From positions 68,107-132,106 of the forward strand of contig LJIE01000001.1 of assembly GCA_001281695.1 (NCBI GenBank): a stretch of 64,000 nt of DNA, read 5' to 3'. The DNA comes from a bacterium 336/3. GTDB taxonomy: Bacteria > Bacteroidota > Bacteroidia > Cytophagales > Thermonemataceae. Made by a program: the position numbers and the translations under genes. The notes under the pieces were generated by a model. That model was not told where the DNA came from. It worked only from the letters and a program-made list of their open reading frames with translations, and did no database searches. Shown one piece after another: positions 1 through 64,000 of the stretch (the first letter of the stretch is position 1; each line of letters opens with the position of its first letter).

Positions 1-1324
1 TGGCAAGTACTTTTTCGGAGTAGATATGAAGTACATCTTCATCATAATCTACAATATCTGTGATTTTTCCATTTACCCTTAAATATTCCAAAAGAGGTCT
101 TAAGAGTGGTGGTACATCAAAGTTTTCAAAAGTTTGGGGTATTCCATCTTGTAGATATGGGTACACATATACATGTAAATCATTGATAAACAACCTACTA
201 AAAGCCTCTAAAACTCCTCCTCTAAGTTTTTCGTATCGAGTTGCATCACAGAGTTGCTCTAGAAGCAATCTGCCAACTACTATTGCAATCTTTTTACGTG
301 TTAACTGAGAAATATAGGCAATAAGTTTATCTGGTTCTTGGAAATTAGAAATCATTACATTTTGTCCAAGTGTACACAAAATATCTACTCTGTCTAGAAA
401 ATCTTGAATATCAATATCACTATTATTACCACCTGCTTGTTTAAGGTCTTGGAGTGTCAATTCTGCTAAAACAACTGTTTTTTGATGTTCTTCAGGAGGT
501 AAATCAGTTAAAAATTGTCTTCTGGACTTTCTAAACATATCCATATTTACATGGGTAATAGGTCTGAATCGTCCACGCAGTACCAATACATTTTTTTTGT
601 ATAAAGCATCTGCTGGTTGTAGCATTTCTGCTTGTGGATTAAATATGGCTGCATCCGCTAAACCATATAAAACCATTTTCAAAGTAACAAGTCGGTTATC
701 AATTTCCTCAAAATCAGGACCTTCAAAACGAATCATGTCAATTTCAATTCTTTCTCTTGAAAGATTATCCATCAAAGAAAGTAAAAAATCATCAGGGTTT
801 TTTGAATGAAAGAAGCAAGCATAAATTAGGTTTACACCTAAAATACCATACGCTTGTTGTTGAAGAATGGCATCTTTATCGTTCATACGTACATGAACAA
901 TTACATCACTAGGCGGACTTTGTGGTTTGAGTTGGAAACGAACGCCCAACCAGCCTTGTCCTTGTACAGTTTTAGAAAAATTGATAGTTGTAACTGTATC
1001 TGCAAAAGCAAAAAAAGTAGTTTTATCGCCTCTTTGCTCTCCCAAACGCATTTCGAGCAGGCTATATTCTTTTGCAAGCATTTTTACCAAACGAGGCTCA
1101 CAAACATAACGTCCACTTTCTTCTTTGCCATAAATTGCATCACTAAAGGTCATGTCATAAGCCGACATAGTTTTGGCCACTGTTCCTGATGCTCCTCCAG
1201 CTTTAAAAAATATAGCTGCTGTTTCTTGCCCTGCTCCAATTTCAGCAAAAGAGCCATAAATAGAAGAGTCTAAATTAATTGTGAGGGCTTTTTGCCTTGT
1301 ACTGGTTAGCTTTTCGTCTTCCAT
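1..1324 (-). CDS. Conserved protein of unknown function (3' end beyond window)
   Basis: An open frame runs on the minus strand from an ATG at 1322-1324 through the left edge, so only the first 441 codons are present. The N-terminus contains the stretches NLDSSIYGSFAEIGAGQETA and AKTMSAYDMTFSDAIYG. Further on come LGVRFQLKPQSPPSD and ILGVNLIYACF, and a later part reads RGRFRPITHVNMDMF. There is no signal peptide and no clear membrane segment, so I expect a cytoplasmic protein. I recall this as a widespread conserved family whose database names are inconsistent and probably wrong, and I recognise no catalytic motif. The gene stands alone and diverges from the TolC-like gene at 1453. The open frame and conserved-looking sequence make it a real gene, but its function is unknown. 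Confidence 0.8.
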   Translation of the reverse strand, partial: MEDEKLTSTRQKALTINLDSSIYGSFAEIGAGQETAAIFFKAGGASGTVAKTMSAYDMTFSDAIYGKEESGRYVCEPRLVKMLAKEYSLLEMRLGEQRGDKTTFFAFADTVTTINFSKTVQGQGWLGVRFQLKPQSPPSDVIVHVRMNDKDAILQQQAYGILGVNLIYACFFHSKNPDDFLLSLMDNLSRERIEIDMIRFEGPDFEEIDNRLVTLKMVLYGLADAAIFNPQAEMLQPADALYKKNVLVLRGRFRPITHVNMDMFRKSRRQFLTDLPPEEHQKTVVLAELTLQDLKQAGGNNSDIDIQDFLDRVDILCTLGQNVMISNFQEPDKLIAYISQLTRKKIAIVVGRLLLEQLCDATRYEKLRGGVLEAFSRLFINDLHVYVYPYLQDGIPQTFENFDVPPLLRPLLEYLRVNGKITDIVDYDEDVLHIYSEKVLA

Positions 1325-1452
1325 ACCAAAAGTTTAGATTTTTCTTAAATTTACACAAAAGCACAAGAATAATACAAATTTTATGCACTAAAATTCTAGT
1401 TTTAGAGTTAAATTTAAAGATTTAAGAATCTATTAAACAACTATCATAATCC

Positions 1453-2742
1453 ATGAAAAAGTATTTCGTTTTTTTTCTTTTCATATCATTTATTTCAAAA
1501 GCTCAGAAAATCACCTTAGAGGAAGCTATCCAAACAGCTTTAAAAAATAATTACGATATTCAAATCATACAAAATAGTAATAAAATAGCTCAATTAAACA
1601 ATTTTACAGGCAATACAGGCAAACTTCCTCGTGTCAATTTGCTTATCAATGATAACTACCAACTTTTTGGTATCAATCAGTTACTTGCAAACGGAACAGA
1701 AACCAACAGAAATGGAGCTACTTCCAATAATCTCAATGCCACTGTTCGAGCTGACTGGCTCATTTTCAATGGTTTTAGAGGAACATCTACAGAAAAACGA
1801 TTGGATTTACAGGAAAGCAATTCTCAGCTCAATTTAAAATCTCAAAATCAACAAATTACAGCCTCTGTAACAGTTGCTTATGTAGAAATTATTCGTCAGA
1901 AACAAATTAAAAAAGTTTTACAAAGCAGTTTAGAAGTTTCAGAAAAACGATTGGAAATTGTAAAGAAACGTGCCGAATTGGGTACAGCCAATCAAACGGA
2001 TATTTATTTAGCTGATTTGGACATCAATACACAGCGACAAGCTGTTTTTTCACAAGACTTAGCTATCAAACAAGCTAAAGTAAATCTCAATATTCTGATG
2101 GGTAAAAAAGCTGAAGACGAGATAGAGGTGGTAGATGATATTACTTTTCAAAAAGATATTTCCATTGAAAAACTTAGACAAAACTTAAAGAATTCACCTC
2201 AAATAAAGGCTATTCAAAATAATATTGAAGTCAATAAAAATTTAGAACAAGAGGCTGGAGCAGGTCGTTTACCCACATTTAATCTCAATGCTGGTTATAC
2301 TTACACTCGAAATAACAGTACAGCAGGTTTTTTGCTACTCAACCAGAATTATGGACCTTTTGTAGGATTTAATTTCACACTACCCTTATATAATGGAAAC
2401 ATTAATAATCGTCAATTAGAAATTGCTAAAACTCAAACTAAAACCCAAGAATTAGAACTTGCTCGTGTTGAACAAAACTTACAAGGAGAACTCGAAAGAC
2501 AATGGCAAGCATATTTATTAGCAAGTGAACAAGCAAAAGCTGAGGAAAAAAATGCTCAAACTGCCCAAGAATATCTAAAATTGATGCAGAAACGCTTTGA
2601 GTTAGGGCAATCCAATATTATTGAAATCAGAGAAGCTCAAAGAGTAACTGAAAATACTGAAGGACGAAAAATTCAGAGTTTATTTAGCTTAAAAGTCGCT
2701 GAAATACAATTGCTTTTGGCAGCAGGTATGCTGGGTGAATAA
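1453..2742 (+). CDS. TolC-family outer membrane efflux protein
   Basis: This 429-residue protein begins with a signal peptide of about 18 residues ending in SKAQ. The rest shows the TolC/OEP pattern of two homologous halves of long, Gln/Glu/Lys-rich helices. The N-terminal half starts with ITLEEAIQTALKNNYDIQI, the typical opening of the family. Later parts include LGTANQTDIYLADLDINTQRQA and LGQSNIIEIREAQRVTENTEG, matching the helix pair that lines the periplasmic tunnel. It should form a trimeric outer membrane channel for an export system. No RND pump or adaptor gene is next to it, so its partner is probably elsewhere. It is separate from the TolC domain fused to the RND pump at 25883-30304. 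It ends directly at a strong hairpin terminator. Confidence 0.9.
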   Translation: MKKYFVFFLFISFISKAQKITLEEAIQTALKNNYDIQIIQNSNKIAQLNNFTGNTGKLPRVNLLINDNYQLFGINQLLANGTETNRNGATSNNLNATVRADWLIFNGFRGTSTEKRLDLQESNSQLNLKSQNQQITASVTVAYVEIIRQKQIKKVLQSSLEVSEKRLEIVKKRAELGTANQTDIYLADLDINTQRQAVFSQDLAIKQAKVNLNILMGKKAEDEIEVVDDITFQKDISIEKLRQNLKNSPQIKAIQNNIEVNKNLEQEAGAGRLPTFNLNAGYTYTRNNSTAGFLLLNQNYGPFVGFNFTLPLYNGNINNRQLEIAKTQTKTQELELARVEQNLQGELERQWQAYLLASEQAKAEEKNAQTAQEYLKLMQKRFELGQSNIIEIREAQRVTENTEGRKIQSLFSLKVAEIQLLLAAGMLGE

Positions 2743-2766
2743 AAAAGAGGCTAAGCCTCTTTTTTA
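2743..2766. terminator. Bidirectional intrinsic terminator
   Basis: A perfect stem, AAAAGAGGC paired with GCCTCTTTT around a three-base TAA loop, is flanked by A and T tracts. It lies between two converging genes, the TolC-like gene and the AAA+ ATPase gene, and should serve both. Confidence 0.85.
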
Positions 2767-2771
2767 TTTTT

Positions 2772-4298
2772 TTATCTCTTTTTATATCCAAAATCCTCGT
2801 CTTCATCATCTTCGTCCTCATATTTGCCAAAATTAGGCATATTGAGCATTCCTGAAAGAATGTCTGAAAATTGAAGACTGCGAGTTAAGATTTTTTTGCT
2901 TAGTTGCGAATACTCTGCCAATCCATGAATAGCAAATTCCATCATCAAATAAAATTCTGATTCTGGTAAATTTTTAAAGGTTTCTTTTATTAAACCTTCC
3001 AAGCCTTTTACTTCCTTGAGTTTTTGCTTGTATTCTTCTTGTGGAGCATCATTGAGCAAATCAATGGAATTCCCATTTCCAAACCATTCTAAAATAGCCT
3101 GATAAGGATTTTTATCCTTCATTTTTTTGCCTTGCTCTGGATTGATAAAGTATTGTCCAAATTGTGTTCTGATTGCCTTAGAAAGTAAGTTTTGGGCTAC
3201 AATGGCAGCACCTTCCTGTTCCCCTTCATAGACAAGTTCTATTTTTCCAGTAATGGCAGGCAATACACCTATTAAGTCAGAAATTCTTAGGGTTGTCAGA
3301 TTTTCACCATTAAGAAGCAAACGTCTTTCTGCTGCACTGACTAAATTTTCTAAAGCTGCAATGGTAAGCCTTGCTGAAACCCCACTTTTTGCATCTACAT
3401 ATTCACTGTTTCGAGCTTCCACAGCAACTTGCTCTACCAAGTCTTTCAGTAATTCAGGAATATATACCCTATCTTTCTGAGCATTGGCAAGTTTAGCTTC
3501 TTGAGAAGTAATTTTTTTACCTATTTCTATACTTTTCGGATAGTGTGTAAGTATCTGACTATCAATTCTATCTTTGAGTGGTGTAACGATACTTCCTCTA
3601 TTGGTATAGTCTTCAGGGTTTGCTGTAAATACAAACTGAATATCTAAAGGCAAACGTAATTTGAAGCCACGTATCTGAATATCACCTTCTTGCAAAATAT
3701 TGAACAAAGAAACCTGAATACGAGCCTGTAAGTCAGGGAGTTCATTGATTACAAAGATACAACGATGTGAACGGGGTATCAACCCAAAATGAATAACTCT
3801 TTCATCAGAGTAAGGCAACTTGAGACTTGCAGCTTTGATGGGGTCTACATCTCCTATCAAATCAGCCACTGAAACATCAGGAGTTGCCAGCTTTTCTGTA
3901 TAACGATCATTTCTATGTAACCATGAAATAGGCGTTTCATCTCCTTTTTCTGCAATTACGTCTATGGCATAGCGAGAAAGAGGCAGTAAAGGGTCATCGT
4001 TGAGTTCAGAACCTGCTACAATTGGAATATACTCATCCAAAAGCTCTACCATAAGCCTTGCAATACGAGTTTTGGCCTGTCCACGAAGCCCTAAAAGATT
4101 GATATGATGTTTGGAAAGAATGGCTCTTTCTATATCAGGAATTACAGTTTCCTCATATCCCCAAATTCCTTCAAATACATTTTCTTTATTTCTTAATTTT
4201 TTAATGAGATTTTCTCTTAACTCTTCTTTAATGCTACGGCTCTGATAACCTGTTTTTTTAAGGTCTCCTAAGGTACGTAATCCTAATAGTTGATTCAT
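2772..4298 (-). CDS. MoxR / magnesium-chelatase-like AAA+ ATPase
   Basis: This 508-residue protein has an AAA+ core at roughly residues 40-330. The Walker A motif is GLRGQAKT (residues 70-77), with Ala where most P-loops have Gly. Walker B is CIFVINELPD, with Asn-Glu instead of Asp-Glu, and a sensor I-like FVFTANPEDYTNRG follows. The family is related to the BchI/ChlI chelatase subunit and MoxR ATPases, which usually act as chaperone-like remodelling machines with a von Willebrand A (VWA) partner. The C-terminus is acidic (EDEDDEDEDFGYKKR). No VWA gene is adjacent: the neighbours are a TolC-like gene and pheT. The ATPase assignment is secure, but the substrate is unknown. A role in metal chelation is unlikely without the other chelatase subunits. 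Confidence 0.85.
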   Translation of the reverse strand: MNQLLGLRTLGDLKKTGYQSRSIKEELRENLIKKLRNKENVFEGIWGYEETVIPDIERAILSKHHINLLGLRGQAKTRIARLMVELLDEYIPIVAGSELNDDPLLPLSRYAIDVIAEKGDETPISWLHRNDRYTEKLATPDVSVADLIGDVDPIKAASLKLPYSDERVIHFGLIPRSHRCIFVINELPDLQARIQVSLFNILQEGDIQIRGFKLRLPLDIQFVFTANPEDYTNRGSIVTPLKDRIDSQILTHYPKSIEIGKKITSQEAKLANAQKDRVYIPELLKDLVEQVAVEARNSEYVDAKSGVSARLTIAALENLVSAAERRLLLNGENLTTLRISDLIGVLPAITGKIELVYEGEQEGAAIVAQNLLSKAIRTQFGQYFINPEQGKKMKDKNPYQAILEWFGNGNSIDLLNDAPQEEYKQKLKEVKGLEGLIKETFKNLPESEFYLMMEFAIHGLAEYSQLSKKILTRSLQFSDILSGMLNMPNFGKYEDEDDEDEDFGYKKR

Positions 4299-4373
4299 AG
4301 GTTTGTTGGACTGGTTGTTTTATCTTAAACCATTTTTTGAGTCGTAATGTTTCTTGAGTTTACTTTTTCATCA

Positions 4374-4408
4374 AAAAGCCTTTATAACAGACTGTTATAA
4401 AGGCTTTT
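4374..4408 (-). terminator. Terminator of pheT
   Basis: A 16-base-pair perfect inverted repeat with a three-base GAC loop starts with AAAAGCC and ends with GGCTTTT. It lies just downstream of the pheT stop codon on the minus strand. Confidence 0.85.
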
Positions 4409-4430
4409 CTATAATTTCAAGTATTTTAGT

Positions 4431-6872
4431 TTAATCTCTAATCACCGCTCCAAAATCTTTTTTGAAACCTTCCATGAGTTTTTGCATGGTTTTATCAATT
4501 TGAGTATCAGTAAGTGTCTGTGTATCATCTTGTAAGAAGAAACTAATGGCATACGATTTTCTACCTTCACCTATTTGCTCACCTTCATACACACTAAATA
4601 CGTTCAAACGCTTTAAGAGTTTTTTCTCCAACTCAAGTGCTTTTTGCTCAATGGCCTGATAAGTTACATTTTTATCCAAAATAAGAGATAAATCTCGGCG
4701 AACTTCAGGGAATTTAGAAATTTCCTGATATGTATTTTCAGATTGATATTGAGCTACTAGCCAATCCCAGTCCAATTCTGCATACAATACATTTCCTTTT
4801 AAGTCTGCAAATTTTGTAATATAAGGTTGTAACTCTCCTATTTGAGCAAATACATATCCCTTATAACTATAATTTAATCCATAAGCAAAAGCCTGTGGGC
4901 TTGCAGATTCTGTTTTAAAATTTTTAACACGTAATTTTCTTAAAATTTTATCCACAATACCTGCTAAAAAGTGGAATTCTGCTTTTTTGGAAGTTTCTTG
5001 CCATGTTTCTGCATGAGTATTGCCCGCTACAAAAATACTCAAATATGTTTTTTCACCATATTTATCTGTAACTGAACCCTCTGAACTTTTTTTATGATAA
5101 ACCTTACCAAACTCGAATATTTTAAGGTCTTTCTGTTTCCGATTGATATTGTATGAAAGCACTTCCAAACCCGAAAAAATAAGACTCTGACGCAAAACTT
5201 CTAACTCTTCACTGAGTTTATTTAGGATTACTACATTTTTGTCTTCATCTAAATGTTTAAGAGTCTGTGCATAAGCAGGTTTAGTAAGTGAGTTGGTAAT
5301 AGTTTCATAAAACCCATTACTTGTAAGTACTTCATTTACTAAGTTTTGCAACTGATATTTGTCTATTTTAGGAAATGAAGCTATAAACGAACTACTCAAA
5401 TTATCTGAAATTTCAATATTATTGAAACCATAAATTCTTAATATTTCCTCAATAATATCAGCTTCTCTCTGAACATCCACTCTATAAGGTGGTACTTGTA
5501 GCATAAGAGCCTCTTCTGTTTCTTCCAATATCTTTATTTCTAAACCTGTTAGAGTATTTTTAATAAAACTTTTTTCAAGTTTTTTGCCAATGAGTCTGTC
5601 AATATTTTTGTATAAAACTTTGATTTTAAAATCTTCTATAGACTTTGGATATTCATCGGTAATACCATACTTAATTTCTCCACCAGCAATGTCTAAAATT
5701 ATTTTTGCAATAACTCTTAAAGCTATTACAGGCATATTAGGGTCTGTTCCACGTTCAAAACGAAAAGAAGCATCTGTTTTTAAACCATGAAACTGTGAGG
5801 TTTTACGAACACTATCAGGATGAAAATAAGCACTTTCAATAAAAATATTTTTGGTTGTACTTGTAACGCCAGAATCTAAACCACCAAAAACCCCTGCAAT
5901 GGCAAGTGGCTTTTCTGCATCACAAATCATCAAGTCATTTTCAGAAAGTTTTCTTTCTATGCTATCAAGCGTCATGAAAGGGGTATCTTTGGCTACTTTC
6001 TTTACAATGATTGTTTTTCCTGCAATTTTATCAGCATCAAAAGCATGCAGAGGTTGTCCTAAATGATGCAATACATAGTTTGTAGCATCTACAATATTAT
6101 TGATAGGGTTTAAACCTATGGCTTTTATTCTATTCTTAAGCCAATCTGGAGAATCTTGTACTTTTACATTTTCAATGAGCAAACCCGCATAACGAGGACA
6201 AGCCTCTGTATCTTTTATTTCTACTTTGATAGGGCAGTTTTGGGAAACCTCAATACTTTGTTGAGCAATTGTTTTAAGTTCTTTATTAAACAAAACTTTT
6301 AAATCTCTTGCCACACCCAAATGTGAAGCAGCATCTACTCTGTTAGGTGTTAGTCCAATTTCTATAATATAATCTTCTTCTACCTTGAAGTATTCTTTGA
6401 CAGGTGTACCATTGGCAAATGTGGTTTCTAGAACCATGATACCTTCATGAGATGTCCCCAAACCTATTTCGTCTTCAGCACAAATCATTCCTTCAGATTC
6501 TTCACCTCTTATTTTTGCTTTTTTGATAGTAAACGATTCTCCAGTAACTGGGTATAAAGTAGCTCCGACTGTTGCTACTACTACTTTTTGTCCTATTGCC
6601 ACGTTACTTGCACCACATACAATCGGAACAACCCCCACACCAATATCTACTGTGGTCTTTGAAAGTTTATCTGCATTGGGGTGTTTTTCGCAGGTAAGTA
6701 CCTCACCAATCACTAAACCATCCAAAGCATTTTCTATTTTTTTTCCATTACACAAAAATATTTTGTCTATACCTTCTACCTCCAAACCTGCTTGTGTAAG
6801 TCTTATACCTATTGTTTCAGGTGTTTCTGTTATATCAATGATTTCTTTGAGCCAGTTGTAAGAAATTTTCAT
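4431..6872 (-). CDS. pheT: Phenylalanine--tRNA ligase beta subunit
   Basis: PheT joins PheS in an alpha2beta2 enzyme that charges tRNA-Phe. The protein begins MKISYNWLKEII, the usual start of this family. The open frame extends 17 codons further upstream, but that extension resembles no PheT. Domains in order are: the EMAP-like tRNA-binding domain (about residues 40-155), the B3/B4 editing domain with HHLGQPLHAFDADKI, the B5 domain, the catalytic-like core, and a C-terminal ferredoxin-like anticodon-binding domain (KFPEVRRDLSLILDKNVTYQ). The 813-residue length is normal for bacterial PheT. pheS is not adjacent, as is common in Bacteroidota. The gene is alone between its terminator and a divergent small gene. 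On the minus strand, 6908-6930 contains a TATTTTGC sequence that could be its promoter. Confidence 0.97.
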   Translation of the reverse strand: MKISYNWLKEIIDITETPETIGIRLTQAGLEVEGIDKIFLCNGKKIENALDGLVIGEVLTCEKHPNADKLSKTTVDIGVGVVPIVCGASNVAIGQKVVVATVGATLYPVTGESFTIKKAKIRGEESEGMICAEDEIGLGTSHEGIMVLETTFANGTPVKEYFKVEEDYIIEIGLTPNRVDAASHLGVARDLKVLFNKELKTIAQQSIEVSQNCPIKVEIKDTEACPRYAGLLIENVKVQDSPDWLKNRIKAIGLNPINNIVDATNYVLHHLGQPLHAFDADKIAGKTIIVKKVAKDTPFMTLDSIERKLSENDLMICDAEKPLAIAGVFGGLDSGVTSTTKNIFIESAYFHPDSVRKTSQFHGLKTDASFRFERGTDPNMPVIALRVIAKIILDIAGGEIKYGITDEYPKSIEDFKIKVLYKNIDRLIGKKLEKSFIKNTLTGLEIKILEETEEALMLQVPPYRVDVQREADIIEEILRIYGFNNIEISDNLSSSFIASFPKIDKYQLQNLVNEVLTSNGFYETITNSLTKPAYAQTLKHLDEDKNVVILNKLSEELEVLRQSLIFSGLEVLSYNINRKQKDLKIFEFGKVYHKKSSEGSVTDKYGEKTYLSIFVAGNTHAETWQETSKKAEFHFLAGIVDKILRKLRVKNFKTESASPQAFAYGLNYSYKGYVFAQIGELQPYITKFADLKGNVLYAELDWDWLVAQYQSENTYQEISKFPEVRRDLSLILDKNVTYQAIEQKALELEKKLLKRLNVFSVYEGEQIGEGRKSYAISFFLQDDTQTLTDTQIDKTMQKLMEGFKKDFGAVIRD

Positions 6873-6991
6873 ATCTATGTCCTTAAATGTTTGTAATCTA
6901 TTTTTTAGGTTTGCAAAATACAAAAAAATAAAAAGATGATTGTAGTTTTCTTTTTTTTTGTAGTTTTAAGGAAATTTAAACTCTAAACGTC

Positions 6992-7297
6992 ATGGAAGAA
7001 TTATCAAAAAAATTAGTTGAAGCTGGTTTATCAGAAGAACAAGCTAAAAAAGCATTAGAAGTATTTAAAGCACAAGCTAGCGAAGAAGGTTTCATGGATA
7101 AGTTAGGAGATTGGGCTGGTGGAGCAAAAGAAAAGTTAGGTGATTTTGCAGAAGGTGCAAAAGAAAAACTAGGAGATTTAGCTGAAGATGCTGGTGAAGC
7201 ATTTGATAAAGCCAAAGGTTTTGTTTCTGGTCTTTGGAATAAAGTAGCTGGAGATGATGATAAAAAAGAGGAAAAAAAGGAAGAGCCTAAAAAATAA
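6992..7297 (+). CDS. Small LEA-like repeat protein
   Basis: The 101-residue product has no signal peptide or membrane segment. Residues 1-30 form a charged helix (LVEAGLSEEQAKKALEVF). From about residue 35 come 11-residue repeats: KLGDWAGGAKE, KLGDFAEGAKE and KLGDLAEDAGE, then a looser AFDKAKGF unit. The tail is Lys/Glu/Asp rich (DDDKKEEKKEEPKK). Such 11-mer amphipathic repeats are seen in LEA-like stress proteins and some lipid-surface-binding helices. I infer a soluble, partly disordered helical protein that may associate with membranes or protect against desiccation or stress. The reverse-strand open frame here is a by-product of the repeats. The gene is single and ends at a good terminator, which supports its being real. 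Confidence 0.75.
   Translation: MEELSKKLVEAGLSEEQAKKALEVFKAQASEEGFMDKLGDWAGGAKEKLGDFAEGAKEKLGDLAEDAGEAFDKAKGFVSGLWNKVAGDDDKKEEKKEEPKK
7090..7200 (+). repeat. Tandem 33-bp repeat inside the LEA-like gene
   Basis: Roughly three imperfect copies of a 33-base unit occur, recognisable by the core GCAAAAGAAAA followed by an AGGNGATTT core. They encode the 11-residue KLGD.A.GAKE repeats and point to internal duplication. Confidence 0.7.
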
Positions 7298-7301
7298 ATA
7301 T

Positions 7302-7332
7302 AAAGAGGTGCATTTTGTACCTCTTTTTTTGT
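7302..7332 (+). terminator. Terminator of the LEA-like gene
   Basis: The stem AAAGAGGTGC / GTACCTCTTT contains one G-T pair and closes a short T-rich loop. A run of T follows, giving a classic intrinsic terminator. Confidence 0.85.
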
Positions 7333-7343
7333 TTTTAATTAAA

Positions 7344-7371
7344 AAAGGGCTTCAAATATTGAAGCCCCTTT
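7344..7371. terminator. Second hairpin after the LEA-like gene
   Basis: A perfect 9-bp stem, GGGCTTCAA / TTGAAGCCC, has an ATA loop and flanking A and T tracts. It lies 18 bases after the previous hairpin. It could be a back-up terminator or an RNA 3'-end structure. No open reading frame nearby explains it. Confidence 0.5.
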
Positions 7372-7451
7372 CCAGTTAAACAAAAATTGAACACTATGCA
7401 ATTATATATACGTTAAAAGAGGAAAAAACGTTGCATTTTTTTTTATTTTTT

Positions 7452-7480
7452 TTTGAAAAAAAATAAAAATCTTATTTTTG
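7452..7480 (+). promoter_or_regulatory. Candidate Bacteroidota-type promoter
   Basis: TTTG at 7452-7455 and TATTTTTG at 7473-7480 match the -33 TTTG and -7 TAnnTTTG elements, with a 17-base spacer that is slightly short. It lies 39 bases before the penicillin-acylase start. The surrounding DNA is extremely AT-rich, so a chance match is possible. Confidence 0.35.
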
Positions 7481-7519
7481 AGCTAACAAACAAAGAAAAT
7501 ATTACTAAAATTCTTTTTC

Positions 7520-10075
7520 ATGAAAATATTCAGAGCTATATTTTTATCTTTCATCAGTATTATTTTGGTGTACATACTCCAAAATAAACTTTCAGAAACT
7601 CCACTCATTAAAAGCTATATTCCTGAAAGTTTAGCATCTGCTCCCCCCATTGGTATTTTTTTAGATCCTTTTAATGGTTTTTGGATAAATGCTGAACCAA
7701 AAAATCTAAAAAGTAAGATAAATTTAGATATTGTTGGCTTGAAAAGTAAAGTAGAAGTTATTTTAGATCAAAGGCTAGTTCCTCACATTTTTGCTGAAAA
7801 CGACCATGATTTATATTTTGCTCAAGGTTATATAACTGCTTCTTACCGTTTGTGGCAAATGGAATTTCTTACACATTTTGCAGCAGGCAGACTTTCAGAG
7901 TTTATTGGAGAAAAAACTATTGAAGTAGACCGTTCTCAAAGAAGAATGGGGCTATTGAGAAGTGCTCAAAAAACACTGAATAATATGTTGAAAGACTCTA
8001 CTTCTGCATCTGTTCTCAATGCTTATACTAGTGGTGTGAATGCTTATATCAAATCTCTATCTCCACATGAGTTACCTCTTGAATATAAAGTTTTAAACTA
8101 TGCACCCGAAGAGTGGACATCTTTAAAAACTGTTTTATTACTCAAATACATTGCCTACGACCTTTCTGTATCAGGAAATGATGATTTTGCCAACTCACTT
8201 GCTATGGCAAAGTATGGAGAAAATGTAACTGATAGTTTATATACTCACAATCCTTTTAGGGTACAACCTGTCATTCCTACCAAAAGCCCTATTGATTTTA
8301 AACCTGCAAAAAAACTTGTACACCCCAAGGGTTACGATTCAATCAGCAGAACTATTGCTAAAAACCTAGAAGAAACACAAAACATCTTAAATGAAAAATA
8401 TAAACCCAAAGAAGAAAAAAGTAAAGGAAGTAATAACTGGGCTATTGGTGCTAAAAAAACAGAAACTGGCTTCCCTATTCTAGCTAGCGATCCACACTTA
8501 AGTTTAAAGCTACCTTCCATTTGGTACGAAATTCAGCTTGTTAGCCCAAATGTAAATGTATATGGGGTTTCTTTACCTGGTACACCAACAGTAGTGATTG
8601 GGTTTAATGAGAAAATAGCGTGGGGTATTACAAGTGCCTATACAGATGGCTTAGATTTTTATCAAATAAAATTTAAAGATGAAAAATTAGACGAGTATTT
8701 TCATGATGGTATTTGGAAAAAAACTATTACCCATAAAGAAATTATTAAAGTAAAAGGAGGAAAAGATATTCTTGAATATATTCAGTACACACATCATGGA
8801 CCTGTAGTATTAGAAGCTCCTGCCAAATTGTACCCTAATAAACCCAATGATTTATATAATATAACTGTACCATACCAACATGCAATGTATTGGGTGGGTG
8901 CAGATAGTACATCTAATGAAATATTGACTTTTTATAATCTCAATAGAGCAAAAAAGTATGATGATTTTATTAATTCATTTGCATCATTTAGTTGCCCTTC
9001 ATTAGCCTTTGCTTACGCTGATGCTGATAAAAATATAGCAATGTATATAGCAGGGAAAATTCCTATGCGTTGGAATGGACAAGGCAAATATGTTTTAGAT
9101 GGATCTTCTTCAGCTTTTGAATACAAAGAGTATATTCCTTTTAACCAAAACCCGAAAGTTTTAAATCCAGAACAACAATTTGTAGCCTCTGCAAATCAGC
9201 TGATTACAGATACAACTACCTATCCATACTATGTAGGATACGATTTTATTTCTCCAGAAAGAGCTATTCGTATCAATGAAAAACTCAATGCAATGACTCG
9301 CATCAAGTATGAGAACATGAGAGAGTTACAAAATGATGTTTTGGGTATTCATGCTCGTGATGCACTTCCAAAATTATTGAGTATGCTTGATACCACACAA
9401 CTCAAAGGAGATGCTCAAAAAACACATCAAATACTAAAAAAATGGAACTACCTCTATCAATCTGATTCACAAGGAGCAACTTGCTTTGAAATCTGGTTCA
9501 CAGAGTTTAGAATAGCCCTTTGGCAAGATGAATTAGGTTATATTCCTAATTATCCTAACACAGACCAAACACTTAGAGTTTTATTAAGGGATACAACAAG
9601 CAGATGGATTGATGATATCAGTACTACCAATAGAGAAACTTTAAAAAGCTTGATTAATACAAGTTTTAACAAAGCTATTGATAAACTAAAAGAAAAACAC
9701 AAAGGCAATGATGAAAACTGGTTTTGGGGAAAGCACAAAGGCTTCCATCTAGATCATTTGCTTATTCCTAATCTGGGTTTATCAAATCTGATGACCTCAG
9801 GTAGTTCAAGAACCGTCAATGCCACCAGTGATACACATGGACCTTCATGGAGAATGGTTGTGATGTTGGGAGCAAATAGTCCAAGAGCTTATGGCATATA
9901 TCCTGGTGGGCAATCAGGTAATCCTGGGAGCTTGTACTACTCCAATATGGTAGAGAACTGGAGATTAGGAGAGCTTGAAGAACTTCTTTTCTTAAAAAAT
10001 TCAAAAATTAAAAATCAGAAAATCATTACAACCATTCAAATGAATGCAAAGCAGACAGATGGTTTAATAAAGTAA
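7520..10075 (+). CDS. Penicillin acylase family (Ntn) hydrolase
   Basis: This 851-residue protein belongs to the Ntn-hydrolase family that includes penicillin G acylase and quorum-signal acylases. These cleave amide bonds with an N-terminal Ser exposed by self-cleavage. The key site is visible: GSNNWAIG, with the predicted cut between Gly303 and Ser304. The part before it corresponds to the alpha chain and linker (RLWQMEFLTHFAAGRLSEFIG), and the rest to the beta chain. Near the end, SGSSRTVNAT and GPSWRMVVMLG are typical beta-chain sequences. A hydrophobic N-terminus (residues 1-22) indicates a signal peptide or membrane anchor, so it acts in the periplasm. It stands alone after a terminator. 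The substrate cannot be read from the sequence; N-acyl homoserine lactones, peptides or beta-lactams are all possible for this family. Confidence 0.92.
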   Translation: MKIFRAIFLSFISIILVYILQNKLSETPLIKSYIPESLASAPPIGIFLDPFNGFWINAEPKNLKSKINLDIVGLKSKVEVILDQRLVPHIFAENDHDLYFAQGYITASYRLWQMEFLTHFAAGRLSEFIGEKTIEVDRSQRRMGLLRSAQKTLNNMLKDSTSASVLNAYTSGVNAYIKSLSPHELPLEYKVLNYAPEEWTSLKTVLLLKYIAYDLSVSGNDDFANSLAMAKYGENVTDSLYTHNPFRVQPVIPTKSPIDFKPAKKLVHPKGYDSISRTIAKNLEETQNILNEKYKPKEEKSKGSNNWAIGAKKTETGFPILASDPHLSLKLPSIWYEIQLVSPNVNVYGVSLPGTPTVVIGFNEKIAWGITSAYTDGLDFYQIKFKDEKLDEYFHDGIWKKTITHKEIIKVKGGKDILEYIQYTHHGPVVLEAPAKLYPNKPNDLYNITVPYQHAMYWVGADSTSNEILTFYNLNRAKKYDDFINSFASFSCPSLAFAYADADKNIAMYIAGKIPMRWNGQGKYVLDGSSSAFEYKEYIPFNQNPKVLNPEQQFVASANQLITDTTTYPYYVGYDFISPERAIRINEKLNAMTRIKYENMRELQNDVLGIHARDALPKLLSMLDTTQLKGDAQKTHQILKKWNYLYQSDSQGATCFEIWFTEFRIALWQDELGYIPNYPNTDQTLRVLLRDTTSRWIDDISTTNRETLKSLINTSFNKAIDKLKEKHKGNDENWFWGKHKGFHLDHLLIPNLGLSNLMTSGSSRTVNATSDTHGPSWRMVVMLGANSPRAYGIYPGGQSGNPGSLYYSNMVENWRLGELEELLFLKNSKIKNQKIITTIQMNAKQTDGLIK

Positions 10076-10131
10076 AACTATTATATTCTGAAACTTTTTT
10101 ACAAAAAAAATAGTTTTACACAAAAACGCCT

Positions 10132-10464
10132 ATGAACATGATTAGTGTAACTGATAAAGCAAAAAATAAAATTGTTGAAATTCGTCAAAATGATGGATAT
10201 TCAAATGAGCACAATATCCGTGTAGCTGTAAAAGGTGGTGGTTGCTCAGGTTTGATGTATGACCTGATTTTTGATACCAATATTCAAAATAATGATGAAA
10301 TTTTTGAAGACAAAGGCATCAAAATTTTAGTAGATAAAAAAAGTTTACTGTATTTATTGGGAACAACCTTAGATTTCTCTGATGGATTGAATGGCAAAGG
10401 TTTTCAGTTTGTCAATCCAAATGCTTCACGTACTTGTGGATGTGGAGAAAGTTTTTCAGTATAA
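10132..10464 (+). CDS. A-type iron-sulfur carrier (IscA/ErpA/SufA family)
   Basis: This 110-residue protein has the three conserved cysteines of the A-type carriers: Cys38 in GGGCSG, and Cys102 and Cys104 in the C-terminal RTCGCGESF. Those residues bind an Fe-S cluster for delivery to apoproteins. The length is typical. The context is not an isc or suf operon, so ErpA-like or general carrier roles are equally possible. A second ATG two codons downstream is an alternative start. The gene converges with trpB and shares its terminator. Confidence 0.93.
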   Translation: MNMISVTDKAKNKIVEIRQNDGYSNEHNIRVAVKGGGCSGLMYDLIFDTNIQNNDEIFEDKGIKILVDKKSLLYLLGTTLDFSDGLNGKGFQFVNPNASRTCGCGESFSV

Positions 10465-10484
10465 AGAATAGCATTTATCAAAGG

Positions 10485-10510
10485 AAAAGGCTCTAAAATT
10501 AGAGCCTTTT
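10485..10510. terminator. Bidirectional terminator between iscA-like gene and trpB
   Basis: A 12-bp perfect stem, AAAAGGCTCTAA / TTAGAGCCTTTT, has a two-base loop and A/T flanks. It ends two bases from the trpB stop codon. Confidence 0.9.
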
Positions 10511-10511
10511 T

Positions 10512-11723
10512 TTATTCATGTCCTTTGTAAGTACCTTCTTGCCATTTAATATAGGTGGCTAAATCTTTATCACCTCGCCCAGAAAGACAGATAACTACCA
10601 CTTCATCAGGTTTAGCATTGAGTTTTTCTAGATATGCAAATGCATGAGCTGTTTCAATAGCAGGAATAATACCTTCTATTTTACTGACCATAAAGCCAGC
10701 TTCCATAGCCTCTTCATCTGTTACAGCATAATATTCACCTCTTCTACTATCAAACAGATAGGCATGAATAGGACCTACACCAGGGTAGTCCAAACCAGCC
10801 GAAATAGAGTAAGGTTCTATAATCTGCCCATCTTTGGTTTGCATCAAAAGTGTTTTACTTCCATGAATAATACCCATTTTGCCCAATGCCGTAGTTGCTG
10901 CCGATTTCCCTGTATTTACACCTTGCCCACCTGCTTCAAGGGCTATAAGACGAACTTTAGGATTTTCGATGAAATAATAAAATGAGCCTGCCGCATTGCT
11001 ACCTCCACCTACACAAGCAAGTACATAATCAGGGTAATCTCGTCCTATTTTTTCTTGGAGTTGTTTTTTTATTTCTTCAGAAATAACAGACTGGAAACGA
11101 GCTACCATATCAGGATATGGATGAGGTCCCACTACCGAACCAATAATATAATGCGTATCTATAGGGTTATTAATCCAATCTCTAATTGCCTCATTGGTAG
11201 CATCTTTCAGCGTTTTACTTCCACTTGTGGCAGGGCGTACAGTCGCCCCAAGCAGTTTCATTCTTTCAACATTAGGACGTTGGCGTTCAATATCTACTTC
11301 GCCCATATACACAATACACTCCAACCCCATTAAAGCACAAACTGTAGCAGTAGCTACTCCATGTTGCCCCGCTCCTGTTTCAGCTATAATTCTTTTTTTT
11401 CCTAAATGTTTAGCCAATAAAATTTGTCCAATGGTATTATTGATTTTGTGAGAGCCTGTATGATTTAGATCTTCTCTCTTCAAATAAATATTTGTGTTAT
11501 ATTTTTCTGATAATCTTTTTGCAAAATACAATGGAGAAGGTCTGCCAACATAATCTCTTAAAAGTTGCCAATATTCTTTTTGAAATTCTCCAGAGTTAAT
11601 GATTTGTAGATACGAATTTTCTAATTCTTCTACATTAGGAAACAACATTTCAGGAATGTACGCTCCTCCAAAACTTCCATAATAGCCTTTCATTGAAGGG
11701 CTTTTGCTTACATTGGGTGTCAT
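10512..11723 (-). CDS. trpB: Tryptophan synthase beta chain
   Basis: TrpB condenses indole with serine to give tryptophan, using pyridoxal phosphate. The PLP-binding lysine lies in [13 protein letters not shown], the glycine-rich phosphate loop is [10 protein letters not shown], and the [12 protein letters not shown] block is a family hallmark. At 403 residues it is a standard TrpB1-type subunit rather than the longer TrpB2. trpA and the other trp genes are not adjacent, so either the pathway is dispersed or only this part moved. The protein starts [20 protein letters not shown]; a start at the second Met (residue 11) would also keep the whole fold. Confidence 0.96.
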
Positions 11724-11777
11724 AAAACACTTATTTTTTAAATAAATTTATATTTTGGTTGAAATATACTTTAAATA

Positions 11778-13481
11778 CTAAAGTTCTTGCCAATTTTTTA
11801 AAACTGCTTGAATATCATCATGAAGGAATCTATCTTGATGAATAAACCCTACGACTTTATCTAATTTTTTGTGTAGGTCTTTTGTTTCTTTTCCAAGCTT
11901 AATTTTATAATCAATTTGTTCTAATTGTAATTTTCTGAGGTGTAGAGCTTGGTGGGCTGTCAACATCAGAATTGCTGTAATCTTTCTTACATTTTCAATC
12001 ATTTCTAAAGCTTGTCTGCCTGCAATAGTACCCATACTTACATGGTCTTCTTGATTGGCACAGGTTGGAATAGAATCTGCTGATGCAGGATGTACAAGCA
12101 CTTTATTTTCAGAAACAAGTCCTGCTGCTACATATTGGGGTATCATCAAACCTGAATGTAAACCTGAAGTATCTGCTGCTAAAAAGGCTGGTAAGCAATC
12201 ATTCGTTGCTTCATCTGTTAGTTTATTGATTTGCCTTTCAAGCAAATTACCCATTTCTGCTACAGCTAACTTGAGATAATCTAATGCCAATGCCAAAGGT
12301 TGTCCATGAAAATTTCCTCCTGAAATTACTACATCATCATCTACAAAAATAAGAGGATTATCTACAGCTGCATTCAATTCGTTAGAAATAATACCTTCTG
12401 TATGGCTAATAGCCTGTAAACTTGCTCCTAAAACTTGTGGTGTACAACGTACAGAGTAAGAATCTTGTGGGGTAATTTTCTTTTCTGCAAATTTTAAAAT
12501 AACATTTAATCGTTGCCAACTTGTTTTTTGGTTTTCATCAGGCAAATATGGATACAATACTGAAAGTTGATGAGGCGTGATTTCCAAGTAGTTTTTTAAC
12601 TCTTCTTTTTGATGAATCGTTAGATGATTTTGTATTTTTTGTAATATTTTTTCCGCCAGTTCATTCGATTCTACTCCCATCAGATTTGAACCTTTTGTAA
12701 AATCTCTTACCCATGTAGCTATTTTTTCTTGATGTTCATGCTTTCGGGCTTTATGTAAGCGTTCATCGAAAGCTTGTTTTCTTGCTCCAAGAGCTTCAAA
12801 CATCATACAAGATGCTTTTAAAGATTTGTATAATAGCTCTTTAGCCTGATAAATCCCTAAAGCTCCCAAAGCAGCCATTACACTTGTACCATTGAGCAAA
12901 GCTATTCCTTCTTTGTGTTCAAGTGTGATAGGCTTTAATTTTCTTTTTTTCAAAGCTTCTTTACTTGATACAATATTTCCATCTACTTCCGCATAGCCTT
13001 CTCCTATCAAAACAATTGCCATGTGAGCAAGTGGGCATAAATCTCCACTAGCTCCTACTGAGCCTTGTGAAGGAATAACTGGATGTATATTCTGATTAAT
13101 AAGCTCTGATAATAAAGATACTGTTTCTTTTTTAACCCCTGAAAATCCAGCTAAAAGTGTATTGAGTCTAATAAGCATAATAGCTCTCACTATTTCTTTT
13201 TCAAAGGGTTTACCAACACCACAAGCATGTGAAATAAGTAAGTTTCGTTGTAGCTCTTTGGCTGTTTCATAGTTGTCTATAACTTTAGAAGCATTTGCAC
13301 CAAAACCTGTTGTTACACCGTATACAATTTTCTTCTCTTTTACCTGCTTTTCGATGTATTTGCGGCTTTTTTCTATATTCTGATAAGTTTTGGGCTGTAT
13401 TTCAACTTTCGCTTCATTAAAAGCTATTTGCACCACAGATTGAATATCTAACTGATTTCCGTTCAATATTACTGATTTCAT
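11778..13481 (-). CDS. hutH: Histidine ammonia-lyase-like aromatic amino acid lyase
   Basis: The protein carries the Ala144-Ser145-Gly146 triad (GSVGASGDLCPLAHMA) that cyclises into the MIO cofactor of this family. The active-site Tyr lies in YGVTTGFG, and QEDHVSMGT is the other conserved block. Ser84-His85 in NLLISHACGVG matches the selectivity pair of histidine lyases rather than the His-Leu or Phe-Leu of tyrosine and phenylalanine lyases. The predicted reaction is therefore histidine to urocanate and ammonia. At 567 residues it is about 55 longer than usual; the extra sequence is a Lys/Glu-rich helical stretch near residues 270-330. No other hut genes are adjacent. The enzyme class is secure, but the substrate is inferred from two residues. 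Confidence 0.88.
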   Translation of the reverse strand: MKSVILNGNQLDIQSVVQIAFNEAKVEIQPKTYQNIEKSRKYIEKQVKEKKIVYGVTTGFGANASKVIDNYETAKELQRNLLISHACGVGKPFEKEIVRAIMLIRLNTLLAGFSGVKKETVSLLSELINQNIHPVIPSQGSVGASGDLCPLAHMAIVLIGEGYAEVDGNIVSSKEALKKRKLKPITLEHKEGIALLNGTSVMAALGALGIYQAKELLYKSLKASCMMFEALGARKQAFDERLHKARKHEHQEKIATWVRDFTKGSNLMGVESNELAEKILQKIQNHLTIHQKEELKNYLEITPHQLSVLYPYLPDENQKTSWQRLNVILKFAEKKITPQDSYSVRCTPQVLGASLQAISHTEGIISNELNAAVDNPLIFVDDDVVISGGNFHGQPLALALDYLKLAVAEMGNLLERQINKLTDEATNDCLPAFLAADTSGLHSGLMIPQYVAAGLVSENKVLVHPASADSIPTCANQEDHVSMGTIAGRQALEMIENVRKITAILMLTAHQALHLRKLQLEQIDYKIKLGKETKDLHKKLDKVVGFIHQDRFLHDDIQAVLKNWQEL

Positions 13482-13521
13482 TTTGTATTCCAGATTAGTT
13501 GTTTTGGGGCAAAAGATAAAA

Positions 13522-13559
13522 AAATAAATCGTAACCAGCGAACCAGTTACGATTTATTT
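13522..13559 (-). terminator. Terminator of recA
   Basis: A perfect 14-bp inverted repeat, AAATAAATCGTAAC / GTTACGATTTATTT, has a 10-base loop and lies just after the recA stop codon on the minus strand. Confidence 0.85.
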
Positions 13560-13577
13560 CATAGGAAGTTGTTACTA

Positions 13578-14678
13578 CTATTCTTCAACTAACTCTTCTT
13601 TCTCATCTTTTACGGCTTCTTCTTGCTCCTCAGCAGGGATTTCTTGAATACTTGCTCCAGATGCAATCAAATCACGGATTTTCTTATCTAGCTCTTCCAC
13701 TAAATCGGGATTGTCTTCCAAAGCCTTCACCAATTTATCTCTACCCAAAGCAAGTTTGGTTTCGTTGTAGTAGAAATTTGCTCCAGATTTCTTGATAACA
13801 TTCAATTCCACACCCAAATCAACAATTTCACCAATTTTAGAAATACCTCTACCATACATGATGTCAAATTCTACTTGTTTGAATGGAGGGGCAACTTTAT
13901 TTTTCACAATTTTCACACGAGTACGGTTACCTAAAATATCATCTCCATTCTTAATTTGTCCTATACGACGAATATCAATACGAACAGAAGCATAATATTT
14001 AAGAGCATTACCACCTGTTGTTGTTTCAGGGCTACCAAACATTACACCTATTTTATCACGTAATTGGTTGATAAAGATACAGCAACAGTTTGTTTTATTG
14101 ACTACACTTGTTAGTTTACGCATAGCTTGGGACATCAAGCGAGCATGTAAACCCATTTTGCTATCACCCATATCACCATCTATTTCAGCTTTAGGAACAA
14201 GAGCAGCCACAGAGTCAATAACCACAATGTCTATAGCCCCTGAGCGAATAAGTTGTTCTGCAATTTCAAGAGCTTGTTCACCACTATCTGGCTGAGAAAC
14301 AACTACTTTTTCAGGATCCATGCCTAATTTTTCAGCATACGAACGATCAAAAGCATGTTCTGCATCAATAAACGCCGCAATACCACCAGCTTTTTGGCAT
14401 TGGATAATGGTATGAATCGCTAATGTTGTTTTACCAGAAGATTCAGGTCCAAATATTTCCACAATTCTACCTTTGGGCAAACCACCAACACCAAGAGCTA
14501 AATCCACACCAATTGATCCTGTTGAAATAACTTCTACATCAACTACTTTGTTATCACTCAATTTCATTACAGTTCCTTTCCCATAATCTTTGTCTATTTT
14601 TTCCATTGTACTTTTTAGTGCATCCAATTTGCCTTTCATATCAACGGGGATACTGGTTTCTTTTTCTTTCTTTGCCAT
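13578..14678 (-). CDS. recA: Recombinase RecA
   Basis: RecA coats single-stranded DNA, drives homologous pairing and triggers the SOS response. Walker A is GPESSGKTT, followed by FIDAEHAFD. The L1/L2 DNA-binding region includes [20 protein letters not shown]. The length (366 residues) and the acidic C-terminal tail rich in Glu ([17 protein letters not shown]) are typical. It is transcribed alone with its own terminator. I saw no recX or lexA next to it and no obvious SOS box upstream. Confidence 0.98.
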
Positions 14679-14790
14679 GTTAGTAGAATTTATGTTTTTG
14701 TAAAAATATTACTTTTAAATATCTAATCAATACATTAGCAAAGGAAAATATTTACTCCGTAAAATTTTTGTGTACCAATTATTTTCTTGA

Positions 14791-14828
14791 AAAAAAATAC
14801 CTACTAAACATTTAGTAGGTATTTTTTT
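14791..14828 (-). terminator. Terminator of the small secreted protein gene
   Basis: An 18-bp perfect stem has a two-base CA loop, core ACCTACTAAA / TTTAGTAGGT, and long A/T arms. It lies just downstream of the minus-strand gene at 14844. Confidence 0.88.
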
Positions 14829-14843
14829 ATTGTGATGTTATAT

Positions 14844-15236
14844 TTATCTTGATTTAAAAGTATTGGGCAAATTAGCATTATTTGATTTAGCCTCTCTTTG
14901 GGTTTTCATTCTAGTATATTTATTTCTTTGTTCAGGAGTGAGAAGTGTTACAATTTTAGTTTCTCTCTCTTGATTAATAGCTTTTCTACGTTCTTGAGCT
15001 GTAGTTTGTGTAATGGTACCTGCTTGAACTTCTTGACGAACAGTTTGTAATTTTTGAGCTGCGTCTAAATTAATAGCTTGTACTTGCACTTTTTGTTCCG
15101 TTGTGAAACTGGCTTGCTTATCCATTCTTTCCGTCATCATGGTAGCACGTTGCTCGGGGGTACTTGCTGTATTTTGAGCAATTGCTCCAAATCCACAGAA
15201 AACTGTCAATAAAATAAGTAGAGATAATTTCTTCAT
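14844..15236 (-). CDS. Small secreted CpxP/Spy-like protein
   Basis: The 130-residue product has a clear signal peptide ending near FGAIAQ. The mature part is almost entirely helical and rich in Gln, Thr, Arg and Lys. It contains two TPEQR motifs and the sequence QVQAINLDAAQKLQTVRQ. LTPEQ-type motifs occur in CpxP/Spy-like periplasmic proteins and in related small Bacteroidota proteins. I infer a periplasmic chaperone-like or envelope-stress protein, but the match is by composition and motif only. No regulator or sensor is adjacent. It ends in a strong terminator. Confidence 0.65.
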   Translation of the reverse strand: MKKLSLLILLTVFCGFGAIAQNTASTPEQRATMMTERMDKQASFTTEQKVQVQAINLDAAQKLQTVRQEVQAGTITQTTAQERRKAINQERETKIVTLLTPEQRNKYTRMKTQREAKSNNANLPNTFKSR

Positions 15237-15322
15237 AATCTGAATATTTTATAATATGAGTAACTTTCTAATTTTTCAAGCCACTATATTACATTTTTTT
15301 TAAGAAAAAAAGAAATTTATCT

Positions 15323-16306
15323 CTATTTTTTTAACATAAGGTATTCTGCTATCTGTACAGCATTGGTAGCTGCTCCTTTACGCAGGTTATCTGCAACAAT
15401 CCACATATTTAAGGTGTTTGGCTGAGATTCATCTCTACGAATTCTGCCTACAAATACTTCATCTCTTCCTTTACTTAAAATAGGCATAGGATAACGATTG
15501 TTTTTCACATCATCTTCTAAAATAACTCCTGCTGTTTTTGAAATAATATTTTTTACTTCTTCCACATCAAAATCATTTTCAAACTCAACATTGACAGCTT
15601 CTGAGTGTCCACCCATTACAGGCACACGAACAGTTGTAGAGGTAACACCTATTTTATCAGTACCAAATATTTTTTTGGTTTCATTCACCATTTTCATTTC
15701 TTCCTTGGTGTAACCATTGTCCAAAAAAGAGTCAATATGAGGCAAAACATTCATATCAATAGGATGTGGATATACCTTTTTGCCTTCTATTCCTTGTCTT
15801 TCATTCATCAATTGGTCAACAGCAGCTTTACCTGTACCTGTTACAGACTGATAAGTAGAAACTACAATACGTTTAATTCCATATTTTTTATGTAACGGAT
15901 TTAGAGCTACAACCATTTGAATAGTTGAGCAATTGGGGTTTGCTATAATTTTATCTTCTTTAGTAAGTACATCAGCATTTACTTCTGGAACTATCAGTTT
16001 TTTGGTAGGATCCATTCTCCAAGCAGAAGAGTTATCAATTACTGTTGTACCTACTTCTGCAAACTTAGGTGCAAAAGCAAGCGAAGTACTTCCTCCAGCT
16101 GAGAAAATTGCAAAATCAGGTTTAAGAGCTATTGCTTCTTCCATTCCTATTACTGTGTATTCCTTACTCTTAAAAAAAATCTTCTTACCCTTTGAATTCT
16201 CTGAAGCAACTAAATACAATTCTGTAAAGGGAAAGTTTCTTTCTTCTAAAACTTTCAGGATTTCGGTGCCTACTAGACCCGTAGCACCCACAACAGCAAT
16301 TTTCAT
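15323..16306 (-). CDS. asd: Aspartate-semialdehyde dehydrogenase
   Basis: The enzyme reduces aspartyl phosphate to aspartate semialdehyde with NADPH, feeding lysine/diaminopimelate, threonine and methionine synthesis. The nucleotide-binding GATGLVG lies near the start, and the nucleophilic Cys is in IANPNCSTIQMV. GGHSEAVNVEFE contains the substrate-binding His region. The length of 327 residues fits the bacterial family. The gene is not in an operon with other amino acid genes here. The DUF2480 gene lies upstream on the same strand with an 82-base gap, so co-transcription is possible. Confidence 0.96.
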   Translation of the reverse strand: MKIAVVGATGLVGTEILKVLEERNFPFTELYLVASENSKGKKIFFKSKEYTVIGMEEAIALKPDFAIFSAGGSTSLAFAPKFAEVGTTVIDNSSAWRMDPTKKLIVPEVNADVLTKEDKIIANPNCSTIQMVVALNPLHKKYGIKRIVVSTYQSVTGTGKAAVDQLMNERQGIEGKKVYPHPIDMNVLPHIDSFLDNGYTKEEMKMVNETKKIFGTDKIGVTSTTVRVPVMGGHSEAVNVEFENDFDVEEVKNIISKTAGVILEDDVKNNRYPMPILSKGRDEVFVGRIRRDESQPNTLNMWIVADNLRKGAATNAVQIAEYLMLKK

Positions 16307-16388
16307 AATAATTAAAAAAGGTTAAAAGGTTGATAATATTTTTTTTGGAAACGCAATATTCTTGATTATTTGATAAATTTTCAAAAAA

Positions 16389-16901
16389 TTATTTTGTTTT
16401 CTTGTATAAAGGTACTGTACTACAAGGTTCTCCAAACATGAGGCTTTGTACGTGAGGCTTTAATAAACGAGTAATTTCAACATACACATAAGTAGGTATG
16501 GGCAAATCAGAACAACCTTTAACTACTATTCGCTTGCCTTCATATTCAGCTATATTTATCTTTAACAGTTCTTTTCTAAATAACTCTATTTCAAGACTTT
16601 CTAAATCACCAAAAACAAAACAGTCAGCATATGGTTCTAAATGAATGGCTAACAGCATATATGCCCAAGTAGGCACTATGGCATCTGCTGAACAAATAAT
16701 AGCCACATTTTTATTTTGGTACGAATTCCAGTCATGTTCTTTTAAAAACTGCCTAAAATCTTTTTCTTTTAAAATAAGCCCTTGAAAAAGATTTTGAGCT
16801 AAGTCATATACAACTCTTTCTCCTTTAGGATAAAAATCTTTTATATCCAGAGTAATCAGTCCACTCTGGGCAACTTTATTAACTATTTCTTCGGTTTCCA
16901 T
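16389..16901 (-). CDS. DUF2480 family protein
   Basis: This 170-residue protein matches the Bacteroidota DUF2480 family as I remember it. Typical blocks are VNKVAQSGLITLDIKDFYP, the ICSADAIVPTWAYMLL segment in the middle, and a final YVEITRLLKPHVQSLMFGEP. There is no signal peptide, and four cysteines are present (in ICSAD, DCFVF, GCSD and PCST). The function is unknown. It is a soluble protein whose conserved Cys and acidic positions could bind metal, but that is speculation. It lies between asd and the secreted nuclease-fold gene, separated from the latter by a terminator hairpin. Confidence 0.85.
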   Translation of the reverse strand: METEEIVNKVAQSGLITLDIKDFYPKGERVVYDLAQNLFQGLILKEKDFRQFLKEHDWNSYQNKNVAIICSADAIVPTWAYMLLAIHLEPYADCFVFGDLESLEIELFRKELLKINIAEYEGKRIVVKGCSDLPIPTYVYVEITRLLKPHVQSLMFGEPCSTVPLYKKTK

Positions 16902-16907
16902 AAAATA

Positions 16908-16938
16908 AAAAATCTACAAGGGTTATCTTGTAGATTTC
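16908..16938 (-). terminator. Terminator of the nuclease-fold gene
   Basis: The stem AAATCTACAAG / CTTGTAGATTT has a six-base loop and is followed on the minus strand by a T-rich tract. It lies directly upstream of the DUF2480 start and separates the two transcripts. Confidence 0.75.
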
Positions 16939-16962
16939 AACAAAAAAATAACTTACAAAGTT

Positions 16963-18009
16963 TTATTTATAAACTGCTAATTGAATAAAAACAGGGAAGT
17001 GGTCACTATAACCTCCTAAATATTTTTTACCTGCAAATGTTCTTAGGGGTTGTCCTTTGTATTGAGCAGGCTCTTGTTGCATGAGTGTTTCAGGTTTATG
17101 AATGGTTGCTGATTTTAAGACGTAACGCAGTGATGATTTTTTATTGACCAGATTAGATGAAAGAATCATTTGGTCTAAAAGATTCCATTCTGTTATTTTT
17201 TCTTTACCATTGTAGTAAGCATGTGTTCCTTTTCCTTCTGCTTTTAGTACACCCATTGCATTAAACATTTGTCCTTGTTTTAAGCCTTCAGAATAAGGTT
17301 TAGCATTGATAGTTTCAACAATACTTTTGTTGATAGGTTCATCATTCAAGTCGCCCATCACTATAATATTTGCTTTGGGAGACCTTTTTTGAATAGAATC
17401 TACTTTACTTTTCACTTGAGAAGCTACATAAATTCTTTTAGGTTCACTTTCTTTCAATCCACCACGTCTGGAAGGAAAATGAGCCACAAATACATGCAAG
17501 GTATCTTTTCCACCTAAAATCCCTGAAACAATCAAAAAATCTCTTGTTTTGTCTTTGACTTCAGGAAAGATTATTCTGCAAGATTTCTCTGCAAAAGGTT
17601 TGAATAAATCTTTTTTGTAAATCATGCCTACATCTATGCCTCTTTCGTCTGGAGAGTTATAATGAACTATTCCATAATTTTTATTTTTTAGAGCAGGTTG
17701 AGCAATGAGGTCTTCAATAACTCTTTTATTTTCTATTTCGCAAAGTCCAAGAATATCAGGAGCTTGTGGAGAGCCTAATGTACTGATAGCAGAAGACATA
17801 TTGACTAATTTTTTCTGATATTTTTCGTTATCCCATTTATTTTCGGAAGTAGGGAGAAACTCAGAGTCATCAATGGCTGGATCATCTTCTGTATCAAAAA
17901 GATTTTCAACATTATAGAACGCTATAGTAAATGTATTTTTAGGCTTTTTTTGGGCAAAAAGAATGCTTGTAAAAAAGCAGAATAACAATGTAATGAATAT
18001 CTGTTTCAT
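16963..18009 (-). CDS. Secreted endonuclease/exonuclease/phosphatase-fold protein
   Basis: The 348-residue protein has a signal peptide (residues 1-19, ending LFAQ) and the fold shared by DNase I-like nucleases and phosphodiesterases. The motifs are YNVENLF near the start with the metal-binding Asn/Glu, GLCEIENKRV with the second Glu, IVMGDLNDEP with the catalytic Asp-x-Asn, and a final GGYSDHFPV with the Asp-His pair. All catalytic positions are present, so it should be active in the periplasm or outside the cell. The substrate may be DNA or a phosphoester. The gene diverges from the beta-lactamase-fold gene. Confidence 0.92.
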   Translation of the reverse strand: MKQIFITLLFCFFTSILFAQKKPKNTFTIAFYNVENLFDTEDDPAIDDSEFLPTSENKWDNEKYQKKLVNMSSAISTLGSPQAPDILGLCEIENKRVIEDLIAQPALKNKNYGIVHYNSPDERGIDVGMIYKKDLFKPFAEKSCRIIFPEVKDKTRDFLIVSGILGGKDTLHVFVAHFPSRRGGLKESEPKRIYVASQVKSKVDSIQKRSPKANIIVMGDLNDEPINKSIVETINAKPYSEGLKQGQMFNAMGVLKAEGKGTHAYYNGKEKITEWNLLDQMILSSNLVNKKSSLRYVLKSATIHKPETLMQQEPAQYKGQPLRTFAGKKYLGGYSDHFPVFIQLAVYK

Positions 18010-18120
18010 GATTTGTTTTTTTATATACTATAAAAGTATGGCAATTTTACGTAAAAAGTATGAGTTTATCAAACAAAGAGTTTTAAAAGCCGTAGAAGTT
18101 TCAGCAAACAAACTTTTTTG

Positions 18121-18128
18121 TATTTTTG
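18121..18128 (+). promoter_or_regulatory. Candidate -7 promoter element
   Basis: TATTTTTG matches the Bacteroidota -7 consensus TAnnTTTG, 32 bases before the beta-lactamase-fold start. I see no good -33 TTTG at the right distance, so this is weak. Confidence 0.3.
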
Positions 18129-18159
18129 CAAATCTTGGCAAAACACCTTTATAATTTTT

Positions 18160-19470
18160 ATGAAATTTCATTACCTGTTATTCTTAGGGCTCATTTTGGG
18201 AGCATGTGAACAATCCTCCCAAAAATTCCCCGCAAAAAATGCCCTTGTTATTACCAATATTGATGATACTGAGAATATTCATTGGGATACTTTACACACA
18301 TTATCATCCACATCTGAAACAGCTCTTTTGGATTCAATGGCTCAAAATTTTATTAAGCAATGGCAAATACAAGGTATGACTTTAGGAGTTGTAAAAGATG
18401 GTAAATTGGTTTATGCTAAAGGTTTTGGCTATGCAGAAAAAGAACGAAATCTGAAAACACGCCCTCATCATCTTTTCAGGATAGCAAGTGCCTCAAAGCT
18501 TGTAACGGCTGTTGCTGTTATGAAACTTGTAGAAGAAAACAAACTTAGTTTAGAAAGTAAAATTTTTGGTGAAGAAGGTATTCTCAAAAAATACAACCAT
18601 TGGATTGCAGACCCTATTTTACATAAAGTTACTGTAAGACATTTACTTACACATACAGGAGGCTGGCGTAATTATTTACGAACAGACCCTATGTTTGTGC
18701 CAGTATTGGTTGCTCAAGCCATGAAAGTGCCTTCACCCATCAAATTTGAAGAAACTATTCATTTTATGCTTTCGCAAAAAGGTCATTTTGAACCTGGGGC
18801 TTTTTATGACTACTCTAATTTTGGCTATTGTTTATTAGGAACTGTGATTGAAGAGATTACACAAATGCCTTATGAAGATTTTGTTAGAATAAAAGTTCTA
18901 AGTCCTATTGGAGCAGACAGAATGAGAATTGGTAAAAACAGATATAAAGAGCGTTTTGCAAACGAAGTACGCTATTATGAAGCAGAAGGTACACCCTTAA
19001 ATATTTCTATATACAATCCAACAGACTCTGCATCAAGAATTTATGAAGGCAACAACACAGAAGCTTTGGGTGCTGCTGGAGGGTGGATAGCAAGTTCGGT
19101 GGATATGCTTCGCTTAGTCTGTGCTATTGATGGTTTTGATACAAAACAAGATATTTTGAGTAGCTCAAGCATCTCAGAAATGACACATTTTAACCCAAAG
19201 GACAGTTTAAAACAAAATCATCATCCGTTAGGCTGGAAACAAATTACAGCAGAAAAATGGTGGCGAACAGGCAATCTTTCTAGTACCAATATATCCCTTA
19301 CTCGCCGAAATGATGGTTACTCATGGGTACTTATCACCAATACAGGTTCTTGGAGGGCTTCTTTTTTTCCTTATGAAATGGAAGGTATGATGAATCGAGC
19401 TATTCAAAAAATTAAATTTCCCGATCACGATTTATTTAAAGTCATTGATAATCAGAAACTACAACCTTAA
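18160..19470 (+). CDS. Beta-lactamase-fold serine hydrolase lipoprotein
   Basis: The protein begins MKFHYLLFLGLILGACEQ, a lipoprotein signal with lipobox LGAC, so it is anchored in the envelope. The open frame extends 14 codons upstream, but this start fits the signal. The active-site SxxK is SASK in FRIASASKLVTAV, and the second motif YSN is in YDYSNFGYCLLG. It belongs to the class C beta-lactamase / D-Ala-D-Ala peptidase / esterase group. The 436-residue length and the absence of an ampR neighbour favour a peptidase or esterase over an antibiotic resistance enzyme. The gene diverges from the nuclease-fold gene and ends at a hairpin. Confidence 0.9.
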   Translation: MKFHYLLFLGLILGACEQSSQKFPAKNALVITNIDDTENIHWDTLHTLSSTSETALLDSMAQNFIKQWQIQGMTLGVVKDGKLVYAKGFGYAEKERNLKTRPHHLFRIASASKLVTAVAVMKLVEENKLSLESKIFGEEGILKKYNHWIADPILHKVTVRHLLTHTGGWRNYLRTDPMFVPVLVAQAMKVPSPIKFEETIHFMLSQKGHFEPGAFYDYSNFGYCLLGTVIEEITQMPYEDFVRIKVLSPIGADRMRIGKNRYKERFANEVRYYEAEGTPLNISIYNPTDSASRIYEGNNTEALGAAGGWIASSVDMLRLVCAIDGFDTKQDILSSSSISEMTHFNPKDSLKQNHHPLGWKQITAEKWWRTGNLSSTNISLTRRNDGYSWVLITNTGSWRASFFPYEMEGMMNRAIQKIKFPDHDLFKVIDNQKLQP

Positions 19471-19492
19471 TTTGTTGTAGTTCTTTTTTTTT
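19457..19492 (+). terminator. Terminator overlapping a stop codon
   Basis: The stem AACTACAAC / GTTGTAGTT has the TAA stop codon of the serine hydrolase gene in its loop and is followed by a run of T. Confidence 0.75.
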
Positions 19493-19521
19493 ATTTAATT
19501 GGTTGGAAATTAAAATATCTT

Positions 19522-20226
19522 ATGTTTCTAAAATTACAAAATCAAACCACATCCAAAGCTTTTAAAGCTGTTGTATTTATACAAATTATTGCTTTTTTAA
19601 ATATCCTTTTAACAAAAGATTTTTTAATTCTTCTAGGAATAGGAAGCTATATTGCTGAAATCATTGCAGAAGTTATTTTTCTTTCTTTTTCAACCCTGTA
19701 TGTATTCTATACATATTTGATGATTAGGCTTTTTACCAAAAACCCCATCACACTTAATACAATAATTATATGTTTTATTATTGGTTTGGTAATGGGTACC
19801 ATTGTTGAGAATCCTTTTATTGATTTAAAAATAGCAGGTAAAAAATATTATATTTTGGCTGTCCATATTTGTTATTCTGTGGGTACTATTACCATTATTT
19901 ATCATACCATCTTAGAAATTTTTCAAGAGGAAATGACCACTATTGAAAGGTTGTGGGGTTCAGCTTGTGTATATTTTATGATTGCTTGGGCATTTGGAGG
20001 TCTTTATGATATTGTCTGTATCTTCGACCCCAAAGCTCTTGGATTTTCACATCAACTCAATTTATCCAGTTATTTGGAGTCCATTGCTTATAGCATCAGT
20101 ATTTTAGGAAACTTCAATCCATTATATGACAATACGAGCCTATTAATCAGTCGTTTAGCCGTTATTGAAGCTGTTTGGGCTCATTTATTTGTGGTTTTGG
20201 TAGTGGGTAGGTTATTAGCTAAATAG
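19522..20226 (+). CDS. K+ channel-like membrane protein without a selectivity filter
   Basis: This 234-residue membrane protein has about six hydrophobic segments. The C-terminal third has the layout of a two-helix potassium channel: an outer helix (GSACVYFMIAWAFGGLYDIV), a short pore-helix region, and an inner helix (RLAVIEAVWAHLFVVLVVGRLL) that closely resembles those of bacterial Ion_trans_2 proteins. Where such channels have T-x-G-Y-G-D, this protein has ILGNFNP (residues 194-200), so the potassium filter is missing. It may be a non-selective channel, a sensor or a degenerate relative. The N-terminal four helices are not recognisable. It stands alone downstream of a terminator and converges with the histidine kinase gene. 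Confidence 0.6.
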   Translation: MFLKLQNQTTSKAFKAVVFIQIIAFLNILLTKDFLILLGIGSYIAEIIAEVIFLSFSTLYVFYTYLMIRLFTKNPITLNTIIICFIIGLVMGTIVENPFIDLKIAGKKYYILAVHICYSVGTITIIYHTILEIFQEEMTTIERLWGSACVYFMIAWAFGGLYDIVCIFDPKALGFSHQLNLSSYLESIAYSISILGNFNPLYDNTSLLISRLAVIEAVWAHLFVVLVVGRLLAK

Positions 20227-20228
20227 AC

Positions 20229-22616
20229 TTATCCTTTTGGCAATACAAACCTAAATATAGAGCCCACACTCTCAGTGCTTTCTGCCCATATTTTACCTTT
20301 ATTTTTTTCTATCATTTCTTTACAAAGTAATAAGCCTAAGCCTGTACCTTTCTCACCAATTGTACCATGTGTGGTAATATGTACTTCTTGTTTAAAAAGT
20401 TTTGAAAATGTTTCTGAACTCATGCCAATTCCTGTATCTTGAATAGCAATTTCCCAAGAATCATCATTTTCTTTTGCATATACAAAGACCTCTCCTCCGT
20501 TTGACGTAAATTTTAGAGCATTGCTAATGAGATTTCTAAAAACCAGGTTGATAAGTTGTTCATCAGCCCAGACTTGTACAGCTTCAGGAAGTTTATTTTT
20601 GAGAGTGATATTTTTATTTTTTGCAATTTCTTCCAGAAAGTTGAAATTTTCTTTTACTAAAGCATTTATTTCAACTTTTTGGGGTCTAGCTTCAATGCCT
20701 TGCATTTGATTATTTGCCCAAACCAGCAAATTATTGAGTGTGAAATGAACATGTTCTACTCCACTTTTTAGTTTTCCTGAAAATAAAATAAATTCTTCTG
20801 GACTGATATTTCTATTCTCCAAAAGACTTAACAGTCCCTTGAGAGAGTTGAGAGGTGAACGCAAATCGTGTCCGATAATTGCGAATAACTTATCTTTGGT
20901 AGCATTTACTTGTGTTAGTTTTTCTGCTTGGGTTTCTATTTCTTTTTTTTGAGCTAAAAGTTTCATATTCGCCCTTATTTTTGCTCGATTGTTACGATAC
21001 AAGACAAATGCCAGTAGCCCCAGTATTGCTAAAATACCTAATACAGAGCCAAGTACAATTCTCTGGTTTTTATTTTCTTCCTCTTGTATTTTCTTATCTT
21101 TTTCCAATAATTCTATGGCTTGCTTGGTTTTTCGCAAAGCTATTTTTACCTCTATATCAGCCAAATGATTTGCATTGTCTTTATTGAGAATGCTGTCTTT
21201 GAAAGCCAAATGTTTTTTCTGAAAACTATACGCCTCTTCAAATTTGGAAAATTCTCCATAAAGTTCTGATATTAAAAGACTTGATTTGATTTTTACAATT
21301 CCCCAATTTGCTTTCATCGCAAAATCATAAGATTTTAAAGCATAGTCTAAGCTTTCTTTTTCCTTATGTAATTTTTCGTAACACTCTGCTATATAAAGAT
21401 ATATATAAGAGTTTAGTATTTGATTATTAACATCCTCCGAATATTTCAGGCTTCTAAACAAGTATTCAAGAGCTTCTTTATATTTTTCCTGTTTTAAATA
21501 TATCTGTCCTATTCCATCTAAACTTTGTGCAAGAATTAATTTATTTTTATCTTTTTCTGCTATTTGGTTGGCTTTGAGATGATAACTCATAGCCTCTTTT
21601 AGTTTATTTTCTGAACTTAAGCTAAAACCCAAGGCATTATAAATTTCTGTAATGTGTATCATACACTCCAAAGGGTTTTTCTCTACAATTTCTTTGGCTT
21701 TCAAAAAATACGCTGTGGCTTTGGTATGATAATCTTGATTTCGATATAACAATCCTATGTTAAATAAATCTAAAGATTGCAATACAAAATCCTTATTATC
21801 AACCGATTCGACTGCTTTCAAAAAATACTCAATACTGATGGCATAACGATTTTGAACTCTGTAATAAAAATGTCCAATTAAATGAAAACATATACCCAAA
21901 TCTTCGGAGTTTTTTACAGTGTCTTCTATTTCAGCGAGTTTTAAGCTATACTCTAATGCTTTTTGAGGCTGATTAAGTTTTTCTAAAATAGTAATACCAT
22001 TCAAGAGAGAACTTACAACTCCCTGATGATGATTCTTTTTCTTATAGATTTCAAAAGCTTTTTGTTGATAATTTGAAGCCTTATCATATCCATTTTGCTG
22101 AATGTATAAATATGTTAAAACTTTGTATATTTCTGCTAATAGAACATCGTTTTTAGGTTCTTTTTCGTAAATAACTATACATTTTTCCAACGAATCTATG
22201 GCTATTTTTTTGTATTCTTTGGTTGAAGAGTAATTTCTGAATCCATCCCAAATTTTTTGAGCTTCTGTAAAAAGTTTAAGCTTTTGTAATATTTTAATGG
22301 CTTTCCAGTGGTAATAAAAACCTAACTCGTTTTTTTGGTGAAAAAAAGCTAAGTTTTGATAGTAAAGGCTTTCCCCTTTTAAGTACCTTGTTTTTTTAGT
22401 TATTTCTAATAGCTTTTCATTTGTTTGCAAAGCCAAGTTAAAATATCCGTTTGAAATATATTGCTGGCATAACCGATGTAACAAATTGATTTGACTTGTA
22501 TCAACTTTTGTATTTTTTAATAATATTTTCAAACTATCTATTGGGTGTATAGATTGCCCTTGTAGTGTTGAGAAAAATAAAAGTGATAAAAATAATAGTG
22601 TTGTAGGTATTTTCAT
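20229..22616 (-). CDS. TPR-containing sensor histidine kinase
   Basis: The best start is MKIPTTLLFLSLLFF, a signal peptide ending TLQGQ, six codons inside the longer open frame. The periplasmic part (about residues 25-510) is a series of tetratricopeptide-type helical repeats, including ALEYLFRSLKYSEDV and AMSYHLKANQIAEKD. One membrane helix (IVLGSVLGILAILGLLAFVLY) and a short coiled coil follow. The HisKA box has its phosphoacceptor His in IIGHDLRSPLNSL. The ATPase domain has NLISNALKF (N box), DTGIGMS (G1) and GTGLGLLLCKEM (G2). No response regulator is adjacent, so it is an orphan kinase. A sigma54-like promoter lies 37 bases upstream. Confidence 0.92.
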   Translation of the reverse strand: MKIPTTLLFLSLLFFSTLQGQSIHPIDSLKILLKNTKVDTSQINLLHRLCQQYISNGYFNLALQTNEKLLEITKKTRYLKGESLYYQNLAFFHQKNELGFYYHWKAIKILQKLKLFTEAQKIWDGFRNYSSTKEYKKIAIDSLEKCIVIYEKEPKNDVLLAEIYKVLTYLYIQQNGYDKASNYQQKAFEIYKKKNHHQGVVSSLLNGITILEKLNQPQKALEYSLKLAEIEDTVKNSEDLGICFHLIGHFYYRVQNRYAISIEYFLKAVESVDNKDFVLQSLDLFNIGLLYRNQDYHTKATAYFLKAKEIVEKNPLECMIHITEIYNALGFSLSSENKLKEAMSYHLKANQIAEKDKNKLILAQSLDGIGQIYLKQEKYKEALEYLFRSLKYSEDVNNQILNSYIYLYIAECYEKLHKEKESLDYALKSYDFAMKANWGIVKIKSSLLISELYGEFSKFEEAYSFQKKHLAFKDSILNKDNANHLADIEVKIALRKTKQAIELLEKDKKIQEEENKNQRIVLGSVLGILAILGLLAFVLYRNNRAKIRANMKLLAQKKEIETQAEKLTQVNATKDKLFAIIGHDLRSPLNSLKGLLSLLENRNISPEEFILFSGKLKSGVEHVHFTLNNLLVWANNQMQGIEARPQKVEINALVKENFNFLEEIAKNKNITLKNKLPEAVQVWADEQLINLVFRNLISNALKFTSNGGEVFVYAKENDDSWEIAIQDTGIGMSSETFSKLFKQEVHITTHGTIGEKGTGLGLLLCKEMIEKNKGKIWAESTESVGSIFRFVLPKG

Positions 22617-22652
22617 ATTTGGTAAGCACAGCATTCAATAAACTTAATATAA

Positions 22653-22669
22653 AACAAACATATTGCCAA
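22653..22669 (-). promoter_or_regulatory. Candidate sigma54 promoter of the TPR kinase
   Basis: On the minus strand the sequence is TTGGCAATATGTTTGTT. It has GG and GT dinucleotides separated by ten bases, as in -24/-12 promoters (consensus TGGCAC-N5-TTGC). It points at the kinase start and resembles the site before tonB. Confidence 0.4.
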
Positions 22670-22711
22670 ATACATCTGTAAAAATTTGCGTAATTCTTAT
22701 CTAAATTGTTC

Positions 22712-23512
22712 ATGAAAAACCGAATAATAAAAATCTTCTTGATTATAACTTCCATGTACATTCCATTATGTGGATTACTTTATTTTTTTCAAGAAAAACT
22801 CATTTTTTTTCCTCAAAAATTAGATAAGAGTTATCCATTTAAATTTGAACAAGAATTTGAAGAGTTAAACATAAAAGTACAAGATGGGAAAATATTAAAT
22901 GGACTTTTATTTAAAGCTAACACTTCAAAAGGACTTATTTTTTATTTACACGGAAATGCAGGAAGTTTAAGCTCTTGGGGTAGTGTTGCCAAAACATATA
23001 CAGATTTAAACTATGATGTTTTTATTCTTGATTACAGAGGCTATGGGAAAAGTGAGGGGAAAATAAACAGCCAAAAGCAACTTTTTCAAGATAATCAAAT
23101 AGTGTACAACGAATTGAAAAAGAGATATAAAGAAGATGAAATAATCGTTTTAGGTTATTCTATTGGAACAGGGCTTGCCTCCAAACTTGCTTCTACCAAT
23201 AATCCAAAGCTTTTAATTTTACAAGCACCCTATTATAGCCTAACAGACATGATGCAATACAACTTTCCATTTGTTCCAACTTTTATTTTGAAATACAAAT
23301 TTTCGACAAATGAGTATCTGAAAAATTGTAAAATGCCTGTTGTGATGTTTCATGGAAACAAGGATGAGGTAATTTATTATGGTTCATCTTTGAAACTAAA
23401 AAATGAATTTAAACAACAAGATACTCTCATTACACTCAATGGACAAGGACATAATGGAATGACAGACAATGAAGATTATAAAACAGAATTGAAAAAAATA
23501 TTAGTACGGTAA
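22712..23512 (+). CDS. Alpha/beta hydrolase (BEM46-like)
   Basis: The 266-residue protein starts with a membrane anchor or signal (residues 4-24), so the hydrolase domain faces the periplasm. The oxyanion-hole region is YLHGNAGSLSSWG, the nucleophile elbow is GYSIGTG with the catalytic Ser, and the late MFHGNKDEV and GQGHNGMTD give the Asp and His. The order matches the BEM46/ABHD13-like serine hydrolases. The ATG at 22712 is preferred; a TTG two codons upstream gives a slightly longer frame. The substrate is not predictable. It diverges from the TPR kinase gene. Confidence 0.9.
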   Translation: MKNRIIKIFLIITSMYIPLCGLLYFFQEKLIFFPQKLDKSYPFKFEQEFEELNIKVQDGKILNGLLFKANTSKGLIFYLHGNAGSLSSWGSVAKTYTDLNYDVFILDYRGYGKSEGKINSQKQLFQDNQIVYNELKKRYKEDEIIVLGYSIGTGLASKLASTNNPKLLILQAPYYSLTDMMQYNFPFVPTFILKYKFSTNEYLKNCKMPVVMFHGNKDEVIYYGSSLKLKNEFKQQDTLITLNGQGHNGMTDNEDYKTELKKILVR

Positions 23513-23581
23513 AAACGAACACAATAACGGATTCGGCAAACCTATTAGGGATTATTTCATAGAAGCATACTATACAAGTTT

Positions 23582-24412
23582 ATGACAACTATTTTATTAC
23601 TTCAGTTATTAGTTTCTTTTTTTGTAGGAGGCTCATTGATAACAATACTTTCCTTAATTGCAGAAAAGACCAGCCAACATATTTCAGGTATCATTATGAT
23701 GTTCCCAACAACTTTGGTCTTAGGTTTTTTCTTTTTAGGACTTACAACAAATGCCAAAAATGTTTCAATGATTATCCCAGCTACCTTAATTCCTCTTGGT
23801 ATTGTAATATTTTCCTCTGTAATCTATATTTATTGTTCTATTTTTTTTGCCAACTATATTAGGAGTAAAATTCCACAAATATTATGTTCTCTATCAATCA
23901 GTAGCATTATTTGGTTTGTATTAGTTTCTCCATTTGCTATTTATAAGTTTTCTAATATCTTGATTAGTATTGTTGGTTTCTTCATAATTATCACATTGAC
24001 ACATTTTATATTGAAGAGTAAAAATCATGAATTCAATTTGGATAGACCTAATTATACAAAAACACAAATATTTATTAGAGCAGTATTCACAGGAAGTATC
24101 ATTGCAATAGTTGTTTTTTTAGGCAAAACATTAAATCCATTTTGGGGTGGTATTTTCACAATGTTTCCTGCTGCAACTTTTGCAACATTGGTAATTTTAC
24201 ATTTTTATTATCATCCAAAACAGCTTTTTTATTTTATGAAAAACGCCCCTTTAGGCTCGATTTCATTATTTATATATACCATTTCTGTTATGTTGTTGTT
24301 TCCTAAACTTGATATATGGTTAGGAACGCTGGTTTCCTATTGTATTTCTTTGACTTTTAGTTTACTATTAATTAGCTTTAAACTCAAACAACACAAAAAT
24401 ACTATCAAATAA
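23582..24412 (+). CDS. Polytopic membrane protein with internal duplication
   Basis: This 276-residue protein has about eight hydrophobic segments and no recognised domain. The two halves look duplicated: SGIIMMFPTTLVLGFFFL near residues 34-51 corresponds to GGIFTMFPAATFATLVIL near residues 189-206. Each lies after a glycine-containing helix (FVGGSLITILS and FTGSIIAIVVF). Duplicated inverted halves are typical of small transporters. The GGIxxMFPA motif faintly recalls DUF3147-type membrane proteins, but I am unsure. It is followed after 11 bases by another membrane protein gene. Confidence 0.65.
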   Translation: MTTILLLQLLVSFFVGGSLITILSLIAEKTSQHISGIIMMFPTTLVLGFFFLGLTTNAKNVSMIIPATLIPLGIVIFSSVIYIYCSIFFANYIRSKIPQILCSLSISSIIWFVLVSPFAIYKFSNILISIVGFFIIITLTHFILKSKNHEFNLDRPNYTKTQIFIRAVFTGSIIAIVVFLGKTLNPFWGGIFTMFPAATFATLVILHFYYHPKQLFYFMKNAPLGSISLFIYTISVMLLFPKLDIWLGTLVSYCISLTFSLLLISFKLKQHKNTIK

Positions 24413-24423
24413 GACTCCATCTC

Positions 24424-24819
24424 ATGCTTCACAGATCTTTTCAACAAAGACTTTTATTTTACTTTATTCTTGCAATATTTTGTTGCATTATGCCTTTTAT
24501 TTTAACAATGCTTTTAGTAATTGTAACAGAGCATAGAGAATTGGGAATGTCAGTTGCTGTTATTCCTTCTGTTATGCTTGTTCATTTCATTTTTTCAGGA
24601 ATTTTCTTGCAAACAACTCGATTAGTGAAGTTTATTACTTCAATATTGACAACTTTATTTGCAATTATTGGACTGAAGTATTTATTACCCTTGGGAATAA
24701 TTCATCATCTATTTGATATTTATGGTTTTTGGGACATTGTTATTATACATTTGGTAATAGCCATTATTATTTGGGAAATCGCCTATCAACTATTGATTAA
24801 ATTTTTGAGACATTTTTGA
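24424..24819 (+). CDS. Small four-helix membrane protein
   Basis: The 131-residue product has four hydrophobic helices: residues 10-35, 42-60, 68-90 and 100-125. No domain is recognised. It follows the duplicated membrane protein after 11 bases, which suggests one transcript and possibly a shared role. It converges with the RNase Z-like gene without a clear terminator in between. Confidence 0.6.
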   Translation: MLHRSFQQRLLFYFILAIFCCIMPFILTMLLVIVTEHRELGMSVAVIPSVMLVHFIFSGIFLQTTRLVKFITSILTTLFAIIGLKYLLPLGIIHHLFDIYGFWDIVIIHLVIAIIIWEIAYQLLIKFLRHF

Positions 24820-24831
24820 AACATTCAATTA

Positions 24832-25800
24832 TCAATTAAATTTTTCATTAAACCCTTTTTCAAATTCTTCTACCACTTTTACAATGGCTTCTTCAGTTTG
24901 GTGTCTTCGGGAGAAGTGAATAGGAATCGCTTTTTTCACGTGTGCTTTTTTAGCTACCTGCCCCGAAAGAAAAGCTGTACTATGATGATTTTTTTCAGCA
25001 AGTTCCAACTCTTCATGCAAATAATAGGCTTCTATATACAATTCATCAGCTTGTTTGCACAAATTGATAATCTTTTGATGGTTCTCTTCAGAAGCCAAAT
25101 GATCCATCACAAAAGCTATTTTTGAGCCTTTTTTTTCTTCCAAATACACAAATAAGTCTTGAGCTTTATGCAAATTTCCTTCTATGAGTATCTCTTTTTC
25201 AGGATTTTGCTCTACAAAAGCTTGTTTCAAAGCCTTTATCCATTCTCCTTGTTTAAAAGGCAAATCCTTTTGAATACTGATTTTTGAGTGTTCTGTAAAA
25301 CAATATGCAATACAAGGCGTTCTATGGTTTAGAATCGCATATTCTACACTAAAAACCTCATTTTCGTACAAATATTGCTCTTGTAAAATGCCTTTGTGTT
25401 CCAATTCCCATTTAGGTGTATGAAGCACATATACATCTATTTGGTTTTCAGATATTTCTCTTACTTCGTAATGCAAAGCCTCAGCAGCTTGTTCTTCAGA
25501 GAGCAGAATATCCCAGTTATAGCCCAAAAGCTTAGATTGTACATTTTTAGCTATTCCTTTGGGTCCACAAATCGTTACTTTTCGGTTTACTTGCAACTGA
25601 TGCCTTAAGATTGTATCAAAATTGCAAAAATGGTCTATATGTGTATGGCTGATAAAAATCGCCTGAATGTTTTTTATATCACTGATAGTCAAATCAGAAG
25701 CTTGCCCACAATCGCATAAATAAGTGAAAGAGTGGTTGGGAATATTGAGTTGCAAACAAACATCTTCTTTCAATTTACTTTTTAAAATCGCCTGAATCAT
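24832..25800 (-). CDS. RNase Z-like metallo-beta-lactamase protein
   Basis: The metal-binding motif HTHIDHF lies at residues 52-58, followed by VMDHLAS with the bridging Asp and a C-terminal IPIHFSRRHQ. The latter resembles the HFSxRY motif of tRNase Z, and YIEAYYLHE fits the LIxEATF-like block. The start MIQAILKSKL is preferred. The open frame extends 30 codons upstream, but that extension would run through the terminator palindrome of the efflux operon. It may process tRNA 3' ends or hydrolyse another phosphodiester or ester. The usual first Asp-Cys-Gly stretch (LCDCGQASD) is present. Confidence is high for the fold and moderate for tRNase activity. Confidence 0.82.
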   Translation of the reverse strand: MIQAILKSKLKEDVCLQLNIPNHSFTYLCDCGQASDLTISDIKNIQAIFISHTHIDHFCNFDTILRHQLQVNRKVTICGPKGIAKNVQSKLLGYNWDILLSEEQAAEALHYEVREISENQIDVYVLHTPKWELEHKGILQEQYLYENEVFSVEYAILNHRTPCIAYCFTEHSKISIQKDLPFKQGEWIKALKQAFVEQNPEKEILIEGNLHKAQDLFVYLEEKKGSKIAFVMDHLASEENHQKIINLCKQADELYIEAYYLHEELELAEKNHHSTAFLSGQVAKKAHVKKAIPIHFSRRHQTEEAIVKVVEEFEKGFNEKFN

Positions 25801-25852
25801 AGTTATATATGTTTGAGAAAGGTACAAATTTACACAAAGCCATACAAATAAA

Positions 25853-25878
25853 AAAACACGAGAAGCTTCTCGTGTTTT
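25853..25878 (-). terminator. Terminator of the efflux operon
   Basis: The 26-base perfect palindrome AAAACACGAGAAG / CTTCTCGTGTTTT follows the RND-TolC gene on the minus strand. It is preceded and followed by AT-rich tracts. Confidence 0.85.
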
Positions 25879-25882
25879 AAGT

Positions 25883-28800
25883 TTATTCACCTTGTGCTTT
25901 TTTCAGTTCAATTTCTATAAGCAAACAATTGTAAACCAAACCAATATGATTAAATTTTGCTTGTTGTAAAACCATTTCGGAATCTATCAAATCTCCTTGT
26001 TTTACAATTCCTTTTTTCCAACGGTCGTACATCAAATTGTAAGAACGTTGGGCTGCTTTTAACACTTTTTCCTGTGTTTGGAGTTGCAGACTTGTTTCCT
26101 GAAGTGTATTTTGAAGTGTCTGAATCTCTAAATTTACTTGTTTGATGGCAAAATTATAACGTTCTGAAGTTTGCTCAGACTCTAATTTAATTTGTGCCAT
26201 TTTATTGTTTTGCCTAAATCCATTAAACAGAGGTACATTTAATTGTAGTCCTACAAAAGTAGAATTAACCCAACGATATTTATTAAAATCGAAATTTTCT
26301 TGTTGTGTAAGGATAGAATGTTGCCCAACAAGTTGCAGATTAGGTATTAATTTCGCTTTTTCTATTTTAACCTGATTATCAAGTATTTTCTTTTGAATAT
26401 TTAGTTGTTCTAAATCTGTTCTCTTCTTGGCTTCAAGATTAGAAAATACAATATTTTTAGGATTAAAATGCAGACTATCAGAAAATTGCAAAACTTCTTG
26501 GCTTGGTAAATCAAGTAAAAGCTTTAACTGATTTTCAGCAAGTGTGTATGCATTTTTAGTTTTGATAAGATTTGGTTTGAGGTTTTCGACTTGTACGTAT
26601 GCTTGTAGTGTATCTGCCTCTGTTAGAAAGCCTTGTTCCAAACGTTGTCTTACATCCGAAAGTATTCTGTTTTGGCGTTTGAGATTTTCTATCCAAAAAT
26701 CGTGTTGAGCTTTTGCCCAAAGAGCGTCAAAATAGATTTTTCTCAATTCTGCTAATTTCTGATTTTCAAGTGTTTTAAGAGCTAAGTAAGCATTTTCTTT
26801 GTTTAATTGAGCATTTTCAAGTATAGGTTTGTTTTCAAACTGCAATAAAGGTACAGAAAGTGTCAGGTTTGCCTGATAAACATTCTTGGCACTTGCATTT
26901 ACCGAACGAAATTCTTTAGAATCGGCAGTTGGGTCGAAGAAAGTTGCAGGCAGGAAAAACACTTGTGGTCTGATATTTCTGTTATAATTTCCACTCAAAT
27001 TTAAAGATGGTAAATATACACTTTGAGCTTCCTTCACACCATATTCAGACTTTTGAATGTCTTTTTTCTGGATGTTCAGTTCTATATTATTCATTTTTAA
27101 TTTCATCTCAGTTTCTTTTAAACTCAAAGTTGTTTGAGAGTATCCGTTTATTGTTGTAAGTATCATAAAAAGACCCGTTACAACAGCTTTTTCGAGAATA
27201 TTTTTCTGAGCGTTCATGATATTTTTCTTAGAAAATCTTTTTAAAATCCTGTCTAACTCTAAATAGATCGCAGGGACAATAAATAATGTGAAAATCATGG
27301 AACTTGTAAGCCCTCCTATGAGTACCCATGCTAAAGCAGAGTTGTACTCACCACCAGAGCCTGTTTGCAGAGCCAAAGGCAACATTCCTATGACCATGGC
27401 AAGGGTAGTCATCAGAATAGGTCTCAAACGAGTTTTACCTGCATCCAAAAGAGCATACAATACATTTCGTCCTTCTTTTCTGAGTTCATTGGCTCTATCT
27501 ACAATCAGGATAGCATTTTTGGCAACAAGCCCCAGCATCATAATCATTCCGAAAATAGAAAAGACATTGAGTGTTTTCATGGTAAGAGCCAAAGCTAACA
27601 AAGCCCCTGTAAGTGCCACAGGAATAGAAAACAATACCACAAATGGATATAAAAATGAATTATAAAGAGCAACCATAATCAGGTACACAAATGTAATCCC
27701 TGCAGTAATGGCTAAACCCAGATATACAAAAGAGTCATCTGCCATTTCCAAATCCCCTTCGTAGCTAATTTTAATGCCTGCTGGCGGAGGATTTTGGGCT
27801 ACTATTTGTTTAATTTCTTCACCAATTTCGTTTACTGACTTTCCAATAGCCTTAGAAAACATAGTTACAGAAGCATTTTTATTTCTGCGTTCGAGAGCAG
27901 AAGCCGATGTAATCATTTGTATATCAGCAATCTGTTTTAGATAAATAAGTTCGCCTTGAGCATTGATAAAACTCAGATTTTCAATTTGTTCTGTTTTATT
28001 ACGATCAGATTTTTCCAATTGTACCCTTAGAGGAAACTCAGTATTTCCTTCTCTGAATTTCAAATCGTCAAAGCCTGTAAGAGCTACTCGTAAGGTTGTA
28101 GCTACTTCGTCCAAATTTAATCCCAAACTAGCGAGTCTATCTCTATTGATTTGTATATCTAATTCTGGTTTCCCTGCAAGTATAGATAGGCGTACATCAT
28201 CAGTTCCCTTAATTTCAGATGTCATTTTCTTGAGTTTTTGTGCATACTCAAACATCTGCTTTCTATCTGCTCCACTAATTAAAATCTGGATGGGAGTAGC
28301 CTCAGCACCTATTACCCCAACAGGCGAAACTTTTACTTTTGTACCTGCCTCCTCTAAAATCATGTTTCGAATCTGTTGAGACATTTGTAGTACAGTTTTA
28401 TTTCTTTGTTTTTTATCTGTAAGCAGAATTGAGAACTCTATTTGATTATCTCCTATTACTTCCCCAAAATAAGGGTCATTGGAAAGCCCTACAGTGCTAA
28501 ATATTCTTTTTACTTCTGGTAGGTTCTGGATTTTTTCCTCAAATTTTTGAGCTACTCTTTGTGTTTCTTCAAACTTTGTACCTGCTGGTGTTTCTACAAT
28601 TACAGAAATTTCACCTTTGTCTGTGGTAGGAACAAACTCTCCGCCTATATAACCTTCTGTTACCAAACTAAAAGATGCTATCATAGAACCAAAAGCTACA
28701 AAGTACACAACCCAACGAAATTTCAAGCCTTTTTTCAAAAAAGAAACGTAAAAATTCGTTAGCTTATGAATCTGCTTTTCTATGGTTAAAATAATTTTTC

Positions 28801-30304
28801 CAAAAATGTTTTTAGGACTCAGATGCTCCAATTTTGCAAAACGAGAAGCCAGCATGGGCGTAAGCGTAAAGGAAACAATTAAACTGGCAAGTGTAGAAAC
28901 CACTATTACCAAAGCAAATTCTTTTACCAAACCACCTGTAATGCCTGGGACAAAAGCCAAAGGTAAAAACACCACCACATCTACAAGTGTAATAGAAAGA
29001 GCTGAAAAGCCTATTTCATTTCTGCCATCTAAAGAGGCTTTTACTTTGTCTTTTCCCATTTCCAGATGCCTATAAATATTTTCTAAAACGACAATTGAGT
29101 CATCCACAAGAATTCCTATTACCAAACTCATCGCTAATAAAGTCATCAGATTTAGGCTAAAATCCATGATATACATTCCTATAAATGAGAATACTAAAGA
29201 AGAAGGGATGGCTATCATGACTATTAAGGCATTTCGGAGTGAATGCAAGAAGACAAGCATCACAAGAGCTACCAGAAAAACTGCTATAATCAAATCATGA
29301 AAAACTGTTTCTGTAGCTTTTAATGTAAACTCTGAGCTATCCGCAGCTATTTCAAAAGTTAGTTTTTGTGTTTTATATTCTGTCTCAATTTTTTTAATTT
29401 CGTTTCTTACAAGCCCTGAAACCTCTACAGCATTGGCATTAGATTGTTTCTGAACAATCAAACCAATAGAGTTTTTTTGATTGAGTCGGGTAATGGTTTT
29501 ACCATCTTTACTGCCATCTTCGAGGGTAGCAATATCTTTGAGCTTAATTTTGCTTCCATCTTTTAGAACTGCAATATCCAGATTTTCAAGGGTTTCAAAC
29601 TCTGATATTTTCCCATTCAAACGCAAACCAAATTGAGCATCTTCATCTTTGATATTGCCAATAGGTACATCCAAATTTGATTTTTGTAAAGCCTGTACCA
29701 CTGCCAACATAGGTATTTGATGATATTTTATCTTTTGTTCATCCAAATACACTTTTATTTCTTTTTCTTCACCACCCACCAACTGAATACGCCCAACTCC
29801 TTTGAGTTGTGATAGATGAGGTTTTATTTGCTCTTTTAAAATCTGATACAATTCTTTTTCTGAAAGACTTGAGGTACTTGCTAAACGCAAAACAGGTAAG
29901 TCTGCCAACGAATATTTATCCACAGTAGGTGTTTTTGCACCTTGAGGTAGTTGTGGTACAACCTGATTTACAAAGCGTTGTACCTCTTGCATGGCTTTAT
30001 CGAGGTCTGTATCTTGTAAAAACTCAATACTGATTACAGCATAACCTTCATTAGAACGTGATGTAATGCGTTTTACTTTACTTGCTCCAGCCACAGCATC
30101 CTCAATTTTTTTGGTAATAGTACTTTCTATTTCAGCAGGTGAAGCACCCTCATACACAGCTATTACTGAAACAAATGGAGCATTAATTTTGGGTAATAGC
30201 TCATATTTCAATTGCCCGATGGCAAATATTCCTAATAAACTGATTATCAATAAAAACACAATAATCAAGATAGGTCTTTTGATGGAGATTTCTGTGAGTG
30301 TCAT
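25883..30304 (-). CDS. RND efflux pump fused to a TolC-like outer membrane channel
   Basis: This 1473-residue protein is a single open frame. Residues 1-1029 form a complete HAE1-type RND transporter. It begins MTLTEISIKRPILI, with GILVDDSIVVLENIYRH in the TM4 region (its two Asp are the proton-relay positions) and TTLAMVIGMLPLALQTGSGG late in the domain. At about residue 1030 a new Met starts MNAQKNILEKAV, followed by a hydrophobic run and GYSQ. That resembles a signal peptide leading into a TolC-family channel (about 1060-1473) with LSLKETEMKLKMNN and LEQGFLTEADTLQAYVQVE. It sits two bases after the adaptor gene in a TetR-controlled operon, so pump, adaptor and channel form one tripartite system. 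A separate internal start at 27217 is the alternative reading. Confidence 0.93.
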   Translation of the reverse strand: MTLTEISIKRPILIIVFLLIISLLGIFAIGQLKYELLPKINAPFVSVIAVYEGASPAEIESTITKKIEDAVAGASKVKRITSRSNEGYAVISIEFLQDTDLDKAMQEVQRFVNQVVPQLPQGAKTPTVDKYSLADLPVLRLASTSSLSEKELYQILKEQIKPHLSQLKGVGRIQLVGGEEKEIKVYLDEQKIKYHQIPMLAVVQALQKSNLDVPIGNIKDEDAQFGLRLNGKISEFETLENLDIAVLKDGSKIKLKDIATLEDGSKDGKTITRLNQKNSIGLIVQKQSNANAVEVSGLVRNEIKKIETEYKTQKLTFEIAADSSEFTLKATETVFHDLIIAVFLVALVMLVFLHSLRNALIVMIAIPSSLVFSFIGMYIMDFSLNLMTLLAMSLVIGILVDDSIVVLENIYRHLEMGKDKVKASLDGRNEIGFSALSITLVDVVVFLPLAFVPGITGGLVKEFALVIVVSTLASLIVSFTLTPMLASRFAKLEHLSPKNIFGKIILTIEKQIHKLTNFYVSFLKKGLKFRWVVYFVAFGSMIASFSLVTEGYIGGEFVPTTDKGEISVIVETPAGTKFEETQRVAQKFEEKIQNLPEVKRIFSTVGLSNDPYFGEVIGDNQIEFSILLTDKKQRNKTVLQMSQQIRNMILEEAGTKVKVSPVGVIGAEATPIQILISGADRKQMFEYAQKLKKMTSEIKGTDDVRLSILAGKPELDIQINRDRLASLGLNLDEVATTLRVALTGFDDLKFREGNTEFPLRVQLEKSDRNKTEQIENLSFINAQGELIYLKQIADIQMITSASALERRNKNASVTMFSKAIGKSVNEIGEEIKQIVAQNPPPAGIKISYEGDLEMADDSFVYLGLAITAGITFVYLIMVALYNSFLYPFVVLFSIPVALTGALLALALTMKTLNVFSIFGMIMMLGLVAKNAILIVDRANELRKEGRNVLYALLDAGKTRLRPILMTTLAMVIGMLPLALQTGSGGEYNSALAWVLIGGLTSSMIFTLFIVPAIYLELDRILKRFSKKNIMNAQKNILEKAVVTGLFMILTTINGYSQTTLSLKETEMKLKMNNIELNIQKKDIQKSEYGVKEAQSVYLPSLNLSGNYNRNIRPQVFFLPATFFDPTADSKEFRSVNASAKNVYQANLTLSVPLLQFENKPILENAQLNKENAYLALKTLENQKLAELRKIYFDALWAKAQHDFWIENLKRQNRILSDVRQRLEQGFLTEADTLQAYVQVENLKPNLIKTKNAYTLAENQLKLLLDLPSQEVLQFSDSLHFNPKNIVFSNLEAKKRTDLEQLNIQKKILDNQVKIEKAKLIPNLQLVGQHSILTQQENFDFNKYRWVNSTFVGLQLNVPLFNGFRQNNKMAQIKLESEQTSERYNFAIKQVNLEIQTLQNTLQETSLQLQTQEKVLKAAQRSYNLMYDRWKKGIVKQGDLIDSEMVLQQAKFNHIGLVYNCLLIEIELKKAQGE

Positions 30305-30306
30305 AG

Positions 30307-31356
30307 TTATTGAATTTTTACTTTTTGACCATTTTCTATATTATTTTGCCCTTTTACAATTACTTTGTCGCCGAGTTTCAAGCCTGAAAGCACCTCTATA
30401 TTTTCACCATATTCTCTACCCAAAACTACTTTTTTAGATATCGCCTTTTCATTTTCAATCACAAAAACCTGATTATCAAGAATTGCTATTCGAGGTACAA
30501 GTAAAATTTCTTTTTGGGTATTATCTGCCAATATTACTTCTGCATTCATGCCTGCCAGTATGGGTTTTGTTGGGTTGTTTTGCATCAGGATTTCTACTGG
30601 AAAAGTACCCGCATCTGTACTCTGAACGGCTATGGATTTGATGACTCCTTCAAATTTTTCTTCTTTTCGGGTTGGTATAACAACTTGCACTTTTTGTCCA
30701 ACTTTCACTTTATCAAGGTCTTGTGCTGTCAGATTCACAAACAAACGTAGTTGAGCAATATCTGTAATAGTTGCTATAGGTGTTCCTACGCCCAATACCT
30801 TCCCAATACCTACAAGTTTTTGTGAAATTACTCCGGAAATAGGGCTTTTGATAACTGCATAATCTAAAGCCTGCTGAGATAATTGCAGGTTTTGTTCTGC
30901 ATTTTGCATCTGAAAACGAGCATTTTCTAAGTCATACTCTGAAAGATTGTTATTTTTGAACAATGCCTCATAACGTTCAAAATCTCTTTTGGCTTTCTGA
31001 TAATTGATTTCAGCTATTTTTCTTTGTGTTTGTTTGGTTTTAGCATCTATAATTGCTAAAACCTGCCCCTGAGCTACTCTGTTGTTCAAATCGAAGTAAA
31101 TCTGTATGATTTTACCATCTGTTTCTGAAAGCACCTCTAATGTTTCAAAAGCTTTAAAAATACCTGTTGCTTTAAAAATACCTTGTACTTTTTTTGTTTG
31201 TATAGATGCAATTTGAACGCTTGTAAGGGGTTTTATTTGTGCCTCTTTGGCTTGAGCATTTTGTTTTTCAACGTTTCCGTTTAAAATAACAGTTATTCCA
31301 AAAATCAGTGAAGCTGTAATGGCTATCACCAGCAAAATTTTGATAGATGATTTCAT
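30307..31356 (-). CDS. RND efflux periplasmic adaptor (membrane fusion protein)
   Basis: The 349-residue protein has a signal/anchor at residues 7-25 and no lipobox Cys. It then has the HlyD/AcrA arrangement of a lipoyl half (TDGKIIQIYFDLNNRVAQGQVL), a coiled-coil hairpin (residues 100-160), the second lipoyl half (YAVIKSPISGVISQKLVGIGKV) and a beta-barrel (VGQKVQVVIPTR). The C-terminus LGDKVIVKGQNNIENGQKVKI is the membrane-proximal domain. It links the inner-membrane pump to the outer-membrane channel. It is the first structural gene after the TetR regulator and lies two bases before the RND-TolC gene. Two palindromic operator-like sites lie in the 99 bases upstream. Confidence 0.95.
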   Translation of the reverse strand: MKSSIKILLVIAITASLIFGITVILNGNVEKQNAQAKEAQIKPLTSVQIASIQTKKVQGIFKATGIFKAFETLEVLSETDGKIIQIYFDLNNRVAQGQVLAIIDAKTKQTQRKIAEINYQKAKRDFERYEALFKNNNLSEYDLENARFQMQNAEQNLQLSQQALDYAVIKSPISGVISQKLVGIGKVLGVGTPIATITDIAQLRLFVNLTAQDLDKVKVGQKVQVVIPTRKEEKFEGVIKSIAVQSTDAGTFPVEILMQNNPTKPILAGMNAEVILADNTQKEILLVPRIAILDNQVFVIENEKAISKKVVLGREYGENIEVLSGLKLGDKVIVKGQNNIENGQKVKIQ

Positions 31357-31387
31357 ATTTTTTAATTTTTAGTTTTTCAATTCATAA

Positions 31388-31405
31388 AAACCGACCATTC
31401 GGTTT
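31388..31405. promoter_or_regulatory. TetR-type operator 1
   Basis: The palindrome AAACCGACCATTCGGTTT consists of seven-base arms around a four-base centre. It lies between tetR and the adaptor gene, and two related copies are nearby (31419-31436, 32065-32082). Confidence 0.65.
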
Positions 31406-31418
31406 ATTTAATTACAAC

Positions 31419-31436
31419 AAACCAACTGTTTGGTTT
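31419..31436. promoter_or_regulatory. TetR-type operator 2
   Basis: The palindrome AAACCAACTGTTTGGTTT has its centre 31 bases from operator 1, close to three helical turns. Both could be bound on the same DNA face. Confidence 0.6.
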
Positions 31437-31455
31437 ATTGTATAAGCAAAAAAAA

Positions 31456-32064
31456 TTATTTTTTTAATCCTTTATAAAAATCGTCCCATAAATCCTCGAT
31501 AGATGTAAGAGCTTTGGTAAAATTTTCTGTGAGAATGTTATGGATAAAGTTCGAATCGATACTGTATATAAATAATTTAGCTATATGATGACTTGACATG
31601 GGTGTATCTATTTCCCTACTTTCTTTGGCTTTTTCTATAATTTCCTCCCACATGATTTGCTCTTCCAGATGCATATTTTTAAGTTTTTCCTTAAAATCAG
31701 GAAAACGATGGATAGCATCGAAAACTAAGAGAAAATAGTTCATATTATTATAATCTTCCTCTTTCTCAACATTTACACACTCTTTGATGAATCCTATAAA
31801 CCTTTGTAAATGTTTTACATAACTTAAATAAAAATTTTTCAAAGAAGATTTATCAAAATCACTTTGATTGTTCATTTCATCACCCAAATAAAATGTATCT
31901 ATCACTTCTATAAATAATTGCTCTTTACTTTCAAAGTAGTGATAAAATGCTCCTTTAGAAAGTTTTGTTTCTCTTACAATGTCTTGCATTGTAACATCTT
32001 TAAAATTTTTTTGTATAAAAAGCCTAAAAGCTATTTTAAGTATATGTAATTTCGTTTCATTCAT
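31456..32064 (-). CDS. TetR/AcrR-family regulator
   Basis: The 202-residue protein has an N-terminal helix-turn-helix of TetR type: LHILKIAFRLFIQKNFKDVT, DIVRETKLSKGAFYHYF and ESKEQLFIEV. The remainder is a helical ligand-binding domain with no family signature that identifies the ligand. It is the first gene of the efflux operon and very likely represses the genes downstream as well as itself. This is supported by three near-identical palindromes, one immediately upstream of its own start and two between it and the adaptor gene. The inducer should be a compound exported by the pump. Confidence 0.93.
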   Translation of the reverse strand: MNETKLHILKIAFRLFIQKNFKDVTMQDIVRETKLSKGAFYHYFESKEQLFIEVIDTFYLGDEMNNQSDFDKSSLKNFYLSYVKHLQRFIGFIKECVNVEKEEDYNNMNYFLLVFDAIHRFPDFKEKLKNMHLEEQIMWEEIIEKAKESREIDTPMSSHHIAKLFIYSIDSNFIHNILTENFTKALTSIEDLWDDFYKGLKK

Positions 32065-32082
32065 AAACCGACCATTTGGTTT
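32065..32082. promoter_or_regulatory. TetR-type operator 3, next to the tetR start
   Basis: AAACCGACCATTTGGTTT has the same palindrome design as operators 1 and 2. It directly touches the tetR start codon, covering the region where a leader or RBS would lie, which fits autorepression. Confidence 0.62.
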
Positions 32083-32146
32083 GTAAAATAAGTAAGAAAA
32101 GTTTGATGCACCAAATATTTTTGTAACTTTTTTTAAAATGGATGAT

Positions 32147-33988
32147 TTAGAAATTTTTTTCTAAGAACTGATGAAGCACAATCAATGCCCAAATACGATT
32201 GTAGTAGTATTTATCCCCTGCCAAAAACTTTTCTTTTAAGGCTTTCACTTGTGGATATTTTACAATATTGTGTTTTTCAACTACCTTTCTATGTAAAAAT
32301 TCATCTATTAAGAATTTCAAATCCCCTAATAACCAGTCTGCTAAAGGAATAGAAAATCCTTTTTTGGGTCGTTCAAAAAACTCGGCAGGTACATATTCAT
32401 ACAATACTTTTTTGAGCAAATATTTGGATGTTTTATTCTTGAATTTCAGGTTAGAAGATAGATTCATGGCAAACTCAACCAAACGGTAATCTAATAAGGG
32501 AGAACGGGCTTCCAAACTATATTTCATGGTAGCTCTATCCACTTTCACCATCAAATCATCTTGAAGATAATATTGCAAATCAAAAAATGATTGTTGAAGC
32601 ATTGGATTACACTTGAGCAACCCAAACTGCGAAGTAAGTAAAGGCTCTGAATTTGTGATGGGAAAAGTCACCATATTTTCTACTTCTTTTTGTGAAAAAA
32701 GAAATTGTTCCTGTGAAAAAATATGACTCGCTAATTTTTTACGTTTGGGATAAGCAAATAATGATGACGCCTTTTTATAAGCAATATTATTAGGACGAGT
32801 TTTTAGAATTTGAGAAATCGGGTATCTAAAAAGCTTCAAAATTGGATTATCTAATCTTTTTGCCCACTGATACATTCCATAACCTAAAAAAAGCTCATCT
32901 CCACCATCTCCACCTAACACTACAGTTACTTGCTTTCGAGCAAACTCCGAAACCAGCATGGTTGGCACAGCAGAAGAATCGGCAAATGGTTCATCATATA
33001 CATCAATCAGTTCTGGTATTAATTTTTTTGCTTCTTCAATAGAAATGATATGTTCATAATGCTCTGTACCCAAATGTTTAGCAACTTTTTGGGCAAAAGG
33101 AGCTTCATTAAATTTTTCTTCTTTGAATCCTATAGAAAAAGTTTTAATAGGTATTTTGCTTTGTTCTTGAGCAATAGCAGCTACTGTACTTGAATCTATC
33201 CCTCCACTCAAAAATACACCTAAAGGCACGTCACTAATCATTCTATATTGCACTGAACTTGTCAGAAGTTGTTTTAACTTTTCAAAAGCTTCCTTTTCAT
33301 CCTCTAGGCTTTCTTTCTTCATACAAGCCTGAATGTCCCAATACATATTTTCTTCTACACCATTTTTGGTGATTTTCAGCCAATAGCCTGAATACATCTT
33401 GAAGACATCTTGATAAATGCTATGAGGACGAGGAATATAACCCAAATGCAAGAAATCTTCTATAGCTTCATGATTCAGGTCTTTTTTAATAAAAGGAAGA
33501 ACCATCAAGGCCTTGAGTTCAGAAGCAAACGCAAAGTGATGTCCATTCCAGAAATAATAAAGTGGTTTTTTGCCTATTCTATCTCTAAACAGATACAATT
33601 CTTTTTTTTCAGTGTCATAAATAGCTATAGCAAACATTCCATTGAACATTTGTACACATGAGGCCCCTTTTTGAACAAACGATTCTAAAATAACTTCTGT
33701 GTCTGATGTTGTTTTGGTTTCTATCTGGAGTTTTTCAGCTACTTCTTTAAAATTATAAATTTCACCATTATATACAATAATATACCTTCCATTATGCGAA
33801 GTCATGGGTTGGTTCGCCTGTTCAGATAAATCGAGAATGGAAAGCCTTCGATGTCCTAAACCACATATTCCATCATAAAAAAAGCCTTCAGCATCAGGAC
33901 CTCTATGAGCCAAACGAGTAGTCATTTGCTTCAATAAATCTTCTGAAACACCATTCTGAAAAGAAAGAAAACCTGCTATGCCACACAT
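32147..33988 (-). CDS. asnB: Asparagine synthase (glutamine-hydrolysing)
   Basis: AsnB takes ammonia from glutamine and uses ATP to amidate aspartate. The N-terminal Cys2 nucleophile is present (MCGIAGFL). The glutaminase domain covers roughly residues 2-200 and includes YNGEIYNF. The synthetase domain has the ATP-pyrophosphatase loop SGGIDSSTVAAIA. The length of 613 residues fits the bacterial asparagine synthase family. Paralogues of this fold also amidate cell-surface sugars or peptides, so the acceptor is not certain. The gene stands alone with no polysaccharide cluster around it. Confidence 0.93.
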   Translation of the reverse strand: MCGIAGFLSFQNGVSEDLLKQMTTRLAHRGPDAEGFFYDGICGLGHRRLSILDLSEQANQPMTSHNGRYIIVYNGEIYNFKEVAEKLQIETKTTSDTEVILESFVQKGASCVQMFNGMFAIAIYDTEKKELYLFRDRIGKKPLYYFWNGHHFAFASELKALMVLPFIKKDLNHEAIEDFLHLGYIPRPHSIYQDVFKMYSGYWLKITKNGVEENMYWDIQACMKKESLEDEKEAFEKLKQLLTSSVQYRMISDVPLGVFLSGGIDSSTVAAIAQEQSKIPIKTFSIGFKEEKFNEAPFAQKVAKHLGTEHYEHIISIEEAKKLIPELIDVYDEPFADSSAVPTMLVSEFARKQVTVVLGGDGGDELFLGYGMYQWAKRLDNPILKLFRYPISQILKTRPNNIAYKKASSLFAYPKRKKLASHIFSQEQFLFSQKEVENMVTFPITNSEPLLTSQFGLLKCNPMLQQSFFDLQYYLQDDLMVKVDRATMKYSLEARSPLLDYRLVEFAMNLSSNLKFKNKTSKYLLKKVLYEYVPAEFFERPKKGFSIPLADWLLGDLKFLIDEFLHRKVVEKHNIVKYPQVKALKEKFLAGDKYYYNRIWALIVLHQFLEKNF

Positions 33989-34090
33989 AAAAAGTGATGA
34001 ATTATAAATGCGTAAATGATGAATGTCGTTTTGATGGAAATTTACAAAACAGCACTTTAAATGTCTTGTATCTGGTATATAATACCTTGT

Positions 34091-35278
34091 CTATCCTGAA
34101 ATTTCCTTATAAGCCAACCAAGCCATCAGCCCTGCTCCTATTTCAAGAGCATCTTCATCAATATCGAAAGTAGGTGTATGTACTCCTGAAATGATTCCTT
34201 TTGCTTCATTTCGAGTACCTAATCTATAAAAACAGGCATCTGTAATTTGCGAATAGTATGCAAAATCCTCAGCAGCCATCCAAATATCCAAATCTACTAC
34301 ATTTTCTTCTCCAAGATATTCAATAGCTCCTTGTTTTGCTTTTTGTGTAAGTTCTGGATTGTTTTTCAAAAAAGGGTAGCCTCTTCTTACTTCAAATTCA
34401 CAACGTCCTCCCATTGCTTCTGCAATTCCTTCTGCTATTTTTACCATTTTTTGATGAGCTTCACCTCTCCATTTTTCGTCTAATGTACGAAAAGTACCTT
34501 CAATATATACTTCATTAGGAATAATATTGGTTGCTCCATTGGCTATAACTTTCCCAAATGAAAGCACAGAAGGAATTTTAGGCGAGGCACTTCTGCTAAC
34601 TACTTGCTGTAAAGCCACAATAATATGCGAAGTTATCAAAACGGGGTCAATACAGTTTTCAGGCATAGCACCATGCCCTCCTTTTCCGATTACTCTGATA
34701 TACAACTCATCAGCACTAGCCATATACATACCTTCTCGAAACCCTACTTTTCCTACAGGCAAAAGGGGCATCACATGCTGTCCTAAAATGCTTTTCGGTT
34801 TAGGATTCTCTAAAACTCCTTCTTTTATCATTAAAGAAGCCCCACCAGGGACTTTTTCTTCTCCAAGCTGAAAAATACAACGAACTGTTCCTTCAAAAGT
34901 GTCTTTTAAATTTTGTAAAATTTTACAAGCTCCAAGTAATGATGCTGTATGAACATCATGTCCACAAGCATGCATTACTCCTTCATTTTTAGATTTGTAA
35001 GAAACATTATTTTGCTCTACAATGGGCAAAGCATCTATATCTGCTCTGAGGGCTATGGTTTTCGATTCTGGATTTTTGCCTTTGATATGAGCTACAAGCC
35101 CTGTTCCTGCAATACCCGACTGAAAATCTATTTGATATTCTGTTAGTTTTGAGGCTATAAATTTGGCTGTTTCAAATTCTTGATAAGATAGCTCAGGATG
35201 AGCGTGTAAGTGTCTTCTATTTGCCCTGATTTCTTCAAAATATTCTTTAGATAGAGCTTTGATTTGTTGTTGTATCAT
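34091..35278 (-). CDS. M20 family amidohydrolase
   Basis: The preferred start MIQQQIKALSKEY lies 11 codons inside the open frame. The 395-residue protein belongs to the IAA-amino-acid hydrolase / hippurate hydrolase / N-acyl-amino-acid amidohydrolase branch. Its metal motifs are HACGHDVHTAS, QLGEEKVPGG (with paired Glu) and a late AAEDFAYYS, and GKGGHGAMPE contributes to the dimer interface. No signal peptide is seen, so it is cytoplasmic. The substrate should be an N-acylated amino acid or short peptide; the sequence does not decide which. Confidence 0.92.
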   Translation of the reverse strand: MIQQQIKALSKEYFEEIRANRRHLHAHPELSYQEFETAKFIASKLTEYQIDFQSGIAGTGLVAHIKGKNPESKTIALRADIDALPIVEQNNVSYKSKNEGVMHACGHDVHTASLLGACKILQNLKDTFEGTVRCIFQLGEEKVPGGASLMIKEGVLENPKPKSILGQHVMPLLPVGKVGFREGMYMASADELYIRVIGKGGHGAMPENCIDPVLITSHIIVALQQVVSRSASPKIPSVLSFGKVIANGATNIIPNEVYIEGTFRTLDEKWRGEAHQKMVKIAEGIAEAMGGRCEFEVRRGYPFLKNNPELTQKAKQGAIEYLGEENVVDLDIWMAAEDFAYYSQITDACFYRLGTRNEAKGIISGVHTPTFDIDEDALEIGAGLMAWLAYKEISG

Positions 35279-35363
35279 GAATAAAACTTTCAAAATTGAA
35301 TAGAGTTTCAAATTTAGTTTTTTTCTATAACAACATGATTCTTTTTAGAAAAGTTTTCACAAA

Positions 35364-35395
35364 AAAGAAGCCCTTGAATATTCAAGGGCTTCTTT
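35364..35395 (-). terminator. Terminator of the esterase gene
   Basis: A perfect 15-bp inverted repeat with a TA loop, core AAGCCCTTGAA / TTCAAGGGCTT, lies just downstream of the minus-strand esterase gene. Confidence 0.88.
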
Positions 35396-35400
35396 ACATT

Positions 35401-37998
35401 TTACTGCTTTACAATCTTTTGTGTAAATTCTTTTTCTTGTGTTATCACTTTAAAAATATACATATCCTTTGCTTCTCCATTCAAAATATATTCTTTTTTC
35501 CAAAGCAAAGTATTTTTCTCAAATGTGTTTTTCAAAACTACTCTGCCTATGGCATCATAAATCATAATTTCTACACTTCCCAAATACCTTCCTTGTAGAG
35601 TCAATTCAACTTTATCTCTAAAAGGATTTGGGCTAATTTGTAATTGTAAATCTTTGGGAGCTATATAAAAAGTACGTTCTATGGGCGTAGCAGGATTGTA
35701 AATATTGTTACCTGCTTGACTTGCTTTGATAGTTACAAAACCCAAAGCATTTAAAGTTACATTCTCTCCTGAAAGTGTTGCATTACCAGAAACCAATTCG
35801 AATGTAACAGGAAGTTCACTGGTAGATGTTGCTTGTAAATCAAAATTGCCTTCTGTGATGATTTTATCTTCAATTTGTTCAAAATTAATAGTTTGGTCTC
35901 TTTTAATCACAGAAAAGGTCTGCTCAACAGAAATTGCAGGGTTAAAATAGTAATTCCCTGTTTGAGAAGCTCTTACTGTAATTGTACCATTTTGATTAAA
36001 ATTCAAGGTGTTTCCAGAAAGTGTAGCATTTCCTGAAACAAGGCTAAAAGTAATGGGTAAATTTCTATTGGAACTTGCTATTAAAGTTACAGAGGTTTCA
36101 TCTACAAATTTGGTTGTGATAGGGTTAAATGTAATAACCTGATTCCCTTTGTTTACTGTAATTGTAAAGTTAGTGCTTGTATTTCCTCCTCTCCCATCAT
36201 TGGCAGTAATGGTAATAATTGTTGTATTTATATCACTTGGATTGAAAGAAACCTGATTTCCCGTTCTATCCATCACAACTACTCCCACAGGGTTTGCATC
36301 AAGGGCGTAAGTCATTGCATTTCCATCAGGATCTGTGAAAAGTGCTGCTAAATCATTTATTACAAAGGGATTTTCCGCATAAATAAGAGTTTGATTACTA
36401 ATACCTTGAACTACTACTGGAGGGCGATTGATAACTATCTGAAAAGACTGGCTTCTTTTACAGCCTGCCAAATCTGTAGCCTCTACAGTAACATTGGTTG
36501 TTCCTGCTCCAATAATATTAAGGGTTAGAATATTTCCTAAAACAGAAGGGTTTACAATCCCTGATATACTTGTAGAAGCTGTATAAGTCATCGTTTGTCC
36601 TTCAGGGTCAGTGAATGCTCCCACCAAATTAATAGTTGGGCTACCATCTGAAATTTGATAAAGTTTATCGGCAATTGCAGTGCCAATATTAGGAATTTGA
36701 TTAATTATAATAGTTTTAGAAATTGCCGAACCAGCTCTTGCTAACTGACGACTGTAAGGTGTGCAAGTAATTGTACGAGTAGGGGCACTTGCATTCCAAG
36801 TAACTGAAATAGAGTTTTTATAAGCATAATTGGATGTATTGATTGTGCCACCCACTACTTGCCAATCAAAATAAAAATCTGAATTGAGATTCAGCATATA
36901 AGTTTGAGTAAGGTCGTTACTGCAAACAGTTGCATTTCCATTTAAGATAGTTGCAAGTGGTTTTAAACGAAAATCATAAAAAAAGTCACTTCCTCTTGGA
37001 GCTATATCTGTATATAAATTAGAGCCATCAAAATGCACACCATGCCCACGATTGGTATATGGATAAAATGTTTTTGGAGCATTTACATTTCCAGCTCTTG
37101 TATTTAGAAGACTTCCACCATAAACGGTTGGCAAGTTAATCCCTGGAATCCAACTAAAATCTCCAAAAGGCTCTCCAGAAGTGTAAGGTATTACATTATC
37201 ATCTGAACTATGAAAATATACCCCAGCCATATCACCTGAACCTTCAATATAATTAACATCTCCCAATGCCCCAGCAAAACCCATAGCAGCATTTGCTTTC
37301 CCACTTACTGCATTTCCATTTGCATCTATTTTGTTATCTCCTATTGCATCCAAACTGCCTAAATCTGGTCTTCCTAAATAGTTGCGAGTTGAGGCTGGTC
37401 TTTCAGAATCTTTATCCAAATAAATATTATGCAATGCCACAAACCCACCTGCACTATGTCCTGCTATATATATTTGGTTAGGATCTATCTTATAGGTATT
37501 TGCATTATTTCTAAAAAACCGTACAGCCGAACGTCCATCTTGTAAACCTCTATAAACAGCTCTTTTTGCCAATTCATCATTTGTAATATTCATTCCTAAG
37601 CGATAATCTATAGTTGCTGTAACAAAACCTCTTCTTGCAAAAGCCTGACACAATTGTATCATACTGGCTTCAGTTTTACTGCCTGTTACAAAACCACCAC
37701 CAAAACAAAATATCACTACTGGTCGTTTAGTTAGTGTGTCAGAAGTGCTATTGGGCTGATAAATATTCATTTGGAGATTTACTGTCACATTTCCATAAGA
37801 ATCCTCATTGGCTGTTTGAAGTCCAAACAAACTTGTTGTTTCTACATGTGGAATATTTGTGCTAAAAGTTACATTATTAGTGATTGTAAGTTGTGCATTG
37901 GTAAATAACTCTGTTTTATAACGATTTGGTAATGACTGAGCTATCATAAACATAGGTATAGCCATACACCATAATAATAATTGTATATTTTTTTTCAT
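35401..37998 (-). CDS. T9SS-exported esterase with repeat domains
   Basis: This 865-residue protein has a signal peptide ending FMIAQ and then an alpha/beta hydrolase domain (about residues 60-350). The latter has the oxyanion motif CFGGGF and the nucleophile elbow GHSAGG with Ser182. A region with putative Ig-like and cadherin-like folds follows (AALFTDPDGNAMTYAL). Next come two tandem repeats of about 75 residues sharing LVSGNATLSG. The last 80 residues (SPNPFRDKVELTLQG to the end at KIVKQ) form a T9SS type A sorting domain. The protein is therefore predicted to cross the outer membrane through T9SS and be released or bound to the cell surface. A carboxylesterase acting on a polymer or ester is likely. 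Confidence 0.88.
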   Translation of the reverse strand: MKKNIQLLLWCMAIPMFMIAQSLPNRYKTELFTNAQLTITNNVTFSTNIPHVETTSLFGLQTANEDSYGNVTVNLQMNIYQPNSTSDTLTKRPVVIFCFGGGFVTGSKTEASMIQLCQAFARRGFVTATIDYRLGMNITNDELAKRAVYRGLQDGRSAVRFFRNNANTYKIDPNQIYIAGHSAGGFVALHNIYLDKDSERPASTRNYLGRPDLGSLDAIGDNKIDANGNAVSGKANAAMGFAGALGDVNYIEGSGDMAGVYFHSSDDNVIPYTSGEPFGDFSWIPGINLPTVYGGSLLNTRAGNVNAPKTFYPYTNRGHGVHFDGSNLYTDIAPRGSDFFYDFRLKPLATILNGNATVCSNDLTQTYMLNLNSDFYFDWQVVGGTINTSNYAYKNSISVTWNASAPTRTITCTPYSRQLARAGSAISKTIIINQIPNIGTAIADKLYQISDGSPTINLVGAFTDPEGQTMTYTASTSISGIVNPSVLGNILTLNIIGAGTTNVTVEATDLAGCKRSQSFQIVINRPPVVVQGISNQTLIYAENPFVINDLAALFTDPDGNAMTYALDANPVGVVVMDRTGNQVSFNPSDINTTIITITANDGRGGNTSTNFTITVNKGNQVITFNPITTKFVDETSVTLIASSNRNLPITFSLVSGNATLSGNTLNFNQNGTITVRASQTGNYYFNPAISVEQTFSVIKRDQTINFEQIEDKIITEGNFDLQATSTSELPVTFELVSGNATLSGENVTLNALGFVTIKASQAGNNIYNPATPIERTFYIAPKDLQLQISPNPFRDKVELTLQGRYLGSVEIMIYDAIGRVVLKNTFEKNTLLWKKEYILNGEAKDMYIFKVITQEKEFTQKIVKQ

Positions 37999-38162
37999 AA
38001 GTATTCTTAATTTTTGCGATTTAAATAACTATTTAATGGATTTATTTAGATATTTTTTACTAAACTATAAGTTTACTTTCATACAAAAATAGATATTTTT
38101 ATTACATTTATTCATATTGTTTCTCAAAAAAGTTATATTTTCGTACAAAATTTAAATTTCTA

Positions 38163-39776
38163 ATGAAAAAGTTTATTACTCTATTTTTTTTATTTTTTCT
38201 TGCATTTTTTAATGTAGTAGCCCAAGTTTCAAAACCTAAATTGGTTGTAGGTATTGTCATTGACCAAATGCGTTATGATTTTCTGTACAGATATTATGAT
38301 GATTATTCAGATAGAGGCTTTAAAAGGCTCATGAAAGAAGGTTTTACTTGCCATAATAACAACTATCATTATGCTACAACCTATACAGGTCCTGGACATG
38401 CTGCTATTTATACTGGGTCTATTCCTGCAATCAACGGTATTGTAGGCAATGAGTGGTACGAACTTTCAGGTAAAATGATGTACGTGGCAGAAGATACTAC
38501 TGTAACTAGTGTAGGTACTACTGCAAAAGCAGGACAGATGTCACCTCGTAACATGCTTACTTCAACTATTACTGACCAACTCAGGCTTTCAAATAATTTT
38601 CAGTCAAAAGTGATTGGAGTAGCTATGAAAGATAGAGGAGCAATTCTACCCGCAGGACACACAGCTAATGGAGCTTATTGGTACGAATGGGAAACTGGCA
38701 AATGGATTACAAGTTCATTTTACACTCAGAAACTTCCTTCTTGGGTAGAATCTTTCAATAATTCTGGCAGAGCTAAACAACTTGTAAATACCACTTGGCA
38801 AACACTCAAGCAGATAGAAACTTATAAAGCATCTGAAACAGATAATCAATCTTATGAAAGACCTCTTACAGGTGAGACGAATCCTACATTTCCTCATAAA
38901 ATTAACTCCTTCAACACACTAGGACATACACCTTTTGGTAATACTTTTACAAAAGAGTTTGCTCTAGAAGCTTTTAGAAAAGAGGGTTTAGGAAAAGGGA
39001 ATTTTACTGATTTTTTGTGTGTAAGCTTCTCATCTCCTGATATTGGAGGACATGCTTTTGGTCCATTTTCTATAGAAACACAAGATATGTATTTACGCTT
39101 GGATTTAGAAATTGCAGATATGTTGGAAACCTTTGATAAAGAGTTAGGAAAAGGCAACTACTTGGTTTTCTTAACAGCTGATCATGGTGTAGCTGATATT
39201 CCAGCTTTTTCTAAGAAGTATAAAATACCCGCAGGAAATAATCCAAGAGGCTATCATTTAATACTTATTAACGATGCTTTAAAAAAGAAGTTTGGAGAAG
39301 GCAACTGGGTTAAATATATAGAAAATGAACAGCTTTATTTAAATCATGAGCTTTTAAGACAAAAAAATATTACCATAAAACAAATTTATGATGAAGTTCG
39401 GTATGTTTTTCTATCTCAAAAGGAAGTTTATACAACTGTAAATCTTTGGGATAATGAAATTGATAATACTTTACCTAATTATTACGCCTCTTTGGTGAAA
39501 AATATCTATCATCCCAAAAGAAGTGGAGATATTCTAGTAATTCTTAAGCCCAATTGGGTAGAAGGTTTTGAGAAAGGAGGTACTTCTCATGGTACACCTT
39601 ATGCCTATGATACTCACGTACCATTATTGTGGTATGGTTGGGGCATTAATAAAGGAGAAACATATAAAAAAACACATATTGCAGATATTGCAGCTACATT
39701 AGCATCTTTACTTCATATTTTAGAGCCCAATGGCTGTATCGGTAATCCAATTGTAGAAATATTAGAAAAGAAATAA
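38163..39776 (+). CDS. PafA-like alkaline phosphatase superfamily protein
   Basis: The 537-residue protein has a signal peptide ending FFNVVAQ. Its core matches the alkaline phosphatase superfamily, close to the Pi-irrepressible PafA. Asp34 in VIDQMRYDF and the nucleophile Thr75 in YTGPGH form one metal site. SFSSPDIGGHAFGP and FLTADHGVADIP supply further Asp and His ligands, and the late GGTSHGTPYAYDTHVP adds the last His. It should hydrolyse phosphomonoesters in the periplasm. The gene diverges from the esterase gene and is followed after 24 bases by the serine dehydratase gene. Confidence 0.93.
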   Translation: MKKFITLFFLFFLAFFNVVAQVSKPKLVVGIVIDQMRYDFLYRYYDDYSDRGFKRLMKEGFTCHNNNYHYATTYTGPGHAAIYTGSIPAINGIVGNEWYELSGKMMYVAEDTTVTSVGTTAKAGQMSPRNMLTSTITDQLRLSNNFQSKVIGVAMKDRGAILPAGHTANGAYWYEWETGKWITSSFYTQKLPSWVESFNNSGRAKQLVNTTWQTLKQIETYKASETDNQSYERPLTGETNPTFPHKINSFNTLGHTPFGNTFTKEFALEAFRKEGLGKGNFTDFLCVSFSSPDIGGHAFGPFSIETQDMYLRLDLEIADMLETFDKELGKGNYLVFLTADHGVADIPAFSKKYKIPAGNNPRGYHLILINDALKKKFGEGNWVKYIENEQLYLNHELLRQKNITIKQIYDEVRYVFLSQKEVYTTVNLWDNEIDNTLPNYYASLVKNIYHPKRSGDILVILKPNWVEGFEKGGTSHGTPYAYDTHVPLLWYGWGINKGETYKKTHIADIAATLASLLHILEPNGCIGNPIVEILEKK

Positions 39777-39800
39777 TTTTATTTTTAAGCAACGCTTATT

Positions 39801-40706
39801 ATGTCTATATTATTTGATGATTTTAAAGGCTGGAAACAATATTGTATAGAAAATACTATACCATTGTATAAACCTGTTTTAGAATATGAACAAGAACAAA
39901 AAGGTAGAACAGAAGCAGAGATATGGCAACATATGCAAAATGCTTATCAAGTAATGTGTAATGCTATCCAAACGGGGCTTACAGAAGACATGACCTCACG
40001 CTCAGGAATGGTAAACAATGGAGCAAAGAAGGTTTTTAACTTCCCCATTGCAGTTTTATCACCTGAATTCCAAAAACTTATTAGCAGAGCCATTGCTGCC
40101 AAAGAGGTAAATTCTTGCATGGGGCGTATTGTAGCAGCTCCTACGGCAGGTGCTTCAGGGATTTTACCAGGCATTTTATTTACTCTACAAGAGTTACACA
40201 ATTTATCCAATGAAAAAATCATGGAAGGTTTGCTCGTTGCAGCAGGTATTGCCCTAATTATAGAACGAAATGCTGGTATTGCTGGAGCAGTTGGTGGTTG
40301 TCAAGCAGAAACAGGCTCAGCAGCAGCGATGGGGGCTGGAGCTATCGTATATTGCCTTGGTGGCACAATAAATCAAGTTTTTAATGCCGTAGCTATTACT
40401 ATTCAGTGTACTTTGGGCTTAGTTTGTGATCCTGTTGCAGGTTTGGTTGAAGTTCCATGTATAGTTAGAAATGCAAGTGGTGTAGCCATTGCTTATTCAT
40501 CAGCTCAAATTGCTTTAGCAGATATGGATTCTGTTATCCCCGTAGATGAATGTGTACAGGCTATGGGCGAAATTGGACAAAGTATGGAAGCTCGTTACAA
40601 AGAAACCGCTCTTGGAGGATTAGCTGCCACCCTTACTGGAAAAAAAATAGCTCAAAAGGTTCTAATTCAAGATATTGAAATTTTACCTGACGAAACTCCA
40701 CAATAA
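39801..40706 (+). CDS. sdaAA: L-serine dehydratase, iron-sulfur type, alpha subunit
   Basis: The enzyme converts serine to pyruvate and ammonia with a [4Fe-4S] cluster. Typical blocks are CMGRIVAAPTAGASGILPG, GGCQAETGSAAAMGAGAIV and LVCDPVAGLVEVPCIVRN, whose cysteines are the cluster ligands. The 301-residue length equals the separate alpha subunit seen in two-subunit enzymes, so the beta subunit must be encoded elsewhere because it is not adjacent. It lies 24 bases after the phosphatase gene, so they may share a transcript. Confidence 0.93.
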   Translation: MSILFDDFKGWKQYCIENTIPLYKPVLEYEQEQKGRTEAEIWQHMQNAYQVMCNAIQTGLTEDMTSRSGMVNNGAKKVFNFPIAVLSPEFQKLISRAIAAKEVNSCMGRIVAAPTAGASGILPGILFTLQELHNLSNEKIMEGLLVAAGIALIIERNAGIAGAVGGCQAETGSAAAMGAGAIVYCLGGTINQVFNAVAITIQCTLGLVCDPVAGLVEVPCIVRNASGVAIAYSSAQIALADMDSVIPVDECVQAMGEIGQSMEARYKETALGGLAATLTGKKIAQKVLIQDIEILPDETPQ

Positions 40707-40769
40707 CATTCATTATTTTTTGTAAAAAAATAAAATATTATTAATATTGGTTAAATAATCAACACCTGA

Positions 40770-42653
40770 ATGCTGTTTTATAGGCTATTTCTATCTTTTT
40801 TTGTTACTTTTTTATTTGCTTCAAACATTCTTGCTCAAAACTATAAAGTTTCTCAGAGCTGGAGTGATATTTTGGCTAAAAAAGAAGGTGATGTAGAAGT
40901 TGTATGGACAGGTTTAGAACCTTTCATTTATCAAGATAAAAATGGCGTTTTAAAAGGTATAGAAGTAGACTTATTACGTGAGTTTTTCTCATTTTTAGAA
41001 AAAAAATATAAAGTCAAAATTCGTGTTCGTTGGCGAGAAGTTTCTTTATTTTCAGAAGTAGAGCCCATAATTCGTAGTAAATCAGGATGCTATTTTGGGG
41101 CATCTGCCATTTCTATTACAGAAGATCGAAAAAGAGCTGTGGATTTCACAGCTTCATATATGCCTGATATTTCTGTTCTCATTTCTCATGCAAATGTTCC
41201 TATTTTTGTAAATAAAGAAGATTTTAGCAATTATAAAACTCCTCTAGTAGGCTTTACTGCAAGAGGAAGCACCTATGATTTGGATTTAAAAGCTTTAAAA
41301 TTAGATACAAAAAATGACTTTACAGTTAAATATATTGAAGGAACTGATGATTTAGTAGAGATTATTCATAACACACCTAACTCTATTGGTTATATGGATT
41401 TTCCTATCTATTTGAAATATTATGAAAAAGGATATCGAATCAAAAGGCAATTTATTTTCAAAAATATTAGAGATGGTTATGCCTTTATTTTACCCAAAAA
41501 TCATGATTGGCAAGACCCAATCAATACCTTTTTTAAAAGCTCTTACTTTAAAACTTTAAAACAAGATATCCTTCGTAAGCACATTGGTAATGAAAACTTA
41601 GCTCTCCTATGGGATTTATCTGGTGGGGATGAACTCAAAATTTTCAAAAAAGAGTATGGCTTGCAAGATAAAAATACTATTAAACAAATTGTAGAAGAAG
41701 AAAAGAGAAAAAACCTTTTTACTATTTCTATTATTACATCTATTGCAGTTTTTTTATTCTTACTTATCATTTTTGGGATTTTGTACTATCGTTATAAAAT
41801 TCGAGATAAAGCAAACAAAGTGCTTACACTCAAAAATGAAGAAATTAATCAGCAGAAAGCAGAAATAGAAGCTCAGAGAGATTATATTGAGCAGAAAAAC
41901 AAAGAAATAAGCAATGCTCTTGAGCAAATTCAGAAACAAAAAGAACAACTCGAAGAAGTAAATCAGAGTAAAGACCGTTTTTTTTCTATTATTGCTCATG
42001 ATTTACGCAGCCCTATCAATTCTCTTCTTGGTTTTACCAACCTGCTCTCCAATTATGCAGATGCAATGACAACCACTGAAGTCAAAAAAATCTCTAATGA
42101 CTTGAACAAATCTTTACAAAATGTTTTACAACTCATTGAAGATTTGCTTACTTGGGCAAGAAGTCAGATGAATAAAGTTGATTTTAAGCCCGAAAATGTT
42201 TCCATTAATCAAATTATCAAAGATGATTTAGAATTATCGACTATTCTCTTTGATAAAAAAGAAATTCTTTTGAAAACAGATATAGAACCTCAACTTTATG
42301 CGTTTGCAGATGGAGATCATGTAAAATTTGTTCTTAGAAACCTTATTACCAATGCCTTAAAATTCACTAATAGAAATGGAGAAGTTTGTATAAAAGCCTT
42401 TAACAAAGAGAAATTTGTACAAATAGATGTTAGAGATAATGGTGTAGGAATGCCTCCAGAAGTGAGAGATAAATTATTTAAAATGGATACTGTAAAAAGT
42501 ACTACAGGTACAGATAATGAAAAAGGTACAGGGCTTGGACTTTTATTGTGTAAAGAGTTTATCAAGAAAAATGGTGGTGATATTTGGGTTGAAAGTAAAG
42601 AGAATGAAGGTAGTTGTTTTTCTTTTACACTCATGAAAACAGAGAATTTGTAA
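40770..42653 (+). CDS. Histidine kinase with a solute-binding-protein sensor
   Basis: The 627-residue protein has a signal peptide (residues 1-23). A periplasmic domain (about residues 35-290) resembling family 3 solute-binding proteins of amino acid uptake systems follows (VVWTGLEPFIYQDKNGVLKG, then AISITEDRKRAVDFTASY). After a membrane helix near residues 318-340 comes a long coiled coil. The HisKA box is SIIAHDLRSPINSL. The ATPase domain has NLITNALKF, DNGVGMPPE and GTGLGLLLCKEF. The sensor should bind a small polar ligand such as an amino acid. No response regulator is adjacent. A small ankyrin protein follows after 13 bases. The kinase core resembles that of the TPR kinase at 20229-22616. 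Confidence 0.92.
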   Translation: MLFYRLFLSFFVTFLFASNILAQNYKVSQSWSDILAKKEGDVEVVWTGLEPFIYQDKNGVLKGIEVDLLREFFSFLEKKYKVKIRVRWREVSLFSEVEPIIRSKSGCYFGASAISITEDRKRAVDFTASYMPDISVLISHANVPIFVNKEDFSNYKTPLVGFTARGSTYDLDLKALKLDTKNDFTVKYIEGTDDLVEIIHNTPNSIGYMDFPIYLKYYEKGYRIKRQFIFKNIRDGYAFILPKNHDWQDPINTFFKSSYFKTLKQDILRKHIGNENLALLWDLSGGDELKIFKKEYGLQDKNTIKQIVEEEKRKNLFTISIITSIAVFLFLLIIFGILYYRYKIRDKANKVLTLKNEEINQQKAEIEAQRDYIEQKNKEISNALEQIQKQKEQLEEVNQSKDRFFSIIAHDLRSPINSLLGFTNLLSNYADAMTTTEVKKISNDLNKSLQNVLQLIEDLLTWARSQMNKVDFKPENVSINQIIKDDLELSTILFDKKEILLKTDIEPQLYAFADGDHVKFVLRNLITNALKFTNRNGEVCIKAFNKEKFVQIDVRDNGVGMPPEVRDKLFKMDTVKSTTGTDNEKGTGLGLLLCKEFIKKNGGDIWVESKENEGSCFSFTLMKTENL

Positions 42654-42666
42654 TTATCACTTATCA

Positions 42667-42933
42667 ATGATAAAAACAAACAAAGACAATTTTATATTAG
42701 ACTCTCTTGGAAGAACAAGTTTATTCTATGCAGTAGAAGCTAATGATATGAAATTGGTGAGAAGTATTATTTTTAGTGAATCTGGTGTAGGTATGTCTTG
42801 TTCTCGGCTACTTTTATTACAGATTCAAGATAAATCTGGGTTAAAAGCTTATGATTTAGCTATTCAGCATGACTTTCAGGAAATTGCAAACCTTCTTGAA
42901 TATGAAGAATCAAGAATGCTTTGGTTTGAGTAA
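42667..42933 (+). CDS. Small ankyrin-repeat protein
   Basis: The 88-residue protein shows about two ankyrin repeats: LDSLGRTSLFYAVEANDMKL and later QDKSGLKAYDLAIQHDFQEI, each with a G-x-x-xL-x-xA-x layout. There is no signal peptide, so it is cytoplasmic. It starts 13 bases after the kinase stop codon and overlaps nothing, so co-transcription is likely. Ankyrin repeats bind other proteins, and the kinase or its partner is the obvious candidate. That role is inferred from position only. Confidence 0.75.
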   Translation: MIKTNKDNFILDSLGRTSLFYAVEANDMKLVRSIIFSESGVGMSCSRLLLLQIQDKSGLKAYDLAIQHDFQEIANLLEYEESRMLWFE

Positions 42934-44037
42934 TTATTTTTGTTTCTTTCTTTTAAAAAAACTCCCTCCTATTGTAAACTCCGCAGACTCAGCAGTGGCC
43001 GCATGAGATTTCAAAAATAAACCTGTCCAAACATTTTTATGCCAATAGTATTTGAGTCCATAACGTTGATAGAATGGCATATCAGCAATAGCAGTAAACT
43101 GTTTATATACATATATGCCAAGCTGAATATTGAATGACATTTTTCCAAAACTAATTTCATCTCCTATTACTATGCTCATACGCCTATAATCAGGTCTGGA
43201 AGAACTATCAGCATACTTTTTTTCTATTTGATATTTAATTCCATCATTCCAAGAAATATCCACACCACCAAGCAAACGATGTGTTTGGCTTAAATCCTTA
43301 CCTACATATATTCCAACATTGATTACCTGATGTTTATATGGCTGATTTACTTCCGCCTCTATCAGACTACCTGCTAAAGCTGTTTGCAAATGCCACTTTC
43401 TTGAAAATATTGTATTGGTTGCTGGAGTATATATTATTTTTTCAGGGTGAAAAGTATAAGATGCTCCAATACTAGTAGTAACAATGTTTATACCTGCATT
43501 TGGAAGCTTGTAAGCTCCATTAGAATAATGTGTGAGTTGTAAAGCTGTTTTTAATTGCCAATTTTTATCTATCATATAATTCCAAAACCAACCCATTTGC
43601 ATCACATAACTCCATCTATTACTGAGTACATTATTTGTAAAATTATTTTGAATATCAAATGGATTTGTAGAATACACTAAACCTGTTCCTATTTTTAGTT
43701 CTGCATTACTTTTCTTTTTTTTATATAATGGGAACAAAAAATTGCTTGTAAGGGCTATGGTTTTGCCTATTACATCATTACGAAAATCGAAATATGTAAG
43801 AGCAAATGAAGTTTTAGGATGATTAAATTTTTTCATCCAAGTTTCATTTCCTAAATGATATTTATTAAAGTACAGTGTTGTAGCAAGTGGACGTGTTTGT
43901 AAGTGCCCTATTTTTACTGAATGCTTGATAACAAATCCATAATCTTGTAAAACACCTATATCAAAAGGTTTCTGGGCATGAGTTTTGTTACAAAATGCTA
44001 TTATAATAGCTATACATACAATATATTTGATTTTCAT
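42934..44037 (-). CDS. PagL-like acyloxyacyl hydrolase / lipid A deacylase family protein
   Basis: The preferred start MKIKYIVCIAIIIAF gives a signal peptide ending THAQ; the open frame extends 29 codons further. The 367-residue product has the alternating, aromatic-rich pattern of an outer membrane beta barrel. The motif LTHYSNGAYKLPNAGIN matches the His-x-Ser-Asn site of PagL-type lipid A 3-O-deacylases. PagL is shorter (about 170 residues), so this is a longer Bacteroidota member, and lipid A modification is inferred rather than certain. It ends one base after the ankyrin gene and its start lies 12 bases from the divergent TPR gene. Confidence 0.75.
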   Translation of the reverse strand: MKIKYIVCIAIIIAFCNKTHAQKPFDIGVLQDYGFVIKHSVKIGHLQTRPLATTLYFNKYHLGNETWMKKFNHPKTSFALTYFDFRNDVIGKTIALTSNFLFPLYKKKKSNAELKIGTGLVYSTNPFDIQNNFTNNVLSNRWSYVMQMGWFWNYMIDKNWQLKTALQLTHYSNGAYKLPNAGINIVTTSIGASYTFHPEKIIYTPATNTIFSRKWHLQTALAGSLIEAEVNQPYKHQVINVGIYVGKDLSQTHRLLGGVDISWNDGIKYQIEKKYADSSSRPDYRRMSIVIGDEISFGKMSFNIQLGIYVYKQFTAIADMPFYQRYGLKYYWHKNVWTGLFLKSHAATAESAEFTIGGSFFKRKKQK

Positions 44038-44049
44038 AACTTGATTTCT

Positions 44050-44889
44050 ATGCTCAAAATTAAGAAAAAAGTGTGGGTACTTGCAATTTATTTTGCATGT
44101 TTCATTTTTAGTATAAATGCTCAAAATGCTAAAGAACTTTTACAAAAAGCCAAAGAAGCTCTCGACAAAAATCAAATACAAGAATGTATTGCACTCTCCA
44201 AACAAGTTATAGAACTGAAATACAATATTTCTGAAGCTTATATAACAATGGGGCTTGCTCATTATGCTTTCTCTGAATACGATAAAGCCATTGATGCTTA
44301 TACAAAAGCTATTGAATTGGATAAACAATATAAAGATGCCTATTACAATAGAGGCGTGGCTTATTATTGGCTCTCTAAAAATACACAAGCACTCTCCGAC
44401 TTTAAAAAAGCCATTGAATTAGATAAAAAAGATGCCCGAACTTATACAGCTTTAGGCGTATTATATACAAAACTTGCTGAAAACGAGAAAGACAAAAAAT
44501 ACACACAAATGGCTCAAGATAGTTATCTACAAGCCATTTCTGCCAATTCGAGTTATCCCTCAGCTTATTACAATTTAGCATTACTCGAAAGTGAAAAGCA
44601 TCCTAAAAAAGCATTAGAACACCTCAATACATATATTTCTCTAAAGAAAGATGCTGATGGTTTCTTATTAAGAGGCATGATTTACAATGATTTAAAAAAA
44701 TTCAAAGAAGCTATTTTAGACTTTGATGAAGCTCTTAAACTAAAAAACTACGATCCACAAATATATTCAGAAAAAGCGTGGGCTCTTCTTAAAACTTCTA
44801 ACACCCAAGAAGCTTGTAAAAATTGGAAAAAAGCACAGGAATTGGGTAGTACAGAGGTTTCTGAATACTTAACTCAATACTGTAAATAA
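44050..44889 (+). CDS. Secreted TPR protein
   Basis: The preferred start MLKIKKKVWVLAIYF lies 24 codons inside the open frame and begins a signal peptide ending SINAQ. The 279-residue protein is a row of tetratricopeptide repeats: AYITMGLAHYAFSEYDKAID, AYYNRGVAYYWLSKNTQALS and several more. TPRs form protein-binding superhelices, and this one is periplasmic or surface-exposed. It diverges from the PagL-like gene, with only 12 bases between the two start codons. The tonB cluster follows on the same strand after about 120 bases. Confidence 0.85.
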   Translation: MLKIKKKVWVLAIYFACFIFSINAQNAKELLQKAKEALDKNQIQECIALSKQVIELKYNISEAYITMGLAHYAFSEYDKAIDAYTKAIELDKQYKDAYYNRGVAYYWLSKNTQALSDFKKAIELDKKDARTYTALGVLYTKLAENEKDKKYTQMAQDSYLQAISANSSYPSAYYNLALLESEKHPKKALEHLNTYISLKKDADGFLLRGMIYNDLKKFKEAILDFDEALKLKNYDPQIYSEKAWALLKTSNTQEACKNWKKAQELGSTEVSEYLTQYCK

Positions 44890-44913
44890 CAAACTGCATC
44901 AGTGTTGCAAAAG

Positions 44914-44930
44914 TTGGCACCGTTTTTGTA
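44914..44930 (+). promoter_or_regulatory. Candidate sigma54 promoter upstream of tonB
   Basis: TTGGCACCGTTTTTGTA fits the sigma54 consensus TGGCAC-N5-TTGCW, with GG and GT exactly ten bases apart (the usual GC of the -12 element is GT here). It lies 82 bases before the tonB start. Confidence 0.5.
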
Positions 44931-44945
44931 AAGTTCATTATTTCC

Positions 44946-44975
44946 TTTATAATGCTCCCAGCTAAGCATTATAAA
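44946..44975 (+). other. Hairpin in the tonB leader
   Basis: The 11-bp stem TTTATAATGCT / AGCATTATAAA has an eight-base loop and is not followed by a T tract. It would lie at the very 5' end of a transcript from the sigma54-like site. A 5' stabilising hairpin or regulatory structure is possible. Confidence 0.5.
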
Positions 44976-45011
44976 CTCTTATACTATCCGCTATAAAATT
45001 TTTGAAAACCT

Positions 45012-45863
45012 ATGAACTTACAAGATTTCTGCTACCAACCTCATGTGGGGTTTGAGGGGCGTAACCAACAGTATGGAGCATACGAGCTTCGTAAAAAGTA
45101 TTCTAAAAATCTAAGTACCACGCTTTTGGTAGTGGTGTTTAGTAGTGCAACCCTTTTTGCAGCACCGATTATTAAGAGGGCTTTTTTACCTAAGGAAGAA
45201 GTAGTTAAACAAATTGATACTTCTATTGAGCCTACCACTACTCCCATTGACATTCTTCCTAAAGAGCCTGAGATTGAAAAACCGAAGGTTACTACAATTG
45301 TTATCCCTCCTATTCAACAACCACCTGTAAATCAAGAAGTATTTCAAGTAATTGAAATTAAAGACCACAAAATTGACAAGAAGCTCACAACAAATGAAGA
45401 ATTAGAAGATAAAAATACTGCTATATCCAATAAAAAACAAGATGGTGATGGAGCTGTTAATAAACCTGAAGAAACCATCACAGATGTAAAAGGTAAACTA
45501 ATGGAAGGGACAGGTACAGAGAAAGAAGATAATGAAGTAAAAGAACCTTTTATGTTAGCTCAAGATGCAGCTTTTGAGGGTGGTATCAATGAGTTTAGAA
45601 AGCAATTACAGAAACAAATTGTTTATCCATCTTTAGCTCGTAAAAAAGGCACAGAAGGAACTGTACATTTACAATTTGTAGTTGAAAAAGATGGTAGTAT
45701 TTCTAATATCAGCGTTTTGAAAGGTATTGGAGATGGTTGTGATGAAGAATCTGTAAGAGCTTTAGAGAAAATCACGAAGCGTTGGGCATCAGGTAAAGAT
45801 GCAAAAGGCAAGTCTGTTCGTGTCAGAAAAACCATTCCTATCAAATTTGCTCTCAATCAATAA
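45012..45863 (+). CDS. tonB: TonB energy transducer
   Basis: The 283-residue protein has a short cytoplasmic N-terminus with QYGAYELRKKYSKN and one membrane helix (TTLLVVVFSSATLFAAP). Its linker is rich in Pro, Lys and Glu (PPIQQPPVNQEV). The C-terminal TonB domain has AFEGGINEFRKQL and GTVHLQFVVEKDGSI, ending IPIKFALNQ. The domain contacts the TonB box of outer membrane receptors and passes on proton-motive energy. exbB and exbD are not in the window downstream, so they must be elsewhere. A sigma54-like promoter precedes it and a terminator follows. Confidence 0.95.
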   Translation: MNLQDFCYQPHVGFEGRNQQYGAYELRKKYSKNLSTTLLVVVFSSATLFAAPIIKRAFLPKEEVVKQIDTSIEPTTTPIDILPKEPEIEKPKVTTIVIPPIQQPPVNQEVFQVIEIKDHKIDKKLTTNEELEDKNTAISNKKQDGDGAVNKPEETITDVKGKLMEGTGTEKEDNEVKEPFMLAQDAAFEGGINEFRKQLQKQIVYPSLARKKGTEGTVHLQFVVEKDGSISNISVLKGIGDGCDEESVRALEKITKRWASGKDAKGKSVRVRKTIPIKFALNQ

Positions 45864-45883
45864 TTTTACTCATAATTTTTTCA

Positions 45884-45918
45884 AAAAGCCCTATGCAATT
45901 TGATAGGGCTTTTATTTT
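45884..45918 (+). terminator. Terminator after tonB
   Basis: The 11-bp stem AAAAGCCCTAT / ATAGGGCTTTT has an eight-base loop and is followed by a T-rich tract. Confidence 0.85.
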
Positions 45919-45951
45919 TTGTATTATTGTGAACAATTCCCAAAATAATCT

Positions 45952-46167
45952 ATGCAATTACACGAAAAAGTAAACTTAATATTTGGCACGTTTATGGTAG
46001 TAATATTCCTAATGGTTGGGGTATTACTCATTGTATTTCATAATTTTTTTGAAAAACCCGATTTAGCAACTTTATTAGGTTGGGCAACGATTGGATATGG
46101 TATTATTCGTTTAACACGTGTTTATAGCTTATACAAAACTTGGAGAAGAGAAACCCAAAAACGCTAA
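45952..46167 (+). CDS. Small two-helix membrane protein
   Basis: The 71-residue product has two hydrophobic segments (residues 8-28 and 38-55) and a positively charged tail (TWRRETQKR), which suggests a hairpin in the inner membrane with cytoplasmic ends. No domain is recognised. It sits between tonB and the PstS-like gene, where similar small proteins recur in Bacteroidota as far as I recall. Confidence 0.65.
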   Translation: MQLHEKVNLIFGTFMVVIFLMVGVLLIVFHNFFEKPDLATLLGWATIGYGIIRLTRVYSLYKTWRRETQKR

Positions 46168-46213
46168 ATTTTTAGTTATTTTTTTATATGTTTACGCTTT
46201 CAAAACACAAACT

Positions 46214-47131
46214 ATGATTTATAGATTAGCTGCAATTTGTTTCTTTTTAGCTTTATATGCTTGTAATTCCAATACAGAAAATAATTATGAGACAAAAAAG
46301 TACGATACACCGACTAGTGGAAGCATTACGGTGGCTGTAGATGAAGCTTTTTTACCTATTATTCAACAAGAAGCAAAAGTTTTTGAAAATGAATATGACA
46401 AGACAAAAATCAATATTGTAGTTTTACCTGAAGACAAAGCTATTCAGCTCATGCTTCGTGATAGTATAGATGCTGTCATTGTGGGCAGAGATTTGAACAG
46501 CCAAGAGAAAAAAGAGATTGAAAGGCAAAAAACAGTTGTTCGTTCTTGGGTACAAGCTTATGATGGTGTTGCAATAGTAGTACATCCTGAATCTACTGAT
46601 ACTACTTGGACTATTGAGCAACTTAAAGATTTGTTTTCAGGAAAAATAAAAAACTGGAAAGATGTGAAAGCGGGCAATGCCGATGCTGAAATTTCTATTA
46701 TTTTGGATAATGCAAACTCCAGCAATTACAACTATACTTCTACCAAATTAGAAGTTAGTGATATTTCCAAATTAAAGATTTATGCTGCCAAGTCGAATAA
46801 AACGGTTATCGAAAAAGTAAGTAAAGATAAAAATAGCATAGGCTTGGTTGGATATGGTTGGCTCAGTAACAGTGATATAGAAACTGAGAAACTCAAGTCT
46901 TCTGTAAAAGTTGTAGCCATTGCCAATATACAGCCCTCACAAGTTTCATTGCTAGAGAATACTTATCCATTTAAAAGAGAATGTTATAGTTTGGTAAAAA
47001 ATGGAAGAATGGGTTTGGCATTTGCATTTGCGAGTTATATCAATCAGGAAATTGGACAAAGAATTATACTAAAATCAGGTATTTTACCCGCAAAAATTCC
47101 AGCGAGAGAAATCGAAATCTTGAAAAAATAA
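46214..47131 (+). CDS. PstS-like substrate-binding lipoprotein
   Basis: The preferred start MIYRLAAICFFLALYAC is a lipoprotein signal with lipobox LYAC; the longer open frame overlaps the preceding small gene. The 305-residue protein belongs to the phosphate-binding (PstS-like) family: SGSITVAVDEAFLPIIQQEA is the start of the mature domain, and DAVIVGRDLNSQEK and WTIEQLKDLFSGKIKNWKDV are family blocks. No pst transport genes follow. In Bacteroidota such proteins are found next to tonB and TPR genes, so it may sense rather than import phosphate. That is inferred. Confidence 0.85.
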   Translation: MIYRLAAICFFLALYACNSNTENNYETKKYDTPTSGSITVAVDEAFLPIIQQEAKVFENEYDKTKINIVVLPEDKAIQLMLRDSIDAVIVGRDLNSQEKKEIERQKTVVRSWVQAYDGVAIVVHPESTDTTWTIEQLKDLFSGKIKNWKDVKAGNADAEISIILDNANSSNYNYTSTKLEVSDISKLKIYAAKSNKTVIEKVSKDKNSIGLVGYGWLSNSDIETEKLKSSVKVVAIANIQPSQVSLLENTYPFKRECYSLVKNGRMGLAFAFASYINQEIGQRIILKSGILPAKIPAREIEILKK

Positions 47132-47196
47132 ATACCAAACAAAAATTTCTTATATAACTTTATTTAGACTTAAACGATTATTAATTGATTAAAAAA

Positions 47197-48903
47197 ATGA
47201 GAAAACAAATTTTATCTATTTTGATGTTTGTGGGTGTAGTAGCACAAGCACAGAATATCCAGCAAGGGCTAAAGTCTATGGATATGGAACAATATAGTTC
47301 TGCTCAGAAAACTTTTGAGGATTTGGTAAAGAGCAAGCCTACAGCCGAAAATTATTACTATTTAGGATATTTTTATGCTAAAAGAGAAAATGCAGAGCTT
47401 GCGAAAGCAAATTTTGAAAAAGGTTTGGCATCAGACAAAAAGAATCTTTTGAACCAAGTTGGTTTGGGCGAAGTAAAATTGATGCAAGGTGATAAAGCAG
47501 GTGCAAAAGCCTTATTTGATGATGCTATGAGCAAATCGAAAAACAAAAACCATGACATTTTATACAGAATAGGGGAATCTTATATTGCTCATGAAGGCAG
47601 TAAAGATGCTAATGAGGCTGTTCGTATTTTGGAAATGGCTATTAAATTAAAAGATGCAACTCCAGATACTTATACAGCTCTTGCAGACGCTTATGTAGCT
47701 ACTCAAAAAGCTGAAAATGGAAAAGAAGCTTCTAAAAACTATAGCTTTGCAATTAATAGAAGTGCTGGCAAGAGTGGTAAGCCCTCTGCAAAACAAGCTG
47801 AATTACGTTTGTTAGTACCCAATCCTGATTATACTGATGTATTGAAAGAATACAAAGAATCTATGCGTCTTGACCCAAGCTATACCCCTATTTATCGTAA
47901 AATTGGTGAATTATATCAAAAAGCTGATAAATTGGATAGTGCTATTGTGTATTATGAGCGTTATATGGAGCGTTCGGAGCGTAGTGAGGAAGTTCGTTAT
48001 CGTTATGCAGTATTTTTATATCAAACTAAAAAATACGAAAAATCTCTTTCTGAACTAAAAGCTTTAGAAGGAAAAGTAAAATACCCAGAATATTATCGTT
48101 GGTTGGCTTATGCTCAACAAAAAAATGGTATGAACCAAGAAGCTAAAGCTAACTTAGATAAATTCATGGCTTCTAATCCTAAAGCTACTTTTGCTGGTGA
48201 TTATGAGTGTTATGCAAACATTGCCTTTGGATTAAAAAACCAAGATGATGCATTTTCTAATTTACGCAAAGCTTCTGATAAAGAACAAGATAATGAAAAA
48301 AGTGTAGCTTATATTGAGCGTATTGCTGATACTTTGAGTAATCAATCAAAATATAAAGAAGTAGCTGATACTTATGATGAAATTGTAAGTAAATACAAAG
48401 GGACTAAGAAAAAATATACTTATCAGTTGTATGCTGGTTACTACCGTACATTCTCTAAAGAATATGACAAAGCTGATGAAGGTTTAGCAAAAGCTATTGC
48501 TATTGCTCCTGAAGAAGCAAATGCATACCTTTTTAGAGGTGATAATAAAGTTGCCAAAAACGCAAAAGATGCTGCTGAAAAAGCTGAAGCCAAAGAATAT
48601 TACGATAAATATCTTGAAATAACAGACAAACTCATTGCAGAAGCCAAAGACAAAGAAAAAATGGCAAATAGATTGAAAGATAACAGAGCAAAAGTTTACA
48701 GATATTATGGAAATTATTTCATTGGCAAAAAAGATTTGCCTAAAGCAAAAGAATATGCACAGAAGATTTTGGATACTAAAACCAGTAAAACTGATTATGT
48801 AAAGTATGCAGAAGATATGTTAAAATTACAAGCTATTCCAACAACAAACAATACACCAAAACAAACACCTAAAACAGGTGGTACTACAAAAAAGCCTAAC
48901 TAA
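47197..48903 (+). CDS. Large secreted TPR protein
   Basis: The ATG at 47197 gives a 568-residue protein with a signal peptide ending VVAQAQ. It consists of many tetratricopeptide repeats, for instance NYYYLGYFYAKRENAELAKA, YTPIYRKIGELYQKADKLDS and YRWLAYAQQKNGMNQEAKA. The tail is Thr/Lys/Pro-rich (NNTPKQTPKTGGTTKKPN). It follows the PstS-like lipoprotein gene by 65 bases and likely belongs to the same cluster. It would act in the periplasm as a scaffold. The client is unknown. Confidence 0.85.
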   Translation: MRKQILSILMFVGVVAQAQNIQQGLKSMDMEQYSSAQKTFEDLVKSKPTAENYYYLGYFYAKRENAELAKANFEKGLASDKKNLLNQVGLGEVKLMQGDKAGAKALFDDAMSKSKNKNHDILYRIGESYIAHEGSKDANEAVRILEMAIKLKDATPDTYTALADAYVATQKAENGKEASKNYSFAINRSAGKSGKPSAKQAELRLLVPNPDYTDVLKEYKESMRLDPSYTPIYRKIGELYQKADKLDSAIVYYERYMERSERSEEVRYRYAVFLYQTKKYEKSLSELKALEGKVKYPEYYRWLAYAQQKNGMNQEAKANLDKFMASNPKATFAGDYECYANIAFGLKNQDDAFSNLRKASDKEQDNEKSVAYIERIADTLSNQSKYKEVADTYDEIVSKYKGTKKKYTYQLYAGYYRTFSKEYDKADEGLAKAIAIAPEEANAYLFRGDNKVAKNAKDAAEKAEAKEYYDKYLEITDKLIAEAKDKEKMANRLKDNRAKVYRYYGNYFIGKKDLPKAKEYAQKILDTKTSKTDYVKYAEDMLKLQAIPTTNNTPKQTPKTGGTTKKPN

Positions 48904-48925
48904 TTTTCTATAAAACAACAAAATG

Positions 48926-48960
48926 ATACCTTTGTCAGTTATTTGGCAAAGGTATTTTTT
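48926..48960 (+). terminator. Terminator after the large TPR gene
   Basis: The 9-bp stem ATACCTTTG / CAAAGGTAT has a 12-base loop and a T tract. It also contains TACCTTTG, a match to the -7 promoter consensus, so it may serve both roles. Confidence 0.7.
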
Positions 48961-48991
48961 TGCTTTACATTTGTATTTTTTGTACTCAATC

Positions 48992-49702
48992 ATGAAAAAA
49001 ATCATAGTATATCTCACTTTCAGCATTTTATTTTCTTGTGGAAATTCTTCCGAAGAGCTTTTAGAAAAAGGTAGAAACCTAATGAAAGAACAACGCCCCG
49101 AAGAGGCTATCCAGTTTTTAAACAAAGCTATTGAAAAAGATTCAAAAAATGCCGAAGCCTTTAATGCTCGTGGTGTAGCTCTTTTTGAACTTGGCAAGTA
49201 CAATGATGCCATGCTAGACTACTCTCAGGCTATTGAACTTACTCCAAATAATTATAAACCTTATTTCAATAGAGCAGAACTCAAAAAAACACTTAAGCAA
49301 ATGCCTGAAGCTCTTAAAGATTATAATGAGGCTATCAAGCTATCCCCTAAAACTGCTGATTTATATCTCAATAGAGGAGTTTTACAATATAACCTTAATA
49401 ATTTAGGACAAGCCATACAAGATTTTAGGCAGGCTTGCGTTCTTAATCCAAAAGATAAAAAAGCTTTTTATAATTTAGGAAATGTTTGTTTTGAAAAAGG
49501 AGATGATGCATCTTTGAAGGAAGCTGAAACAAATTTCAGAAAAGCTCTTGAGTTAGATAAAAAATATTCAGAAGCTTACTTAAATTTAGGACAAGTACTT
49601 ATTCGTATGAACAAGCCCGAAGATGCATGTAAAAACTTAGAAGAAGCCGAAAAACTGGGAAATACAGAAGCTAAAGAGTTAAAAACAACTATTTGTAAAT
49701 AA
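48992..49702 (+). CDS. TPR lipoprotein
   Basis: The preferred start MKKIIVYLTFSILFSCGNS gives a lipoprotein signal with lipobox LFSC; the open frame extends 23 codons upstream through the terminator stem, so the downstream start is better. The 236-residue protein has about six tetratricopeptide repeats, for example AFNARGVALFELGKYNDAML and AYLNLGQVLIRMNKPEDA. It is likely anchored in the envelope. It resembles the TPR protein at 44050 but lacks its non-lipidated signal peptide. It precedes the ABC gene by 27 bases. Confidence 0.82.
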   Translation: MKKIIVYLTFSILFSCGNSSEELLEKGRNLMKEQRPEEAIQFLNKAIEKDSKNAEAFNARGVALFELGKYNDAMLDYSQAIELTPNNYKPYFNRAELKKTLKQMPEALKDYNEAIKLSPKTADLYLNRGVLQYNLNNLGQAIQDFRQACVLNPKDKKAFYNLGNVCFEKGDDASLKEAETNFRKALELDKKYSEAYLNLGQVLIRMNKPEDACKNLEEAEKLGNTEAKELKTTICK

Positions 49703-49729
49703 TACACACAAAACCAATCATCATACGCT

Positions 49730-50662
49730 ATGAGTTCTATTCTGAGTGTTAGAAATGTAAGCAAACAATATGCAAACCATAAAGCTTTAGACAATGTAAG
49801 TTTGGATGTTCCAAGCAATAAAATTTTTGGTTTATTGGGACCAAATGGAGCAGGAAAAACCACCCTTATCCGAACTATTACCCAAATCATCAGCTTAGAT
49901 ATGGGCGAAGTGTATTTTGATGGACAAAAATTAACACCTGAGCATGTAAACCAAATGGGATACCTTCCCGAAGAACGTGGTTTGTATAAAAAAATGAAAG
50001 TTGGTGAACAACTTATTTATTTAGCTCAACTTAAAGGTTTGAGTGCTCAAGAAGCCCGAAAGAGAATCTTATATTGGGTAGAACGTTTAGATATGAAAGG
50101 TTGGGCAGAAAAAAATATTGAAGACCTATCTAAAGGAATGCAACAAAAAGTTCAGTTTGTAGCAACTGTACTACATGAACCCAAATTTTTGATATTAGAT
50201 GAGCCTTTTTCTGGCTTTGATCCTGTAAATGCAGAAATTATCAAAAATGAAATTCTTGAACTGAAAAAGAAAGGCATTACTATTTTATTTTCTACACACC
50301 GAATGGAATCCGTAGAAGAACTTTGTGATCATATTGCCCTTATTGATCGTTCCAAGAAAATTTTAGACGGCAAAACCAAAGAAATAAAGAATCAATACAA
50401 AAGCAATACCTATAAAATTTCTTATAGTGGCAACTTACAAACTTTGCCTCAAGGTATGAATATCATCAATCATCATGAGCATGAGGATGGCACAAGAGAT
50501 GCTTTGATAGGCTTGGATGCACCTATTAAATCCAACGATTTATTGGCTCATTTAATCAATCAGGTAGAAATTCATATTTTCCAAGAAAATATACCCACAA
50601 TGAACGATATTTTCATTAAATTGGTGGGTGGTTTGCCTCAGGAGGCAGAAGCTAAGGCTTAA
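49730..50662 (+). CDS. ABC transporter ATP-binding protein (NatA-like)
   Basis: The 310-residue ATPase has Walker A GPNGAGKTT, signature LSKGMQQK and Walker B FLILDEPFSGFD, followed by an H-loop His in STHRMESV. The C-terminal extension (about residues 220-310) resembles the DUF4162 domain found in Na+/ABC-2 type exporters. The usual next gene, an ABC-2 permease, is absent: a small lipoprotein and a dehydrogenase follow. The permease is either elsewhere or the ATPase serves another pump. It sits at the head of a three-gene run with short gaps. Confidence 0.93.
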   Translation: MSSILSVRNVSKQYANHKALDNVSLDVPSNKIFGLLGPNGAGKTTLIRTITQIISLDMGEVYFDGQKLTPEHVNQMGYLPEERGLYKKMKVGEQLIYLAQLKGLSAQEARKRILYWVERLDMKGWAEKNIEDLSKGMQQKVQFVATVLHEPKFLILDEPFSGFDPVNAEIIKNEILELKKKGITILFSTHRMESVEELCDHIALIDRSKKILDGKTKEIKNQYKSNTYKISYSGNLQTLPQGMNIINHHEHEDGTRDALIGLDAPIKSNDLLAHLINQVEIHIFQENIPTMNDIFIKLVGGLPQEAEAKA

Positions 50663-50677
50663 AAATCTTAATAATTC

Positions 50678-50956
50678 ATGAAAAAAATATTCTATTTTAC
50701 ATTCTGCACCATTCTTTTGGCTGCTTGTGGCTCTAACAGTAAAAAAGGAGCTTGGGAAGCAAAAGACAAAGAAAAATACGTAAAAAACTGTGTAGATAAA
50801 TACAGTAAAGATGATGCCATGAAAGCTGATGGTACAGATATGAATAAGCTTTGTGCTTGTATGGCAGGAAAGGCCGAAATAAACTATGAAAATCCAAGTG
50901 CTATAGACAAAACTGCTGAAGATAAAATTTTAGGTGAGTGCTTTATAATCAAATGA
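50678..50956 (+). CDS. Small Cys-containing lipoprotein
   Basis: The 92-residue protein starts with a lipoprotein signal (lipobox LAAC at residues 14-17). The mature part holds four further cysteines: one in KNCVDKY, two in LCACMAG and one near the end (GECFII). That C-x(n)-CxC-x(n)-C spacing suggests disulfides or metal binding in the periplasm. The family is unknown to me. It starts 15 bases after the ABC gene and overlaps the dehydrogenase gene by four bases (ATGA), so it is part of an operon. Confidence 0.7.
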   Translation: MKKIFYFTFCTILLAACGSNSKKGAWEAKDKEKYVKNCVDKYSKDDAMKADGTDMNKLCACMAGKAEINYENPSAIDKTAEDKILGECFIIK

Positions 50957-51888
50957 AGTTTTTAATTATAGACGATTTACATCCTTATTTGCTTGAGTCT
51001 TTTGAGCAAAACAACATACCTTTTTCATACCAACCTGATATTCAAAAAGATACTGTTTTTGAGACTATCCCAGAATATACAGGCATAATTGTAAGAAGCA
51101 AAATTCAAATTGATAGAGTTTTCATAGAAAAAGCCTCTCAGCTCCAAGTAGTTGGGAGAGCTGGCTCTGGTATGGATAATATTGATGTAGAAGAAGCTCT
51201 AAAACGAAATATCACACTCATCAATGCCCCTGAAGGCAACAGAGATGCTGTTGCAGAACATTGTATGGCTTTACTTTTGGGGATTCTCAATAAAATTCCC
51301 ACTGCAAACGAAGAAGTACGTCAAAAAATTTGGCTCAGAGAAACCAATAGAGGCACAGAACTTAAAGGTAAAACTGTTGGCATTATTGGTTATGGCAATA
51401 CAGGAAAAGAATTTGCTAAACGGCTAATGGGTTTTGATACAACTATCCTTGCTTACGATAGAAAGCCTTTTTATGGAAATAATTTTGCCAAAGAAAGCTC
51501 TTTAGAAGAAATTTGGGCTAAAGCAGATATTATTTCGTTTCATGTGTCTTTGGATGAAACAAGTCGAAAAATGTTTAACAAAGAATTTTTAGAGAAATTC
51601 CAAAAACCTATTTGGCTGATAAACTCCTCAAGAGGTGAAGTAGTTGATTTAGAAACTGTTTGCTCTGGTTTAAAAACTGGTAAAATTCTGGGTGCTGGTT
51701 TGGATGTTTTAGAAAATGAAAAGCTAAATACGCTAACCCAAGAGCAAGAAGCCATTTTTAACACCCTTATTTCTTTTCCCAATGTAATTTTAAGCCCTCA
51801 TGTAGCAGGCTGGACAGTAGAATCTTACAAAAAAATAAGCGAAACGCTGGCTCATAAGATTATTCATCATCTCAAACAAGTAAATTAA
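50953..51888 (+). CDS. D-2-hydroxyacid dehydrogenase (SerA-like)
   Basis: The 311-residue protein has an N-terminal catalytic half and a central NAD-binding domain with GIIGYGNTGKEFAKRL. The catalytic Arg lies in INSSRGEVVDLE, the Glu in DVLENEK, and the His in LSPHVAGWT. These fit the D-3-phosphoglycerate dehydrogenase/hydroxypyruvate reductase family. There is no C-terminal ACT or ASB domain, so it is the short form. It could make phosphohydroxypyruvate for serine synthesis or reduce another 2-oxoacid. It overlaps the preceding lipoprotein gene by four bases. Confidence 0.93.
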   Translation: MKFLIIDDLHPYLLESFEQNNIPFSYQPDIQKDTVFETIPEYTGIIVRSKIQIDRVFIEKASQLQVVGRAGSGMDNIDVEEALKRNITLINAPEGNRDAVAEHCMALLLGILNKIPTANEEVRQKIWLRETNRGTELKGKTVGIIGYGNTGKEFAKRLMGFDTTILAYDRKPFYGNNFAKESSLEEIWAKADIISFHVSLDETSRKMFNKEFLEKFQKPIWLINSSRGEVVDLETVCSGLKTGKILGAGLDVLENEKLNTLTQEQEAIFNTLISFPNVILSPHVAGWTVESYKKISETLAHKIIHHLKQVN

Positions 51889-51936
51889 TCCAAAAAACAA
51901 ATATAAGTTGATTGGATTAATAAAAATACTCTAAAA

Positions 51937-52041
51937 GCGTGGGTTTGACGCTCCAGCGAGGTGAGCGAAGACTTGTGCGTGGAAGCATTGGAGCGTCTTG
52001 ATTTTTTTTATTCTTTTTGTATCAAGACAAAAAGAATATAT
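51937..52041. repeat. GC-rich inverted-repeat element
   Basis: The stretch is much richer in GC than its surroundings. The outer arms GACGCTCCA (51947-51955) and TGGAGCGTC (51989-51997) enclose a loop with smaller repeats (AGCGAGGT, AGCGAAGA, two GCGTGG). A second stem, ATTCTTTTTGT / ACAAAAAGAAT (about 52010-52038), follows a T run. No reading frame fits. It recalls the REP-like dispersed hairpins of Bacteroidota, but I cannot compare other copies here. Confidence 0.5.
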
Positions 52042-52154
52042 ATTCAAGTAAGTTAATAATGTCAAAAAAGTAGCATTTTCATCAAGATTAGCATAAATCA
52101 AAAACCTGTTTATCAAGCAATTAACAATAAAATCTTAAACTTACCGAAATTTTC

Positions 52155-52187
52155 TTTGGTAGTTACCTAAAACTAACACTACCTTTG
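52155..52187 (+). promoter_or_regulatory. Promoter of the riboswitch transcript
   Basis: TTTG at 52155-52158 and TACCTTTG at 52180-52187 match the Bacteroidota -33 and -7 elements with a 21-base spacer. A start site near 52193-52196 would place the riboswitch aptamer at the extreme 5' end of the RNA. Confidence 0.6.
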
Positions 52188-52196
52188 CAAGAAATT

Positions 52197-52278
52197 TAAC
52201 AGGGGTGCCTAACATAACAGGCTGAGATTATACCCTACGAACCTGATGCAGGTAATGCTGACGAAGGGAGTACAAGGT
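52197..52278 (+). ncRNA. TPP riboswitch (THI element)
   Basis: The conserved THI-box blocks are present in order: AGGGGTGCC, GCTGAGATTATACCC, GAACCTGATGCAGGTAATGC and GAAGGGAG. This is the aptamer that binds thiamine pyrophosphate. It lies 67 bases before the receptor start and should lower receptor expression when thiamine pyrophosphate is plentiful. Confidence 0.93.
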
Positions 52279-52293
52279 GAATACATCAAAGGT

Positions 52294-52315
52294 GGAGCTA
52301 CCCCCTTGAAGCTCC
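52294..52315 (+). promoter_or_regulatory. Possible expression-platform hairpin
   Basis: GGAGCT and AGCTCC pair around a ten-base C-rich loop. It lies between the aptamer and the start codon, without a T tract, so translational control or an alternative fold is more likely than a terminator. Confidence 0.45.
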
Positions 52316-52344
52316 GGTGTTTCATTCATAATTTAAAATACAAC

Positions 52345-54750
52345 ATGAAAAAACTAATTTTAAGTCTATTCATAGGCTTGCTGTTGCCATTGTATAGCAT
52401 GGCACAAGAAACTTTTACTATTTCTGGGAGAATTGTGGACAAAAATGGAGAACCTATTATTGGTGCTACTATCTATTTAAAAGAAAATAAAAAGCTGGGG
52501 ACTATTTCAGATGCAGATGGAGAATTTACTATAAACAATCTAAAAGATAGCTCTATTATTACAGTAAACTCTCCTACTTTTAAAGAAAAAGAGGTTATTA
52601 TAAAAAAAAATCAGAAGTTTCTTGTAATCATCCTAACCTCAGATGAAGAAATAGGAGGGGTTGTAACTACTTATTGTGGAGTAGAGGTAATTGGTATTCC
52701 TTATATCACAGAACTGACCCGCTCAGAACTCTCAAAATCTGATATTGCCAAACAAAATTTAGGGCAGGATTTACCTTTCTTGCTTAATTTTACACCTTCT
52801 GTGGTGGTCAATTCTGATGCTGGGGCAGGTGTGGGTTATACGGGTATTCGTGTGAGAGGTTCAGACCAAACACGTATCAATACAACTATCAATGGTATTC
52901 CTCTCAATGATGCTGAATCTCAAGGAGTTTTTTGGGTAAATACACCCGATTTGGCTTCTTCGGCTCAAAATATTTCTTTGCAAAGAGGTGTCGGGACATC
53001 CACCAATGGGGCAGGAGCTTTTGGAGCAAGTCTCAATATCCAAACTTTTTCAAGACCACAAGAAAAGCCCTCGGCAGAAATCAATAATTCTTGGGGTTCT
53101 TTCAATACTTGGAAACACACCATACAAGCCTCTACTGGCTTGATGGATAATAAATTTGTGGTAGATGCAAGAGTTTCTAAAATTAAATCTGATGGTTTTA
53201 TTGATAGAGCATCTTCAGATTTACAAGGAGTATACCTTTCAGGTGGATATTATGGTAAAAAAACAAACTTACGCCTTAATCTGATGCAAGGCAAAGAACG
53301 TACTTATCAGGCTTGGTTTGGGGTAAGAGAAGATATATTGAAAGAAAACAGAACTTACAATCCATATACTTATGATAATCAGGTTGATAACTACAATCAA
53401 AATCATTATCAGGGTATTTTAGACCATAGAATTAATGATAATCTGTCTGCAAATGTATCTGTGTTTTATGTTCGTGGATTTGGATATTATGAAGAATTTA
53501 AGGAAAAAGATGCCTTTTCTAAATATGGTTTACCTGATGTAACAATTGGAGATAGTACCATTTCAGAAAGTAATATCATCAGAAGACGTTGGTTGGATAA
53601 CCATTATTATGGAACTGTGTATTCATTAAATTATGATAAAAACACATGGAATCTTATTTATGGTGGTGGTTGGAATAAATATGAAGGCAAACATTTTGGA
53701 GAAATCATTTGGTCTGAAATTGCTGTCAATCAGAATATTCGTCAGCGTTATTATGATAATGATGCTTTCAAAACAGATTTAAACCAGTTTGTAAAAATTT
53801 CTAAAGAATTTGTGCTTGAGAATGGGCAGATTTCTGCCTTTGGCGATTTACAATACAGAATGGTAGGGTATAATTTCTTAGGTTTTGACCAAAATTTGCA
53901 AAGCACCCAACAAAATGCGGAGTTTAATTTCTTTAACCCTAAAGCTGGCGTAGATTATTCTTTTGGAGGCAAGCAACACAGATTGTATGCTCTTTGGGGC
54001 ATTGCTCATAGAGAGCCTAATAGAAATGATTTTGTGGAATCTACACCCATAAGTCGCCCCAAAGCAGAACGCTTGAATAATTTAGAATTAGGTTATCAAG
54101 TAACTCACAAAACAGCAAATTTCAAGGTAAATGGCTTTTTGATGCAATATCAGAATGAGCTAATTTTAACAGGCAAAGTGAATGATGTAGGAGCTTATAT
54201 TCGTACCAACGTACCCAGTAGCAGACGTTTAGGAATTGAGTTAGAAGGAAATTGGGCTGTTTCTCAACATTTTACATGGCAAGCCAATGCTACTTTTAGC
54301 CAAAATAAAATTAATGAATTTACAGAATTTGTAGATGACTATGACAATGGAGGGCAAATCCAGAATACTTATAAAAACCCCGATTTGGCTTTTTCACCTC
54401 GTTTTATAGGAGCTAATCAATTTATTTTTAAACCTTTAGGAGATGAAAGCTTAGAATTAACATTTCTTTCTAAATATGTAGGAAAACAATATTTAGACAA
54501 TACTCAAAATGAAGAAAGAAGTTTGCAAGCATTTTTTGTTAATGATGTTCGTCTATCTTATACTTACAAACCCACCAAAGGCTTAAAAGCTTTGCAAATT
54601 AGCCTTCTTGTGAATAATATTTTCAATGAAGAATATGAACCTAATGGATATACCTTTAGCTACTTTTTAAATGGTCAGAGAACTTGGGAAAATTACTATT
54701 ATCCACAGGCTGGAACGAATTTCTTAGTTAATGTTGGCTTGAAATTTTAA
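52345..54750 (+). CDS. TonB-dependent receptor, thiamine-regulated
   Basis: The preferred start MKKLILSLFIGLLLPLYS gives a signal peptide ending SMAQ; the longer open frame would run through the riboswitch. The 802-residue protein has an N-terminal CarboxypepD_reg-like domain (GRIVDKNGEPIIGATIYL), then a plug with NFTPSVVVNSDAGAGVGYTG and TRINTTINGIPLNDAESQ. A 22-stranded barrel ends in NFLVNVGLKF. The TPP riboswitch strongly suggests uptake of thiamine or a precursor across the outer membrane, driven by TonB. Similar receptors under this riboswitch are known in Bacteroidota, often with a pnuT-like inner-membrane transporter, which is absent here. Confidence 0.94.
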   Translation: MKKLILSLFIGLLLPLYSMAQETFTISGRIVDKNGEPIIGATIYLKENKKLGTISDADGEFTINNLKDSSIITVNSPTFKEKEVIIKKNQKFLVIILTSDEEIGGVVTTYCGVEVIGIPYITELTRSELSKSDIAKQNLGQDLPFLLNFTPSVVVNSDAGAGVGYTGIRVRGSDQTRINTTINGIPLNDAESQGVFWVNTPDLASSAQNISLQRGVGTSTNGAGAFGASLNIQTFSRPQEKPSAEINNSWGSFNTWKHTIQASTGLMDNKFVVDARVSKIKSDGFIDRASSDLQGVYLSGGYYGKKTNLRLNLMQGKERTYQAWFGVREDILKENRTYNPYTYDNQVDNYNQNHYQGILDHRINDNLSANVSVFYVRGFGYYEEFKEKDAFSKYGLPDVTIGDSTISESNIIRRRWLDNHYYGTVYSLNYDKNTWNLIYGGGWNKYEGKHFGEIIWSEIAVNQNIRQRYYDNDAFKTDLNQFVKISKEFVLENGQISAFGDLQYRMVGYNFLGFDQNLQSTQQNAEFNFFNPKAGVDYSFGGKQHRLYALWGIAHREPNRNDFVESTPISRPKAERLNNLELGYQVTHKTANFKVNGFLMQYQNELILTGKVNDVGAYIRTNVPSSRRLGIELEGNWAVSQHFTWQANATFSQNKINEFTEFVDDYDNGGQIQNTYKNPDLAFSPRFIGANQFIFKPLGDESLELTFLSKYVGKQYLDNTQNEERSLQAFFVNDVRLSYTYKPTKGLKALQISLLVNNIFNEEYEPNGYTFSYFLNGQRTWENYYYPQAGTNFLVNVGLKF

Positions 54751-54781
54751 GATTATTTTTCAACACAAAACTATTTTATAG

Positions 54782-54812
54782 GCAAGCAGATTTTTCTGCT
54801 TGCTTTTTTTAT
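54782..54812 (+). terminator. Terminator of the thiamine receptor gene
   Basis: The stem GCAAGCAGA / TCTGCTTGC has a four-T loop and a following T run. Confidence 0.88.
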
Positions 54813-54836
54813 AGATTGTATTCAAAATATTAAACT

Positions 54837-55214
54837 ATGAAAAATGAGCCTTTCTCTGTTACCAAACGCCTCAAAAGCTTTGTATATGCCTTTAATGGCT
54901 TCAAGGTTTTAATCAAAGAAGAACATAATGCTCGTATTCATTTGGTTACTACATTTTTGGCTGTTGGTTTAGGGGCATGGCTTGAAATTTCTTTATCTGA
55001 ATGGATAGCCATTATTTTTGCAATTGGCTTTGTTTTTGCTATGGAGATAGTCAATTCGGCTATTGAAACCCTTGCTGATTTTGTTACAACAGAAAAACAC
55101 GAAACAATCAAAAAAGCGAAAGATTTAGCAGCTTCTGCTGTACTGATGAGTGCTATTTGTGCGTTGATAATAGGATTGATTATCTTTATTCCAAAAATTT
55201 TAAAACTATGCTAA
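54837..55214 (+). CDS. Diacylglycerol/undecaprenol kinase family protein
   Basis: The 125-residue protein has three membrane helices and the family motifs HNARIH near residue 28, EIVNSAIETLAD and KDLAASAVL. These enzymes phosphorylate diacylglycerol or undecaprenol at the membrane, recycling lipid carriers. The charged residues of the active site (Glu and Asn in the EIVNSAIE motif) are present. The downstream DUF1361 gene overlaps by seven bases. Which lipid is used cannot be told from the sequence. Confidence 0.93.
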   Translation: MKNEPFSVTKRLKSFVYAFNGFKVLIKEEHNARIHLVTTFLAVGLGAWLEISLSEWIAIIFAIGFVFAMEIVNSAIETLADFVTTEKHETIKKAKDLAASAVLMSAICALIIGLIIFIPKILKLC

Positions 55215-55897
55215 ACGAACTCAATAAATCGAACAAACTTCAAGAAGTTATTTTTTTAGCCATGTTTAGCTTCTTTTGTTTAGGAATCTCTGTTTTCAGG
55301 TTTGTTTATACTGATACTAAGACTTTTTTGTTTCTTAATTGGAATTTATTCCTTTCGTTTGTTCCTTGGGCGTTAAGTAGCCTTCTGATTACTTATCCAC
55401 ATTTACAGAAAAACAAGTTTTTAACAATCATTGTTTTGGGTGCTTGGCTGTTGTTTTTTCCAAATGCTCCTTATATTCTTACTGATCTTTTTCATTTAAA
55501 ACTAAAAACTTCTGTTCCCAAATGGTTCGATTTAATGCTTATTTTATCTTTTGCATGGACTGGGCTTTTATTTGGCATGTTAAGTCTTTCAGATATAGAA
55601 CGTATTTTATCAAAAAAAATCAAACCATTTTGGGCTACGATTACTTGTGTAGCTATCTTATTTTTAGCAAGTTTTGGTGTGTATTTAGGTCGTTTCCTCA
55701 GATGGAACAGTTGGGATATTATCCAAAAGCCTTATGCCTTACTTTCTGATATAGCAGACAGATTTTTAAATCCTTTTGACCATCCTAAAACATGGGGAAT
55801 CACGATTCTGATGGGAATATTTTTAAATATGGTTTATTGGTCTTTGAAATTGCTTCAAAAGAGAAATAACATCAAAATAACAACCTCACCTCTATAA
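55208..55897 (+). CDS. DUF1361 membrane protein
   Basis: The ATG at 55208 overlaps the kinase gene by seven bases. The 229-residue protein has about six helices and matches the DUF1361 family by the block FFPNAPYILTDLFHLKL and the later RFLRWNSWDI. Its role is unknown. Translational coupling with the lipid kinase points to a membrane or lipid-related task, which is inferred. Confidence 0.88.
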   Translation: MLNELNKSNKLQEVIFLAMFSFFCLGISVFRFVYTDTKTFLFLNWNLFLSFVPWALSSLLITYPHLQKNKFLTIIVLGAWLLFFPNAPYILTDLFHLKLKTSVPKWFDLMLILSFAWTGLLFGMLSLSDIERILSKKIKPFWATITCVAILFLASFGVYLGRFLRWNSWDIIQKPYALLSDIADRFLNPFDHPKTWGITILMGIFLNMVYWSLKLLQKRNNIKITTSPL

Positions 55898-55961
55898 TTT
55901 TTTGTAAGCAATTTTGATAATTGAGCAATATTTACTAAATCAGTGAATAAAATGCAAATTT

Positions 55962-57050
55962 ATGGCTCAACTATCACTCAACAATCGAATCAACTCTTTT
56001 TTATTACTTTTATTTCTTTCAATAGGAGCTATGTATATAGCTGGTAGTTTCCTTAAACCTCTCACATTTGCAGGTTTGGTGGCAATGTTACTTTTACCTG
56101 TGGCTCGCTTTTTGGAGAACAAAGCAAAATTCAAACGAATGCTCTCCAGTTTAGCTTGTGTTTTTCTATTTGCAGGTATTATTGCCGTATTGGTTTGGGC
56201 TTTTACTTTACAATTAGGCTCTTTTAGAAAAGATTTACCAAAGCTGAGAGTTCAGTTTTATGAGAAAATAGGTGTATTACAACACATTGTAGAAAATAAA
56301 ACAGGTATGAATTCAGAAGAGCAAGCCGAACTTTTCAAAGAAAAATCAGCAGCCCTCATTCATTTAGCTGAAAGCTATGTTTCTACAGTTGCGGCAGCAA
56401 CTAGCCATATTGCTCTCGATTTCACATTATTCTTTTTGTATTTATTGTTTTTTTTGTTGTATCGTGATAAAATCAAGGGATTTGTACTTTTATTATTAGG
56501 CAAGCCTCATGAAGAAGAAGGGAAAGTTGTGATGAGTAAGGTATCAAAAGTTACACAACAATATTTATTAGGCAAAATGATTGTGATGCTCATTGCTGCT
56601 GTACTAAATTCTATTGGTTTACTGATTGTGGGTGTAGAACATGCTATTTTCTTTGGTGTACTCGCTGCTGTTCTAGGCATTATTCCGTATGTAGGAACAT
56701 TTATTGGTGTTTCTTTACCATTCATGATGGCTTTTGTCAGCTCTCCTACGCTTACACCTGCTCTTGCAGTAGTAGGTACACTATTTGGGATACATTTCTT
56801 GGAAAGTAATATCTTAATTCCTGCCATTATTGGTGAAAAAGTAAATTTGAATGCTTTAGTAGCTATTTTGGCTGTAATCTTGGGCGGACTCATTTGGGGA
56901 GTAGCAGGTATGGTGTTATTTTTGCCTTTTGCAGGTATTTTCAAAATCATTTGCGACCATACACCACAACTCAATGCGTTTGGGTATTTGCTTGGTAACG
57001 AAGATGATATAGAAAAACCCTTAGAAGATACTGTTCCTATAAAAAGCTGA
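55962..57050 (+). CDS. AI-2E family transporter
   Basis: The 362-residue membrane protein has about eight helices, with a long soluble stretch between residues 90 and 140. It matches the AI-2E (UPF0118/PerM) family, for example GVLAAVLGIIPYVGTFIGV and GIHFLESNILIPAIIGEKVNL. Members have been proposed to export autoinducer-2 or to act as Na+/H+ antiporters, so the real substrate is uncertain. It follows the DUF1361 gene by 64 bases. Confidence 0.9.
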   Translation: MAQLSLNNRINSFLLLLFLSIGAMYIAGSFLKPLTFAGLVAMLLLPVARFLENKAKFKRMLSSLACVFLFAGIIAVLVWAFTLQLGSFRKDLPKLRVQFYEKIGVLQHIVENKTGMNSEEQAELFKEKSAALIHLAESYVSTVAAATSHIALDFTLFFLYLLFFLLYRDKIKGFVLLLLGKPHEEEGKVVMSKVSKVTQQYLLGKMIVMLIAAVLNSIGLLIVGVEHAIFFGVLAAVLGIIPYVGTFIGVSLPFMMAFVSSPTLTPALAVVGTLFGIHFLESNILIPAIIGEKVNLNALVAILAVILGGLIWGVAGMVLFLPFAGIFKIICDHTPQLNAFGYLLGNEDDIEKPLEDTVPIKS

Positions 57051-57068
57051 CGTTTAAAATAGATTGCT

Positions 57069-57476
57069 ATGAAAATTTGTAATTGTTTGTTTTTGATTGT
57101 TTTATTTATCTCTCCTTTATTTTTAAAGGCTCAAAATATCATTATCCAAGTTAAAGTAATTGATAAAGATAAGCAGGGCATTCCAGGTGCTAGTGTTATA
57201 ATAGTTAATAAAAAAGAAGGTACAGTAACTGATGCAGATGGCTTTTTTACTCTTCAAGTTTCGCCTGAGGATATTTTGCTCATAAATGCTGTAGATATAC
57301 TTAACAAAAAAGTCCAAGTTTCTACGATTATAGATAAAAAAGATGGGGAAATTAGTCTAGAAGAAGATCCACAAGAAGTTTGTTATGTTATAACTACTGA
57401 AATTTATGTTCCAGAAAAAGACAAAATTAAAAACCTGACTTTTTGGGATAGAATTAAAGAAAAAATAAAACTATGA
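57069..57476 (+). CDS. Secreted CarboxypepD_reg-domain protein
   Basis: The 135-residue protein has a signal peptide ending FLKAQ. The mature domain is the CarboxypepD_reg fold: VKVIDKDKQGIPGASVIIVN, then GTVTDADGFFTLQV. These beta domains occur at the N-terminus of TonB-dependent receptors but can stand alone. The C-terminus TFWDRIKEKIKL resembles that of the next gene. It lies 18 bases after the AI-2E gene and overlaps the next gene by four bases (ATGA), so the two proteins are probably made together. Confidence 0.82.
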   Translation: MKICNCLFLIVLFISPLFLKAQNIIIQVKVIDKDKQGIPGASVIIVNKKEGTVTDADGFFTLQVSPEDILLINAVDILNKKVQVSTIIDKKDGEISLEEDPQEVCYVITTEIYVPEKDKIKNLTFWDRIKEKIKL

Positions 57477-58120
57477 AAATATCAATTCCTGAACCATGTA
57501 ATGAAGATTGGCAAAAAATGCTACCTCATGAGAAAGGTCGTTTTTGCCTGAATTGCCAGAAAACAGTTGTAGATTTTACAAATAAGAGTAATCAAGAAAT
57601 TATTAATTACCTTAAAAATTATAAAAATGTTTGTGGCAGGCTCAACAATACTCAGTTAAATACGTATTTAAAACCAGAAAGAAATACAACTATTTCTAAG
57701 TGGCATACTTATTTGCTGAGTTTGATGGCTTTTGTAGGAATAGAACTTGCCCATGCTCAAGATATTAAAAAGCAAAACATTACCCTCAAAGGAAAAGTTG
57801 TTGATAAAGAAAAATCTCCTATTCCTGGTGTTAGTATTGTTTTGGATAATAATAAAAATATCGGAGCAGTAAGTGATGCAGATGGACTATTTTCTTTTGA
57901 GATTCCACAACAAGATTCTTTAAGTAAAATTGAGATAATAGGAGTTGGTTTCAGAGATACTTCTTTTGTGGTGAAAGCTATTCCTAATGATTGGATAGTA
58001 GAATTGATAAGTGATGAGGAAACAGTAGAAATTATTGTTACTGCTGGATTTGTTTGCATAGACCATTCAACATTTTGGCAAAAAATAAAAAAATGGTTTA
58101 GGAGAGAAAAACATGATTAA
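57473..58120 (+). CDS. Cys-motif plus CarboxypepD_reg transmembrane protein
   Basis: The 215-residue protein begins with a cytoplasmic-looking Cys-rich module: IPEPCNEDWQKMLPHEKG, then RFCLNCQKTVVDFTNKS and later VCGRL. A single membrane helix (about residues 78-94, ending ELAHAQ) leads to a CarboxypepD_reg domain with GKVVDKEKSPIPGVSIVL and GAVSDADGLFSFEI. The C-terminal tail FWQKIKKWFRREKHD echoes the upstream gene. I interpret it as a membrane protein with a zinc-finger-like inner part and an outer beta domain, possibly for signalling. The alternative is a plain secreted protein with an odd N-terminus. Nearby TonB-dependent receptors could be its partners, but this is only context. Confidence 0.78.
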   Translation: MKISIPEPCNEDWQKMLPHEKGRFCLNCQKTVVDFTNKSNQEIINYLKNYKNVCGRLNNTQLNTYLKPERNTTISKWHTYLLSLMAFVGIELAHAQDIKKQNITLKGKVVDKEKSPIPGVSIVLDNNKNIGAVSDADGLFSFEIPQQDSLSKIEIIGVGFRDTSFVVKAIPNDWIVELISDEETVEIIVTAGFVCIDHSTFWQKIKKWFRREKHD

Positions 58121-58216
58121 AGTCAAATAAAAGTTTTTAAAGAAAAATTATGATTTTTCTGAGAAGAATTATGATATTTGCACAAAAATATTTTCAGATT
58201 CAAAACAAGAAAATTT

Positions 58217-59641
58217 ATGGCTAATCATTTGGAGGAAGGCAAGAAGTTCCTCGATACCGTGATGTACTACTACGACAAAGCAGCTAAGCATACAGGCTTA
58301 CCCAAAGGATTACTTGAAAGAATACGTCACTGTAACAGTGTTTATAAAGTAACCTTTCCTGTAGAAATAGATGGGGAGATTCATAACATTGAAGGTATCC
58401 GTGTACAACACAGTATGCACAAACTACCAACCAAAGGAGGTATTCGTTACAGTCCAGAGGTATCCGAAGACGAGGTAAAAGCACTTGCAACTCTGATGAC
58501 ATTCAAATGTGCTGTTGTAAATGTTCCGTTTGGTGGTGCTAAAGGTGGTGTAAAAATTGACCCTCGTACAGTTTCTGAAAAAGTTTTAGAAAAAGTTACT
58601 CGCCGTTTTGCTACAGAACTTATCAAGAAAAACCTGATAGGTCCTGCTGTGGACGTTCCCGCACCCGATTATGGAACTGGTGGACGTGAAATGGGTTGGA
58701 TTGCAGATACTTACATGACTTTCAAATTTGGTGATACGAATGCTCAAGGTTGTGTAACTGGTAAACCCATTGGCATTGGTGGTATTAGAGGACGTACAGA
58801 GGCTACTGGTTTAGGAGTATTTTATGGTCTTCGTGAGTTCTTTAATTTTGAAGATGATACTAAAAAGATTGGTTTAACTGTAGGCTTAAAAGGAAAAACT
58901 GTAATTGTTCAAGGTTTTGGTAATGTAGGCTATCATGCTGCCAAATTTTTACAAGAGGCGGGTGCAAAAGTGGTTGGTATTGCTGAATATGAAGGAGGAG
59001 TATATAATGCAGATGGTTTAGAGATTGAAAAACTGTTCAAACATCGTCAAGCCAATAAATCTATCTTAAATTTTGCTGGAGCAACCAATATTGAAAATTC
59101 TCTTTCTATGCTTGAAATGGAATGTGATATTTTAGTTCCTGCTGCTTTAGAAAACCAAATTACAGAAGCCAATGCTGATAGAATTAAAGCAAAAGTAATA
59201 GCTGAGGCTGCAAATGGACCTATCACCATGCAAGCAGAAGACATTCTTTTGAAGAAAGGTGTTGTAATTATTCCTGACCTTTATTTGAATGCAGGTGGGG
59301 TAACAGTATCTTATTTTGAGTGGCTTAAAAACCTTTCTAACGTTCGTTTTGGCAGAATGGGTAAGCGTGCAGAAGAAAAGAGTTATAGTAAAATTGTAGA
59401 TACAATGGAAGCCCTTACTGGCAATAAACTTACATTTGAAGAACGTGCTTCAATTGTACAAGGTGCTGACGAAGAGGACATTGTACGTTCTGGCTTAGAA
59501 GATACCATGATTGGCTCTTACAGAGAAATTCGTGATGCTTTGGTTGAAAAGCCTGAGCTTGGAGATTTACGTACAGCAGCATTCTATATTTCTATCCGTA
59601 AGATTGCATTGAGCTATCAAATGTTGGGTATTTTCCCTTAG
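58217..59641 (+). CDS. Glutamate dehydrogenase family enzyme
   Basis: The preferred ATG at 58217 gives 474 residues. The Glu/Leu/Phe/Val dehydrogenase motifs are clear: the glycine-rich VPFGGAKGGVKIDPR with the catalytic Lys, VDVPAPDYGTGGREMGW with the catalytic Asp, and the dinucleotide-binding VIVQGFGNVGYHAAKFL. These enzymes convert glutamate to 2-oxoglutarate or amino acids to keto acids. The likely substrate is glutamate, although leucine dehydrogenases share the fold. It stands alone and ends at a strong hairpin. Confidence 0.93.
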   Translation: MANHLEEGKKFLDTVMYYYDKAAKHTGLPKGLLERIRHCNSVYKVTFPVEIDGEIHNIEGIRVQHSMHKLPTKGGIRYSPEVSEDEVKALATLMTFKCAVVNVPFGGAKGGVKIDPRTVSEKVLEKVTRRFATELIKKNLIGPAVDVPAPDYGTGGREMGWIADTYMTFKFGDTNAQGCVTGKPIGIGGIRGRTEATGLGVFYGLREFFNFEDDTKKIGLTVGLKGKTVIVQGFGNVGYHAAKFLQEAGAKVVGIAEYEGGVYNADGLEIEKLFKHRQANKSILNFAGATNIENSLSMLEMECDILVPAALENQITEANADRIKAKVIAEAANGPITMQAEDILLKKGVVIIPDLYLNAGGVTVSYFEWLKNLSNVRFGRMGKRAEEKSYSKIVDTMEALTGNKLTFEERASIVQGADEEDIVRSGLEDTMIGSYREIRDALVEKPELGDLRTAAFYISIRKIALSYQMLGIFP

Positions 59642-59670
59642 TAGGTTGTTTATACAATTTTTTAATACTA

Positions 59671-59712
59671 AAATTGCAGAAACTTGGATTCGAGTTTCTG
59701 CAATTTTGTTAT
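59671..59712 (+). terminator. Terminator after the glutamate dehydrogenase gene
   Basis: The 14-bp perfect stem AAATTGCAGAAACT / AGTTTCTGCAATTT has an eight-base loop and a short T-rich tail. It overlaps the longest possible reading frame of waaA, which argues against that frame's upstream start. Confidence 0.8.
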
Positions 59713-59733
59713 AACCACTTAACTCATAGCATT

Positions 59734-60990
59734 TTGGGATTATTATTTTATAATTTATCTGTCAATATATACAGATGCCTCATTACTCTTGCAGCCTTTT
59801 TAGGAAACTCCAAAGCCAAAATTTGGATAAAAGGCAGACAAAATCTTTTTGAAAATCTTAAACAAAAAATCAAGACAGATACGCCTAAAGCATGGTTTCA
59901 TTGTGCTTCATTAGGTGAGTTTGAGCAAGCAAGACCTGTTTTAGAAGGATTTAGGAAACAACACCCTCATTTTCAGATTATTCTTACTTTTTTTTCCCCT
60001 TCAGGTTACGAAATTCGTAAAAATTACGACCAAGCAGATGTTATTTGTTATTTACCACACGATTCTTCAAGTAATGCAAAGCAGTTTTTAGACATTATTA
60101 AACCCAATATAATACTTTGGACAAAATACGAATTTTGGTATCATTATTTGTCTCAAGCCTCTCAAAAGCAGATACCTATCATTTTATTTTCTGCTATTTT
60201 CAGGAAAAATCAGTTATTTTTTAAGTCTTATGGAGGTTTTCATAAGAAAATACTTTCTTTTTTTTCTCATATTTTTGTTCAAGAAAGCAGTTCTTTAGAA
60301 TTATTGAAATCTATCAATATTCATCATTGTTCTATTGCCTCTGATACTCGTTTTGATAGAGTTTTTCAGATAGCTTCACAAACTCAAACACTCGAAAAAG
60401 TAGAACAGTTTAAAAATAATACTCCATTGCTCATTGTAGGGAGTATGTGGAGCGAAGATTGGGTTATATTAAAGACTTTTCTCAAAGATTTTCAAGAACC
60501 CTTAAAAGTTATCATTGCTCCACACGAAATACATGAAAAAGAAATTTTATCTATAAAAAATGAGCTCAAAGAGAATACTATTTTATTCTCAGAATTGAAT
60601 CAGGCAGAAAGTCCTCAAAACTATAATAATCTTATAATTAACAACATTGGTTATTTATCTGCCTTGTATCGTTATGGAGATTTTGCTTTTGTAGGAGGAG
60701 GCTTTAAACAAGGATTGCACAATATTTTAGAACCTGCTACTTTTGGAATGCCTATTTTTTTTGGAAACAAAGCTTATCAGAAGTTTAGAGAAGCTCAAGA
60801 CCTGATAGCAAAAGGAGGTGCTTTTAGTATTAATAATGCAGAAAATTTTAAACTTTTGTTTTCAAAGTTATATAAAGAAAAAAGTTTCTTTGAAAAAACA
60901 GCTCAAATATGCAAAGAATATGTGATACAAAATATTGGTGGAGCGGGAAAAGTATTAGAGGAGGTTGCTAAACTTTTATCAAAAAAATAA
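59734..60990 (+). CDS. waaA: 3-deoxy-D-manno-octulosonic acid transferase
   Basis: WaaA transfers Kdo to lipid A precursors at the inner membrane. The N-terminal anchor (LGLLFYNLSVNIYRCL) precedes KIWIKGRQNLFENLKQKI. Family blocks are WFHCASLGEFEQARPVLEGF with the catalytic Glu, LIVGSMWSEDW, and the late FVGGGFKQGLHNILEPATFG. No in-frame ATG exists before the conserved part, so the gene must use a non-ATG start. The TTG at 59734 gives 418 residues, close to the usual 420-430; the longer frame would begin inside the preceding terminator. The gene stands alone. Confidence 0.9.
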   Translation: MGLLFYNLSVNIYRCLITLAAFLGNSKAKIWIKGRQNLFENLKQKIKTDTPKAWFHCASLGEFEQARPVLEGFRKQHPHFQIILTFFSPSGYEIRKNYDQADVICYLPHDSSSNAKQFLDIIKPNIILWTKYEFWYHYLSQASQKQIPIILFSAIFRKNQLFFKSYGGFHKKILSFFSHIFVQESSSLELLKSINIHHCSIASDTRFDRVFQIASQTQTLEKVEQFKNNTPLLIVGSMWSEDWVILKTFLKDFQEPLKVIIAPHEIHEKEILSIKNELKENTILFSELNQAESPQNYNNLIINNIGYLSALYRYGDFAFVGGGFKQGLHNILEPATFGMPIFFGNKAYQKFREAQDLIAKGGAFSINNAENFKLLFSKLYKEKSFFEKTAQICKEYVIQNIGGAGKVLEEVAKLLSKK

Positions 60991-61082
60991 TAACCATTAT
61001 AACTTAGCATAAAGATAATATTCATACAATTTGGATTTTTGCTTTTTTTATTTATATTGCTAAATATCTAAAACAAAAAGCT

Positions 61083-63401
61083 ATGGTAAATGTATACAAG
61101 TTTATTTTATTTTTAAGTTTATATATTATTGGTTTACAGGCATATAGTCAAGATACGTTACGCCCAAGTACTCACGAAATAGAAGTAGAAGAACTTTTAA
61201 AGCAGAAAAATACTTCAGATGATTTTGAGGATGTAAACATCATTACAACCAGCCGTACAGCTGAACAAAAATCAAGTAGAGCACCAGGAACAGTATTTGT
61301 TATTACTGCTGAACAGATTCAAAGAAGAGGATATACTTCTTTATCTGAACTTTTGTTAGATGTCCCCAATGTACGAGTAGATAATTTGGTTGACCCTCGT
61401 TGGAATAATAATATTATTATACGAGGCATTACTGGAACAAATGCCAATGCAAATGATAAATTTATTTTACTCATTGATGGTGTTCGGGCAAATTCCCCTA
61501 CTAATGATATTATTCCTATTATAGAAAATTATCCTGTACATTTAGCAAAACAAGTTGAAATAGTATTTGGTCCTGCCTCAGCACTCTATGGAGCAGATGC
61601 TTTTGCTGGTGTAATTAATATTATTACAAAAACAGCTAGTGACATTAAAAAAAATGAAGCTAGTGGTATGATAGGAGCATATAATTATTATTTAGGAAAT
61701 GTTTCTTTAGCAAAGAAAGCAACTGAGAAATTAAGCTATACGCTTTCTGCACAATACATGATAGATGCAATGCCTCAATTAAGTAAGTTTTATCAAGAAG
61801 AGTATAAAACTATGGAGAGTAATCTGGCTTCTGGTACTTTCAATACTGTTTTTGGACCTATTAAATCAAATGTTAATCCTATTTATAGTATTGATCCTCT
61901 ACAAGGCTATGCTATTCATGGAAATGTTCGTTATAGCGATTTTTCATTTACACTTTTTAAAAATAAATCTGTAAACTCCTCTACACTTGCTGTAAACCCT
62001 GATAACACTGTACATAACAAAGGGAACTTTTTTGGACATAGCGTGACGATGGGTAATATTACTTACAATAAAACATTAGGTAAAATTCAGTTAAATAGCT
62101 TCTTGGTAGGCAGTTTATATAATCTAGATCCAGAGTCAAGTTTTAGAAACGTTTATACAGGTTTACAAACTGCTTATTTATTTTCTAAAGGACAAATGCT
62201 GAAAGGTGAACAAATTGTAACTTATACACTTAACAACAATATAAATTTTACCACAGGTTTTACTTACGAAAGTTTCTTTTCTAATCCTCGTGGGCATGAT
62301 TTACAATCACCAATTTATAATAGAACTCAAAGACCTATTATTGTAGGTTCTATTCAACCAAATAATCCTAATGGTATACGAGCTGATATTCCTGAGTTGA
62401 GATATTCTAATGTGGGTGGTTTTATCCAATCTCAAATATCTCTTTTAGAAAAAATATATTTGACTTTAGGTGGCAGATACGATTATAGTAGTCGTTATGG
62501 AGGCTCATTTAATCCTAGAGCGGGTTTAGTGTACGAGATCAATAAAAACTTCAGTACCAAACTTTTATATGGATCTGCATTTTTAGCTCCTTCACCTTTA
62601 GCTGCATTTGATCAATTTGGTACATTTTTTAGCCCTGATAATGGTACAACTTATCAATCCTTCTTTTTCAGATTGCCTAATCCTAATTTAAAACCCCAAA
62701 CCATTCAAACAATAGAAGGGGCTTTTGCTTTTAACAGTAAAAATTTCAGAGCGAATCTGAACGGATTTTATTCTCTAAGTAATGGATTATTTGATTATGG
62801 AGCAGATGCTACCAATGGAAATTTATACAATGGACAATATGAAGGTTGGCCTGTTGCATTTATAGAAGTAGCTATCAATAGAGGTAAACAAACTAATTAT
62901 GGAGGAGCTTTACAATTAGAATATCGAGAGAGTTTTGGTAAGAACAATAAAATTATAAGCTATTTTTCAACAAGTTATGTAAATGGAAGTGTAAATAACA
63001 TCAACAATAATGGTAATGAAGAAAAAATTGAATTACCTGCTATTTCACCTTTCATTTTTAAAGCTGGAGTGGAGATGGATTTGGGCAGAAGATTCAATTT
63101 TTCCTTAAGAGGAATATTTATCAATGAACAATTCTCATATGCACGAAGTCAAACAGATAATAACAAAAGACAAAGGTTACAAGGATATTCTCTTTTGAAT
63201 CTACATGCAAATTACTTCGTAAATAACTATTGTACTTTATTTTTACAAGCTAGAAATCTTTTAGATCAAAGAAGTTATGCTGTAAATTTAGGTGCTTCTC
63301 CTCAAGCTAATTTGCAAGGAGCAGCAGCACAAGCAGAATTTGCAAATGGAGCACCTCAAAATCCAATACGCATTATGGGGGGATTTAATTTAAAGTTTTA
63401 A
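61083..63401 (+). CDS. TonB-dependent outer membrane receptor
   Basis: The 772-residue protein has a signal peptide ending AYSQ and no CarboxypepD_reg domain. A plug domain (about residues 55-180) contains SRAPGTVFVITAEQIQRRG and GPASALYGADAFAGVINIIT. The beta barrel ends MGGFNLKF. The ligand is not predictable; the barrel lacks obvious FecA- or SusC-type extensions. A TPR gene follows after 47 bases, and another TPR protein may assist it. No riboswitch or iron-box-like sequence was found upstream. Confidence 0.93.
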   Translation: MVNVYKFILFLSLYIIGLQAYSQDTLRPSTHEIEVEELLKQKNTSDDFEDVNIITTSRTAEQKSSRAPGTVFVITAEQIQRRGYTSLSELLLDVPNVRVDNLVDPRWNNNIIIRGITGTNANANDKFILLIDGVRANSPTNDIIPIIENYPVHLAKQVEIVFGPASALYGADAFAGVINIITKTASDIKKNEASGMIGAYNYYLGNVSLAKKATEKLSYTLSAQYMIDAMPQLSKFYQEEYKTMESNLASGTFNTVFGPIKSNVNPIYSIDPLQGYAIHGNVRYSDFSFTLFKNKSVNSSTLAVNPDNTVHNKGNFFGHSVTMGNITYNKTLGKIQLNSFLVGSLYNLDPESSFRNVYTGLQTAYLFSKGQMLKGEQIVTYTLNNNINFTTGFTYESFFSNPRGHDLQSPIYNRTQRPIIVGSIQPNNPNGIRADIPELRYSNVGGFIQSQISLLEKIYLTLGGRYDYSSRYGGSFNPRAGLVYEINKNFSTKLLYGSAFLAPSPLAAFDQFGTFFSPDNGTTYQSFFFRLPNPNLKPQTIQTIEGAFAFNSKNFRANLNGFYSLSNGLFDYGADATNGNLYNGQYEGWPVAFIEVAINRGKQTNYGGALQLEYRESFGKNNKIISYFSTSYVNGSVNNINNNGNEEKIELPAISPFIFKAGVEMDLGRRFNFSLRGIFINEQFSYARSQTDNNKRQRLQGYSLLNLHANYFVNNYCTLFLQARNLLDQRSYAVNLGASPQANLQGAAAQAEFANGAPQNPIRIMGGFNLKF

Positions 63402-63448
63402 ATATAATTTTTTTAAAATTGATATATTTAACAAAAACTGTTAGACTT

Positions 63449-64000
63449 ATGCGTTTCTTACTTATTGTATGGCTCTTTACTTTTGGGCTCCCTATGTATG
63501 CTCAAAATGTCAATGACTTAATAGCTCAATTGAACAAAGCAAAAGATGATGAGTCTAAAATTATGCTCTCTAAGCAAATAGGGCTTTTATATCAAAAACA
63601 ACAAGGATATAGCAAAGCTATTGAATATTATCAGAAAGCTTTTGAATTAGAAAAATCTAATAAAAAACCTTTACATCAACAAGGAGAAACACAAAAAGAT
63701 ATTGCTTTGGCGTATCTACTCATGCAAGACTACCCCAAAGCTACTGAAGGCTACAAGAAGGTGTTAGAAATAGAAAAAGCTGCTAAAGACACAGAAGAAA
63801 TCAAAGAAACACTAGAAGGGCTAGCTACAATTAGTACAGAATCAAAGGATTATAAAGCTGCTATTGATTATTACAAAGAATTAGTAGTTTATTATAAAAA
63901 TGATTTGCCTTCTCTTGCTAATACTTATAACAATATTGGTTACAACTATAAAAAATTAGGAGATACACCAAAGGCATTAGATAACTTTGACCAATCTATT
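63449..64000 (+). CDS. TPR protein (C-terminus beyond window)
   Basis: An ATG at 63449 starts an open frame of 184 codons that runs off the right edge. The signal peptide ends LPMYAQ. The rest is tetratricopeptide repeats such as GLLYQKQQGYSKAIEYYQKA and LANTYNNIGYNYKKLGDTPK. The domain layout resembles the periplasmic half of the TPR histidine kinase at 20229-22616. It may therefore be a TPR protein with a further membrane helix and output domain beyond the window. It follows the TonB-dependent receptor gene by 47 bases. Confidence 0.8.
   Translation, partial: MRFLLIVWLFTFGLPMYAQNVNDLIAQLNKAKDDESKIMLSKQIGLLYQKQQGYSKAIEYYQKAFELEKSNKKPLHQQGETQKDIALAYLLMQDYPKATEGYKKVLEIEKAAKDTEEIKETLEGLATISTESKDYKAAIDYYKELVVYYKNDLPSLANTYNNIGYNYKKLGDTPKALDNFDQSI

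What the first reader, a model, noticed from the sequence alone, without database searches (positions are those of the whole stretch)
25883..30304. RND pump and TolC channel in one reading frame with a buried signal peptide
Seen: one uninterrupted frame of 1473 codons holds a full RND transporter and then a TolC-like channel, joined at about residue 1030 by a Met, a basic-hydrophobic run and GYSQ, like a signal peptide. Known: RND C-termini lie in the cytoplasm while TolC sits in the outer membrane. Inference: the linker may carry the channel across the inner membrane and be cut by signal peptidase, giving two proteins from one chain in fixed ratio. Alternatively, translation restarts at the internal Met.
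Basis: partly seen in the sequence, partly recalled or inferred. Interest (0 to 1): 0.62.

Follow-up and report, generated by a model that had tools for sequence, protein, structure and literature searches.

The report
Pump and channel as one polyprotein
One gene encodes an inner-membrane pump followed by its outer-membrane exit channel, with a signal-peptide-like stretch between them, so the cell most likely cuts one chain into the two proteins; the same arrangement recurs in many Bacteroidota.

Summary
On the minus strand, 30304-25883, one 1473-aa frame carries an RND transporter (ACR_tran 4-1015) and a TolC-type channel (OEP from 1071). It is unlikely to be an assembly slip: 6 of 6 named relatives are single frames, and 20 of 21 fused pumps put in a tree form one clade. 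A second, CusA-type fusion lies in the same genome; in a phylum sample 121 of 141 matches to its channel are fused. The buried segment looks like a signal peptide. The junction carries [AGSCTVIL]x[AGSC]Q, fitting the published Bacteroidetes signal peptidase I 'Q-rule', in 75 of 81 fusions and 54 of 60 held-out ones, against 17 of 824 and 17 of 605 ordinary pump helices. In the closest split/fused pairs (channels up to 82% identical) it aligns with the split channel's own signal peptide. In-frame ATGs are only slightly above chance and the window's ATG is not conserved, so restart is not the general mechanism, though in the window it is not excluded. Best explanation: one polyprotein, export of the channel through Sec, cut at GYS|Q (before the Q). 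Cleavage itself is untested. Such fusions are already annotated as single genes; my searches of open papers showed no description of them.

The parts
25883..30304 (-). RND-OMF fusion gene, 1473 aa, one frame, 165.2 kDa
   Evidence: Pfam ACR_tran and OEP
27218..30304 (-). RND transporter part, residues 1-1029; the stretches GILVDDSIVV and GLVAKNAILIV look like the AcrB proton-relay motifs (comparison from memory)
   Evidence: ACR_tran 4-1015; best solved relatives are RND efflux pumps, E 2e-118
27137..27217 (-). buried signal-peptide-like segment, Met1030 to Ser1056 (MNAQKNILEKAVVTGLFMILTTINGYS)
   Evidence: hydrophobic peak 2.29 (Kyte-Doolittle, 11 residues) at 1040-1050, net charge +4 in the stretch before it, GYSQ (letters)
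27134..27139 (-). predicted signal peptidase I cut between Ser1056 and Gln1057
   Evidence: Q-rule pattern at 75/81 and 54/60 junctions; rule from PMC5837995
25886..27136 (-). mature TolC-type outer-membrane channel, Gln1057 to Glu1473, 48.5 kDa
   Evidence: AlphaFold2 model of 1030-1473, mean pLDDT 86.9; Foldseek best match Klebsiella TolC 7ng9, E 3.1e-21; mass
30307..31356 (-). periplasmic adaptor (RND_mfp), separate gene ending 2 bases before the fusion gene
   Evidence: TIGR01730 203.5 bits, over its cut-off; coordinates
31456..32064 (-). TetR-family regulator, probable regulator of the operon (inferred from position)
   Evidence: PF00440
25853..25878 (.). terminator-like hairpin just after the fusion gene, seen on both strands
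   Evidence: 9 terminator-like sites found in the region, 3.3 expected

Best explanation
The gene makes one polyprotein. The ribosome inserts the RND pump, whose C-terminus ends in the cytoplasm. The short basic stretch and hydrophobic run that follow then act as an internal signal peptide, entering the Sec translocon and carrying the TolC part into the periplasm. Signal peptidase I cuts at GYS|Q. The new N-terminal Gln is probably cyclised, and the freed channel folds and goes to the outer membrane. Pump and channel are thus made 1:1, matching the two trimers of a tripartite pump, while the adaptor, needed in a different number, is a separate gene. Shown: the single frame, its conservation, the signal-peptide and Q-rule signature, alignment with the signal peptides of close split orthologues, and the TolC fold of the model. 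Inferred: topology, cleavage, Gln cyclisation, stoichiometry as the benefit.
For: (1) Site [AGSCTVIL]x[AGSC]Q after the post-TM12 hydrophobic peak in 75 of 81 fusions, control 17 of 824 RND hydrophobic peaks; same criterion on 60 held-out fusions: 54 of 60, control 17 of 605; split channels, which have ordinary signal peptides, 17 of 19. (2) Six split/fused comparisons of five split channels: in L225/L079 (82%), L225/L095 (73%), L231/L092 (73%) and L233/L085 (52%) the buried segment aligns with the split channel's N-terminal signal peptide, Met on Met in the first three; in L237/L068 and L236/L081 the alignment starts only inside or after it. (3) Net positive charge before the core in 76 of 81. 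(4) Split and fused forms interchange: 8 label changes on a tree of 121 fused and 16 split pumps, 7 forced by starred branches (FastTree); 16 of 19 split channels follow an RND ORF on the same strand. (5) The fusion is old: 20 of 21 fused pumps in the tree form one clade (98/99). (6) In the model only a few residues lie between the signal helix and the first channel element, while RND and OMF are reported not to touch, with about 6 nm bridged by the adaptor (passage of PMC4754349), so a channel still tied to the inner membrane could hardly assemble.
Against: No protein data: cleavage, two products and pyroglutamate were not observed. Six of 81 and six of 60 junctions miss the strict pattern; 2 of 81 (L048, L077) and 3 of 60 (L154, L161, L193) lack even [AGSC]Q. 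The search window was 3 residues shorter (74 of 81). Five of 81 stretches before the core are net negative (L054, L055, L061-L063). The window carries an ATG at the junction with an A-rich upstream stretch, and all 20 junctions of the window's wider type hold some ATG, GTG or TTG. ATG counts are above codon expectation (39 v 32.8; 28 v 22.9). Near-copies (L027/L028, L029/L030) count apart. The stoichiometry benefit is untested, and repeated split forms show that fusion is not essential.
Confidence: 0.85

Rival explanations
1. Translation restarts at the internal Met1030, so the channel is made as an ordinary pre-protein from the same mRNA, and the long readthrough chain is minor or waste.
For: The window has an in-frame ATG at the start of the signal-peptide segment with an A-rich upstream sequence. 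All 20 junctions of the window's wider type have some ATG, GTG or TTG, 10 of 20 an ATG. Some fused CusA-type relatives keep a Met aligned with the split orthologue's first Met (L079, L095, L092). ATG is slightly more frequent than codon use predicts (39 v 32.8; 28 v 22.9).
Against: 42 of 81 and 32 of 60 junctions have no in-frame ATG between TM12 and the core; 16 of 81 and 20 of 60 have no ATG, GTG or TTG (the 16 are CusA-type). Of the window's three closest fused relatives read here, L041 and L043 have no ATG in the stretch (only TTG/GTG) and L026 has one 39 residues before the core.
Confidence: 0.09
2. The chain stays whole: the extra hydrophobic run is a 13th transmembrane helix that tethers the channel to the pump.
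For: The run is hydrophobic enough to span a membrane, with the right in-to-out orientation (inference).
Against: Only a few residues link the helix to the first channel element, while pump and channel are bridged over about 6 nm by the adaptor in MexAB-OprM (passage of PMC4754349). Conserved cleavage-like sites and interchange with split forms have no purpose in this model.
Confidence: 0.04
3. Assembly or sequencing error: a lost stop or frameshift joins two genes.
For: The junction ATGA contains an out-of-frame TGA, and three split relatives do overlap by ATGA (L232, L235, L237), so a small slip could make such a join. The fused gene was not seen in the three other genomes of the genus.
Against: Full-length fused frames occur in 6 of 6 named relatives and in many other genomes; fused pumps form a well-supported clade; fused copies are annotated in two plasmid records titled complete.
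Confidence: 0.01

Closest known systems
Tripartite RND efflux pumps of the AcrAB-TolC / MexAB-OprM kind
   Same: RND transporter, periplasmic adaptor, TolC-fold channel in one locus, in the usual MFP-RND-OMF order (order stated in a passage of PMC4790245)
   Different: Pump and channel are one reading frame with a buried signal-peptide-like segment; in those systems they are separate genes (recalled).
CusA/CzcA-type RND fused to a channel in Bacteroidota (annotated 'CusA/CzcA family heavy metal efflux RND transporter', e.g. Runella slithyformis WP_013931245.1, Bernardetia WP_338794304.1)
   Same: Same fusion order and a buried signal-peptide-like segment: L007 in this genome ends TFAQ, the two plasmid copies VQAQ
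   Different: Metal-type pump by its annotation; on the two plasmids the adaptor gene follows the fusion instead of preceding it, and the product name does not mention the channel.
Bradyrhizobium FbcH cytochrome b/c1 polyprotein (recalled; searches did not show it)
   Same: An inner-membrane protein followed by an internal signal peptide and an exported protein, cut into two subunits of one complex
   Different: Both products stay at the inner membrane; here the second must reach the outer membrane.
Bacteroidetes Q-rule substrates of signal peptidase I (PMC5837995)
   Same: Gln directly after the cleavage site
   Different: Those were predicted N-terminal signal peptides; here the segment lies after more than 1000 residues.

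Membership tests
RND transporter, drug-pump (HAE1) type | full ACR_tran domain, closest solved relatives among drug pumps | tested here: met
   ACR_tran 4-1015, 830.8 bits; MdtB, CmeB, MexB, AcrB among solved relatives. No NCBIfam model reaches its curated cut-off
RND transporter, drug-pump (HAE1) type | TM4 Asp pair and TM10 Lys of the proton relay | tested here: inconclusive
   GILVDDSIVV and GLVAKNAILIV read in the sequence; the AcrB motifs are recalled, no alignment was printed
TolC/OMF channel | two OEP repeats and TolC fold | tested here: met
   OEP two stretches; model pLDDT 86.9; Foldseek TolC E 3.1e-21
Signal peptidase I substrate, Bacteroidetes Q-rule | basic stretch, hydrophobic core, small residues then Gln | tested here: met
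   window: +4, 2.29, GYSQ; sets 75/81 and 54/60
Signal peptidase I substrate, Bacteroidetes Q-rule | actual cleavage and N-terminal pyroglutamate | not testable with these tools
   needs protein data
Internally cleaved polyprotein (FbcH-like) | two mature proteins from one chain | not testable with these tools
   inferred only

The most novel reading that the evidence does not exclude
Bacteroidota repeatedly switch between a two-gene and a polyprotein form of RND pump plus channel. The polyprotein form delivers an outer-membrane protein to the Sec translocon in the wake of its own pump, fixing a 1:1 supply and letting pump and channel assemble in cis; an internal signal peptide after a complete multi-helix pump is routinely cut by signal peptidase I.
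Probability: 0.4. Interest if true: 0.68.

Novelty: new variant of a known kind. Interest (0 to 1): 0.52.

Why it matters
If true, many Bacteroidota, including copies on plasmids, make the inner- and outer-membrane parts of an efflux pump as one polyprotein. That is a natural test of how signal peptides buried deep in a chain are recognised, of stoichiometry control in tripartite pumps, and of whether an outer-membrane protein can be handed on right behind its partner. It also warns that naming the gene after the pump alone hides the channel, so such operons look as if they lack one.

Tried and rejected
Assembly error: rejected by conservation. Restart as the general mechanism: rejected by absent and barely enriched start codons; not excluded for the window. 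Internal promoter: promoter-like hits on the minus strand at 27245-27216 overlap the internal ATG, but the scan found fewer sites than its shuffles (19 against 24.5), so no weight was given. Idea that the window's fusion is a single oddity: rejected.

Literature: in searches no listed title or abstract start told of an RND-TolC fusion, and one search listed nothing; most listed papers were not opened. Passages only were read of PMC8277102 (first 300,000 of 747,799 characters held), PMC4827864, PMC10434189, PMC4754349, PMC4790245, PMC3548706, PMC3817396 and PMC4451422: none of these passages describes a natural RND-OMF fusion; PMC3548706 tells of fused CusB-CusF, PMC4754349 of constructed RND-MFP fusions. 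Searches did not show the FbcH precedent, which is recalled.

Rows dropped: L042 (its longest frame is identical to that of L026) and the split loci from the fused counts; L050 from the motif count because its TM12 motif was not recognised (its junction reads AKSQ); L030 and L042 from the tree. L126 and L043 count as fused in that tree although their frames run off contig ends. Three of 19 split channels (L238-L240) had no RND ORF in the stretch read and were left out of the tree.
Full report
OBSERVATION. The frame is on the minus strand, ATG at 30304, stop at 25885-25883, 1473 aa, no internal stop. Pfam gives ACR_tran 4-1015 and two OEP stretches, the best 1071-1264. NCBIfam matches are many RND permease and TolC models, none over its curated cut-off. 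Upstream on the same strand lie a periplasmic adaptor (30307-31356, TIGR01730 over cut-off) and a TetR regulator (31456-32064). A terminator-like hairpin follows the gene at 25853-25878. So the likely operon reads TetR, adaptor, pump-channel.

THE JUNCTION. TM12 ends near PAIYLELDR, then come a basic stretch, Met1030 (27217), a hydrophobic core (residues 1040-1050) and GYSQ (1054-1057). The published Bacteroidetes Q-rule says that signal peptidase I exposes an N-terminal Gln in most substrates; predicted Q-values were above 48% in 332 of 334 species, mean 71% (PMC5837995; outline with abstract and sections 16 and 26 seen). The same paper says that inner-membrane proteins remain untested for pyroglutamate.

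IS IT AN ERROR OR AN ODDITY? Probably neither. A scan of named genome contigs confirmed 6 loci out of 19 candidate stretches, all MAGs labelled Cytophagia, Cytophagales or Flammeovirgaceae, all single stop-to-stop frames of 1477-1524 aa; the nearest, L026, is 65% identical in its best segment. In 291 genomes of the order (at most 5 candidates scored per genome, E up to 1e-25), the channel part gave 11 places with frames of 1481-1562 aa, the window included, and one of 1134 aa cut by a contig start (G152), next to many split channels (counted by hand). One of the 11, G169, holds the same frame as L026. In the three other genomes of the genus no fused match was seen. The window's genome holds a second fusion, L007, of CusA type.

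BREADTH. With the L007 channel as query in 395 genomes of the phylum (at most 4 candidates scored per genome, E up to 1e-15), 96 genomes gave 141 places: 121 fused (frames 1439-1554 aa, own L007 included), 19 split (404-446 aa) and one of 868 aa (counted by hand). With the window's channel as query the same-sized phylum sample shows mostly split channels and, in the part of the list shown, six fused ones, the window's among them (G000, G554, G047, G441, G562, G423, list cut). So fusion is the usual state of the group that the L007 channel reaches, and a minority state around the window's channel. Two named plasmid records, Runella slithyformis DSM 19594 and Bernardetia sp. MNP-M8, carry the fusion as one CDS named only 'CusA/CzcA family heavy metal efflux RND transporter'; both junctions end VQAQ. 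Among the 5000 best plasmid records, 44 match at least 80% of the L007 protein in one place, not always in one piece.

SIGNAL-PEPTIDE TEST. I read 82 fused frames: the window, L007, six named loci, 14 unnamed ones from the window's channel searches, and the 60 best-scoring other fused rows. One (L050) lacked a recognisable TM12 motif. In the other 81 the pattern [AGSCTVIL]x[AGSC]Q follows the hydrophobic peak in 75, and [AGSC]Q in 79 (exceptions L048, L077); at the other hydrophobic peaks of the same pumps in 17 and 80 of 824. A first version with a window three residues shorter gave 74 of 81. I then fetched the remaining 60 fused rows and ran the criterion: 54 and 57 of 60, control 17 and 60 of 605; the 19 split channels gave 17 and 18 of 19. 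The buried segments thus look as much like signal peptides as the ordinary ones. The stretch before them is net positive in 76 of 81 (18 of 20 and 58 of 61). Near-copies among the named loci count apart.

RESTART TEST. In-frame ATG between TM12 and the core: 39 of 81 against 32.8 expected from codon use; held-out 28 of 60 against 22.9. ATG, GTG or TTG: 65 against 62.6 and 40 against 44.0. The small ATG excess may be a relic of split ancestors. In the window's wider type 10 of 20 have no ATG, but all 20 have one of the three codons, so the cases without any start codon are CusA-type. Of the window's three closest fused relatives read here, none has an ATG at the matching place: L041 and L043 have none in the stretch, L026 has one 39 residues before the core. 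Restart is therefore unlikely to be the shared mechanism, though it may add to it in the window.

HOW FUSIONS ARISE. Of the 19 split channels, 16 follow an ORF of 1047-1082 aa on the same strand, at up to 216 bases' distance or overlapping; these align with the L007 pump. In L232, L235 and L237 the two genes overlap by ATGA; in L223 and L225 they are in one frame, divided by a stop codon and 21 or 15 bases before the channel's first ATG. A FastTree of 121 fused and 16 split pumps needs 8 changes of state, 7 forced by starred branches; it is approximate, and direction is not inferred. In six comparisons of five split channels with tree neighbours, L225/L079 (82%), L225/L095 (73%), L231/L092 (73%) and L233/L085 (52%) line up through the buried segment, the first three with Met on Met; L237/L068 and L236/L081 align only from inside or after it. 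In the other tree, 20 of 21 fused pumps form one clade (98/99) apart from the 23 split pumps sampled, and L050 is a second origin (rows were chosen by similarity, so split members inside the clade may have been missed).

STRUCTURE. The model of residues 1030-1473 (17-row alignment, mean pLDDT 86.9, pTM 0.73; the first 30 residues only 61-68) shows the TolC element order with helices of 66 and 67 residues. Foldseek finds TolC, OprM, CusC, SilC and CmeC, best E 3.1e-21. The mature N-terminus (model residue 28) begins about 40 residues before the first barrel strand. In MexAB-OprM the pump and channel are reported not to touch, with about 6 nm in between (passage of PMC4754349). So an uncut chain with a few linker residues is unlikely to assemble.

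MECHANISM. See Best explanation: polyprotein, internal signal peptide, cut at GYS|Q, pyroglutamate probable, 1:1 products. The 3:6:3 stoichiometry of tripartite pumps is recalled; it would explain why the adaptor is not part of the fusion.

NOVELTY. The parts are known, CusA-type fusions sit in public annotation as one gene, and an internal signal peptide cut in a polyprotein is known for cytochrome b/c1 (recalled). Searches of an open-licence library listed no paper whose title or abstract start describes the RND-TolC fusion; most listed papers were not opened and most subscription journals are not held. I call it a new variant of a known kind.

Noticed in passing
L007:1465-5811 (G000:C1:661211-665515): Second, CusA-type RND-channel fusion in the same genome, junction TFAQ.
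   Followed up: yes
L224, RND stop region (G454): In a split relative the end of the pump gene runs into a short tandem repeat (unit about GAATTAGA, 8 bases, holding stops); as 8 is not a multiple of 3, slippage could move the frame in which the pump ends.
   Followed up: no
L041 (after the signal peptide) and L113 (before it): Linkers of the type PSPQPSPKEREKKTPLSVGEGQGVR and SSPHPNPSPEGRG look like translated palindromic repeats inserted beside the signal peptide (impression, not tested).
   Followed up: no
window 24832-25890 (-): Ribonuclease Z-like metallo-hydrolase whose longest ORF overlaps the end of the fusion gene; its real start is probably the inner Met at about 25800, after the terminator.
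   Followed up: partly
window 1453-2742 (+): Another OEP/TolC-type channel, unfused, 429 aa.
   Followed up: no
window 7520-10075 (+): Penicillin amidase family protein, 851 aa (Pfam E 2.2e-204).
   Followed up: no
L127 (G063:C151): The pump most similar to the window's (76% identity) is cut by the contig end at its C-terminus, so its fused state is unknown.
   Followed up: partly
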